A stretch of 46,760 nucleotides of DNA. It comes from Mariprofundaceae bacterium (GTDB lineage Bacteria; Pseudomonadota; Zetaproteobacteria; Mariprofundales; Mariprofundaceae). A program made the translations under genes and the position numbers. Shown piece after piece: positions 1 to 46,760 of the stretch (position 1 is its first letter; each line of letters opens with the position of its first letter). Location: contig WFOK01000067.1 of the NCBI GenBank assembly GCA_015488115.1, positions 1 through 46,760 of the forward strand. Reading direction: 5' to 3'. The notes below the pieces were generated by a model. The model did not search any database. It was given only the letters and a program-made list of their open reading frames with translations, and was not told the DNA's origin.

Positions 1-102
1 CGAGGGGGAAACGCCTGATCCCATCCCGAACTCAGAAGCTAAGCCCCTCAGCGCCGATGGTACTGTAGCACTCGCTACGGGAGAGTAGGTCGATGCCAGG
101 AT
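1..102 (+). rRNA. rrf: 5S ribosomal RNA, 3' portion (5' end outside window)
   Basis: The first hundred bases match the conserved body of bacterial 5S rRNA: the CCCATCCCGAACTC segment at about 20-33, the GCGCCGATGGTA segment at 51-62, and the closing GGGAGAGTAGGTCGATGCCAGG at about 79-100 (in parts). The 5' strand of helix I is missing, so the gene starts upstream and this is presumably the distal end of an rRNA operon. A strong terminator follows within 10 bases. The exact 3' end is approximate. Confidence 0.93.
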
Positions 103-111
103 CTTTACCCA

Positions 112-149
112 AACCCCTTCGTCGAGACAACTCTCCGAAGGGGTTTTTT
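112..149 (+). terminator. Rho-independent terminator of the rRNA operon
   Basis: Ten-base perfect stem AACCCCTTCG (112-121) pairing with CGAAGGGGTT (136-145), a 14-base loop, and a run of T at 144-149. It lies ten bases after the 5S gene and so closes the ribosomal operon. Confidence 0.93.
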
Positions 150-226
150 CTTCCCAAACACACCGTTGACAAGGCGCCGGCTCGCCTGCAAGTTGGACGG
201 GCCATGCATGCGCATCCTTGGGTTTC

Positions 227-1600
227 ATGATGTTCGATCTGGTCTACGGGCTCTTCGAGCCAGACATGCTTCTTGCCCTGCCGGTTGCGCTGCATGTGCT
301 TTACCATCGCCGTCCGACGCAGACCCTGATTATCTGGCTTCTTCTCGTCATGCTCATGCCTTGGGTCGGGGCGCTGCTGTACCTGCTTTTCGCCTCCCGA
401 AAGGTGTTTGCCCGCCGCCCCAAGCCCTTGCTGGGCTTTCCCTCGGCCACGATCCGTCATCCCGGGCAGCCCCTGCAGCAACAGGTTCACAAGCTCTGCG
501 TCAGCAATGGTCTGCCGCCAGCCTTGGGGGGCAACAACCTTGAGCTAACCATCGAGCCCGCCATGGCCAGGTCCTGGCTCTTGCAAGCGATTGAGCAGGC
601 TAGAAGCAGCATTCATCTTGAGACCTACATCTTCCGTCTCGATGCCACGGGCAAGGAGTTGCTCGGCCTGCTGGCCGAAAAGGCCCGCCAGGGCGTCCGT
701 GTGCGCTTGCTCATCGATGCCTTTGGCAGCATGCGCGCCTATCTGCATCGGGGCGCTTTTAGCGAGCTCATCGAAGCCGGCGGGGAGGTCGCGTTTTTTC
801 AGCCCCTGGGTTCGCTGTTCAAGAGCCGCATCAATTTGAGAAACCATCGCAAGATCTATCTGTTTGACCAGCACAGGATCATCGCCGGAGGCATCAATCT
901 TGGTGCGGAATACCTTGATCCGGATATCGCCGAAACCTGGGCGGACATGACCTTCCGCTTGCAGGGCGCCGTCGTGCCGATGTACGCGCAGATCTTTGCA
1001 GCGGACTGGCATTACGCGACGGGCAGGGCGCTGGACGTGGACAACGCGCCCCTCTTGCAAGGCAGCCAGGTCGTCCAGGTCATCCCCTCGGGGCCGGATC
1101 TCGAGCAGGACTCGCTGCGCGAGGCCCTGCTGTGCGCGATTCATCAGGCGAGCAGCGAGATTCATATGATGACGCCTTATTTCATACCGGATCAACTGGT
1201 GCTTGAGGCGGTCATGATGGCCGTCAAGCGCGGGGTGCGCGTTCGCCTGCTTACGCCGGAAAAAACCGATCACCTGATCTTCGACTGGGGAAGGGCTCCC
1301 TACATGCGCGAACTGGCTGAGGCGGGGGTCGAGATCCGCTGCTTCTCGCAAGGCATGCTGCATGCCAAGGCCGTCGTTTTTGATCGGGCTCTGGCCATGA
1401 TGGGCTCGGCCAATCTGGATTATCGTTCTCTGCTAATCAATTACGAGGTGGTCACGCTGTGCTACGATGAACGCACGATCAGCGATCTGCTGGCCCTGTT
1501 CGATGCCCTGGATGCAGCCTCATCCGGCTTTGTGCCCATCGACAGCGAATGGCGGCGTTTTCGCGAGAACCTCGTGCGCATCATCACGCCGGCGCTTTAG
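227..1600 (+). CDS. cls: Cardiolipin synthase (phospholipase D superfamily)
   Basis: Membrane enzyme of the ClsA type that condenses phosphatidylglycerol to cardiolipin. About 457 residues, slightly shorter than the usual 480. Two hydrophobic segments lie in the first 60 residues, followed by a cytoplasmic region with two HKD motifs: H207-x-K209-x4-D214 (NHRKIYLFD) and H379-x-K381-x4-D386 (HAKAVVFD), each followed by the family GG/GS-N-L signature. The start is uncertain: ATG at 227, ATG at 230 or TTG at 218 are in frame and none has a strong ribosome site. A TTGACA at 166-171 may be the -35 of its promoter, but I see no good -10. It stands alone between the rRNA terminator and a convergent gene pair. 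Confidence 0.93.
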   Translation: MMFDLVYGLFEPDMLLALPVALHVLYHRRPTQTLIIWLLLVMLMPWVGALLYLLFASRKVFARRPKPLLGFPSATIRHPGQPLQQQVHKLCVSNGLPPALGGNNLELTIEPAMARSWLLQAIEQARSSIHLETYIFRLDATGKELLGLLAEKARQGVRVRLLIDAFGSMRAYLHRGAFSELIEAGGEVAFFQPLGSLFKSRINLRNHRKIYLFDQHRIIAGGINLGAEYLDPDIAETWADMTFRLQGAVVPMYAQIFAADWHYATGRALDVDNAPLLQGSQVVQVIPSGPDLEQDSLREALLCAIHQASSEIHMMTPYFIPDQLVLEAVMMAVKRGVRVRLLTPEKTDHLIFDWGRAPYMRELAEAGVEIRCFSQGMLHAKAVVFDRALAMMGSANLDYRSLLINYEVVTLCYDERTISDLLALFDALDAASSGFVPIDSEWRRFRENLVRIITPAL

Positions 1601-1753
1601 CCTGGATGTTTCATGTGATCGTGAATGGATGGCACCGTGAAATGCAGGGTGTCCATCTTCAATAACATGTCCATTCCGATGCACCCCTTTTTGGGTTTCG
1701 ACATTTCAAATCCCGGCGCACGCTCATCATGAAAAATCCGGGTTGACGCGCTG

Positions 1754-2371
1754 TCATGTCGGCTCCCGTTTCCAAGGCACGAAGATCTCATCATCCTCGA
1801 AAAGCTCCTGGGGCGTGATGGCGGCATTGGGCTGGGCGAGAACGCTGCGATCATGCAGCTCGGGCTGACTATCCAGGCAATAGGCCACCAGTTCGCTGCA
1901 GATCCAGCGATCGTCATGGTTCAGGGCCTCGCTGAGCAGTTCCTCCAGCTTGTGGCGTGTGATGCGGTTCAGCAGATGGCCGGCGAAACTTCCGATGATC
2001 GCATCGCTGATGATCAGGCTTGAGTCATAGTCCTTGCCGATTTCCTTGGTCGCCAAGTTGATCATGCGCCTGGCCATGTTCTGCGACCATGAGCGTGGTT
2101 TGCGGAAGAAAATCTGGCAGTGTTCGTCATCAAAATACTCATGCAGGTTGTGGCGACGCACGCCTGTGCCCACGGCCTCGATGCACTCGTCTCTGCCCGA
2201 GACCAGCAGGGCGTGACTGACCTTGATGTCCGACATGCGTTCCCATCGCGTGAACCAGACCGTTCCCTTGGCAAAGACATGGTCGCTATGATAGGTGAAG
2301 CCGACATAGCCGCGCCGGTAGTGCCGACCATAGCGCGGGCGTTCGATGGCCTTGAGTTCCACATTGCTCAT
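1754..2371 (-). CDS. Permuted papain-like (YiiX/C92, NlpC/P60-related) hydrolase
   Basis: A 205-residue protein that resembles the YiiX/YebB group of circularly permuted papain-fold enzymes. Supporting features are the SHALLV motif with candidate catalytic His53, Glu65 in CIEAVGTGV, and Cys158 in WICSELVAYC near the C-terminus, which is the His-before-Cys order expected of the permuted fold. Family members cleave amide or thioester bonds in cell wall or lipid substrates; the substrate here is unknown. I see no signal peptide. Its ATG overlaps the TGA of the upstream c-di-GMP gene (ATGA), and an AGGAGG lies within the end of that gene, so translation is probably coupled. The region 1601-1753 between this gene and cls has no clear terminator. 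Confidence 0.7.
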   Translation of the reverse strand: MSNVELKAIERPRYGRHYRRGYVGFTYHSDHVFAKGTVWFTRWERMSDIKVSHALLVSGRDECIEAVGTGVRRHNLHEYFDDEHCQIFFRKPRSWSQNMARRMINLATKEIGKDYDSSLIISDAIIGSFAGHLLNRITRHKLEELLSEALNHDDRWICSELVAYCLDSQPELHDRSVLAQPNAAITPQELFEDDEIFVPWKREPT

Positions 2372-4239
2372 GATGGCCTCCTTTTGAGGGGTTGGGTCCG
2401 CCGCCGGTACAGTTCGGGAATCTTTTCGGCCGGCACCGGACGCGAGAAGAAGTAGCCCTGTCCGAGATCGCAGCCCATGGATGCAAGCATCTCAGCCGTT
2501 TTTTTGTCTTCGACACCTTCGGCCACGGTTCGGAGATTCAGCGCATGGGCCATGGCGATCGTCGAGCGCACAATGGCCGCACTCTTTGCATTCTCGTTCA
2601 TTTTCTTGACGAAGCACTGATCGATTTTTACCTCTCTGACCGGCAGATCCAGCAGATAGGACAGCGAGGAATAGCCCGTTCCGTAGTCGTCGATGGAGAT
2701 GGAAAAGCCCATCTGACCCAGTTGCCTGATGACGTCTTGAGCGATGTCGGGAAATTCCATGAACGACGTTTCGGTGATTTCCAGCGTGATGTGCCGGGCG
2801 AGCTCCGGTTTTCCATCGAGCAATGCATGAATGCTCTTGGGGAAGCCCGGGTCTGTCAGGTCAAGCATGGAAAGGTTGATGGCGATGCTGATGTCCAGCC
2901 CCATGTCCAGCCAGCAATGCTGCTGTTCAAAGGCACGGGCCAGGATCCATTTGGACAGGGGGCGCACCAGACCGCTTTCCTCGGCGATGCTGATGAATTC
3001 GGCGGGCGGGATCATGCCATCCTTGGGGTGGTTCCAGCGCACCAGCGCCTCGGCCGCGACCATGCGCCCGGTTGCGAGATCCACCTTGGGCTGGAAATGC
3101 AGGACGAGTTCGTCCCGTTGCCACGCCCCTCGCAGCTGACCGAACAGCTCGAGCCGCCGCAGGCTGTACGGGTTTTGTCGCTCGTCATAGATGATCGGAC
3201 TTTTCTTCAGCGTGCGCGACGTGCGCAGGGCGATGTCCGCATGACGCAACAGCTCTTCGGCACTCTTGCCGTGTTGGGGATGATGGGCCATGCCCATGCG
3301 CACCTCGATCTCGACATGGTCGCGGCCGATGCCGTATGGCAGCTCGAGCTCCTCCTTCAGCGCCGCGGCCGCCGCGAAGGGATTGTTTCCCTTGAGAATC
3401 ACGGCAAATTCATCCGCCCCGAGACGGGCCGCGATATCCGCGTCTGTTGCCGTGTGCGTTTCGATGCGGTTGGCCATCTGCCGGAGCAACAGGTTGCCGT
3501 TTTCATAACCCAGCAGGTTGTTGATTTCCTGGAAGCGGCTGCAGTTGATGAGCAACACGGACAATGGGGGCGTTTCCGGTTCGCCCAGCAGGTGCCCGAG
3601 CCGCTCTGTAAAGCCGTGTCTGTTGAGCAGGTTCGTCAATTCGTCATGCAGGGCGAGAAACTCGAGCCTGGCCGTGCGCTGGCGAACCTTTTCATCAAGT
3701 ATGGCCGCGTTCTGCAGCCGGAAGCTGTTGATCAGATAGGCGAGAACGACGTAGAAGCCGTAGGCGGGCAGGAACATCCACAGTTCCTTGGCGGAATAGA
3801 CCGAGCCTTCGTGGGCCAGGGCAATGACGGCCAGCACGGTCGAAGCGGCGATCCATAGCCATCCCTGGCGAATGCCGCGCAGGTGGAAGGCCGCAAAGGG
3901 AAACAAAGGCAGCCACAGGATGCCGCTGCCAGCGACTCCGCCATCGAGCAGCAGCAGGATGAAGATGACCGTGGCGCCGGCAAGCAGCAGGCATTCGCCG
4001 GCATCGAGGTAGATCGGGTGGCGCAGCATGGTTTGCTGCGGGATGAAAAGTGGTGGCAGAAAGACCGTCGCAAGCACGATGCCTTCGGCCAGCGCGAGCG
4101 CGTCGTGCTGCTCGGAATAGTTGATCAGGGCCATGAGAAGCAGCACCGGGCACACGATGCCGAGACAAAGCTTCAATTGCAGTATCCGCTCAGCCGGCGG
4201 AGCCGTGTACTCCTCCCTTCCTTTTCCGCGCCTTTTCAT
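2368..4239 (-). CDS. Membrane GGDEF-EAL protein, probably a c-di-GMP phosphodiesterase
   Basis: 623 residues. About 20-175 holds several hydrophobic segments that form a membrane module; a GGDEF domain spans about 190-355 and an EAL domain about 365-615. The cyclase signature is GADEF (274-278) rather than GGDEF, and the usual RxxD inhibitory site five residues upstream reads TDAD, so cyclase activity is doubtful. The EAL domain keeps the expected residues: E397 in EALVRW, INLSMLDL, LEITET, the DDYGTG loop, VKIDQ, AEGVE and GQGYFFSRP. It therefore looks like an active phosphodiesterase with a degenerate, possibly GTP-sensing, GGDEF domain. It is the first gene of a two-gene unit with the YiiX-like hydrolase. 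Divergent from sufR, separated by about 127 bases. Confidence 0.9.
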   Translation of the reverse strand: MKRRGKGREEYTAPPAERILQLKLCLGIVCPVLLLMALINYSEQHDALALAEGIVLATVFLPPLFIPQQTMLRHPIYLDAGECLLLAGATVIFILLLLDGGVAGSGILWLPLFPFAAFHLRGIRQGWLWIAASTVLAVIALAHEGSVYSAKELWMFLPAYGFYVVLAYLINSFRLQNAAILDEKVRQRTARLEFLALHDELTNLLNRHGFTERLGHLLGEPETPPLSVLLINCSRFQEINNLLGYENGNLLLRQMANRIETHTATDADIAARLGADEFAVILKGNNPFAAAAALKEELELPYGIGRDHVEIEVRMGMAHHPQHGKSAEELLRHADIALRTSRTLKKSPIIYDERQNPYSLRRLELFGQLRGAWQRDELVLHFQPKVDLATGRMVAAEALVRWNHPKDGMIPPAEFISIAEESGLVRPLSKWILARAFEQQHCWLDMGLDISIAINLSMLDLTDPGFPKSIHALLDGKPELARHITLEITETSFMEFPDIAQDVIRQLGQMGFSISIDDYGTGYSSLSYLLDLPVREVKIDQCFVKKMNENAKSAAIVRSTIAMAHALNLRTVAEGVEDKKTAEMLASMGCDLGQGYFFSRPVPAEKIPELYRRRTQPLKRRPS

Positions 4240-4315
4240 AGCATTAATTCATCTCATATGCCAATCTAGCAAGGTCTTGGGGCAATGGGAAGGGACGCTT
4301 CCAAACAAGAGTGTA

Positions 4316-4344
4316 TTGCTCCGCATTCAAAATTGGACTAGAAT
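4316..4344 (+). promoter_or_regulatory. Probable sigma70-type promoter of the suf operon
   Basis: TTGCTC at 4316-4321 and TAGAAT at 4339-4344 are separated by exactly 17 bases. The predicted start of transcription is near 4351, which would leave a leader of only about 16 bases before sufR. The -10 hexamer is overlapped by the inverted repeat described next. Confidence 0.6.
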
Positions 4345-4368
4345 GCTCCACATTACTGGGTGGAGCAT
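4343..4368. promoter_or_regulatory. Perfect 9-bp inverted repeat, candidate SufR operator
   Basis: ATGCTCCAC at 4343-4351 is the exact reverse complement of GTGGAGCAT at 4360-4368, with an 8-base spacer. The element covers the -10 box, the predicted transcription start, the ribosome-binding bases and the first two bases of the sufR ATG. This is the position expected for autorepression by the Rrf2-type regulator encoded immediately downstream. In RNA the same bases would form a hairpin hiding the start codon only if transcription began upstream of 4343. Confidence 0.6.
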
Positions 4369-4825
4369 GTTACGACTGACCAAACTGACGGATTACGGCA
4401 TTCTGCTGATGACGCACATGGCAAGGCAGCAGGGCGAGCTGGTCAGCTCGCAGGAGCTGGCGGAAATCACGCATGTGCCCGGTGCGACGGTAAGCAAGCT
4501 GCTGCAGACGCTCATGGGCGCAGGCCTGCTGGAAAGCGTGCGGGGTGCGCATGGCGGGTATCGTCTAGCCCGCTCCCCCGAGCGCATCAATGTTTGCGAG
4601 ATCATCGACTGTCTGGAGGGACGCATGGCGCTGACCGAATGCAGCCTCGAGGATGCCCATTGCGAGCAATGGGATGTCTGCACGACCGGGCGCAGTTGGC
4701 GTCGCCTGAATCAGGCGGTGCGGGATGCCCTGGCCTCGATTTCTCTGGCTGACATGGCCCGAGAGGATTTCACGCCGGTGCTCCAGTTGCGTCATGGCAT
4801 ACGGCTTACGGAGGTGTCATCATGA
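4367..4825 (+). CDS. sufR: Rrf2-family iron-sulphur regulator of the suf operon
   Basis: 152 residues. The N-terminal winged helix begins [19 protein letters not shown], close to the SUF-associated Rrf2 regulators, and continues with the recognition region [13 protein letters not shown] and the wing [12 protein letters not shown]. Three cysteines at 92, 99 and 105 match the cluster-binding cysteines of IscR-type proteins, so it probably senses [Fe-S] status. I chose ATG 4367 because the family motif starts there; an in-frame ATG at 4343 lies inside the inverted repeat and would add eight residues. The gene leads the operon and its TGA overlaps the sufB start (ATGA). The family assignment is firm; the name SufR follows proteobacterial usage and not the DeoR-type cyanobacterial SufR. 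Confidence 0.88.
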
Positions 4826-6261
4826 GTGTCAGGCCAGAGGATCTGACCGCCAAACAATATGATGCCGGCTTTGTCACCGACATCGAGCAGGAAACGCTGC
4901 CCCCGGGCCTGAATGAGGATGTCATCCGTCATATTTCGGCCAAGAAGAACGAGCCGGCCTGGTTGCTCGAATGGCGGCTTGAGGCCTTCCGGCATTGGCA
5001 GGGTATGCAGGAGCCGCACTGGGCGCATGTTCAATACGAGCCCATCGATTATCAGTCGATTTCCTATTATGCTGCTCCGAAGTCCAGGGCCGATGCGCCC
5101 AAGAGCCTTGACGAGGTCGATCCCAAGCTGCTGGAGACCTATGAGAAGCTGGGCATTCCCCTGCGTGAGCAGGAGATGCTCGCGGGCGTGGCCGTGGATG
5201 CCGTGTTCGATTCCGTTTCAGTCGCGACCACGTTCAAGGAGAGGCTGGCCGAAGCTGGTGTGATCTTCTGTCCGATCTCGGAAGCCGTGCAGAAGCACCC
5301 GGATCTGGTTCGCGAATACCTTGGTTCGGTCGTGCCGCAATCGGACAATTTTTTCGCGGCGCTCAATTCGGCGGTGTTCACGGACGGCTCGTTTGTTTAT
5401 GTGCCCAAGGGCGTGCGCTGCCCGATGGAGCTGTCCACCTATTTCCGCATCAACGCCAGCAATACCGGCCAGTTTGAGCGTACGCTGATCATCGCGGATG
5501 AGGGCTCCTATGTGTCCTATCTCGAGGGCTGCACCGCACCGATGCGGGATGAAAACCAGCTTCATGCCGCCGTTGTCGAACTCATCGCCCTGGACGATGC
5601 GCAAATCAAGTACTCGACGGTTCAGAACTGGTATCCGGGGGATGAGAACGGTGTCGGCGGCATTTACAATTTTGTCACCAAGCGAGGCGAATGCCGCGGT
5701 GCTCGCTCGAAGATCTCCTGGACGCAGGTGGAAACGGGCAGCGCGATCACCTGGAAATATCCTTCCTGCATTCTGCGCGGAGACGACTCGGTGGGCGAGT
5801 TCTACTCCGTTGCGCTGACCAAGATGCACCAGCAGGCCGATACCGGCACGAAGATGATCCATCTGGGCAGGCGCACGAAAAGCACGATTGTTTCCAAGGG
5901 CATCTCGGCCGGGCATGGGCAGCAGTCCTATCGCGGGCTGGTGCGCATCGGCAGGCAGGCCGAGGGTGCGCGCAACCACACGCAATGCGATTCCCTGCTC
6001 ATCGGGGACCAATGCGGGGCGCACACATTTCCGTATGTCGAGGTCAAGAATGCCTCGGCAACCATGGAACACGAGGCCACAACCTCGAAGATCAGTGAGG
6101 AGCAGCTGTTTTATTGCCGGGCCCGTGGGGTTTCCGAGGAGGATGCCGTGAACATGATCGTGAACGGCTTCTGCAAGGATGTCTTCAACGAGCTCCCCAT
6201 GGAGTTTGCCGTGGAGGCCAATCGCCTGATGGAAGTCTCGCTGGAAGGCGCAGTCGGTTAG
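4822..6261 (+). CDS. sufB: Fe-S cluster assembly scaffold SufB
   Basis: 479 residues, the normal length for SufB. It is the scaffold component of the SufBCD complex, in which clusters are built from persulfide sulphur and iron before transfer to apoproteins. Recognisable stretches include [50 protein letters not shown] and the C-terminal [18 protein letters not shown] shared with SufD. Start ATG overlaps the sufR stop. The gene is followed after 17 bases by sufC with its own AAAGGAAAGGG ribosome site. Cytoplasmic. Confidence 0.97.
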
Positions 6262-6278
6262 GAAAAAGGAAAGGGCAT

Positions 6279-7031
6279 ATGCTGGAAATCAGGAATCTGC
6301 ATGCCGCAGTTGACGGCAAGGAAATTCTCAAGGGCATCGACCTTAAGGTCGGGACCGGAGAGGTGCACGCGATCATGGGGCCGAATGGGTCGGGGAAGAG
6401 CACCCTCTCCAATGTCCTGGCGGGGCGCGGAGGCTATGAGGTTACGGCTGGCACGGTCATGTACAAGGGTCGGAACCTGCTCGATATGGCCCCCGAGGAG
6501 CGCGTCTGGGAGGGCATCTTTCTGGCCTTCCAATATCCGGTCGAGATTCCGGGAGTGAACAACGCCTACCTGCTCAGGGCAGGCGTGAACGCCAAGCGCC
6601 GTCACCTCGGATTGTCCGAGCTGGATGCGATGGATTTCATGCAGCTTGTGCGCGAAAAGGCCGAGCTGGTCGAGCTGGATCCCTCCTTCCTGTCACGCGG
6701 GGTCAACGAGGGGTTTTCCGGTGGCGAGAAGAAGCGCAATGAGATCTTTCAGATGGCCGTGCTGGAGCCCACTCTGGCGATCCTGGATGAAACGGATTCC
6801 GGCCTGGACATCGATGCGCTGAAGATCGTGGCCAAGGGCGTGAACAAGCTGCGCAGCCCCGAGCGCTCCATGATCATGGTCACGCACTACCAGCGGCTGC
6901 TGGATTATGTCCGGCCCGATGTCGTGCATGTGCTGGCTGACGGCCGTATCCTCAAGAGCGGCGGACCGGAGCTGGCCAGGGAGCTGGACCGGCGCGGCTA
7001 TGACTGGGTGCGCGAAGAGGCGGCCGCATGA
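6279..7031 (+). CDS. sufC: SufC ABC-type ATPase of the Fe-S assembly complex
   Basis: 250 residues. Soluble ABC ATPase that binds SufB and SufD and drives the conformational change needed for cluster building. Walker A GPNGSGKST near residue 37, the SufC-specific signature FSGGEKKRNE, and Walker B LAILDETDSGLD are all intact. I chose ATG 6279 (MLEIRNLHA) because it is preceded by AAGGAAAGGGC and matches family length; longer in-frame readings upstream lie within sufB. Overlaps sufD by ATGA. Confidence 0.97.
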   Translation: MLEIRNLHAAVDGKEILKGIDLKVGTGEVHAIMGPNGSGKSTLSNVLAGRGGYEVTAGTVMYKGRNLLDMAPEERVWEGIFLAFQYPVEIPGVNNAYLLRAGVNAKRRHLGLSELDAMDFMQLVREKAELVELDPSFLSRGVNEGFSGGEKKRNEIFQMAVLEPTLAILDETDSGLDIDALKIVAKGVNKLRSPERSMIMVTHYQRLLDYVRPDVVHVLADGRILKSGGPELARELDRRGYDWVREEAAA

Positions 7032-8308
7032 GCGCCCTGATTCGGGAGATGCGCCAGCGGGGCGAGCAGCTCTTCGCGCGCCACGGCGTTCCGCACCCGC
7101 GGCTGGAGCACTGGAAATACACCGACATACGGCGGGCCATCGAGCCTTGGCTGGCTGATGAAAGTCCGGAAACAGGGAAGCCGGCGCCATTGCCCGAAGA
7201 TGCAGCCTTCCCGGACATCGATGGACTGGATGCCTACCGAATCAGGGTGCTTGATGACCATGTGATCGAGATGCCACAGGAGTTGCCGGAGGGCGTGAGC
7301 GTTGTGTCGCTGGCCCGATTGCTGGCCGATGAGGATGTTCGCGCCGCTCGGCTCCTGAATGCTGATGAGCAGGAAAGCCTGTTCAACGGCCTGGTGGCCC
7401 TCAATGCGGCCCGGGCCAGAGATGGCGTCGTGGTCGCGCTTGCCGACGGCATTGAGCTCGAGCGCCCGATCCTGATTCAGCATGTGGGAACTGCGCGCGC
7501 GTCCCACCTGTGTCATGGTCTGGAGTTGGGGGTGAATGCGCGCGCCACGGTGATTGAACAATACGCCACGCCGGATCAGGTGGAGGGGTTCACGAATGTC
7601 GTCAGCCGAGCCTGGCTTGGAGCGGGTGCCCGCCTTGTGCATGTGCGGCTGCAGCAGGAGTCAATGGCCAGGATGCATATCGGTCGTCTGGATGTGTGCC
7701 AGCACCGTGACAGTGAGCTGTCATCGCACGCCATCGCGCTGGGTGGGCGGATCAGCCGGCTTGACCTGGTCGTGAACCTGAACGAGTCCGGGGCGTCCTG
7801 CGAACTCAATGGCCTGTATTTGACGGCCGGGCGCCAGCATGCGGACCAGCACACGGTCATCGAGCACCGGGTACCCCATTGCCGTAGTCGGGAGGAATAT
7901 CGAGGCATTCTCGATGGGCGCTCGCGGGCCGTGTTCAATGGACGCGTTGTCGTGCACGAGGGAGCGGTGGGCACGGATTCGGAGCAGCGTAATGCGAACC
8001 TGCTGCTTTCCGATCGCGCGGAGATCGACACCAAGCCGGAACTGGAGATCTACCATGATGATGTCCGTTGTGCGCACGGGGCAACGGTCGGGCAGCTTGA
8101 CGAGGCGCAATTGTTCTATATGAGGGCCAGGGGCCTAAGCGATGCTCAGGCCCGGGAGTTGCTGACTTTTGCCTTCGCCGATGAGGTATTGGCCAGGCTT
8201 GATGTCCCGGCCGTGCGCGGGCTCATCGAGCGCCTGGCCTTTGCCAAATTGCCCTATGCCGGCGGAGAGCTCGATGCCATGTTGTCCGGTTTGGAGGCTT
8301 TCGCATGA
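7028..8308 (+). CDS. sufD: Fe-S cluster assembly protein SufD
   Basis: 426 residues, a SufB paralogue and partner in the SufBC2D complex, implicated in iron entry. The C-terminal half holds the beta-helix and signature regions, for example VFNGRVVVHEGA, DTKPELEIYHDDVRCAHGAT and FYMRARGLSDAQARELL. The N-terminal part (HGVPHPRLEHWKYTD) carries the usual SufD W-K-Y-T motif. The gene overlaps both neighbours by 4 bp, so sufC-D-S are translationally coupled. Confidence 0.96.
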   Translation: MSALIREMRQRGEQLFARHGVPHPRLEHWKYTDIRRAIEPWLADESPETGKPAPLPEDAAFPDIDGLDAYRIRVLDDHVIEMPQELPEGVSVVSLARLLADEDVRAARLLNADEQESLFNGLVALNAARARDGVVVALADGIELERPILIQHVGTARASHLCHGLELGVNARATVIEQYATPDQVEGFTNVVSRAWLGAGARLVHVRLQQESMARMHIGRLDVCQHRDSELSSHAIALGGRISRLDLVVNLNESGASCELNGLYLTAGRQHADQHTVIEHRVPHCRSREEYRGILDGRSRAVFNGRVVVHEGAVGTDSEQRNANLLLSDRAEIDTKPELEIYHDDVRCAHGATVGQLDEAQLFYMRARGLSDAQARELLTFAFADEVLARLDVPAVRGLIERLAFAKLPYAGGELDAMLSGLEAFA

Positions 8309-9525
8309 GTTTCGATGTCGCCGCCATCAGGGCACAGTTTCCCATTCTTGACCAGCAGGTTCACGGCAGGCCGCTGGCCTATCTCGACAATGCGGCGACC
8401 ACGCAGAAGCCCAGTGCAGTCATCCAGGCCATTCAGGCCTATTACCAGAGGGACAATGCCAATGTTCATCGGGGTGTTCATGCGCTATCCGAACGGGCCA
8501 CGGCTGCATACGAGGCTGCCCGGGAGAAGGTGCGCGCGCTGTTGAACGCCCGATCGGTGCGTGAGATCGTGTTTGTGCGAGGTACGACCGAGGCCATCAA
8601 CCTGGTTGCTCATAGTTGGGGCACGGCCAGGCTTCGAGCCGGGGACGAGATCCTCATCACCGGCATGGAACATCATTCCAATATCGTGCCATGGCAGATG
8701 CTCTGCGAGCGCACGGGGGCGAGGCTTCGGGTGCTGCCGATCAATGATGCGGGCGAACTTTGTCTTGACCAGTTGCCGACCCTGCTCAACGAGCGAACCA
8801 GGCTGGTCGGTGTCGTGCACTTGTCCAATGCGTTGGGCACGATCAATCCGGTGGCCGAGATCATTCGCCAGGCCCATGCGGTCGGTGCGCGCGTGCTTGT
8901 CGATGGTGCCCAGGCCGCGGCGCACATGGCCATCGATGTGCAGCAACTGGACTGTGACTTTTACGCCACCAGTGCCCACAAGATGTATGGCCCGACGGGA
9001 ATCGGCGTGCTCTATGCGAAGGAGGCCCTGCTGGATGAGATGCCTCCGTATCAGGGTGGCGGGGACATGATCCGCGTGGTCACGTTTGAACGTACCGAAT
9101 ACAATGAGCTGCCCTACAAATTTGAAGCGGGAACGCCGAACATCGCGGGCGCCATCGGCTTCGGTGCGGCCATTGATTGGCTCGGCAGCTTTGACATGTG
9201 CGAGATTGCGGCCCATGAGCAGCGCTTGTTGCAGGAGGCGGTCAGCAGGGCCAAGGCCATACCGGGTCTGCGTCTCGTTGGTGAGGCCGGCCATCGGGCG
9301 ACGGTGCTTTCGTTCACGATGGAGGGCATACACCCCCATGATCTTGGGACAATCCTGGATCGGGAGGGCGTGGCCATTCGCGCCGGACACCACTGCGCGA
9401 TGCCGGTCATGCAGCGATTCGGGGTTCCGGCCACTGTGCGCGCCTCATTTGCGCTGTATAACACATCGGATGATCTGGATGCCCTGTTCCAGGCCCTGGA
9501 ACGGGCGCAGGCCATGTTTGCATGA
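8305..9525 (+). CDS. sufS: SufS-type cysteine desulfurase
   Basis: 406 residues, PLP-dependent class II cysteine desulfurase that takes sulphur from cysteine to form a persulfide. The N-terminus YLDNAATTQKP is diagnostic, the PLP lysine lies in TSAHKMYGPTGIG, and the persulfide cysteine in RAGHHCAMPVM. SufS enzymes need an activating acceptor; no sufE is present and the next gene is SufU, which can fill this role. Thirteen bases separate it from sufU. Confidence 0.97.
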   Translation: MSFDVAAIRAQFPILDQQVHGRPLAYLDNAATTQKPSAVIQAIQAYYQRDNANVHRGVHALSERATAAYEAAREKVRALLNARSVREIVFVRGTTEAINLVAHSWGTARLRAGDEILITGMEHHSNIVPWQMLCERTGARLRVLPINDAGELCLDQLPTLLNERTRLVGVVHLSNALGTINPVAEIIRQAHAVGARVLVDGAQAAAHMAIDVQQLDCDFYATSAHKMYGPTGIGVLYAKEALLDEMPPYQGGGDMIRVVTFERTEYNELPYKFEAGTPNIAGAIGFGAAIDWLGSFDMCEIAAHEQRLLQEAVSRAKAIPGLRLVGEAGHRATVLSFTMEGIHPHDLGTILDREGVAIRAGHHCAMPVMQRFGVPATVRASFALYNTSDDLDALFQALERAQAMFA

Positions 9526-9538
9526 AGGGGAAGCCAAC

Positions 9539-9991
9539 GTGTTTGATTTGAAGGACCTGTATCAGCAGGTGATCGTGGACCACAACAAGCATCCGCGCAA
9601 TTTCGGCAGGCTTGAGGACGCCAGCCATGAGGCCGAGGGCTATAACCCCTTGTGCGGCGACAGATTGCATGTGTATCTGAAGATTGATGATCAGGGGCGC
9701 ATCGAGGATGTCCGCTTCGAGGGGGAAGGTTGCGCGATTTCCATGGCCAGCGCATCCCTGATGACCGAAGCGCTGAAGGGGCGGACGCTGCAGGAGTTCC
9801 GGTCGCTGTTCGAGGGCTTCCATGCACTGGTCACATCATCCGGCGATGGCGCGGACGATGAGGCCGGCCTGGGCAAGCTGGCCGTGCTTGGCGGCGTGCG
9901 CGCCTTTCCCAGCCGGATCAAGTGCGCGACCCTGTGCTGGCATACGATGAAGAACGCCATCGAGCGCAGCGGCGTGGCCCGGACCGAATGA
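9539..9991 (+). CDS. sufU: SufU zinc-dependent sulfur acceptor (NifU/IscU-like fold)
   Basis: 150 residues. Relative of IscU that in SUF systems accepts sulphur from SufS. Ligand residues C39, D41 (NPLCGD), C65 (GEGCAIS) and C129 (KCATLCW) are in place, and the stretch between C65 and C129 is long, which is typical of SufU and unlike IscU. The start is GTG at 9539, preceded by AAGGGGAAGC; the ATG codons upstream lie inside sufS in another frame. The TGA overlaps the ATG of the next gene. Confidence 0.93.
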   Translation: MFDLKDLYQQVIVDHNKHPRNFGRLEDASHEAEGYNPLCGDRLHVYLKIDDQGRIEDVRFEGEGCAISMASASLMTEALKGRTLQEFRSLFEGFHALVTSSGDGADDEAGLGKLAVLGGVRAFPSRIKCATLCWHTMKNAIERSGVARTE

Positions 9992-10548
9992 ACAGCGGGC
10001 GGTTGATCGCGGTCAGGCGCGATGTCGATGCCGTGCTCATCCCGCTGGGCACGCCGATTGTGATTCCGGCGGGCAGCCAGGTGCGCATCACGCAGGAGCT
10101 GGGCGGGAGCTATACGGTGGCCGTCGGAGGCAATCTGGCGCGCATTGAGGGCAAGGATGCTGATGCCCTGGGCCTTGACGAAAGGGATCTTGGAGCATCC
10201 GAGGCGTCCCGGCCGGCGCAGGTGCCGGATGGCGATGTGGACATGGATGAGGTCTGGCGTGTGCTGAAGACCTGTTATGATCCGGAAATCCCGGTCAACA
10301 TCGTCGATTTGGGTCTGGTGTATGATGTGCATGTCGTGGAGACCGATGATGGAGGTCATGAGGTTGAGGTGGTCATGACCCTGACGGCGCCCGGTTGCGG
10401 CATGGGGCCGTTCATCGTTGAGGATGTGCGTCGCAAGCTTCTTGATGTGCCCAATGTGACCGATGTGCATGTCGAGCTGGTCTTTGATCCGCCCTGGGAT
10501 CGCTCCCGCATGACGGACGAGGCGAAATTGCAACTGGGGATGTTCTAG
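9988..10548 (+). CDS. sufT: SufT, MIP18-type Fe-S maturation protein
   Basis: 186 residues with two parts. The N-terminal 65 residues (RLIAVRRDVDAVLIPLGTP) are the extension seen in the long SufT form. The C-terminal 100 residues are a MIP18 (DUF59) domain with TCYDPEIPVNIVDLGLVYDV and the conserved TAPGCGMGP cysteine, ending in FDPPWDRSRMTDEAK. The family helps to mature selected Fe-S proteins rather than build clusters de novo. Start codon overlaps the sufU stop (ATGA); three bases separate it from the ferredoxin. Confidence 0.93.
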   Translation: MNSGRLIAVRRDVDAVLIPLGTPIVIPAGSQVRITQELGGSYTVAVGGNLARIEGKDADALGLDERDLGASEASRPAQVPDGDVDMDEVWRVLKTCYDPEIPVNIVDLGLVYDVHVVETDDGGHEVEVVMTLTAPGCGMGPFIVEDVRRKLLDVPNVTDVHVELVFDPPWDRSRMTDEAKLQLGMF

Positions 10549-10551
10549 CCC

Positions 10552-10863
10552 ATGGCCTGGGTGGATGTCGCGCGCGAGCATGAAATGCCCCCCGGCAGCC
10601 GAAAGGTCGTGCATGTTTCAGGGGTGGACATTGCGGTTTTTCACCTGAACGGCAACTGGTATGCCATTGAGGACGTTTGCACGCATGATGGAGGAGAGCT
10701 GGCGAGCGGTGAACTGGATGGGGATCAGATCATCTGCCCCCGGCATGGCGCCCGGTTTTGCCTGCGCGATGGCCGTGCGCTGACGCCTCCGGCCTATGAG
10801 GATGTCGAGACCTTTCCGGTCAGGGTGTGCGATGGCGTTGTCCAGGTGGATGTGGATACATGA
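10552..10863 (+). CDS. Rieske-type [2Fe-2S] ferredoxin, end of suf operon
   Basis: 103 residues, soluble, with the Rieske ligand pattern C43-T-H45 and C62-P-R-H65, the two halves separated by 16 residues as in dioxygenase-type ferredoxins. No transmembrane anchor, so it is not the respiratory Rieske protein. Position as the last suf gene suggests an electron donor to cluster assembly or an indicator client, but that role is inferred. It converges with the next gene, stop to stop, with three bases between. Confidence 0.92.
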   Translation: MAWVDVAREHEMPPGSRKVVHVSGVDIAVFHLNGNWYAIEDVCTHDGGELASGELDGDQIICPRHGARFCLRDGRALTPPAYEDVETFPVRVCDGVVQVDVDT

Positions 10864-10866
10864 GCT

Positions 10867-13800
10867 TCACTCTCGCTGCAGGCGCAGGCGTTTCGTGAGC
10901 TCCTTGGCTGTCGAGGGTCGCCCGAACAGAAAGCCTTGCCCCAGGTCGCAGCCACTTTGCGTCAGCAGATCAAGCTGCGCCTCCCTTTCGATGCCTTCGG
11001 CCAGCACCTGAATATCCAGTGCGTGGGCCATGGCCGCGATGGAACGGACGATGGCCAGGTCATCGGCATCATCCGGCAGGTCGCGGATGAAGGTCTTGTC
11101 GATTTTCAGCGTATCGACCGGAAACCGCTTCAGATAGGCCAGTGATGAATGCCCTGTGCCGAAGTCGTCAATGGAAATCGAGATGCCGGCGTCGACAAGC
11201 TCCTGCATGACCCTTGCCGCGATCTCGGGATCGTGCATGACGGCCGTTTCGGTGATTTCGATTTCGACCCACTCGGGGTTGGCTTCTGCGCGACGGATGA
11301 TCTTGAGGATATCCTGAGCCAGTCCCTCGTGCATGAGCTGAACCGCGGAGATGTTGATCGCGATGCGACCAGGCAGCAGGCCTTCCCGTTCCCATTCGAC
11401 TGCCTGCAGACAGGACTGGAAGATGACCCATTCGGAAATCTGGTGGATGTAGCCGGTTTCCTCGGCCAGATGGATGAATTCGTTGGGCGTGACCATGCCG
11501 AGGATCGGATGGCGCCAGCGGACGAGGCTTTCCAGCCCGATCATGCGTCGGTCGCTCAGCCGGTGCTTGGGTTGGTAGTAGACAGGGAACGCATGGTGGG
11601 CCTTGTCGGTGTCGGTCAAGGCGCCGGCCTTGCTCAGGTAGTGCAGCTTGAGCGCGCCTTTGTCGACGATCTGGCTGAGGTCCTGCTCCAGGGCCAGGAT
11701 GCGCCGGGCGTCTTCTTCCATTTCGTGAGAGAAATAGTGAATATGGGCGTGGTTCTTCTTGGCGCGGTACATGGCCGCGTCGGCATGCTTGAGCAGGGTT
11801 TCGGCCTGCTCACCGTCGTCGGGATAGCTTGCGATGCCGATGCTGGTGCCGATCGTGACCTCTTGCCTGGCTAGGCGGATGGGCTCCTGCAAAGAGAAAA
11901 GGAGCTTCTTGGCCACATTGAGCGCCATTTCCGCATTGGTCTTGGGTAGCAGCACGGCGAATTCGTCGCCGCCCAGTCTGGCGGCCGTATCGGACTCGCG
12001 CAGAAAACGACGAAAGCGCTTGGCACATTCCCGGAGCACTTCATCACCGGCTTCATGGCCAAGCGTGTCATTGATGGGCTTGAAACGATTGAGGTCCATG
12101 TACAGAACGGCGAGTTTTTCGCGTTCGCGCCGGGCCAGGGCGATGGCGTGGTGAAGGCGATCGAGGAACAGGCGGCGGTTTGGCAGGCCCGTCAGGGCAT
12201 CGTAATAGGAAAGACGAATGAGCTCCTCTTCCGATCGGTGGCTGCTGATCATGAGCGCAAGGGCTTCCTCGAGATGTGCGAGAAAGGATGAGAACTCTTC
12301 CAGCATGCATGAAGGCGGCTGGTTGATCATCATGTGCATGATGGCGAGCAGCGCGCCCTGGTGCCGGATCTCCAGGCAGAGAAGATGATGGCCGTGTTCC
12401 TGATGGGTATCGAACAGGCTGGCCCTGGGGGTATCGAACGCATGCAGCAAGGGAAAGGCATGGCTTTCTCGCAGGCATGGCCTGCCTTGCATGCGCGGGC
12501 AGATGCTCTCGTATCGTCCGGACCAGTCCGGCGAGGTCGCGTTCAGTTTCAAGGCCCCCTTTTCCACCAGATATAGGGCCGCCTCACCGTTCAGGATCTC
12601 CCATGGGTCCCCCTTGAGCAGACCGAAGAGTTGCTGCAGCCGTTCATTCAGCGCCGTCTGTTTTTGGCAGACCTGCCGGATTTGCAGCATGGTCTGATGC
12701 AACCATTGCTGCATGAGCTCCTTGCTCATATCGCGCAGGGTCACGGCCAGGCGCACCTGCTGGCCGGCCCTGAATCGCGCAATTTGGATGCTGCAGGGAA
12801 CGCGCTTGCCGGTACGGGTGATTGCATGCACGGGCTTCTGCTCCTCAGGCATATCTTCAGCATCTTGCAAAAAGCGCTGCACCACTGGCCAGTCTTCTCT
12901 GGAGAAAAGCTGCTCCAGCTTGAGGCCGTTCCAGGAGGACGGGGCATATCCGAGGAGCAGACTGGCCCTGGTGTTGGCACCGAGCAGGTCGCCATTTTCA
13001 TTGGCGACAAGGATAGCCTCGGCAACGTGGTTCAGCGTGGCTTCCAACTCGCCCCGTTGCAGCGTGAGCATGTTGGCCTGCCTGCGCAGCCTTCGGTTGA
13101 GATCATCGATGTATCGGTTCCGGCCGATCAGCACCAGCGCGAAGGCCAGCATCACCAGCAAGCCAAGCAGGAACACCATGCTGGCCGGGTCAATGGGCCC
13201 GGATGTGGGCCATGGCTTGAGCGTGACGAGCTCCAGATGGAAGCGGATGCCTTCGACGTCAAAGGATTGCCGGATGCTCCAAGGCTTCCCGGCCTGGTCC
13301 CCCTCTTCCTGGGCGAAGGTTTCGAAGATGGCAAAGTTCTTGTCCTGCTGGGTGGCCGTCAATCTTGCGTGGATGCCGTCATCGGGCAATTTGGCCAACG
13401 ACTGGTAGACAATGCCTTGTAGGTTCCAGTCGGAGATGACGTACCGGTTTTCGTGATTCTGGGTCCAGTCGATGTATCTGAGCACCCAGGTCTGGTCGGA
13501 GCGTGGCAGGATCATCACATGCCGGTTCTGCTGTCTGGCTTGCTTGAGCGTGCTGCGCAAAAGCGGAGGATCGAAGGACTCGGACATGGCCGGCAGCGTT
13601 CCATCTGCCTCGGGCATCAGTTGAATCCGCAGCAGCATGCCCGGATGCATGGACCTCAATGCCCTGATCTGGGCTGACAGTTCATCCTTTCCGCCAGCAT
13701 GACGTGCCGTGGAAAGCAGCATCCTGCTCATGGCGCGGGCTTCCTCGATGCGTTGCATCAGCGCACCGCGGATCAGCTGCACGCCCATGTGCGCGCGCTG

Positions 13801-13911
13801 CTGCAGGGAGGCCTCGAAGAACTGCTGTTCTTCCTTTTTTACATTCAGGTAGCCAATGCTTGTGGCGGATAGCCCCAGCACAACCAGCGCGAACCAGAGC
13901 AATTGTTTCAT
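10867..13911 (-). CDS. Sensor protein with PAS, GAF-like, GGDEF and EAL domains
   Basis: 1014 residues from ATG 13911. Transmembrane helices lie at about 3-22 and 244-263 and bracket a 220-residue periplasmic sensor region. A PAS domain follows at about 285-395 (HVAEAILVANENGDLLGAN), then a GAF-like region at about 405-555, a GGDEF domain at about 560-730 and an EAL domain to the end. GGDEF (647-651) is intact and RESD at 638-641 sits where the product-inhibition RxxD site belongs. The EAL motif reads ESL (794-796). About 20 extra residues (roughly 758-777) split the first EAL strand between KLHY and YYQPK. Other EAL residues (EITET, DDFGTG, LKIDK, AEGIE, GQGFLFGRP) are present. Probably bifunctional. 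A longer reading upstream to 14262 overlaps the SUI1 gene and is unlikely. Confidence 0.9.
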   Translation of the reverse strand: MKQLLWFALVVLGLSATSIGYLNVKKEEQQFFEASLQQRAHMGVQLIRGALMQRIEEARAMSRMLLSTARHAGGKDELSAQIRALRSMHPGMLLRIQLMPEADGTLPAMSESFDPPLLRSTLKQARQQNRHVMILPRSDQTWVLRYIDWTQNHENRYVISDWNLQGIVYQSLAKLPDDGIHARLTATQQDKNFAIFETFAQEEGDQAGKPWSIRQSFDVEGIRFHLELVTLKPWPTSGPIDPASMVFLLGLLVMLAFALVLIGRNRYIDDLNRRLRRQANMLTLQRGELEATLNHVAEAILVANENGDLLGANTRASLLLGYAPSSWNGLKLEQLFSREDWPVVQRFLQDAEDMPEEQKPVHAITRTGKRVPCSIQIARFRAGQQVRLAVTLRDMSKELMQQWLHQTMLQIRQVCQKQTALNERLQQLFGLLKGDPWEILNGEAALYLVEKGALKLNATSPDWSGRYESICPRMQGRPCLRESHAFPLLHAFDTPRASLFDTHQEHGHHLLCLEIRHQGALLAIMHMMINQPPSCMLEEFSSFLAHLEEALALMISSHRSEEELIRLSYYDALTGLPNRRLFLDRLHHAIALARREREKLAVLYMDLNRFKPINDTLGHEAGDEVLRECAKRFRRFLRESDTAARLGGDEFAVLLPKTNAEMALNVAKKLLFSLQEPIRLARQEVTIGTSIGIASYPDDGEQAETLLKHADAAMYRAKKNHAHIHYFSHEMEEDARRILALEQDLSQIVDKGALKLHYLSKAGALTDTDKAHHAFPVYYQPKHRLSDRRMIGLESLVRWRHPILGMVTPNEFIHLAEETGYIHQISEWVIFQSCLQAVEWEREGLLPGRIAINISAVQLMHEGLAQDILKIIRRAEANPEWVEIEITETAVMHDPEIAARVMQELVDAGISISIDDFGTGHSSLAYLKRFPVDTLKIDKTFIRDLPDDADDLAIVRSIAAMAHALDIQVLAEGIEREAQLDLLTQSGCDLGQGFLFGRPSTAKELTKRLRLQRE

Positions 13912-13999
13912 GCAAGCAAGTATAGCTAAAATGCCCGTATCGGTCTTGTGCCCGGTGCGGGAGGCTGGACGAACGGACGGACATGTCCATACTGCGTCC

Positions 14000-14344
14000 A
14001 TGGCAGACGACAGGCGATTGGTGTACTCGAGCGAAAGTGGCTCCCTTCGTGGTCGCAAAAAGGATGCAAGCCGCCCGAAGGGGCGCAGCGATGCTCCTGC
14101 ATCGGCACGGGGCTGCCGGGTGCGAAGGGAGCGAAAGGGACGCGCTGGCAGGGTGGTGACGATCATCGAAGGGCTTCCTTTCGAAGGGCCCAGGCTGCAG
14201 GTTTGGCTGAAACACCTGAAAGCACGCCTGGGTACGGGGGGAACGATCAAGGACGGCCGCATCGAGATTCAGGGGGATCATTGCGAGACCCTGCTAGCCC
14301 GCCTCAGGGATGAGGGCATTCGCGCCAAAAGGTCGGGCGGCTGA
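14000..14344 (+). CDS. yciH: SUI1/eIF1-like translation factor (YciH family)
   Basis: 114 residues. The N-terminus MADDRRLVYSSESG matches the bacterial YciH form. A basic linker is followed by a SUI1 domain at about 48-112, with RVVTIIEGLPF and LKARLGTGGTIKDGRIEIQG characteristic of the family. Archaeal and eukaryotic relatives check start-codon choice; the bacterial role is less settled. The start was chosen on this match; the ribosome site is weak. It is divergent from the PAS/GGDEF/EAL gene with 88 bases between them. Confidence 0.9.
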   Translation: MADDRRLVYSSESGSLRGRKKDASRPKGRSDAPASARGCRVRRERKGRAGRVVTIIEGLPFEGPRLQVWLKHLKARLGTGGTIKDGRIEIQGDHCETLLARLRDEGIRAKRSGG

Positions 14345-14375
14345 AGCATGCGCCCGCTGAAAGACAAGGAGATGA

Positions 14376-14759
14376 ATGTTGAAAGCACAAGACAATGACT
14401 GGAACATGGATGCCGCGCAGCTTTATCGGGAAGAAATCATCACCGATCTGCGGTTGGGTACGATCCGCAAATTGATTCCAATTCATGCCGATGGGCGGGA
14501 GGATGAGACGCGCAAGGTGCGTTTCGTCGGACAGGCCCAGGTCATGACGCCGGCCGGGGCGTTGCCGATCAGCTTCGATCTCGAGGGTGAGACGCTGGAG
14601 CAGGCCATCGCGCAGTTCGGTCCCGCAGCAAGGCAGGCGCTCGAGGAGACCGTGCGCGAGCTTGAGGAAATGCGCCGCAAGGCGGCTTCCAACATTGTCG
14701 TTCCGGGGGCGGAAGACATCAGCCGCCTCGGCGGGGATTCGCCGCTGATCAAGCCCTAG
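14376..14759 (+). CDS. Small cytoplasmic protein of unknown function
   Basis: 127 residues, preceded by AAGGAGATGA directly before the ATG. No membrane segment and no cysteine cluster. The middle (about 15-75) reads as beta-rich, with LGTIRKLIPI and VRFVGQAQVMTPAGALPISFDLEG, followed by a long charged helix (about 75-105, ALEETVRELEEMRRKAA) and a C-terminal tail ending GGDSPLIKP. The intact reading frame, good ribosome site and codon use like its neighbours make it a real gene. I do not recognise a family. It lies between the SUI1 gene and the groESL promoter. Confidence 0.8.
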   Translation: MLKAQDNDWNMDAAQLYREEIITDLRLGTIRKLIPIHADGREDETRKVRFVGQAQVMTPAGALPISFDLEGETLEQAIAQFGPAARQALEETVRELEEMRRKAASNIVVPGAEDISRLGGDSPLIKP

Positions 14760-14788
14760 AGGAGGAGGCGCAAGGCCGGGGCGCCGTC

Positions 14789-14816
14789 TTGACAGGCATC
14801 GAATGTGCCCGAGAAT
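14789..14816 (+). promoter_or_regulatory. groESL promoter, sigma70 type
   Basis: Perfect TTGACA at 14789-14794 and GAGAAT at 14811-14816 with a 16-base spacer. The -10 box abuts the CIRCE operator. No sigma32-type CTTGAA/CCCCAT pair is apparent, so repression through CIRCE is the likely control. Confidence 0.7.
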
Positions 14817-14842
14817 TAGCACTCTCCGGTGCAGAGTGCTAA
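14816..14842. promoter_or_regulatory. CIRCE operator (HrcA binding site)
   Basis: Exact consensus TTAGCACTC (14816-14824), 9-base spacer, GAGTGCTAA (14834-14842). CIRCE is bound by the heat-labile repressor HrcA, whose folding depends on GroEL. Location directly after the -10 box and upstream of groES fits this circuit. hrcA itself is not in the window. Confidence 0.96.
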
Positions 14843-14851
14843 GGCCGGCCG

Positions 14852-14918
14852 GAGATCGATGAATCTCTGGGGGTTGAATCGCCCGACGGGCGCCCCTATA
14901 GAGCAAGTCCCGATTCAA
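14852..14918 (+). other. Structured 5' leader of groESL mRNA
   Basis: Between CIRCE and groES several pairings are possible: GAGAT/ATCTC near 14852-14867, an 8-base perfect pair TTGAATCG (14874-14881) with CGATTCAA (14911-14918), and inside it GCCC-GAC-GGGC at 14881-14891. The ribosome-binding AGGAGA near 14932 lies outside the stems. Whether the fold has a function is unknown. Confidence 0.4.
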
Positions 14919-14946
14919 AATTCACTGGAACAGGAGAAGAATAACG

Positions 14947-15243
14947 ATGGCAACAAAGGTTCGTCCTTTACATGATCGTGTGATCGTCCGTCGTCTGGAC
15001 GAGGAAGAGAAATCAGCCGGCGGCATCATCATTCCGGATACGGCTAAGGAAAAGCCGATTCAGGGCGAGGTGATCGCCGTGGGCAAGGGCAAGATTCTGG
15101 AGAACGGCGAAGTTCGCCCGCTGGATGTGAAGGCTGGCGACCGCGTGATCTTCTCCAAGTACGCCGGAACGGAAATCAAGCTGGACAATGAGGAATTCCT
15201 GATGATGCGCGAGGATGACATCCTCGGCGTGATCGAGTCCTGA
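14947..15243 (+). CDS. groES: Co-chaperonin GroES
   Basis: 98 residues, usual length about 96. Forms the seven-membered lid on GroEL. It opens with [21 protein letters not shown] and the mobile loop [15 protein letters not shown] is standard; it ends [17 protein letters not shown] precedes the ATG. groEL follows after 65 bases. Confidence 0.98.
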
Positions 15244-15290
15244 CCGTTGTTTTGCACGGGCCTCATGCCCGGAAAAATACCAAATCATAA

Positions 15291-16943
<1,653 letters not shown>

Positions 16944-16967
16944 TCAGCCGCAGGGCCTTTGAATCAG

Positions 16968-16997
16968 GGGCTGCTCCCGATGGAGCAGCCCTTTTTT
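16968..16997 (+). terminator. Rho-independent terminator of groESL
   Basis: Ten-base stem GGGCTGCTCC (16968-16977) with GGAGCAGCCC (16982-16991), a CGAT tetraloop, and six T at 16992-16997. It also lies just before the convergent acyl-CoA synthetase stop codon. Confidence 0.93.
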
Positions 16998-17009
16998 GTG
17001 TTCTGCGGA

Positions 17010-18797
17010 TTAGGAATAGAGGGACTCAAGCACCTCTCGATAGGCTTCATAGACCTTGCGCCGCTTGACCTTCAGCGTGGGCGTCAGCAGTCCGTTGTCG
17101 ATGCTGAAGGGCTTGTCCAGCACATGGATGCGACGGATCTGTTCAAAGGAGGTCAATGGGGATAACAAGCCGTTGATATGGGTCTGCAACATCTTGCGCA
17201 CGACGGCAGAGGCGCACAGATGCGTCCAGTCGGTCTGGGGCAGCCCCTGTTCCCTGGCCCATTGATCAAGAGCTTCCTCGTTGGGTACGACCAGGGCAAC
17301 GAGATAGGGTTTCTGGTCGCCGTAGACCACGGCCTGATCGATCATCGGATCGGCGGTCAGCAAGGCCTCAATGCGCTGGGGGGCGATGTTCTCCCCGCCG
17401 GAATTGACGATGATGTCCTTCTTCCTGTCGGTGATGTACAGATAGCCGTCCTCATCAAGGCGGCCGATGTCGCCGGTGTGAAACCAGCCCTCATCATCGA
17501 TGACTTCCTTCGTTGCTTCCGGGTTGTGCCAGTAGCCCAGCATGATATTGGCCCCGCGGGCGAGAATTTCCCCGTCGTCCGCCAGCCGAATCTCGACCCC
17601 GCTGACGGCCTTGCCGACGCTTCCCGGACGCGGGGCCTCCGGCGGGTTCACGGTCAGCAATGGGGCGGACTCCGTCAGTCCGTAACCCTCGATAACCGGG
17701 ATACCGAGGGAGGTAAAGAATTCGGCGACCTCAATGCCCAGCGGCGCGCCGCCCGAGACCAGCAGGCGTAGCCGTCCGCCGAAGCGGTCGCGAATACGCT
17801 GTCCGATTTTCCGGTCCAGCCAGCGGTGAAGCCAGCGCTTGTGCGCGGGCAGCCTCCCTGCCTGCGCACGTTCGTTGGCCAGGGTGAGAAAGTAGAAAAA
17901 CAGACGCTGCCTGAGCCGGGGCTGCTTGCGCACCTGGGCGAGAATCCTGTTGCGCACGACCTCCAGCATGCGCGGCACCGTGATCATGATCGTCGGCTCG
18001 GCCTCGGTCAGATTCTTGGCCACCGTGTCCGGGCGTTCGGCGAAGGCCACTGAAATACCGAACGAGTAGGGCAGGAAATGGCTGGCTGTCCGCTCCAGCA
18101 TGTGCGCAAGCGGCAGAAAGGACAGCAACAGGTCATCCCTCTCGAAGGTGATGATGTCCGGCACGGCATCGAGATTGGCCAGAATGTTGCCGTGGCTGAG
18201 CATCACGCCCTTCGGCCTGGCCGTCGTCCCCGAGGTATAGACCAGCGTGGCCAGGGTCTGGCGGTCAAGGTCCCGCAGGCGTTGCTCGATGCCTTCCTCG
18301 TCGATGGCGCCTTCGTCGATCAGTGGTCCAGCCTGCGTGAGCATTGGTTGTTCGGCGGCGTCATCGAAAACGTAGATGCGCTCGAGCGCCGGACATGATG
18401 CTGCGGCCTCCAGCAGGTGGCGCAGGAGATTGCCCCCCGAGGTGAACACGAGGCGCGCGCCTGCGTCATTGAGCACGAAGGCGATGTCCTGCGGCCGATA
18501 GGTGCAGTACAGGGGCACCGTCACGGCTCCGATGCTCAGGGTCGCATAGTCCACGACGGCCCATTCGGGGCGGTTTTCCATGAGGATGCCGATGCGGTCC
18601 CCCGGCGCGACGCCCAGTTGCAGCAGATGCGTGGCCAGTCGTCGCACCCTCGTGGCCAGCTCCATGTAAGTGATGGGTACATAGGCGCCCTTTTTTCTGC
18701 GCAGCTGGGCGGCATGATAGGGGTGCTGTTCCGCCTGGATGAACAGGGCCTCGGGCAGGCTGCGGGTTTGCCGGATATCAGGTGTTTTCTTGGACAT
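17010..18797 (-). CDS. Long-chain acyl-CoA synthetase (AMP-forming)
   Basis: 595 residues of the large FadD15-type long-chain fatty acid CoA ligase. Adenylates a fatty acid and transfers it to CoA. Motifs in order: the AMP/ATP loop LVYTSGTTARPKGVMLSHGN, GYGLTESAPLL, ARGANIMLGYW, GWFHTGDIG, and DRKKDIIVNSGGENIAPQRIE near the C-terminus. The start ATG 18797 (MSKKTPDIRQ) has AAGGGGAACC before it; a reading 23 residues longer lacks such a site. It overlaps the end of the upstream membrane-protein gene by 20 bases, so the two are cotranscribed. Confidence 0.92.
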   Translation of the reverse strand: MSKKTPDIRQTRSLPEALFIQAEQHPYHAAQLRRKKGAYVPITYMELATRVRRLATHLLQLGVAPGDRIGILMENRPEWAVVDYATLSIGAVTVPLYCTYRPQDIAFVLNDAGARLVFTSGGNLLRHLLEAAASCPALERIYVFDDAAEQPMLTQAGPLIDEGAIDEEGIEQRLRDLDRQTLATLVYTSGTTARPKGVMLSHGNILANLDAVPDIITFERDDLLLSFLPLAHMLERTASHFLPYSFGISVAFAERPDTVAKNLTEAEPTIMITVPRMLEVVRNRILAQVRKQPRLRQRLFFYFLTLANERAQAGRLPAHKRWLHRWLDRKIGQRIRDRFGGRLRLLVSGGAPLGIEVAEFFTSLGIPVIEGYGLTESAPLLTVNPPEAPRPGSVGKAVSGVEIRLADDGEILARGANIMLGYWHNPEATKEVIDDEGWFHTGDIGRLDEDGYLYITDRKKDIIVNSGGENIAPQRIEALLTADPMIDQAVVYGDQKPYLVALVVPNEEALDQWAREQGLPQTDWTHLCASAVVRKMLQTHINGLLSPLTSFEQIRRIHVLDKPFSIDNGLLTPTLKVKRRKVYEAYREVLESLYS

Positions 18798-19665
18798 GTG
18801 GTTCCCCTTGCTCCGTGGACGCTCCTTCCGCCAGGGAGCGGTGGATGGCCATGGTGACCTGGACAATGATGATCAGCGGGATGCCCAGGATGCTTCCGGC
18901 CAGGACGCCTCCGAGAAGAAGGGTGATCATGTAGGCCATGCCCGCCCAGAAGCCGGAAGGCTCGAGAATTGCATGCAGAAGACCGGGGGCGGCCGTTTCT
19001 GCGAGCTCATAGGTCGCCTGGATGCCCAGGGACAGAGGAAGCAGCACGATCATCGTGGCCACGGCCGCGATGAAGACTCCTCCGATATTGTAGACCAGCA
19101 GCTCCGTCAGGCGCTCGCGCAATGCGCGCACGATCTTCTGACGCAATGCATCGGCAGACTCATGCGCTGCGGACGTGGCGATCGTGGCGGCCAGATTGAA
19201 CCAGACGAGGATTGCAAAGGCTGCCAGGATTGTATTGAACAGCATCAATGGAATCACGATGATGGCAAGCCAGACCAGGCCGAGGCCGGGAAGGTTGGCC
19301 AGCCAGAGCAGCAGCAGTTCGACGATCATGCAGCCAAGAATCGCTGTCAGCGCCCAGACGGGCAGCATGATGATGCTTCTGAGCCGGCTGGCGGCACGGC
19401 GGAAGGCCTGGGCGGCCGACAGCGGATGGCCATCAACAGCCAGGCTTTGAAGCTGGAATGCGAGCGCGGTCAGGCCGAACAGAAGCCAGCAGGCGAGCAG
19501 AATGCCGCCGATGAGCCAAGCCGCGAAGCCGCTGGCATGGGAAAGCCAGGCGCCGATGAACAGGAGACCGACCAGTGTGGCGATGGCCACCTGCAGCAAA
19601 CGGGGGCGAACGGCATCCCTTGCGGCCGCCAGGATCAGATCGAGACGAAGGTCTTGGCTTTTCAT
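18778..19665 (-). CDS. Integral membrane protein of unknown function
   Basis: 295 residues with about six hydrophobic segments (LLQVAIATLVGLLFIGAWL, the following AAWLIGGILLACWLLFGL, IIMLPVWALTAILGCMIV, LVWLAIIVIPLMLF, FIAAVATMIVLLPLSLG, and a C-terminal LLGGVLAGSILGIPLIIIVQV). It resembles generic DUF975/YciC-like bacterial membrane proteins in layout, without a decisive motif. I chose ATG 19665, about ten bases after AAAAGGAG; an ATG nine bases upstream is too close to that site. First gene of a two-gene unit with the acyl-CoA synthetase, which hints at a link to lipid handling. Confidence 0.75.
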   Translation of the reverse strand: MKSQDLRLDLILAAARDAVRPRLLQVAIATLVGLLFIGAWLSHASGFAAWLIGGILLACWLLFGLTALAFQLQSLAVDGHPLSAAQAFRRAASRLRSIIMLPVWALTAILGCMIVELLLLWLANLPGLGLVWLAIIVIPLMLFNTILAAFAILVWFNLAATIATSAAHESADALRQKIVRALRERLTELLVYNIGGVFIAAVATMIVLLPLSLGIQATYELAETAAPGLLHAILEPSGFWAGMAYMITLLLGGVLAGSILGIPLIIIVQVTMAIHRSLAEGASTEQGEPHVQENT

Positions 19666-19702
19666 GGACGGCATGCTCCTTTTCGTTGCTGACAATGGCT
19701 GC

Positions 19703-19730
19703 AGCATAGCCGACTGTCCCGGGGTCGCAA
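19703..19730 (-). promoter_or_regulatory. Candidate promoter of the membrane protein/acyl-CoA synthetase unit
   Basis: Reading the minus strand, TTGCGA (19730-19725) and TATGCT (19708-19703) are 16 bases apart, giving a start near 19696 and a leader of about 30 bases. Confidence 0.4.
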
Positions 19731-19741
19731 CAGGCCGGAGA

Positions 19742-19769
19742 TTGACCTGTGAGGGGTGTGCTCCATACT
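19742..19769 (+). promoter_or_regulatory. Candidate promoter of the NDUFA9-like/plsY/dprA/topA unit
   Basis: TTGACC at 19742-19747 and CATACT at 19764-19769 with a 16-base spacer, 30 bases before the first start codon. The unit downstream shows no internal gap larger than 8 bases for six genes, so this may drive all of them. Confidence 0.45.
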
Positions 19770-19798
19770 TGAGCAGATCGTTCTGTGAGGAGGAGATC

Positions 19799-20755
19799 AT
19801 GGGCAGACGCTTGTGTTTGATCGGAGGGAGCGGCTTCGTGGGTCGGGCTATCGTTCATCAGGCCATCCGGCGGGGCTACGAGGTGACCGTGGCCTGTCGC
19901 CATCCCGAGCGTGCAAGGGATCTGCTGGTGGATGGAGCAAGGCTTGCGAAGACGGATATCGTGGATGGCAAGGGGCTGGCCCAAGCCGTGGCGGGTGCCC
20001 ATGCCGTCGTGAACCTTGTCGGGCTGCTCTATGAGAAGGGGCGCTACACGTTTGAGGCAGCCCATGTGCATGGAACGGAGCATGTCATCGAGGCGTGCAG
20101 ACAGGCGGGAATCGAGCGTTATCTGCACATGAGCGCGCTGGGGGCAGGAGATGTTCCGGAAAGTCGGTATGCATCGACGAAGGCTGAAGCCGAGGCGAGG
20201 GTTGTCCGCTCGGGGTTGCGTTGGACCATTTTCCGGCCTTCTATCATCTACGGCAGGCACGACTCCTTCTTCAACAAGTTCAAGAAAATGGGCGCTGGTC
20301 TTCCCGTCATGCCGCTGATTTCGCCCGAGACGCGGTTTCAGCCCGTATGGGTGGAGGATGTCGCCCGTGCTTTTGTCATGTCCGTTGACGACAAGCGCAC
20401 TTGGGGGCAGACCTATGTGCTGGCAGGGCCGAAGGTATATTCCTTCCGACAGCTCATCGAGCTGATGAATCGGGAGTTGGGGCGGAAGCAGGTTCTTCTT
20501 CCCTTGCCGGATCTGGTGGCGCGCATGATCGCGGTACTCACGCAATGGCTGCCCACGCCCGTGCTGACAACCGACCAGCTGATCCTGCTCAAGCACGACA
20601 ATGTCGCCCCTCAGGGGGAGAGCTTTCCTGACCAGTTTGGAGCGCCTGCCGAGCTTGAGCGCGTGTTGCCCACGTTCATTCATGGGGATGGAGCAAGCTG
20701 GATGCAGCGGCGGTTTGATGAGCTTCGTCGTCATTACCGAAAGGGGAGCCTTTGA
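19799..20755 (+). CDS. NDUFA9-like NAD(P)-binding atypical SDR protein
   Basis: 318 residues. The N-terminal nucleotide-binding motif is GGSGFVGRAIVHQAIRRG (GxxGxxG), followed by the atypical short-chain dehydrogenase pattern of complex I NDUFA9-like proteins: VNLVGLLYEKGRYTFEAAHV, SRYASTKAEAE and FRPSIIYGRHDSFFN. The bacterial role is unsettled; relatives are annotated as NADH:ubiquinone oxidoreductase-associated or nucleoside-diphosphate-sugar epimerase-like. No complex I genes are nearby. The GAGGAGGAG ribosome site fixes ATG 19799. Its stop overlaps the TTG start of plsY. Confidence 0.85.
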   Translation: MGRRLCLIGGSGFVGRAIVHQAIRRGYEVTVACRHPERARDLLVDGARLAKTDIVDGKGLAQAVAGAHAVVNLVGLLYEKGRYTFEAAHVHGTEHVIEACRQAGIERYLHMSALGAGDVPESRYASTKAEAEARVVRSGLRWTIFRPSIIYGRHDSFFNKFKKMGAGLPVMPLISPETRFQPVWVEDVARAFVMSVDDKRTWGQTYVLAGPKVYSFRQLIELMNRELGRKQVLLPLPDLVARMIAVLTQWLPTPVLTTDQLILLKHDNVAPQGESFPDQFGAPAELERVLPTFIHGDGASWMQRRFDELRRHYRKGSL

Positions 20756-21369
20756 GTCCGGATTCCTTTCTCTGGCTGGCCTTGCTGGCCTACCTTGTCG
20801 GAGGCATCCCGTTCGGGCTGCTGTTCTCTTTGTGGCTGGCGAAGCGAGATCCGCGCAAGCACGGCAGCGGCAACATCGGTGCCACCAATGCCCTGCGTAC
20901 CGGGGGCAAGAAGGTCGGGGCACTGACGTTGTTGGCCGACATCGGCAAGGGCAGTCTCGTCGTCGCCGTAGCCTTGAGTCTTGGTCTAGCGGATTGGCAG
21001 GTGGCCTGCATTGCCTTGCTGGCCTTTCTTGGTCATATCTATCCCATCTATTTGCGCTTTCGTGGTGGCAAGGGCGTGGCGACGATGTTTGGCGTGCTGT
21101 TGCCATGGCAGCCCTGGCTGGCTGTCATGGCCTTTGTCGTCTGGTATGCCGTGCTGAAATGGCGGCATTATGTTTCTCTCGCCTCGATCGTGGCCGGGTG
21201 GTCACTGCCGTGCGGAGTCTGGCTGCTCGGCTCGGGCAGGGAGGCCCTTTATCTCGGTGTGATTCTTGCTGCGCTGATGACTTGGCGTCATCGGGAGAAC
21301 ATTCAGCGGCTCCTGCAAGGCACTGAGCCGACCACGAACCAGGATCGTCGAGAGAGGATGCAGGCGTAA
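20752..21369 (+). CDS. plsY: Glycerol-3-phosphate acyltransferase PlsY
   Basis: 205 residues, integral membrane acyl-phosphate:glycerol-3-phosphate acyltransferase that makes lysophosphatidic acid. Conserved loops GGIPFGLLFS, HGSGNIGATNALR, and FRGGKGVATMFG are present and five to six hydrophobic helices fit the family. The start is TTG at 20752, overlapping the preceding TGA; AAGGGGAG lies 5 bases upstream. The C-terminus is slightly longer than usual (GTEPTTNQDRRERMQA). The stop TAA shares its last base with the next ATG. Confidence 0.95.
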   Translation: MSPDSFLWLALLAYLVGGIPFGLLFSLWLAKRDPRKHGSGNIGATNALRTGGKKVGALTLLADIGKGSLVVAVALSLGLADWQVACIALLAFLGHIYPIYLRFRGGKGVATMFGVLLPWQPWLAVMAFVVWYAVLKWRHYVSLASIVAGWSLPCGVWLLGSGREALYLGVILAALMTWRHRENIQRLLQGTEPTTNQDRRERMQA

Positions 21370-22406
21370 TGCCAAGGGGGGTCATGGCTGTCCTCGTGAT
21401 CATGGTCCTGCTCGCTTCCATGCCGGCGCATGGAGGCCAGAAGGTCGATCATCCAGAGCAGGCCCTGCGGGAACAGGTGCCCCAGCCCTATGTCGTTCAG
21501 CCCGGTGACACGCTCTGGGATATCGCCAAGCGTTTTTTCAAGGATCCTTACCAGTGGCTGCACATTTGGGAGCGGAACCTGTACATCACGAATCCCGATC
21601 TGATCTATCCGGGCAACAGGATATGGTTTGATGCCGATTATGCGGAACGCGGCGGGCTCAGGGTCGAACGGGTGCAGCCAACCGCGGTGATCAGGCCAGT
21701 CCAGAGGCTTGAGCCCGCAGTGGACCCTCGTCGCATCGTTCATGCACTGCGCCATTATGACTTTGTGGCCGAGGATGAGCTGGAGGGCGTGGGCTACATT
21801 CTGGGCTCCAACGAGGAACGCCTGAACTTCGGCGCGGGGGATGCGCTCTATGTTCGCTTGACCGGGGCCGTGAGCTCTCCGTCCTTCGATGTGTTTCGCC
21901 CCACGGATGTCGTGAAGGACCCGCATACGGGCAAGAGGCTCGGACGGCTTGTCGTGCATCTGGGCCGGGTCAGGCTGACGAGCTCCTTGGAACAGGGGGA
22001 GGCAAGGACTGCGATCGTGGAGCGGGCGTTTTCGGAGATTGAGCCGGGGGACCGGCTGAAGCCGGCGCTGGATGTGGATCCAAGCATCATTCCGTTTGTT
22101 CCTGCGCGAGACCATCCAGGCACGGTTTTGTTCATCATGAACGATGCGGCCGAGGCGGGACAGAACCAGGTTGTCGGCATCAGTCCATCCGCAGCCGATG
22201 GCGTGAGGCCAGGCATGCGGCTGCTCGTTTTCCGCAAGGGTCGGCGCATCCGGGATCCTCGGAGCGGCAAGGATGTGGACCTGCCTGATGAGCCGATCGG
22301 AGAGTTGCTGGTCATTGTTGCGCACAAGCATGCATCCATGGCCCTGGTCATGCGCTCAACCAAGGCCATCAATATCGGAGATGCCGTTCACAGCATGATC
22401 CGGTAG
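21369..22406 (+). CDS. Exported LysM-domain protein
   Basis: 345 residues. Signal peptide at about 1-22 (VMAVLVIMVLLASMPAHG). One LysM domain at about 40-86: YVVQPGDTLWDIAKRF, then NPDLIYPGNRIWF. The remaining 250 residues are beta-rich and end in HSMIR, with no catalytic motif I recognise. LysM binds N-acetylglucosamine in peptidoglycan, so it likely acts in the periplasm. Proteins of this layout are commonly encoded just upstream of dprA in Pseudomonadota, as here. Confidence 0.88.
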   Translation: MPRGVMAVLVIMVLLASMPAHGGQKVDHPEQALREQVPQPYVVQPGDTLWDIAKRFFKDPYQWLHIWERNLYITNPDLIYPGNRIWFDADYAERGGLRVERVQPTAVIRPVQRLEPAVDPRRIVHALRHYDFVAEDELEGVGYILGSNEERLNFGAGDALYVRLTGAVSSPSFDVFRPTDVVKDPHTGKRLGRLVVHLGRVRLTSSLEQGEARTAIVERAFSEIEPGDRLKPALDVDPSIIPFVPARDHPGTVLFIMNDAAEAGQNQVVGISPSAADGVRPGMRLLVFRKGRRIRDPRSGKDVDLPDEPIGELLVIVAHKHASMALVMRSTKAINIGDAVHSMIR

Positions 22407-22414
22407 CCTGGCTC

Positions 22415-23521
22415 ATGGCGCATGCAAACGACAAGCTGCTGGGCTGGGTCCGGTTGTTGCTGACCCCTGGTGTCGGTCCCGTGATCGGACGTAAGCTGGT
22501 TCATGCGGTTGGCGGTATAGAGAACCTCTGGCACCTTTCCGATGAAGGCTTGCGTTCGTTGACGGGCGTCGGCCCTGTCTTGCTTGCGGCCATGCGCCGA
22601 TCGTCGCTTGATGAGGCCAGGCGCCGGCTAGCGTCCTGGGAGCGCTCCGGCCTGACCATGCTTTCCCCCGATGACGAGCGTTACCCGGCGAGACTGGCGG
22701 CACTTGACGATGCTCCGTTGATCCTTTTTGCCTTGGGCACCTTGTCGGTGCTGGACAGTTCCAGGATGCTGGCCATGGTGGGCAGCCGCAAGGCCAGCAG
22801 GGAAGGGCGCCTGTTGACGTTTAGATGGGCCCGCTATTTCTCCCGGCAGGGCGTCACGATCGTCAGTGGCATGGCCGCGGGCATCGACTGGGCTGCGCAC
22901 AGTGGCGCCATGGAGGAGGGAGAGACGGTCGCCGTGCTTGGCTTTGGCCTGTTGGCAGAAGCAAGCGGGGATCAGCGGCGCATGATCGGGCGCATCAGCG
23001 AACATGGTTGCGTGCTCAGCGAATGCCTGCCGGAACAGTCGGCAAGGCCCGAGCATTTTCCTCGTCGCAATCGCATCATCGCCGGGCTGTCCGACGGCGT
23101 CCTGGTCATGGAGGCAGACAGGCGCTCGGGTGCGTTGATCACGGCGCAGCAGGCGGCCGATTACGGACGGGAGGTCATGGCGGTTCCCGGCAGTGTGCTC
23201 ACGCGGACGCATGAAGGTTGCCACCACCTCATACGGGAGGGCGCCATGCTCGCGGAAAACCCTGGTCAGTGCCTGCAGCACATGGGCTGGCAGCTTGTCC
23301 GCCAAACGGCTCGAAGGAGCTATGCGCCAGCGAACGAGCAGGAGGAGCAGGTGTTGCTGGCCCTGAGTCAGGGGCCTCTGGCCATGGATGCATTGAGCGA
23401 GACTTGCGGGTTGACCATTCCGGAACTTTCCTCCATCTTGCTCGCCCTTGAGCTGCAGGGGGTGGTCGAGCGTCTTCCCGGCAGCCGCTATCTGCTCAAT
23501 GTGGAGTTGAAGGAATCATGA
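22415..23521 (+). CDS. dprA: DNA-processing protein DprA
   Basis: 368 residues. Loads RecA onto incoming single-stranded DNA during natural transformation. An N-terminal SAM/HhH-like region (LLLTPGVGPVIGRKLV) is followed by the Rossmann-like DprA domain with AMVGSRKAS, VSGMAAGIDWAAHSGAMEEG, PRRNRIIAGLSDGVLVMEA and GALITAQQAADYGREV. A C-terminal winged helix (about 305-365) is present. Stop overlaps the topA start (ATGA). DprA is also found in non-competent species, so it does not prove transformability. Confidence 0.96.
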   Translation: MAHANDKLLGWVRLLLTPGVGPVIGRKLVHAVGGIENLWHLSDEGLRSLTGVGPVLLAAMRRSSLDEARRRLASWERSGLTMLSPDDERYPARLAALDDAPLILFALGTLSVLDSSRMLAMVGSRKASREGRLLTFRWARYFSRQGVTIVSGMAAGIDWAAHSGAMEEGETVAVLGFGLLAEASGDQRRMIGRISEHGCVLSECLPEQSARPEHFPRRNRIIAGLSDGVLVMEADRRSGALITAQQAADYGREVMAVPGSVLTRTHEGCHHLIREGAMLAENPGQCLQHMGWQLVRQTARRSYAPANEQEEQVLLALSQGPLAMDALSETCGLTIPELSSILLALELQGVVERLPGSRYLLNVELKES

Positions 23522-25782
23522 GTGCCGTCGTAGTCGTCGAGTCGCCGGCCAAGGCGAAAACCATCGAGAAATACCTGGGCAAGGGCTACAAGGTCCTTGC
23601 TTCCTATGGCCATGTGCGGGCGTTTCCGAAGAAGGACGGCTCCGTCGATCCCGATCGTGATTTCGCGCTGATTTACGAGTTGATCGAGGACAAGAAGAAG
23701 CGCATTGATGCCATCGAGAAGGCCCTGAAGAAGGCCGACACGCTGATCCTTGCCAGCGACCTGGACCGCGAGGGAGAGGCCATTGCCTGGCATATCGTCG
23801 AGGTCCTGCGGGAACGCGGCGCGCTGAAGGGCAAGAAGGTACAGCGCATCACGTTCAACGAAATCACGCCTCAGGCCATTCGGGAGGCCATCGAACACCC
23901 TGCGCAGATCGACATGCGCCTTGTCGATGCCCAGCAGACGCGGAGTGCCCTGGATTATCTGGTCGGCTTTTCCCTGTCGCCCTTGTTATGGAAGAAGATT
24001 CGCGGGGGGTTGTCCGCCGGACGCGTGCAGTCAGTGGCCTTGAGGTTGATCTGCGAACGCGAGGAGCATATCAGGAACTTCAAGCCCAGGGAATTCTGGA
24101 CCGTCGAGGCGGAGTGCGTCAAGGAAGAGGCCGAAGCTTCCTTCCAAGCGCGGCTGGCTGAGGTCGATGGCAAAAAGCTGGGCAAGTTCTCGATCGTTGA
24201 CGGCGTGAGCGCAAAGGCCCTGGCGCGCAGGGTAGAGCAGGCCTCACTGAGGGTAGAGACGGTCCAGAAAAAGCAGAAGCGGCAACAGCCTCCGCCGCCG
24301 TTCATCACATCGACGCTTCAAATGGAGGCGGCCAGGAAATTGGGCTTTACGGCCCGCAAGACCATGCAGGTGGCCCAGATGCTTTACGAGGGCATTGATC
24401 TTGGGGGAGAGCGTGTCGGCTTGATCACCTACATGCGTACGGATTCCGTCACCTTGTCCGATGATGCCCTGCATGAAATGCGGAGCTATCTGGAGAAGAA
24501 TTTCGATGAGCGCTTTCTTCCGTCCAGGCCACGGCGCTTCAAGACCAAGAGCAAGAACGCCCAGGAAGCGCATGAGGCCATACGGCCGACCTCCATCTGG
24601 CGCGATCCACCATCGCTTGCCGATGTGCTGGATCGCGATGCGCTGCGCCTGTATGAGCTGATTTGGAAAAGGGCCCTGGCATCGCAGATGGCGCCGGCCG
24701 TCATCGATCAGGTTGCAGCGGACATCGTCGGGGCTGGATTGGGGCTTCGGGCGACAGGCTCCCGTCTCGCATTTCCCGGTTTCCGGTCGCTGTACACGGA
24801 AGGCACGGATGAGCCCGAGAAGAAAAGCGAGGGCAACATCCTGCCCCCATTGGAGGCAGGGGAAGCCATTCTCATTCTCAAGGCGCAGGCCATCCAACAC
24901 TTTACCGAACCCAAGCCCAGGTATACGGAGGCCACGCTGGTCAAGGAACTGGAAGGGTACGGCATCGGCCGTCCCTCGACCTATGCGACCATTCTCAATG
25001 TCCTGCGCGAGCGGAAATACGTGCGCATGGAAAAGAAGCGCTTTGTTCCCACCGAGGTTGGCGAATGGGTCAACAAGTTTCTCGTTGAGAACTTCGAGGA
25101 GATCGTCAACACGGATTTCACGGCTCGCATCGAGGACAAGCTGGATGCCGTGGCGCGGGGCGAGCTCGAGGGCAAGCCCGTGCTCAGGGCCTTCTGGGGA
25201 CCGTTCAAGGCCGAGGTTGATCGGGCCATGAAGGCGGACAGGCCCTCGGAGGAAACCGATGAGGTTTGTCCGGAATGCGGCCGGCCCATGGTCATCAAGC
25301 TCGGGCGCTATGGCCGTTTTCTGGCCTGCACCGGCTATCCTGGCTGCAAGGTGGCGCGCCCGCTGAACGACCAGCAGCAGACCGAGGAGCCGGTCGTCAG
25401 CGACGAAAAATGCGAGCAGTGCGGATCGCCCATGGTCGTGAAGCAGGGCCGCTACGGGAAATTCCTGGGGTGCTCGGCCTATCCGAAATGCCGCAACATC
25501 CAGCCACTTGAAAAGCCGAAAGACACGGGGGTTCGCTGTCCCCAGTGCGGCGAGGGCACCTTCCTTGAAAAGCGTTCCCGTCGCGGCAAGGTGTTTTATT
25601 CCTGCTCGGCCTACCCGAAGTGCAAGAATGCACTGTGGAACAAGCCGATCGCGCGTGCCTGTCCCAAGTGCGGGGCCTCCTTTGTAACCGAAAAGCTTAC
25701 CAAGCGGAACGGGCTTGAGCATGTCTGCGTTTCCGAGGGCTGCGGCTGGAAGGAGAAGATCGAGGTGGTTGACGCTGCCTGA
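23518..25782 (+). CDS. topA: DNA topoisomerase I
   Basis: 754 residues. Type IA enzyme that relaxes negative supercoils. TOPRIM domain with E9 (VVESPAKAKT) and DLDREGE at 81-87; active tyrosine Y305 in LITYMRTDS. The C-terminal part carries four C4 zinc-ribbon repeats, starting CPECGRPM, CEQCGSPM, CPQCGEGT and CPKCGASF, the last with a CVSEGC end. Shorter than the 865-residue E. coli enzyme because the C-terminal non-zinc domains are absent. The end overlaps the rimI start. Confidence 0.98.
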   Translation: MSAVVVVESPAKAKTIEKYLGKGYKVLASYGHVRAFPKKDGSVDPDRDFALIYELIEDKKKRIDAIEKALKKADTLILASDLDREGEAIAWHIVEVLRERGALKGKKVQRITFNEITPQAIREAIEHPAQIDMRLVDAQQTRSALDYLVGFSLSPLLWKKIRGGLSAGRVQSVALRLICEREEHIRNFKPREFWTVEAECVKEEAEASFQARLAEVDGKKLGKFSIVDGVSAKALARRVEQASLRVETVQKKQKRQQPPPPFITSTLQMEAARKLGFTARKTMQVAQMLYEGIDLGGERVGLITYMRTDSVTLSDDALHEMRSYLEKNFDERFLPSRPRRFKTKSKNAQEAHEAIRPTSIWRDPPSLADVLDRDALRLYELIWKRALASQMAPAVIDQVAADIVGAGLGLRATGSRLAFPGFRSLYTEGTDEPEKKSEGNILPPLEAGEAILILKAQAIQHFTEPKPRYTEATLVKELEGYGIGRPSTYATILNVLRERKYVRMEKKRFVPTEVGEWVNKFLVENFEEIVNTDFTARIEDKLDAVARGELEGKPVLRAFWGPFKAEVDRAMKADRPSEETDEVCPECGRPMVIKLGRYGRFLACTGYPGCKVARPLNDQQQTEEPVVSDEKCEQCGSPMVVKQGRYGKFLGCSAYPKCRNIQPLEKPKDTGVRCPQCGEGTFLEKRSRRGKVFYSCSAYPKCKNALWNKPIARACPKCGASFVTEKLTKRNGLEHVCVSEGCGWKEKIEVVDAA

Positions 25783-26230
25783 AATTCGGCAGGCGGGGCC
25801 GGAGGCGCTGTGCGAGGTTCATGCGATCAACCGCGTCTGTTTTGCCGAATCTTGGAGTCTTCGGGCGCTGGAGGATGCGCTGTGTGCCGGGGCGGAGCTG
25901 CGCCTTTGCGTCGGGGAGAAGGTATGGGCGTATCTGCTTAGCCAGGATGTGCTGGATGAAACCCATGTGCTGCAGATCGCCGTGCTGCCCGAGGCCAGGG
26001 GGCATGGCATGGCCAGCGCCCTGATGCTCTCCCTGATGGAGGCCAAACGGACGCAGCGGCGCATACTGCTGGAGGTCCGATCCTCGAACGAGGCGGCCAG
26101 GCGTCTTTATCAGAAGCTGGGCTTTGCGCGCATTGGCGTTCGCCCGCGGTATTATGGGGCTAGGCCGGGGCAGGCGGCCGAGGATGCCGAGGTGTTGGCC
26201 CTGGATATGGAGCGGGATGCGCTGCCTTGA
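25769..26230 (+). CDS. rimI: RimI-like ribosomal protein N-acetyltransferase
   Basis: 153 residues of the GNAT fold. Motif A reads LQIAVLPEARGHGMASALM with the acetyl-CoA loop RGHGMA; motif B includes EVRSSNEAARRLYQKLGFARIGVRPRYY, diagnostic for RimI, which acetylates the N-terminus of S18. I chose TTG 25769, which overlaps the end of topA by 14 bases and gives normal family length; longer readings lie inside topA. The ribosome site is weak, so expression probably depends on coupling. Confidence 0.88.
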   Translation: MTLPEIRQAGPEALCEVHAINRVCFAESWSLRALEDALCAGAELRLCVGEKVWAYLLSQDVLDETHVLQIAVLPEARGHGMASALMLSLMEAKRTQRRILLEVRSSNEAARRLYQKLGFARIGVRPRYYGARPGQAAEDAEVLALDMERDALP

Positions 26231-26256
26231 CAGCGCGCAGGCCAGGCCCATATTGT
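26227..26256 (+). promoter_or_regulatory. Candidate promoter of ilvIH
   Basis: Perfect TTGACA at 26227-26232, overlapping the rimI stop, with CATATT (16-base spacer, 26249-26254) or TATTGT (18-base spacer, 26251-26256) as -10. Leader of about 25-30 bases; too short for an attenuator peptide. Confidence 0.45.
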
Positions 26257-26287
26257 CCCAAGCCTTGAACCTGATGAGAAGGAAGCC

Positions 26288-27991
26288 ATGAAACTGACCG
26301 GAGCAGAGATTTTTGTTGAATGCCTGAAACGGGAAGGGGTGGATACGATCTTCGGCTACCCCGGCGGGGCCGTGTTGCCCATCTACGATGCCATCTTCAA
26401 GCAAAGCGATTTCAGGCATGTGCTCGTGCGCCATGAGCAAGCGGCGCTGCATGCAGCCAACGGCTATGCCCGCGTGACCGGCAAGTGTGGCGTGGCGCTG
26501 GTGACCAGCGGGCCGGGTGCGACGAATGCCGTGACGGGCTTGGCCGATTCGAACATGGATTCAATCCCGACGGTCTGTTTCTCCGGTCAGGTCGTTTCCA
26601 GCCTGATCGGCAATGATGCCTTTCAGGAGGCCGATGTCGTCGGCATCACGCGCAGTGCCACAAAGCACAACTTTCTGGTCAAGCGCGTCGAGGATCTCGC
26701 GCTGACCATCCGCCAGGCCTTCCACATTGCGCAGACGGGGCGTCCGGGCGCCGTGCTGGTGGACATTCCGAAGGATGTCAGCACGAACAGTTGCGAATTC
26801 GTCTGGCCCGAATCCGTGGAGATGCGCTCATACAGGCCCACGGTGAAGGGCCATCCAGGGCAGATCCGCAAGGCTGTCCGCGCCCTGCTTGCGGCCAAAC
26901 GGCCGGTGATCTACACAGGGGGCGGGGTCATCAGCTCAGCCCATGGTGTTCCCCGCCTGCGCGAATTGGTCGATCGGCTCCATTATCCGGTGACAAACAC
27001 GCTCATGGGCCTGGGTGGCATCGCCTATGATCATCCCTGCTTTCTCGGCATGCTTGGCATGCATGGAACGTATGAGGCCAACATGGCCATTCAGCACTCG
27101 GATCTGATCCTGGCCGTCGGCGCCCGGTTCGATGACCGGGTGACCGGCAAGATCGAGGCCTTTGCGCCGGATGCAAGGATCATTCACATCGATGTGGATC
27201 CGTCATCCATTTCGAAGAACGTCACGGCGCATATTCCGATTGTCGGCGATGTCGGGGTCGTGCTCGGGCAGATGCTGGAAGAGCTCGATCGCCGCAGCAC
27301 CAATCCAGATCGGGACGCGCTCACGGTCTGGTGGCATCAGATTGACGAATGGCGCGCCAGGCATTGCCTTGCGTTCGAGCAGTCTCCGGATGGTCCGATC
27401 AAGCCGCAGACCGTGATCCGCAAGGTTCATGAACTGACTGCTGGCAAGGCGATCGTGGCCACCGATGTCGGACAGCACCAGATGTGGGCAGCCCAGCACT
27501 ATGGCTTCAGAGAGCCAAGGCGCTGGCTGACGTCGGGTGGCCTTGGCACGATGGGCTATGGCCTGCCTGCGGGCATCGGTGCCCAGATCGCGCGCCCGGA
27601 TGAGCGCGTGCTCGTGTTCACCGGCGACGCCTCCGTGCAAATGTGCATTCAGGAGCTTTCCACGGCCAGGCAGTACAAGCTGCCTGTCGTCGTGATCATC
27701 CTGAACAACGCCTATATGGGCATGGTGCGCCAGTGGCAGCAGATGTTCTATGAATCACGTTATTCGCATTCCTATTTCGATTCGCTGCCCGATTTCGTCA
27801 AGCTGGCCGAGGCCTACGGCGGCATTGGCTTGCGGGCCGACACACCGGCCGAGCTGGATGATGTGCTCAGAAAGGCCTTCGCCGTGGATGGCGAGCGCTT
27901 TGTGCTTGTCGATATCGCCGTTTCAAAGGAAGAGAACGTGCTGCCCATGGTGCCCGCGGGGGCGGCGCTGCATGAGATGGTGCTGGCATGA
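26288..27991 (+). CDS. ilvI: Acetolactate synthase large (catalytic) subunit
   Basis: 567 residues. Thiamine-diphosphate enzyme making acetolactate or acetohydroxybutyrate, first common step of branched-chain amino acid synthesis. Features: [14 protein letters not shown], the catalytic glutamate in [10 protein letters not shown], and the TPP motif beginning [15 protein letters not shown] and ending IILNN. AAGGAAGCC precedes the ATG. Its stop overlaps the ilvH start (ATGA). The symbol ilvI rather than ilvB rests on pairing with an IlvH-type subunit. Confidence 0.95.
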
Positions 27992-28485
27992 GACACACGA
28001 TCACGATTCTGGTGGAAAATGAGTTTGGCGTGCTCACGCGCGTGGCGGGATTGTTCTCCGCCAGGGGCTACAATATCGAGTCGCTCAACGTTGCTCCGAC
28101 GATGGACCCCACGGTTTCGCGCATGACGCTGGTGACGCGCGGGGATGAGCGCGTCATCGAGCAGATCAAGAAGCAGCTGAACAAGCTGATTCCGGTGATC
28201 AAGACCGAGGACATCTCCCATACGGCCCACATGGAGCGGGAAATGCTGCTGGTCAAGGTGCGCGCGGAGGAGCAGACGCGCGCCGAGGTGTTGCGCATGG
28301 CGGATGTGTTCCGGGCCAAGGTCGTCGATGTCTCGCCGAGCAGCTACACGCTTGAGCTGACGGGAAAGGCGAACAAGCTGGAGGCGTTTCTGCGCATGCT
28401 TGAGCCCATGGGCATCATCGAAATGACCCGCACCGGGCCCGTCGGCATGCGCCGGGGGGAGAAGGGCTTTGTCGTTGATGGATAG
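27988..28485 (+). CDS. ilvH: Acetolactate synthase small (regulatory) subunit
   Basis: 165 residues, the full IlvH length. N-terminal ACT domain [20 protein letters not shown] and [13 protein letters not shown], which binds valine for feedback control, then the conserved C-terminal ACT-like domain [14 protein letters not shown]. Coupled to ilvI. Converges with folC, four bases between stops, with no visible terminator. Confidence 0.97.
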
Positions 28486-28489
28486 CCCG

Positions 28490-29626
28490 TCAGGCTGATC
28501 GTCGCCGTTCAAGCCAGGCGAGTGCTCCTGCCACGGTAGTGAATGAGCCCATGGCCAGGATGCGGTGGCTTCCCCGCATGAATTCGTGTTCCAAGGCCGA
28601 GTCTACGTTCGCCGTCGTGATCGGCCAGGGGTCGGCAGGGCCGACCAGCCTCTGACAGAGCGGCGACAGGAGTGGAATAGCTTCATCCAGGTTCCGGTCC
28701 TCGCGTGTGAAGACCAAGATGGCGTCCCATGATCTTGTTTTCAGCCAGGGCAGCAGTGATTCGACGGCATGCAGGTTGTGTGCGCCGTCAAGCCAGACCT
28801 CGCAGCCAGCTAGCTTGCTGCATTGCAGGCGGCCGGGGATGGCCAGCGCGTTCATGGCCGATCGCCAAGCGTCGGGCCGCAGGGGAATGTGGCCCTTGTC
28901 GGCGAGCGCGTGCAGGGCCTGCCAGACCAGGGAGGCGTTTTGCCACTGGTGGTCTCCCGGGCACCTAAGTTCCGGCCAGGGCTCCGGATCGACGAAGGAC
29001 AGGCCGGGTTGATACTGCCGCAGCACGCGCGCTGCGGAGGCCGCCTGGCGGACGCTCAGGAACATGCGGCAGCCTTCCATCGCATGGGCCTTTTCCCAGG
29101 CGATTTGTTCAAGATCATGGCCAAGCCAGTCGCAATGGTCCAGGCCGATCGATGTGATCAGCGCCATGTCCGCCGGAACGGCTGTCGTGGCATCAAGGCG
29201 CGCGCCAACACCAGCCTCCAGGATCTCGACATCGACGTGTCTCTCCGAAAACCATGCCAGGGCCATGGCCGTTGCCGTTTCGAAATAGGAGGCGCCAATC
29301 CGCGTGGCCTGTCCGATGAGCCTTTCAGCCAGGCAGCGCAGCTCCGGATCCGGGATGGGCTGAAGGTTGATGCGCAATCGCTCGTTGAACGTTTGCAGGT
29401 GCGGTGAGGTGAACAGTCCCACGCGCAGACCCGTTGCCTGCAAGGCCGCGGCCAGCATCCAGGCCGTGGAGCCCTTGCCATTGGTGCCCGCAATCCGAAT
29501 CCGCAATGGTGGCCGGACCATGCGCAGCGGGCGCAGCAGGGCATGCATGCGCTCGTGTCCCGGCAAATAGCACCTGTCTGCCGCCGGCTTTCCAAGCTGT
29601 TGCAGCAACGCGTCGACAGAGGACAT
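28490..29626 (-). CDS. folC: Folylpolyglutamate/dihydrofolate synthase
   Basis: 378 residues, shorter than the usual 420. Mur-ligase-like enzyme adding glutamate to folates. P-loop AGTNGKGSTAW near residue 47, TSPHLQTFNERLRIN, the metal/ATP site SIGLDHCDWLG and DGAHNLHAVES are present. The EVGLGGRLDATN motif reads LEAGVGARLDATTAV, a minor deviation. Last gene of the trpFBA-accD-folC run; seven bases separate it from accD. Confidence 0.95.
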   Translation of the reverse strand: MSSVDALLQQLGKPAADRCYLPGHERMHALLRPLRMVRPPLRIRIAGTNGKGSTAWMLAAALQATGLRVGLFTSPHLQTFNERLRINLQPIPDPELRCLAERLIGQATRIGASYFETATAMALAWFSERHVDVEILEAGVGARLDATTAVPADMALITSIGLDHCDWLGHDLEQIAWEKAHAMEGCRMFLSVRQAASAARVLRQYQPGLSFVDPEPWPELRCPGDHQWQNASLVWQALHALADKGHIPLRPDAWRSAMNALAIPGRLQCSKLAGCEVWLDGAHNLHAVESLLPWLKTRSWDAILVFTREDRNLDEAIPLLSPLCQRLVGPADPWPITTANVDSALEHEFMRGSHRILAMGSFTTVAGALAWLERRRSA

Positions 29627-29633
29627 CCAAAGG

Positions 29634-30497
29634 CTAATGACGGTAAGGCTTCTGGTTCAGCTTTCCAAGCAGCTCATGCAGATAGTCGCGCTGCTCGCGC
29701 CGGTCCACAATGGCATCGATCAGGCCATGCTCGAGCAGGAATTCCGACCGCTGAAAGCCTTCGGGCAGCGTTTCGCCCACGGTTTCCTGGATTACGCGTG
29801 GACCGGCAAAGCCAATCAGTGCGCCCGGCTCGGCCAGAATCACATCGCCAAGCCAGGCCACGGAGGCGGACACGCCGCCCATGGTCGGGTCGGTGAGTAG
29901 GCATACGAACGGAATGCCCGATTCGCGCAGGCGATTCACCGTGGCCGAGGTCTTGGCCATCTGCATCAGTGAAAACATGCCTTCCTGCATGCGCGCCCCT
30001 CCCGATGCGGTGACCAGCAGGAAAGGGCAATGCCTGTCGATGGCCCGTTCCATGGCGCGCACGATCTTTTCGCCGACGACAGAGCCCATGCTGCCGCCCA
30101 TGTACGAGAATTCGAACATCGAGCTTGAGACCTCGAGTCCATGAATGGCGCCGACATAGTTGCGCACGGCATCGCCGGTTCCGGATTTCTTGTCCGCCTC
30201 TTTCAGCCGGTCACGGTAGCGTTTCTGGTCGCGGAAGTTCAGCGGGTCACCCGAGTGCAGTTCTGTGTCCATTTCCTGCCAGTGGTTCTTGTCGAAAAGA
30301 AACCGGGCTCGCTCCTTGGTACTGATGCGCGCATGCGCCCCGCATTTTGGGCATACCATATGGTGCCGCTGCATTTCCTTGTTGTAGATCGTTTCGCCGC
30401 AGCCCTTGCACTTGATCCAGATGCCCTCGGGCATTTCGGCCTGACGAGAGGAAAGGATCTTCTTTGGGCCTTCAATCAATCGCGTAATCCAACTCAT
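29634..30497 (-). CDS. accD: Acetyl-CoA carboxylase carboxyltransferase subunit beta
   Basis: 287 residues. Transfers CO2 from biotin carrier protein to acetyl-CoA for fatty acid synthesis. N-terminal C4 zinc ribbon (CKGCGETIYNKEM, then CPKCGAHARIS) and the crotonase-type core with VTASGGARMQEGMFSLMQMAK and AEPGALIGFAGPRVIQ. The placement trpA-accD-folC is common in Pseudomonadota. Own start 49 bases after trpA. Confidence 0.98.
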   Translation of the reverse strand: MSWITRLIEGPKKILSSRQAEMPEGIWIKCKGCGETIYNKEMQRHHMVCPKCGAHARISTKERARFLFDKNHWQEMDTELHSGDPLNFRDQKRYRDRLKEADKKSGTGDAVRNYVGAIHGLEVSSSMFEFSYMGGSMGSVVGEKIVRAMERAIDRHCPFLLVTASGGARMQEGMFSLMQMAKTSATVNRLRESGIPFVCLLTDPTMGGVSASVAWLGDVILAEPGALIGFAGPRVIQETVGETLPEGFQRSEFLLEHGLIDAIVDRREQRDYLHELLGKLNQKPYRH

Positions 30498-30546
30498 GGT
30501 GCTATTTCCTGTGTTTCTGATTCATTGCTGGGATCCATGGCAAATG

Positions 30547-31371
30547 CTATCGGGCGTCGCGACGGCCTTCCAAGGCCTGGCGCATGCCCCTGGCCTTTTC
30601 GACAATTCTTGATGTCAGGGCCTCGGCCGGTTCATGCTCATGCGCGGCGATTTCGGCCACGAATGCGCTACCGACAACGACCCCATCGGCGAATTCAGCG
30701 ACAGCCCGGGCCTGATCCGGCGTCTTGATGCCAAAGCCGATGCAAACGGGCAGTTCCGTATGGCGTCGGATGAGCGCGCATTGTTTCCGGATGGCATCGA
30801 GCGCGCCCATTTCCGCGCCGGTGATGCCCGTGAGCGAGACGTAATAGATGAAGCCCGTGGCCTTTTCCGCTGCAAGGCGGATGCGGCGTTCCGACGAGGT
30901 TGGTGCAAGCAGGAAGATTTGATGCAGGCCGGCCCTCTGCAGGGGCGCATGCAACAAATCATCTTCTTCGGGCGGAAGGTCGACGATGAGCACGCCGTCG
31001 GCGCCGGACATGCGCGCCTGCTCGGCGAAGCGTTCGACGCCCATGGCATAAGGCGTATTGGCATAGCCCATCAGTACAATGGCTGTTTCGGGGTGCCGGG
31101 CGTTGATGTGCCGGACCAGAGCGAACACGTCGGCCATGTGCGTGCCTGCGGCCAGGGCACGTTCACTGGCCGCCTGAATCACCGGACCGTCGGCCATCGG
31201 ATCGGAGAACGGCATGCCGATCTCGATGATGTCCACCTGTCCGGCCAGGCCCTCGAGCAGGCTTGCCGAGGTTTCGGGGTTCGGGTCTCCGGCGGTCAGA
31301 TAGCCGACCAGGGCCGCCCGTTGCTGTTTGCGGCAGCGTGCGAACACTTCGTCCAGACGGTTATGGATCAT
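30547..31371 (-). CDS. trpA: Tryptophan synthase alpha subunit
   Basis: 274 residues, TIM barrel converting indole-3-glycerol phosphate to indole. Catalytic residues lie in [16 protein letters not shown] (Glu) and [12 protein letters not shown] (Asp); the phosphate loop contains [10 protein letters not shown] and [16 protein letters not shown] overlaps the trpB stop by 4 bases. Confidence 0.98.
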
Positions 31372-32597
31372 TGGTTTGCTTCCTCCAGCCAGCCCAGGGC
31401 CTTGAATACGGTGTTCATGTCCTTGTCTCCCCGGCCTGAAAGATTGATCAGGACATGCTGGTCTGGAGACATCTGCGAGGCGATTCTCAATCCGGCGGCC
31501 AGCGCATGGCTGGATTCAAGGGCCGGAATGATGCCCTCGGTCGCGGTCAGCGTGCGAAAGGCATGCAATGCCTGCTCGTCCGTGGCCTGTTCGAGCTCGA
31601 GCTCGCCTGCATCCCGCATGGCGGCCAGCTCAGGGCCGACACCCGGATAGTCCAGCCCGGCCGATATGCTGTGCGTTCCCTGGATTTGGCCTTCTTCATC
31701 CTCCAGCAGGTAGGTCAGGTTTCCATGCAGGATGCCGGGTCTGCCGCGAGCAAGCGAGGCAGCATGTTCCCTGTTCAGCCCCGTGCCGGCGGCTTCGACG
31801 GCGACCAGGCGCACGGGATCGTCGCGCAAGGGATGAAAAAGTCCCATGGCATTGGAGCCGCCGCCCACGCAGGCCACGGCCACATCCGGCAGGCAGCCGG
31901 CCTGATCCAGCATCTGGGCCCTGGCCTCCTGGCCGATGACTGCATGAAACTGCCGGACCATAAGGGGATAGGGATGCGGCCCGGCCACGGTGCCAATGAT
32001 GTAGAACGTGTTCTCGCAGCTTGCGACCCAGTCCCGCAGCGCCTCATTGAGCGCATCCTTCAGCGTGGCCGTGCCCGAGTCCACCGGGATGACGTTGGCG
32101 CCGAGCAGGCGCATGCGCAACACGTTCGGCATCTGCCGTTCGACGTCTTCCCTGCCCATGTAGACATCGCATTGCATGCCGAGCTTCGCGGCCACCGTGG
32201 CCGTGGCGACGCCGTGCTGGCCGGCCCCGGTTTCGGCGATCACGCGCCGCTTGCCCATGCGATGGGCCAGAAGGCCCTGCCCGATCGTGTTGTTGATCTT
32301 GTGGGCGCCGGTATGCGTGAGGTCCTCGCGCTTGAGCCAGATCTGCGCGCCCCCGTTTTCCTTGCTCAGGCGTTCGGCATGATAGAGCGGCGTTGGACGT
32401 CCCACGTAATGCTTGAGCAGGACCATGCGCTTTTCCTGGAACGCCTGGTCGTTCCAGGCGCTGAAGAAGGCTGCTTCAAGCTCGCTCAAGGGCCCCATCA
32501 GCGTTTCCGCGGCGAAACGACCGCCGTAAGGTCCGAAATGGCCTCTCGGATCGGGGGCGTGCGTGATTTCCATCGAGTATGGCTGGGCGTGATTCAC
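31368..32597 (-). CDS. trpB: Tryptophan synthase beta subunit
   Basis: 409 residues, PLP enzyme condensing indole and serine. The PLP lysine is in [11 protein letters not shown]; the phosphate loop is GGGSNAMG, and GRGDKDM closes the protein as usual. Overlaps trpA and trpF by 4 bases on either side, so trpFBA are coupled. Confidence 0.98.
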
Positions 32598-33259
32598 GAA
32601 TGCTCCTTATCGTCGTCTGGGGTGAATGCATGGACCGCGGCCACGAATGCGGCCATTTTTTCATGATCCTTGATACCTGGGCTTTGCTCGACCCCGGAGG
32701 ACACATCCACGGCGAACCAGTGGCGCATGGCCAATGCCTGCTGCACATTGTCCGCATCGAGCCCCCCGGCCAGAATGACGGGATGTTCATGCCGGAAGTT
32801 CCTGACCAAGGACCAGTCGAAGCGCTTTCCCGTGCCGCCGTAGACGCCCGGGGGAGCCTTGGTGTCCAGCAACACCGAACAGGGATAGTTCCGGGCATGC
32901 CTGAGGTCTTCTTCGCTTTCGACGTGAATGGCCTTGATGACGCGGCGAACCTGGGCCTCGCAGAACTCCGGGGTTTCATCCCCGTGCAATTGGAGCACCC
33001 CCAACGGGCAGTGCAGCAGCACCTCGTCGATCTGTTCCTGGGTCGGATTGACGAACAGTCCGACGGCCGACACGAAGGGTGGCAACTGCCGGATGATGCC
33101 GGCTGCCTTGATCGGGTCGATGAAGCGGGGGGATGCCTCATAGAAGACAAATCCGACGGCGTCCACGCCCAGGCGGGAGGCCTCCAGGGCATCCTCAAGC
33201 CTGGTGATGCCGCAGATCTTGATGCGTACCCTGGGTGATCGCAGGTTGAAGGCGCTCAT
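32594..33259 (-). CDS. trpF: Phosphoribosylanthranilate isomerase
   Basis: 221 residues from ATG 33259. TIM barrel with the catalytic cysteine in [12 protein letters not shown] and the catalytic aspartate in [20 protein letters not shown] and [17 protein letters not shown] form the phosphate site. Start is uncertain: ATG at 33259, 33268 and 33310 are in frame and none has a Shine-Dalgarno sequence. A TAGCAT on the minus strand ends seven bases before 33259, which could make the mRNA leaderless. Divergent from argD. No trpC, D, E or leader peptide is nearby. Confidence 0.95.
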
Positions 33260-33352
33260 CTGGGGCATGCTAGACGCATCACGAAGAGGAATCGAGCCTG
33301 GAAGATGCAAAAGGGGGTGCGTCCATGCCCCGCCATCCCTACACTTCGTCGC

Positions 33353-34528
33353 ATGAGTGCTCTCATGGACAATTATGCGCGTGTTCCCATTCGGCTAGTG
33401 CGCGGCCAGGGAAGCAGGGTATGGGACGAGCAGGGCCGGGCCTATCTCGATTTCGTTTCCGGCATCGCGGTCAACACCCTCGGGCATGCCCACCCCCGTC
33501 TGGCCGAGGCCGTCTGCGAACAGGCGCGCCGCCTGATCCACTGTTCCAACCTGTATCACATCCCGGAGCAGGAACAGCTTGCGGCCAGGCTGTGCGCACT
33601 GTCGGGCCTGGACCGCGCCTTTTTTTGCAATTCCGGCGCCGAGGCCAACGAGGCGGCCATCAAGCTGGCGCGCAAGTATTATCATGACATGGGCAGCCCT
33701 CGGCGAACGGTCATTTCGGCCACGCAATCGTTTCATGGCCGTACCGTGCTGACGCTGACCGCGACGGGTCAGGAAAAGGTCAAGCGGGGTTTTGATCCAT
33801 TGCCTGCCGGCTTTGTCCATGTGCCCTTGAACGATGCTGCGGCGCTGGAACGATCGCTCGGACCGGACACGGCAGCCGTTCTTCTCGAGCCCATCCAGGG
33901 CGAAGGGGGGGTTCGGGAGGCCTCCATCGCATATCTGCGCCATGTGCGCAGGCTGTGTGATGAGAACGGCATCCTGATGATCCTGGATGAGGTGCAAACC
34001 GGCATTGGGCGAACGGGATGCATGTTTGCCTATGAGCACTTTGGCATCAGGCCGGATGTTCTGACCCTTGCCAAGGGTCTCGGCGGTGGGGTGCCGATCG
34101 GCTGCATGCTGGCCACAGAGCAGGTGGCGTCCGCCTTCGGGCCCGGAAGCCATGGCTCCACCTTCGGCGGAAACCCCCTTTCCTGTCGCGCGGCATTGAC
34201 CGTTCTCGATGTCATCGAGCGGGAGCAGTTGTTGCGGAACGTCCGGGAGCGGGGAGAGCGGCTGATGCGGGGGCTTGAGGAACTGCTTCGGCGCTTCCCC
34301 TGCATCAGGGAGGTCAGGGGGCAGGGCCTGCTTGTCGGCATGGAGCTCGACCGGGATGTGGCCCGGCTGATGGAGCTTGCACGGGCGCAGGGACTGCTTG
34401 TGCTGTCTGCGGGAGCGCGGGTGCTGAGGCTGTTGCCACCCTTGACTGTCAGCGACCAGGAAATTGACGAGGCTTTGCGTCGCCTCGAAGCCGCATTGGC
34501 GCGGTTCAATGAAGAGGAGCCGTCATGA
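33353..34528 (+). CDS. argD: Acetylornithine aminotransferase
   Basis: 391 residues. PLP enzyme of arginine synthesis. YARVPIRLVRGQGSRVWDEQG at the N-terminus (in part), FFCNSGAEANEAAIKLARKYY, the PLP aspartate in LILDEVQTGIGRTG and the lysine in TLAKGLGGGVPIG. ATG 33353 chosen by family alignment; ATG 33365 is possible. No ribosome site is visible, while TACACT at 33340-33345 could place transcription start on the ATG itself. Stop overlaps argF. Confidence 0.97.
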   Translation: MSALMDNYARVPIRLVRGQGSRVWDEQGRAYLDFVSGIAVNTLGHAHPRLAEAVCEQARRLIHCSNLYHIPEQEQLAARLCALSGLDRAFFCNSGAEANEAAIKLARKYYHDMGSPRRTVISATQSFHGRTVLTLTATGQEKVKRGFDPLPAGFVHVPLNDAAALERSLGPDTAAVLLEPIQGEGGVREASIAYLRHVRRLCDENGILMILDEVQTGIGRTGCMFAYEHFGIRPDVLTLAKGLGGGVPIGCMLATEQVASAFGPGSHGSTFGGNPLSCRAALTVLDVIEREQLLRNVRERGERLMRGLEELLRRFPCIREVRGQGLLVGMELDRDVARLMELARAQGLLVLSAGARVLRLLPPLTVSDQEIDEALRRLEAALARFNEEEPS

Positions 34529-35433
34529 AACATTTTCTTACGCTGCTGGATCTTACCAGAGAGGAGGCCCGCTTCCTGCTGGTGCGTGCCGCCGAACTCA
34601 AGCGCATGCTTCGCCTCGGGGAACGGCATCATACCCTTCCGGGCAAGACGCTCGGTCTGGTTTTTGACAAGGCCAGCACCCGCACGCGGGTTTCGTTCGA
34701 GGTCGGCATGTTCCATCTGGGGGGGCATGCCTTGTTTCTGCATTCGGCCGCCACGCAGCTCGGGCGTGGCGAGCCCATCGAGGACTCGGCGCGCGTGCTT
34801 TCCCGCATGGTGGACATCATCGCCATCCGTACCTATGCCCATGAAACTGTGCAGCGGTTTGCCGAGCATGCCTCGGTGCCCGTGATCAACGCCCTGACGG
34901 ACTGGACGCATCCATGCCAGATCCTGGCCGACGTCTTCACGTATGAGGAGCATCGTGGTTCGATCGAGGGCAGGGTGGTCGCCTGGATAGGCGATGGCAA
35001 CAACATGGCGCATTCCTGGATCAATGGTTCCGTGATCTTCGGATACCGTTTGCGGATCGCCAGCCCGCCGGGCTACGAGCCGGACCCTGGCTTGCTTCAG
35101 GCGGCTCGCGCCCTGGGTGCGGAGGTGGAATTGTGCGGCGATCCGTGGGCTGCTGCCGAGCAGGCGGATCTCGTGACCACCGATGTCTGGGCATCCATGG
35201 GGCAGGAGGATGAGCAGGCCCAGCGGCAAAAGGTGTTCGCCTCGTACAGGGTGGATGATGCGGTGATGCTTCGGGCAAGGCATGATGCATTGTTCATGCA
35301 CTGCCTGCCTGCCCACCGTGGAGAGGAGGTCACGTCGAGCGTTATAGACGGGCCGCAATCGGTGGTTTGGGATGAGGCGGAGAATCGTCTGCATGTGCAG
35401 AAGGCACTGCTCGAATTCCTGCTGGGTAGGTGA
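34525..35433 (+). CDS. argF: Ornithine carbamoyltransferase
   Basis: 302 residues. Makes citrulline from ornithine and carbamoyl phosphate. FDKASTRTRVSFEVG holds the carbamoyl phosphate loop STRTR; HPCQ in DWTHPCQILADVF, the ornithine loop WASMGQE and HCLPAHRGEE are all present. Start overlaps argD stop (ATGA). argG is not next: it lies 6 kb downstream. Confidence 0.98.
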   Translation: MKHFLTLLDLTREEARFLLVRAAELKRMLRLGERHHTLPGKTLGLVFDKASTRTRVSFEVGMFHLGGHALFLHSAATQLGRGEPIEDSARVLSRMVDIIAIRTYAHETVQRFAEHASVPVINALTDWTHPCQILADVFTYEEHRGSIEGRVVAWIGDGNNMAHSWINGSVIFGYRLRIASPPGYEPDPGLLQAARALGAEVELCGDPWAAAEQADLVTTDVWASMGQEDEQAQRQKVFASYRVDDAVMLRARHDALFMHCLPAHRGEEVTSSVIDGPQSVVWDEAENRLHVQKALLEFLLGR

Positions 35434-35523
35434 GCCCTTCTCTGACACGACCTTGTCATCGGCATGACTCACACGTGACATAAGCGATTGCGAGAATGCC
35501 TCCGGTTTGTCAAGGAGGACGCA

Positions 35524-35715
35524 ATGCAGCAGGAAATCGTGAATCGTTATCTCGATGCCGTAGAACAGGCGCTGGGTTCAACTGCCCGGCAAGCAACCGT
35601 GATCGAGCATCGCGGTGGCAACCGCTTCTTTTTTCGTCGGCATGATTGCGAATTAGGAAGGCTGGTGTCTGTCGGGGAGATTCGGCTGATGGCCCGTTAC
35701 CTGCGGGGAGAATAG
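35524..35715 (+). CDS. Small protein of unknown family, first of a tandem paralogous pair
   Basis: 63 residues, start fixed by AAGGAGG seven bases before ATG 35524. Pattern: amphipathic helix EIVNRYLDAVEQAL, then TVIEHRGGNRFFFRR, a turn, and GRLVSVGEIRLMARYL. No cysteine pair, signal peptide or membrane segment. It aligns without gaps to the next gene (about 25 of 58 positions identical by eye), with VNRYL and TVIEHRGG most conserved. I recognise no family. The 90 bases between it and argF hold TGTCA/TGACA repeats (35443-35447, 35454-35458, 35476-35480) that might be regulatory. Confidence 0.75.
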   Translation: MQQEIVNRYLDAVEQALGSTARQATVIEHRGGNRFFFRRHDCELGRLVSVGEIRLMARYLRGE

Positions 35716-35718
35716 AGC

Positions 35719-35937
35719 ATGGCCACGGAGATTGACCGAACGGTCAACAGGTATCTGGAAATGATTGAGCGTTTGCTTGGCTTGGAGGCGCGCCGGCATA
35801 CCGTGATTGAGCACCGGGGCGGGCGAAACCTTTATCTGAAACCGCCTTTCGTTGAACAAGGACGTTTGGTTGATGTATCGACGCTGGTGCAGATGATTCA
35901 TCACGCAGAAACAAGGGGTCGGAGAGGAGACGGCTGA
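35719..35937 (+). CDS. Small protein of unknown family, second of a tandem paralogous pair
   Basis: 72 residues, three bases after its paralogue, with GGGAGA before the ATG. Same layout: helix with VNRYLEMIERLLG, TVIEHRGGRNLYLKPPFVE, then GRLVDVSTLVQMIHHA and a basic tail RGRRGDG. The shared order of helix, TVIEHRGG and GRLV suggests a small helix-strand-helix domain. Likely arose by tandem duplication; divergence is too large for a recent event. It faces the convergent DUF481 gene; the intervening 144 bases hold no clear terminator. Confidence 0.75.
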   Translation: MATEIDRTVNRYLEMIERLLGLEARRHTVIEHRGGRNLYLKPPFVEQGRLVDVSTLVQMIHHAETRGRRGDG

Positions 35938-36081
35938 ATCTTGCAGCGTGCGCGATTGATGCGCTTTGCTGCGCATGCCCCCAGGTTGTTAACCAGGTTC
36001 CTGTTGTTTTCTTGAGCCAGGCGCCTGTTGCAAATAGAACATCATGATGGGGCCAGCCAGCTTCGTCATGAAAGATCCGGC

Positions 36082-36849
36082 CTAGAACTGTAGCGATAAT
36101 CCGGCGCTGTAACGCAGATCGGAGGACTTCACGGCCTGCGGCGGCCGCGCATCGAAGCCATAATCCAAGCGCACCTGCCAGTCGAGGTGCTCATTCATCC
36201 GGATCTTCAGGCATCCCTGGGCGAGCAGGCGATAATCAGCGGGATCGCGCACGGCCGGCTGAAAGTAGGCGATCGCATTCAGGCGCACCTGTGCATTGAA
36301 GCGGTGCTCGAGAACCAGATAGCCGTTCAGACGCGGCAGGTTTGAGCGTCGGTCCGTCGTGCCGATCTGCGGGCTCAATCGCTCCCATTCGTGAAATGCG
36401 CCCAAGCCGACATAGGCCGCGTTTTCCCCTGTCGGCTCGGTCAACACATAGCGCAGGCCGCCGCCGGTGAGCACGCGCAAGGCAAGCCGCGCAAACGGGT
36501 CGCGACCATATTGTCCGAAGAGCTCCCAGGCCCAGCGTTCAGCAAACTGCGTGCGATGCCGAAGATGGGCAAACAACCGGTTTGCATCCGTGCGGCCGCT
36601 GCTTTTGCCAAAGCTGTACTCGGCATACAGAAAATCCGTGTTTTGTCCCCGTCGGTAACGACTGAGCCAGTCCGCCTTGACTGCCTGCTTGTTCGTATTG
36701 CCGCGCGCGCCATCCAGCGACAGGTTACCGAAATGGGTAAGGCCTTCCTGTTCCGGATCGAGCATGGCCTGATCAACATTGACAATAGCCGAGGCCACCG
36801 TCGGCCCCAGCACAAGCGCGAGAAGCATTGCCATGAAGCGAAACACCAT
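36082..36849 (-). CDS. DUF481-type outer-membrane beta-barrel protein
   Basis: 255 residues. Signal peptide at 1-21 (MVFRFMAMLLALVLGPTVASA) with an Ala-x-Ala cleavage site. The mature protein has alternating aromatic beta strands, the DUF481-like LSLDGARGNTNKQAVKADW start, YAEYSFGKSSGRTDANRLF, and a C-terminal phenylalanine (YSAGLSLQF) typical of outer-membrane barrels. I chose ATG 36849, preceded by AGGAT; the open frame further upstream overlaps norB antisense-free sequence and is not similar to anything. Downstream of norB by 53 bases on the same strand, so possibly in the nor transcript. Function unknown. Confidence 0.82.
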   Translation of the reverse strand: MVFRFMAMLLALVLGPTVASAIVNVDQAMLDPEQEGLTHFGNLSLDGARGNTNKQAVKADWLSRYRRGQNTDFLYAEYSFGKSSGRTDANRLFAHLRHRTQFAERWAWELFGQYGRDPFARLALRVLTGGGLRYVLTEPTGENAAYVGLGAFHEWERLSPQIGTTDRRSNLPRLNGYLVLEHRFNAQVRLNAIAYFQPAVRDPADYRLLAQGCLKIRMNEHLDWQVRLDYGFDARPPQAVKSSDLRYSAGLSLQF

Positions 36850-36902
36850 CGGCCGGCATCCTAGCCGGGCAAGGCGACATCGGCGATGAAAAAACTTCCT
36901 CT

Positions 36903-38330
36903 TCAGCGCGATTCCGTTGCAGCCGGAAGCGTGACCGGGCGTGCGCGACCGATCGTGAGCAAGTCCCAAATCAACAATCCAATGCCGACAGTGGTCACGA
37001 CGCCAAACACCATTCGCCATTGCATGCCCTGCACGAACCAAGGATGAATCTGCGCCGCAAAGTAGCCGTACCACGTGGAGCCATCCATGGCTCGTTCGAT
37101 AAATGATTGTTCGTAGCCGGAGATCAGCAATGCGACGGTCATGCCAACCACCCCAACATTCAACAAGCCCAGCGCCCATTTCCATTTCCATCCGCGATCG
37201 GGAAGGTGCGAGCCAAGATCGGCCTGCCCGCGCATGTGTTGCACGGCGATGTAAAACATTGCGATGATGATCGTTGCATAGGCGCCGAAGAATGCGAGGT
37301 GGCCATGGGAAGCGGCCCACTGGGTTCCATGGGTATACAAATTGATCTGCGGCAGGGTGTGCATGAATCCCCAGACGCCAGCACCGAAAAAGTTTCCAAA
37401 CGCATGGGCGATCAGCCAGGCCAGGGCCGGCCGGTTGTTGCTTTTCATGTGCCGGACGCCGGAGTCATACACGGCATGCACGACCATGGCCACCAACGGG
37501 ATCGGTTCAAGCGCCGAGAAGAACCCGCCGATGCTGAGCCAATACTCGGGAGTGCCAATCCAGAAATAATGATGCCCAAGCCCCAAAATGCCGGAGCCAA
37601 ACATCAGTGCGACCTCAATGTACAACCATGTGGTCACGATCTTGCGTTCCACCTGCAGTGTCTTCATCAGACCCCAGGCCATGATGCACCCGACCAGCAC
37701 CTCCCAGGTTGCCTCTACCCACAAATGGATAACCCACCACCACCAGTACTGGTCGAGGGAGATGTTCGTCGTGTAGAACATGCCGGCCATGTACAGACCG
37801 GCTAGCGCAATCAAATCCAGTGTCAGTACACCAGCGATTCCGCTCCAGCGCCCCTTGGCGAAGGTTGCGGCGACATTGTAAAAAAACACTGAAAAGCATA
37901 CGACGATGCCGATGTCTGCCCAACGCGGCGCCTCGATGTATTCACGGCCCTCATTGATAAACCAGCGTGTGAAATCATTGCCGGGGCCGGTTTGCACAAA
38001 CAGATAAACGAGCACGACCACCGTGACTGCCGCAGTCAGCACCCAGAAGGCCAGGTTCCCCCATTTAAGGCCGACGACCGGATGCCCGCTTTCCTCCTCG
38101 AGCAGCCAATAAACCGAACCAATAAAGCCGTACAGCATCCAAACGACCATCGCATTGATGTGCACGGTCCGCGTCATGTTGAAATTCAGCACGCCGAGCA
38201 GAAAGTCCGGCGCAAGGTACTGCATGCCCGAGAGAAGGCCAAACAGGATTTGGGCGACAAAAAGCAGAACCGCAACGACAAAGTATTTGACCGCGAGCTG
38301 CTGACCTCCATTCAGTTGCACGTTCTCCAT
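36903..38330 (-). CDS. norB: Nitric oxide reductase large subunit, cytochrome c type
   Basis: 475 residues, 12 predicted membrane helices, heme-copper oxidase superfamily. Reduces two NO to N2O in the membrane with electrons from NorC. Expected ligands are present: H57 (RTVHINA) and H344 for heme b, H342 for heme b3 (SHGHLAFFGAYA), and H202, H253, H254 for the non-heme iron (IHLWVEATWEV, GLGHHYFW). Glutamates E206 and E275, conserved in NOR, are also there. The protein lacks the N-terminal extension of quinol-type qNOR. Three bases follow norC. Confidence 0.96.
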   Translation of the reverse strand: MENVQLNGGQQLAVKYFVVAVLLFVAQILFGLLSGMQYLAPDFLLGVLNFNMTRTVHINAMVVWMLYGFIGSVYWLLEEESGHPVVGLKWGNLAFWVLTAAVTVVVLVYLFVQTGPGNDFTRWFINEGREYIEAPRWADIGIVVCFSVFFYNVAATFAKGRWSGIAGVLTLDLIALAGLYMAGMFYTTNISLDQYWWWWVIHLWVEATWEVLVGCIMAWGLMKTLQVERKIVTTWLYIEVALMFGSGILGLGHHYFWIGTPEYWLSIGGFFSALEPIPLVAMVVHAVYDSGVRHMKSNNRPALAWLIAHAFGNFFGAGVWGFMHTLPQINLYTHGTQWAASHGHLAFFGAYATIIIAMFYIAVQHMRGQADLGSHLPDRGWKWKWALGLLNVGVVGMTVALLISGYEQSFIERAMDGSTWYGYFAAQIHPWFVQGMQWRMVFGVVTTVGIGLLIWDLLTIGRARPVTLPAATESR

Positions 38331-38333
38331 AGC

Positions 38334-38933
38334 TCAGCCCTCCTTCTCGATGACCGTGAAATTGTAAGGGAACCCATTGGTGTCGATCGCCGACATCCAT
38401 TTCAGAAACGCGATTACCGCTCGTGCCTCCTCTTCGGTCAGATGAAGATTGGGCATCGTTCGCCCCGAGCCGAACGAACGCGCGTTTTCTTGGGGGTCGA
38501 GCAGGAAATTCAGCATCATTTCCTCGCGTTCAGCTTCCGAGCCCCACGCAGGGTCAAGCCATGCCTTCGTCAAGTCCGGAGCAAAATAGGCGCCATTGCC
38601 AAGCAGCGTATGGCAGCCCATGCAATTGCGACCCTGAATGACCTTCTTGCCATGGGTGACCAAGGCCTCGGCCTGTTTCTCGCTAAGCATTTCGCCAAAC
38701 AACGGGTCATCCTCTCCGATGACCGGCACCTGAATGTTGCGGCGGTCATCGAATTCATAAGCGATATGCTTGTTGATGACCGAATAGGCTGGCACCCTCG
38801 CACTGCCGGCGCTGATCTGCGGCAGGGTGTTCATCGTCAGAAAAATCAGGACAACAAACATGATGCCGGTCACCCATATCGCGGTCTTCTTCCAGAACGA
38901 TTCGCTGGCCCACCAGGGAACTTCATTGTTCAT
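38334..38933 (-). CDS. norC: Nitric oxide reductase cytochrome c subunit
   Basis: 199 residues. One N-terminal membrane anchor at about 17-36, then a periplasmic single-heme domain: C104-M-G-C107-H108 in RNCMGCHTLLGNGAYFAPDLT, with M160 in GRTMPNLHLTEEEARAVIAFLKW as the likely sixth ligand (in parts). Longer than the 146 residues of the pseudomonad protein: about 45 extra residues between anchor and heme (around 50-95), and more in the region 125-155. Start overlaps the preceding gene by ATGA. Confidence 0.95.
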   Translation of the reverse strand: MNNEVPWWASESFWKKTAIWVTGIMFVVLIFLTMNTLPQISAGSARVPAYSVINKHIAYEFDDRRNIQVPVIGEDDPLFGEMLSEKQAEALVTHGKKVIQGRNCMGCHTLLGNGAYFAPDLTKAWLDPAWGSEAEREEMMLNFLLDPQENARSFGSGRTMPNLHLTEEEARAVIAFLKWMSAIDTNGFPYNFTVIEKEG

Positions 38934-39313
38934 TTTTCTGCCTCCCTTTCTGCCGTGTCGAACATCTCGGTTTCAAGGTCGCGCTCCGTCAGCCTGATGC
39001 CCCGGTCAACTCGATGCCGGTGCCCATGCGTGCCCTCGCACAAACGCCAGATACCATGAGGAGCGAGCAGATAGCCCAGCAGCATGGCAATGACCAATAC
39101 CCACCAATAGCCATGCAGATGGGCTGCTGAACCAAGCACGAGCACGGCCACAAACAGCACGACATAGGCGGCATAGGCAAAGCGCATCAGCGCTGGTTTG
39201 GATTGTATCCGGGACCATGCAAACATCAGGGCATACAGCCCACCGGCCACTATGACCATCGCCCCGGCAAAGAAGACGATAAAGAAATCCTTCAATTCGA
39301 CAGGCTCAAGCAT
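38930..39313 (-). CDS. Small membrane protein heading the nor operon
   Basis: 127 residues with three hydrophobic stretches (about 9-33 FFIVFFAGAMVIVAGGLYAL, 48-64, and 70-86 WWVLVIAMLLGYLLAP), followed by a charged tail with HGHRHR and an acidic end. GAGG lies eight bases before ATG 39313. It is translationally coupled to norC (ATGA), so it is likely an assembly factor or accessory subunit of this NOR. It does not resemble NorE, NorF, NorQ or NorD by motif. I do not recognise the family. Confidence 0.8.
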   Translation of the reverse strand: MLEPVELKDFFIVFFAGAMVIVAGGLYALMFAWSRIQSKPALMRFAYAAYVVLFVAVLVLGSAAHLHGYWWVLVIAMLLGYLLAPHGIWRLCEGTHGHRHRVDRGIRLTERDLETEMFDTAEREAEK

Positions 39314-39327
39314 TGAACGCCTCTACT

Positions 39328-39358
39328 TCTATAAAAATAGCGCATCAGGCAGATGCAA
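39328..39358 (-). promoter_or_regulatory. Candidate promoter of the nor operon
   Basis: On the minus strand TTGCAT (39358-39353) is followed after 17 bases by TTTATA (39335-39330) or after 19 by TATAGA (39333-39328). The local AT-rich patch TTCTATAAAAATAG is distinctive in this GC-rich window. The -35 is itself an ATGCAA half-site like those in the neighbouring palindrome. Confidence 0.45.
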
Positions 39359-39373
39359 GCAACCGGCAATGAA

Positions 39374-39404
39374 GTTGCATGATGCAATAGTTGCATCATG
39401 CAAC
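39374..39404. promoter_or_regulatory. 31-bp compound palindrome in the nor/marR divergent region
   Basis: GTTGCATGATGCAA (39374-39387), a TAG spacer, and TTGCATCATGCAAC (39391-39404): the two 14-base halves are exact reverse complements. Each half also contains a 13-bp palindrome of form TTGCAT-S-ATGCAA, centres 16 bp apart. A further ATGCAA half-site lies at 39353-39358. Placement between divergent nor and marR genes suggests an operator for the MarR regulator, perhaps bound by two dimers. Confidence 0.7.
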
Positions 39405-39424
39405 CAACAGGGCAGTATGGCGCC

Positions 39425-39898
39425 ATGGACCGTAAATCCCGATTCCGCCTCGAACAGGCCATCGGCTTTCATGTCAACCGCGTGGCCTTTCTGATGAGTG
39501 AGGAAATTGCTCGTCGTTTTGCCGCAGCAGGCCACCCGATTTCCGCCCAGGACTTTGGCATCCTCCATCGCCTGCGCCAGCAGGGTGCCATGACCCCCGC
39601 GGAGATCGCGACGCTCATGCGCCGCGACAAAACGACGATCACCCGCCGGCTTGATGGCCTGGCCAAAAAGGGATTGATCGAACGCCGCCCTCATCCGGAC
39701 GATCGCCGCTGCGTGCTGATCGCGCTGAGCGGGGACGGGCAGCAAACACTGGAGGCCGTCACCCCATTGGTTCAGGCCTTTCAGCAGGAGGTGCTGCAAG
39801 GCGTGCCGAAGGCCGATCGCGAGGTCACGCTGCGCACCCTGCAGCATATCGCATCCATTCTGGATGCCACCGATAGTGCGAAAAAGGAGAAAACATGA
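39425..39898 (+). CDS. MarR-family transcription regulator next to nor
   Basis: 157 residues from ATG 39425. Winged helix-turn-helix with QDFGILHRLRQQGAMTPAEIA, recognition helix RRDKTTITRRLDGLAKKGLI and wing ERRPHPDDRRCVLIALSG. ATG 39398 is in frame but lies inside the palindrome and has no ribosome site, so I prefer 39425, with AGGGC twelve bases upstream. MarR proteins usually repress their own divergent region and respond to a ligand or redox signal. Cysteine is scarce (one near residue 100), so thiol sensing is not obvious. Coupled by ATGA to the cytochrome gene. Confidence 0.88.
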   Translation: MDRKSRFRLEQAIGFHVNRVAFLMSEEIARRFAAAGHPISAQDFGILHRLRQQGAMTPAEIATLMRRDKTTITRRLDGLAKKGLIERRPHPDDRRCVLIALSGDGQQTLEAVTPLVQAFQQEVLQGVPKADREVTLRTLQHIASILDATDSAKKEKT

Positions 39899-40371
39899 AA
39901 AACACCACACCCCATTGGATCGCGATCGTCCTGCTCGGCGGCGCGCTGATCGCCATCGGCGTCAAGTTTGTCATTCTCGGCACGACCGCGCCGGGCAGCG
40001 CCGAGGATCCACGCATGGCAGTCGTGCTGACGAAGACTGAACGCGCGATGGTGCTGGGAGAGATGCGGACGCTTCTGGCAACGACGCAAACCCTGATTGA
40101 GGCGTTGAACGAGAATGATTTGAAGCGCGCGGAGAACGCCGCGCGCAAGGTCGGCAAGGCTGCGGTCTCGACGATGGACTTTCGCCTGCGCGCCAAGCTG
40201 CCGCTGGAGTTCAAGAGGCTCGGATTCGGCACGCATGATGCATTCGATGACATTGCGGACATGGCCGCAGCCGGCAAGCCGCCGGCCGAGATCCAACGCA
40301 GGCTGGCGGAAGCCATGAACAACTGCATCGCCTGCCATGCAAGCTACAGGCTCATCGCTGCGACACCGTGA
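39895..40371 (+). CDS. Membrane-anchored class II cytochrome c (cytochrome c'-like)
   Basis: 158 residues. N-terminal hydrophobic anchor or uncleaved signal at about 8-29 (WIAIVLLGGALIAIGVKF). The rest is helical with a C-terminal heme site C144-I-A-C147-H148 followed by ASYR, the layout of four-helix cytochromes c' and c-556. Cytochromes c' bind NO, which fits the NOR context; whether this one is five-coordinate cannot be told. Cotranscribed with marR (ATGA) and with the next gene (GTGA overlap). Confidence 0.85.
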   Translation: MKNTTPHWIAIVLLGGALIAIGVKFVILGTTAPGSAEDPRMAVVLTKTERAMVLGEMRTLLATTQTLIEALNENDLKRAENAARKVGKAAVSTMDFRLRAKLPLEFKRLGFGTHDAFDDIADMAAAGKPPAEIQRRLAEAMNNCIACHASYRLIAATP

Positions 40372-40841
40372 AACGGGCCATCATCGGCTTCACAAAGGAT
40401 GAGCATGGCAACTGGGTCGCGCTGCTGAGCTGCGGTCATCCTCAGCATGTGCGTCATGACCCCCCGTTCACCTTGCGGCCATGGGTCGAAAGTGCGGCAG
40501 GTCGCGCTGGAAAAATCGGTGTCGCACTCAATTGCGTGCGCTGCGACAGGTTGGAGCTGCCGGATGGCTGGATCGCCGATGGACGGGGGGATGTCATCAC
40601 CGCGACCGGGGTGCCTAGCCGATGGTGGCGCATCCAACGCTCGGATGCCGAACACTGGCTGACACTCGAGGTTATCCGGGGGTGCGTTCGCTGGATTCCC
40701 TGCCAGCCCGGCCCGTCCTTGCAGGTCGTGGATGCCGGCAATGCGATCGCGATTCCGCCGGATGTGATGTATCGGCTGGACTGGAGCGAGGATGCCATGT
40801 CTGCGTTCACCCGCTACCATCGCCCCAATGAAACCGACTGA
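40368..40841 (+). CDS. DUF3565 protein fused to a cupin-like (DUF1971/TehB-N type) domain
   Basis: 157 residues, GTG start overlapping the cytochrome stop. Residues 1-64 match DUF3565: IGFTKDEHGNWVALLSCGHPQHVRHDPPF, then RPWV and LNCVRCDR, giving conserved C-G-H and C-x2-C groups that could bind a metal (in parts). Residues about 70-157 look like a small beta barrel with WLTLEVIRGCVRW, IAIPPDVMYRLDW and FTRYHRP, similar in pattern to DUF1971, the domain at the N-terminus of some TehB proteins. One metal-site histidine of that domain seems replaced by Tyr. Function unknown; the second-domain call is tentative. Confidence 0.65.
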   Translation: MKRAIIGFTKDEHGNWVALLSCGHPQHVRHDPPFTLRPWVESAAGRAGKIGVALNCVRCDRLELPDGWIADGRGDVITATGVPSRWWRIQRSDAEHWLTLEVIRGCVRWIPCQPGPSLQVVDAGNAIAIPPDVMYRLDWSEDAMSAFTRYHRPNETD

Positions 40842-41283
40842 ATGCCTGCGGGTTCTGCTCGCAGCCTTCGCCCTTGGCGCATCTTCCCCTGTGACTGCGC
40901 AGGATGATGTCTTGGTGCTTCGCATCGATGACATCGAGCCGGTGGCAGGTGCGCCGGTGATTGTCCGTGTCTACGACCGCGCCGGCTGGCTGCAGCCGGA
41001 AAAGGCCCTGCGTACATTGCATTTGCATCCGCATGGGCGAACCAGCGAGAGCTGTTCGTTGCCGATATCGAAGGATATGCGTGGAACTGCGGTTGCACTT
41101 GAGGCATTCCAGGATCTGAACGGCAATGGAAAGCTGGACATGCACTGGTTTCCGTGGCCGGGGCCGTCAGAGCCCGTCGGCTTTGCGAACGGGTATCGTC
41201 CGCGGACAAGGCCACGGTTTGAAGAAGCCGTGGTTCCAGCCGGACCCGGAAACAAGGAGGTTGTCATCCATCTTCGGCGCTAG
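40828..41283 (+). CDS. Exported DUF2141-type protein
   Basis: 151 residues. Signal peptide about 1-24 (CLRVLLAAFALGASSPVTAQ, cleavage near TAQ-D). The mature part follows the DUF2141 layout: VIVRVYDRAGWLQPEKAL, GTAVALEAFQDLNGNGKLDMHWF, and PVGFANGYR with RPRFEEAVV. The DLNGNGKLD stretch resembles a calcium-binding loop. Periplasmic, role unknown. It overlaps the preceding gene by 14 bases, so it belongs to the marR-cytochrome unit. Preferred start ATG 40828 over an in-frame ATG at 40798. Confidence 0.78.
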   Translation: MKPTECLRVLLAAFALGASSPVTAQDDVLVLRIDDIEPVAGAPVIVRVYDRAGWLQPEKALRTLHLHPHGRTSESCSLPISKDMRGTAVALEAFQDLNGNGKLDMHWFPWPGPSEPVGFANGYRPRTRPRFEEAVVPAGPGNKEVVIHLRR

Positions 41284-41410
41284 CCATTCTGGTCTGCTCC
41301 AATGCGCATCGCTTGCACATGGTGCACATGGATGTGCGAATGCCGTGACAACCGAACCCTTGTTTGAATCAACGTCGCTGTGGTTTGTGGTCGTCCCTGT
41401 GTGTAGGATT

Positions 41411-41424
41411 GAGCGGATCCGCTC
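41411..41424. promoter_or_regulatory. 14-bp perfect palindrome upstream of argG
   Basis: GAGCGGATCCGCTC reads identically on both strands, 32 bases before the argG ATG. TAGGAT at 41404-41409 could be a -10 box, putting the palindrome on the transcription start. No convincing -35 is visible. The rest of 41284-41456 also holds the inverted pair GCACAT/ATGTGC around 41311-41334. Confidence 0.4.
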
Positions 41425-41456
41425 CGTGCGGCCCAATTCGAAGCTGGAGATGGTGT

Positions 41457-42677
41457 ATGTCGGACGTTAAAAAAGCCGTGCTGGCCTATTCCGGAGGGCT
41501 GGACACCTCGATCATTCTGAAATGGCTCCAGGAGACCTACGATTGCGAGGTCGTGACCTTTACGGCCGATCTCGGGCAGGGGGAGGAGGTCGAGGATGCC
41601 CGCGCCAAGGCCCGGGCCTGTGGTGTGAGCTCGATCCATATTGAGGATTTGCGCGAGGAATTCGTTCGCGATTACGTGTTCCCGATGTTTCGGGCCAATG
41701 CCGTTTACGAGGGCGAGTATCTGCTTGGCACCTCGATTGCGAGGCCGTTGATCGCCAAGCGCATGATCGAGATTGCCGAGCTTGAAGGGGCGGATGCCGT
41801 GTCCCATGGGGCGACGGGCAAGGGCAATGATCAGGTGCGTTTCGAGCTTGGTTTCTATGCCTTGAAGCCCGATATCCGGGTCATTGCCCCCTGGCGAGAG
41901 TGGGACATGAAGGGGCGCGAGGACATGCTCCGCTTTGCCGAGCGGCATGGCATTCCCATTGAGCGGAAAAGGGAAGGATCGAAGTCGCCGTATTCGATGG
42001 ATGCAAATCTGTTGCATATCTCTTACGAGGGCTACGATCTGGAGGACCCCTGGCATGAGCCGCCCGAAAGCATGTGGCGCTGGACCGTTTCCCCGGAGAA
42101 GGCTCCGGATCAGCCGGAATATGTGGAGCTGCGTTTCCGCGGCGGCGATGTGGTCGCCATCAATGGCGTTGAGATGTCCGCTGCGAAGGTGCTGATGGAG
42201 CTGAACCGCCTGGGCGGCAAGCATGGCATCGGGCGCATCGATATTGTCGAGAATCGTTATGTTGGCATGAAGTCCCGCGGCTGTTACGAGACGCCTGGCG
42301 GTACGATCATGCTCAAGGCGCATCGGGCCATCGAGTCGATCACGCTGGATCGCGAGGTGGCGCACCTGAAGGATGAGCTGATGCCGCGGTATGCGAAGCT
42401 GGTTTACAACGGGTACTGGTTCGCGCCCGAGCGCAAGATGCTTCAGCAGATGATCGATGCCTCGCAGGCCGTGGTCAATGGCGAGGTGCGCCTGAAGCTC
42501 TACAAGGGCAATGTGTTCGTTGTCGGCCGACGCTCGGATGATTCGCTGTTCGACGAGCGCCTGTGCACGTTCGAGGATGACCAGGGCGCCTATGACCAGC
42601 GTGATGCCGAGGGCTTCATTCGGCTCAATGCGTTGCGCCTTCGCATGGAGGCCTTTGCCGGGCGCAAGCTCGGCTGA
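41457..42677 (+). CDS. argG: Argininosuccinate synthase
   Basis: 406 residues. ATP-dependent joining of citrulline and aspartate. P-loop [16 protein letters not shown] at the N-terminus, [22 protein letters not shown] and [11 protein letters not shown] are characteristic. GGAGATGG precedes ATG 41457; the open frame upstream to 41364 has no family similarity. Separated from argF by the NO-related block and from argH by another block. Confidence 0.98.
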
Positions 42678-42709
42678 TATTCCGGAGCAGCAGGAGGAGG
42701 AAGCGAAGC

Positions 42710-43294
42710 ATGAACCAGAAACCCTATTACGACTTGCCCACGCGATTGTTGCACAAGGGCATCGCACTGACGGTTGTCATCCAGGTGTTGCTCAGCTTTG
42801 TCATGGAACACCCCAAGCCCGGCGTGGAGCGGGAGGCGTTCGAGCTTCAGATGTTCGAGTTTCATGAATGGGTGGGCATGGCCGCCGCGGTTCTGGTGAT
42901 CCTGCATCTGCTCTACAGCCTTGTCTCCAAGGGCAACAGTTCCTTGCATGCGCTGTTTCCCTGGACCACAACGCAGGGAAGCAAGCGCATCGCCGCGGAG
43001 ATGCATCATTTCAGCGAGTGGTTCAGGAATGGGCTTCCTTCACCGGATGAGGCGCATGCCCTGGCTTCGACGGTCCATGGCCTCGGCCTGCTTGCGGTGT
43101 TGTTCCAGGGGCTGACAGGTTTTGCGATTTTTGTCGGCATGGGCGAGCACGGGGAGATCAGCGAGGGCGTGCATCTGATCATGGAGGCGCATGAATTCAT
43201 GGGGCTCATGGTCATGCTTTACCTTGTCGTTCACGTGGGCGCCGTGATCTGGCATCAGCGCCTGGGGCACGACGTTCTTTCCCGCATCAAGTAG
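42710..43294 (+). CDS. Cytochrome b561-like membrane protein
   Basis: 194 residues, four membrane helices at about 18-33, 52-72, 120-142 and 160-182. Histidines placed near helices (LLHKGIAL, EFHEWVG, ILHLLYS, TVHGLGL, EAHEFMG, VVHVGAV) fit two b-type hemes, as in the bacterial b561/Ni-Fe hydrogenase b-subunit group. GGAGGAGGAAG precedes the ATG. Likely accepts or donates electrons in the membrane; partner unknown. Followed closely by the EF-hand gene. Confidence 0.85.
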   Translation: MNQKPYYDLPTRLLHKGIALTVVIQVLLSFVMEHPKPGVEREAFELQMFEFHEWVGMAAAVLVILHLLYSLVSKGNSSLHALFPWTTTQGSKRIAAEMHHFSEWFRNGLPSPDEAHALASTVHGLGLLAVLFQGLTGFAIFVGMGEHGEISEGVHLIMEAHEFMGLMVMLYLVVHVGAVIWHQRLGHDVLSRIK

Positions 43295-43322
43295 CCCTTT
43301 GAGCGTTTCGGCCCGCGCGATC

Positions 43323-43685
43323 ATGAACCCCGGCAAGGCGTGGATGCTTGTGCTTCTGCTGTTTGCCGGAAGCGGCGCATCCCAGGCCGCCGGACCATCA
43401 CCCCGAGACAGCTACGATCTCGATGGTGATGGCCGGATCACGTTTGAAGAGCTCATGGAAGCGACCGGCCGGACTTCTGGAAAGATGCTGAAGGATTTCG
43501 AGCCGGTTCTGCGCAGGGGGTTCGATGCGCTGGATCGCAATCACGATGGCGTCCTGTCCGCACGGGACTTTGACGACTTTCGCGAGGGTATGCGGCGCTT
43601 CCGGGAATGGATCGATCACTTGCTGGAACGGATTCGCCGGTACTCGCCGTCCGAGGAGCAGACCGACAACGGCACGCGGACATGA
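43323..43685 (+). CDS. Exported EF-hand calcium-binding protein
   Basis: 120 residues. Signal peptide about 1-22 (AWMLVLLLFAGSGASQA). Two EF-hand loops: DLDGDGRITFEE and DRNHDGVLSARD, each with acidic residues in positions 1, 3 and 5 and a final E or D at position 12. A helical basic-acidic C-terminus follows. Start uncertain: ATG 43323 directly precedes the signal peptide, while TTG 43299 would add eight residues; neither has a strong ribosome site. Overlaps the next gene by ATGA and follows the cytochrome b561 gene by 28 bases. Confidence 0.82.
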   Translation: MNPGKAWMLVLLLFAGSGASQAAGPSPRDSYDLDGDGRITFEELMEATGRTSGKMLKDFEPVLRRGFDALDRNHDGVLSARDFDDFREGMRRFREWIDHLLERIRRYSPSEEQTDNGTRT

Positions 43686-44122
43686 AATCTGGTGACGGCC
43701 GGCTTTCCTGGACCGGCATCGCCCTCTGCTTCGCGGCCGGCTGCGCCGGCGGCCTGGTCAACAGTATCGTGGTCTGGTTTTGCGGCGTTGCCGGTCTGAC
43801 TGCCGCGTTGGACGTGGATATCGAGCCGGCCCTGACCCCCGCCTGGTTGTATCCGCGGATCGTGTGGGGCGGCTTGTGGGGCTGGCTTTTCCTGTTGCCG
43901 TGGTCCAATGCCCGGCCGTTGATGCTGGGCGCGGGGCTCAGTCTTGCGCCCACAGCCGTGCAATGGTTCGTCGTGTTTCCGCTGATCGCCCACAAGGGTG
44001 TGCTGGGGATGGATCTTGGCACGTTGACGCCGCTGTTCGTGCTTGCGTTCAATGCGGTTTGGGGAATGACGACGGCAATGTTGCTGCGACGCTTCGCCAG
44101 GGAGCGGGCGCTGTCCAATTAG
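43682..44122 (+). CDS. Small integral membrane protein of unknown function
   Basis: 146 residues with about four hydrophobic helices (IALCFAAGCAGGLVNSIVVW, IVWGGLWGWLFLLPW, LMLGAGLSLAPTAVQWFVVF, LFVLAFNAVWGMTTAML) and a short basic C-terminus. No catalytic motif seen. Start codon overlaps the EF-hand stop, so the two are coupled. I do not recognise a family. The 203 bases that follow hold no clear gene; they begin with a GGTTG-CAG-CAACC hairpin near 44129-44141 that lacks a T run. Confidence 0.72.
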   Translation: MKSGDGRLSWTGIALCFAAGCAGGLVNSIVVWFCGVAGLTAALDVDIEPALTPAWLYPRIVWGGLWGWLFLLPWSNARPLMLGAGLSLAPTAVQWFVVFPLIAHKGVLGMDLGTLTPLFVLAFNAVWGMTTAMLLRRFARERALSN

Positions 44123-44325
44123 GCCAGCGGTTGCAGCAACCAGCGCCTCTGGGGCGATGCCGAACGGTCGAGATCGGATGCAAGCGCCAAGGCCAGACCC
44201 TTTTGCCCTCCGCAGCAGCCATGGGGGTTCGGTGACTGGTCATGAGTACGGAAAGCGTGATCGGGCTCACGTTCATCCGGCGCCAGGGCCGGCAAACTCG
44301 GAACATCCGCTTGCAGGAGGCGACC

Positions 44326-44985
44326 ATGGCGAACTTCAGCGTTCATATCGGGTCTGCCGGCGCCTTGTCGCTGGCCGCCGCAGGTGCCTGCGCCCAGCAG
44401 GGCCTGGTCGATCACGGCGAGGCTGCGATGCTGATCGGGCTTGGCACGGTCGCCGGCGTGCTGCCGGACGTGGACTCGGATCATTCGATTTCGGTGCGCA
44501 TGGTTTTCGGCCTGCTCGGATTTGCAATGGCAGCCGCCATCGTGTTTCTGTTTCTTGATCGGCAGCCGCTTGGCTGGCTGCTCGGCTGGGCCGTGCTTGC
44601 CGCGGTGTTCATGCGCCATGTCGTCTATCCCGCATTTGCCCGGCTGACCGTGCACAGGGGCTTGTTCCATTCGGTGCCTGCCGCGCTGCTTTGCGGGCTT
44701 GGGACGGCCTCGCTGGCCCTGGGCGTGCTTCATTGGTCCTACATGCTGTCCTGGCTTGCGGCCGCGTTTGTCAGTGGCGGCTATCTGCTGCATCTGGTGC
44801 TGGACGAGATTTACAGCGTGAACCTGGCCGGCCATCGCCTGAAGGCTTCGTTCGGCAGCGCGCTGACCGTGTTCAATCCGCACGAATGGCGGGGCTATGC
44901 GGCACTGTACCTGGCGCTGCTTCTCGTCTGGGTCTGGTTGCCGCATCCCCCGCTTGCGTCCGGAGCGTTGGCCTTCCTGAGATGA
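44326..44985 (+). CDS. YdjM-like membrane-bound metal-dependent hydrolase
   Basis: 219 residues. Opens MANFSVHIGSAGALSLAA, with GTVAGVLPDVDSDHS, then HRGLFHSVPAALL and LLHLVLDEIYSVN: the conserved His and Asp residues of the LexA-regulated YdjM (DUF457) family, arranged around about five membrane helices. AGGAGGCGACC directly precedes ATG 44326; the open frame upstream is not similar. Substrate unknown. It lies 55 bases before thiI. Confidence 0.87.
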   Translation: MANFSVHIGSAGALSLAAAGACAQQGLVDHGEAAMLIGLGTVAGVLPDVDSDHSISVRMVFGLLGFAMAAAIVFLFLDRQPLGWLLGWAVLAAVFMRHVVYPAFARLTVHRGLFHSVPAALLCGLGTASLALGVLHWSYMLSWLAAAFVSGGYLLHLVLDEIYSVNLAGHRLKASFGSALTVFNPHEWRGYAALYLALLLVWVWLPHPPLASGALAFLR

Positions 44986-45040
44986 GCAGGCGCGATTTCA
45001 GTGCGTGCCCTGCGGAAAAAGGTGGGCTAGCCTGCGCCGC

Positions 45041-46207
45041 ATGCCCAAAATCCTTTTTCATTTCGGTGAACTTTCGCTCAAGGGAAAAAATCGCGCCAGC
45101 TTCGAGCGGCAGATGGCGCGCAACCTGCGGCGCGCGCTGGCGCCGCACTTGCGGCAGCTCCGGCGCGAACACGGACGCATGCTGGCCGATGTCGACGAGG
45201 CTTCCGCGTCACTGCTGGAGCGCCTTGCGCTGATTCCGGGCATCCGGAACTTTTCGCTGGTGCATGAGGCGGAGCTGGATCTGCCGGTGATCCAGCAGGC
45301 GGCGGCCGAGGCCGTGCGCGTCGAATATGGCGATGATGTCGCGGGGCGGCCGTTCCGGGTGTCGGCCCGGCGCGGCAACAAGGGCTTTCCTTTGACCTCG
45401 CCCGAGCTGAATTTCGAGGTCGGCGGCTATCTGAAGGCGCAGCTCGGCCTGCGCGTCTGCCTGGACGATCCGGAGATCGAGGTGCATGTCGAGATCGGCC
45501 GCGATGCGGCCTTTGTCTATACGCGCAAGCGGCGCGGTATTGGCGGCTTGCCGGTCGGCTCCTCGGGTCATGGCATTGTGCTCTTCTCGGGCGGTATCGA
45601 TTCGCCCGTGGCTGCCTACATGATGATGAAGCGGGGCATGCGCGTCTCGCTCGTGCATTGCTACAACAGCACGATCAACCGGGATTTCGCGAAAATTCGC
45701 GCCCTGGCGGCACAATTGTCGTGCTATCAGGGGCGCGTGGCCTTGCACCGCGTCGACCTGGAGGCGTTCCAACGCCATGCGATCGCCCAGGTGCCGGCGG
45801 ATTACCGGATGATCATCTACAAGCGCCAGATGATCCGCTCGGCCGCGTCCATTGCGCGGCGTGAGCGGGCTCAGGCACTGGTGACCGGTGATTCGCTCGG
45901 ACAGGTCGCAAGCCAGACTCTGGCGAACATCCGGGCGATCTACGATGCGGCGCCGTTGCCGCTGCTGTCGCCGTTGATTGCGCTGGACAAGGAGGAGATC
46001 ATCACGCTTGCCCGGCGCATCGGCACGTTTGATTTGTCTGTCGAGGAGTATTGCGACATCTGTTCGTTCCTGATCGCCAAGCATCCGGAGACGCGAGGCG
46101 ATCCGGCCCGCGTGGCCGCTTTTGAGGCGGCATTGCCGTTGACGATCGAGCCACCGGTGTTCACGGAGCATTTCGAGGCGGGCAAGCCCGTGCAGCAGGA
46201 GGTTTAG
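45041..46207 (+). CDS. thiI: tRNA 4-thiouridine synthase ThiI, rhodanese-less form
   Basis: 388 residues. THUMP-type N-terminal RNA-binding region ([17 protein letters not shown] onward, to about 165), then the PP-loop ATPase domain with [20 protein letters not shown] and [13 protein letters not shown]. The cysteine in [17 protein letters not shown] corresponds in position to the catalytic cysteine of the core domain. The E. coli protein has a C-terminal rhodanese domain of about 90 residues that carries the persulfide; here the protein ends before it. Adds sulphur to U8 of tRNA. Starts at ATG 45041; no strong ribosome site. Two bases separate it from argH. Confidence 0.93.
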
Positions 46208-46209
46208 GC

Positions 46210-46760
46210 ATGGCCAAGGACAAGCTTTGGGGCGGCCGGTTTTCGGAGGCCACCGATGCGATGGTTGAGGCGTTCAATGCTTCGGTCGATGTGGATGCGC
46301 GCATGTACGCCGAGGATATCGAGGGGTCGAAGGCCCATGCGCGGATGCTGGCGCGCTGTGGCATCCTGAGCCAGGACGATCTGGCTGCCATCGAGCGCGG
46401 CCTTGATGAGATCCGGCAGGAGATCGAGCGCGGCGAATTCGAGTTTTCCGTGGCACTCGAGGATGTGCACATGAACATCGAGGCACGCCTGACCGAGAAG
46501 ATCGGCGATGCGGGCAAGAGATTGCATACCGCGCGCAGCCGCAACGACCAGGTGGCCACCGACGTGCGGCTGTATCTGCGCCGGCGCACGGATGCGCTGC
46601 TTGCAGCCCTGCGGCGGCTTGAACGGGTGCTCGTCGACCTGGCCGAGGAACATGCCGAAACCATCATGCCGGGCTTTACCCATCTGCAGACCGCTCAGCC
46701 GGTGACACTGGGGCACCATTTGCTGGCCTATGTCGAAATGTTCGAGCGTGATGCCGGGCG
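46210..46760 (+). CDS. argH: Argininosuccinate lyase, N-terminal part (cut by window end)
   Basis: The frame from ATG 46210 is open to the end of the window (183 complete codons). It reads [22 protein letters not shown], then [36 protein letters not shown] and [17 protein letters not shown], all standard for argininosuccinate lyase of the fumarase superfamily. Final step of arginine synthesis. Placed immediately after thiI. Confidence 0.97.

Follow-up and report, generated by a model that had tools for sequence, protein, structure and literature searches.

A Thermus-like norH-norC-norB nitric oxide reductase operon beside a separable marR-cytochrome c' unit in a Mariprofundaceae genome

Overview of the locus

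The nitric oxide reductase (NOR) encoded in the stretch of DNA analysed here (the window, 46,760 nucleotides in all) is, with a probability of roughly 0.88, a Thermus-like, NorH-type cNOR into which FeB is inserted without NorQ or NorD and whose most likely task is the removal of NO of outside origin. The source genome, that of a bacterium of the iron-oxidiser type, is a metagenome-assembled genome (MAG) of the Mariprofundaceae (Zetaproteobacteria), 1.69 Mb in size, 98.65% complete and distributed over 72 contigs. Each gene that the original prediction had placed in this part of the window is an intact open reading frame at its position, and the short overlaps that it had described between neighbours are present.

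The NOR operon lies on the minus strand and begins with a gene for a membrane protein of 127 aa with three predicted transmembrane helices (38930-39313), which shares an ATGA overlap of 4 nt with norC (38334-38933; cytochrome c subunit, long form, 199 aa, PF00034). The gene for the catalytic subunit, norB (36903-38330; 475 aa, PF00115 (COX1), E=3.6e-64), comes next, and 53 nt 3' of it on the same strand is a gene for a DUF481 outer-membrane barrel (36082-36849; PF04338, E=5e-25). The barrel gene does stand behind norB, as had been claimed, but as a partner of the NOR it fares less well, as no homologue is found near NOR in relatives and the gene is unconserved at other norHCB loci. At the edge of this region two adjacent small ORFs on the plus strand (35524-35715 and 35719-35937), which the original prediction had passed over, encode 63 and 72 aa; they are paralogous to each other, with 50% identity over 48 aa, and have zero matches in Pfam or NCBIfam.

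The small membrane protein as a NorH homologue

The 127-aa membrane protein gave nothing significant in Pfam, NCBIfam or PDB sequence searches, and its AF2 model (pLDDT 87.7) had no significant match when compared with the PDB by Foldseek. Profile methods identify it as a homologue of Thermus NorH, the third subunit of NorCBH, on the strength of sequence. The alignment of its profile with Thermus NorH by hhalign has a probability of 96.6 and E 5e-10 over 83 columns, and its HMM finds Thermus NorH at E=1.3e-10 among 13,421 ORFs, where the best of 500 shuffled Thermus NorH sequences reached only E=3. Identity between the two proteins is low, at about 28%; seven residues (Y27, A32, W70, Y81, P85, W89 and H96) are invariant in 31/31 NorH sequences, Thermus included. 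The last of these, H96, comes after TM3, and the distribution of charges suggests that it faces the cytoplasm. Weak NorH-like matches in two further genomes (G018 and G025) were set aside, since by eye they look like CDP-alcohol phosphatidyltransferase. The original prediction had proposed that the small membrane protein might replace an accessory role. It is indeed a conserved partner, perhaps with work of its own, but it is better described as a NorH homologue than as an uncharacterised replacement.

NorB and NorC

That the enzyme is a cNOR of the norC-norB kind, as originally called, is borne out by the protein families and by the catalytic motifs of NorB, in which the FeB and haem ligand motifs HLWVE, GHHYFW and FSALEP are intact, as in conventional cNORs. 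Both subunits are closest to the Thermus proteins. NorB is 63% identical to NorB of Thermus thermophilus, the nearest among plasmid records (the next is <40%), and its identity to conventional cNORs is only about 40%. NorC aligns with Thermus NorC at 54% identity over 196 aa, or almost its whole length, whereas its alignment with NorC of P. aeruginosa is limited to the C-terminal ~110 aa, conventional NorC being without such an N-terminal part. In the NorB tree Thermus and all of the norH-type proteins fall on a single 100/100 branch, apart from the NorQD-type cNORs. With the small norH gene inside the operon, the locus has the components of Thermus NorCBH, in a gene order unlike that of Thermus.

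Spread and linkage of norH-norC-norB

A search through 84,980 species genomes yielded 31 norH-type loci, a figure that gives a lower bound on the spread of NorH because the search patterns are biased towards relatives of the aligned sequences. The taxa represented include Zetaproteobacteria, Gallionellaceae, Thiobacillus, Methylococcaceae, Woeseia, Lysobacterales and others. The original prediction had looked to conserved co-occurrence across genomes of norCB with the membrane protein, MarR and DUF3565 genes, and for the membrane protein the association is conserved: norH, norC and norB follow one another on one strand in 28/28 of the other loci whose contigs are long enough, norH and norC either overlapping by 4 nt or being separated by a short gap, and norH is directly 5' of norC in 12/12 genomes of the relatives set that have a full-length NorB of this type. 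This linkage is far above chance.

An unannotated gene without a Pfam or NCBIfam match, which constantly accompanies this type of NOR, can now be given the name NorH, and the range of NorH is widened from Thermus, the sole prior case checked, to iron-oxidising and other Pseudomonadota. The norHCB arrangement may also serve as a marker, in genomes, of microaerophilic iron oxidisers that produce N2O. In a literature search that combined norH with iron oxidisers, no mention of norH was found. The presence of norBC/cNOR or eNOR in Gallionellaceae and Zetaproteobacteria has already been recorded, and NO detoxification proposed, in passages of two papers (PMC8114936, PMC10734462) that do not mention norH.

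NorQ, NorD and the loading of FeB

In Paracoccus, NorQ and NorD insert FeB into the cNOR, and D220 and E222 of NorB are required (PMC9976466). One or both of norQ and norD adjoin norCB in 7/7 of the conventional cNOR loci that were fetched, and neither is found at the norH-type loci. For the Mariprofundaceae operon the original prediction had noted that norQ, norD, norE and norF are missing from the neighbourhood, which is correct, and had conceded that a norQ/norD pair elsewhere in the genome would count against it. Only CbbQ/CbbO relatives of the RuBisCO type turned up there: one match of the CbbQ/NorQ family, at 60%, and the C-terminal part of one CbbO-type vWA protein, at 33%. The former, a CbbQ_C protein, was rejected as a NorQ, as it reaches 479 bits with CbbQ but 327 with NorQ, and copies in relatives adjoin RuBisCO. 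Across the norH genomes there is no full-length NorD, the matches being CbbO-type proteins over the C-terminal part only; G113, where NorD-like matches of 33-44% cover the C-terminal half, is uncertain. Three norH genomes (G045, G122 and G125) have neither a NorQ nor a NorD match. As 1.35% of the genome is absent from the MAG and the rest is spread over 72 contigs, a NorQD pair or a nitrite reductase may have been missed.

The absence of the chaperone genes goes together with a change in NorB. With residues numbered as in the homologous chain of 4xyd, the acids D220 and E222 of Paracoccus NorB correspond to E and K of the Mariprofundaceae protein, within the residues VERKIVTT (37629-37652, minus strand). 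Position 222 is K, R or Q in 31/31 norH-type proteins, a set that includes Thermus, whereas 8/8 conventional ones have E; position 220 varies within the norH type and is D in the same 8/8. So clean a change of charge at position 222 between norH-type and NorQD-type enzymes offers a natural contrast set for the study of FeB entry into cNOR.

How NorH enters into this can be read in more than one way. NorH might chiefly be an assembly factor that does the job of NorQD, helping to insert FeB from the cytoplasmic side, and not a stoichiometric subunit at all. We place this on the unlikely side, although NorQD is missing wherever norH is present (again with G113 uncertain), the residue at NorB 222 that is needed for FeB insertion in Paracoccus is never acidic in the norH type, and the invariant H96 may lie on the appropriate side of the membrane. 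Against it, Thermus NorCBH has been described as a heterotrimeric NOR that includes NorH (PMC5748679), and the single-chain qNOR receives its FeB without a chaperone (PMC9976466), so that the loss of NorQD need not demand a replacement. A 2025 paper cited in PMC13036017 concerns, by its title, cNORs without chaperones. A related idea, that NorH and the changes at the cytoplasmic face of NorB together replace the NorQD AAA+ machinery, with the conserved PxGxW...H tail of NorH helping to load FeB without ATP, strikes us as unlikely. If true, the presence of norH together with a lost acid at NorB 222 would mark chaperone-free cNORs. The reading that we prefer has NorH as a subunit of an enzyme that acquires FeB without NorQ and NorD.

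The adjoining marR unit

Four genes on the plus strand diverge from the NOR operon. A marR-family regulator (39425-39898; PF01047 (MarR), E=7e-19) overlaps by 4 nt a gene for a membrane-anchored class II cytochrome resembling cytochrome c' (39895-40371), which is followed by a gene for a DUF3565 protein (40368-40841; E=7e-28) with a weak C-terminal DUF1971 domain (TehB cupin-like, E=0.019) and by one for a DUF2141 secreted protein (40828-41283; PF09912, E=2e-8). The regulator did not align with the C-terminal 98 aa of the MarR of the Thermus nic cluster. The cytochrome matches PF01322 at a sub-threshold level and has the marks of class II cytochrome c', a four-helix bundle with a C-terminal CxxCH, here CIACH near the C terminus; in a Foldseek comparison its best match was cytochrome c' 1rcp (prob 1.00, TMt 0.66, with a weak E of 0.025).

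Judged by its distribution, the marR-cytochrome c'-DUF3565-DUF2141 unit is a module separate from the NOR that it merely adjoins. A genome of the same genus (G001) has the four genes in identical order on contig C73, and its NOR is on C102. The marR-cytochrome pair recurs in 10 other genomic loci, with marR orthologues 51-61% identical, and the core of the unit is present in complete genomes that have no NOR (e.g. G012, G034 and G053). At other norHCB loci the marR unit is found in none. DUF3565 orthologues are present in 11 other genomes of the class (E below 1e-20). Tested across the class with phylogeny uncorrected, co-occurrence with NOR is not significant for the cytochrome (Fisher p=0.22) and modest for DUF3565 (Fisher p=0.007). 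The expectation of a shared occurrence with norCB is thus disappointed for the marR unit, whose association is unconserved, and retained in a modest form for DUF3565. The pair is often followed by a DUF2892-like gene or lies near RND/MMPL transporters, and from such neighbours one might guess at a role in envelope or redox stress.

Two further observations concern the wider occurrence of these genes. A conserved marR-cytochrome c' pair that carries a palindromic operator of its own (L223-L232, e.g. L227:4113-5295) is widely distributed in Mariprofundaceae, whether or not NOR is present. In the related genus g9, two genomes (L235:395-5388 and L236:4818-10000) have a DUF3565 gene that comes after an MMPL-type transporter gene, a gene for a protein of outer-membrane type and a cytochrome c gene, with NOR not nearby.

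Regulatory sites

The divergent region holds two tandem palindromes, TTGCATGATGCAA at 39375-39387 and TTGCATCATGCAA at 39391-39403, of the form TTGCAT-N-ATGCAA, which together (39375-39403) make up a probable MarR operator; an alternative marR start at an upstream ATG (39398) would overlap it. An operator of the form AGTTGCA-N3-TGCAACT stands ahead of marR in 11/11 loci, and no close match to it was found ahead of norH elsewhere, with one partial match, in L067. Three exact operator sites occur in the 1.69 Mb genome. A wider MarR regulon was considered from these and rejected, the sole extra copy, the third, lying inside a coding gene that resembles rlmN. A sigma-70 scan of the divergent region gave no convincing promoter. 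Upstream of norH in several other genomes (L066, L072 and L075-L079) there are perfect or near-perfect boxes of the FNR/DNR type, TTGAT-N4-ATCAA, at 70-140 bp 5' of the gene, and a Crp/Fnr gene adjoins some other norHCB loci; the norH operon in the window has no such box.

It had been proposed originally that all of these genes are one NO regulon, and a single NO-responsive regulon of the marR unit, nor and the DUF481 gene can be argued from the shared divergent region with its operator between norH and marR, from a plausible connection with NO of the protein resembling cytochrome c' and of the TehB-like cupin, and from the modest co-occurrence of DUF3565 with NOR. The proposal is not borne out, and we now hold it to be quite improbable: in a genome of the same genus the four genes and NOR are on different contigs, the core is found where there is no NOR, the other norHCB loci all lack the unit, conservation of the operator follows marR rather than norH, and in several other genomes the sites 5' of norH are of the FNR/DNR type. 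Local co-regulation of nor with the marR unit in this one genome is possible.

Proposed working and physiological role

In the reading that we prefer, that of a NorH-type cNOR, NorH would be made first, as a small membrane subunit of the enzyme, with three helices and translational coupling to NorC, and FeB would be inserted without NorQ or NorD. Electrons that NorC takes from periplasmic cytochromes would reach the haem b3/FeB centre in NorB, and there two NO would be reduced to N2O. The NO removed is likely to come from outside, either from neighbours or from the chemical reaction of nitrite with Fe(II), and would otherwise be toxic to an iron-oxidation chain rich in haem.

This organism's own 98.65% complete genome gave no match to NirK or to cd1 nitrite reductase, and detoxification of outside NO is therefore the likeliest role. 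Respiratory denitrification has in its favour that nirK lies directly 3' of norB in four related genomes with norHCB (G032, G045, G047 and G104) and that, of the three co-occurrences with NOR tested in the class, that with nirK is the strongest (Fisher p=0.0003, phylogeny uncorrected). For the organism at hand, with neither nitrite reductase matched, we consider it very improbable.

Comparison with known systems

The Mariprofundaceae enzyme shares with qNOR and eNOR a common haem-copper oxidase superfamily. The qNOR is a single fused chain, whereas the enzyme described here is of two chains. The eNOR is reported for some Zetaproteobacteria and Gallionellaceae (PMC8114936, PMC10734462); the present enzyme groups with the cNOR of Thermus.

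The conventional norCBQDEF system of Paracoccus denitrificans has in common with it the catalytic motifs of NorB and the haem domain of NorC, and differs in the overall sequence of NorB (about 40% identity), in the N-terminus of NorC, in the possession of NorQD and in E222, which is replaced by K, R or Q. For a proteobacterial norH-type NOR we know of no structure or biochemistry.

The closest system is NorCBH of Thermus thermophilus, encoded in the nic cluster; NorH, reportedly described by Bricio et al. in 2014 (a study cited in PMC5748679) as the third subunit, is said to occur in Thermales and Aquificales. The gene order in Thermus is norC-norB-norH, with norH last, whereas in the Mariprofundaceae operon norH is first. 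The Thermus genes that diverge from the operon include an Rrf2 regulator and DUF542 in place of the MarR unit, and a nitrite reductase lies downstream of the Thermus NOR, whereas none was found in the Mariprofundaceae genome. An AraC-type cupin gene also stands, with rrf2 and DUF542, in divergent orientation to the Thermus NOR operon (L171:2211-2701), and the resemblance of this cupin to the weak cupin-like DUF1971 domain of the Mariprofundaceae unit is one of analogy only. What the two systems share is the NorB (63% identity), a long-form NorC (54%), a homologous NorH, the lack of an adjoining norQ or norD and a cupin-family gene in the divergent unit.
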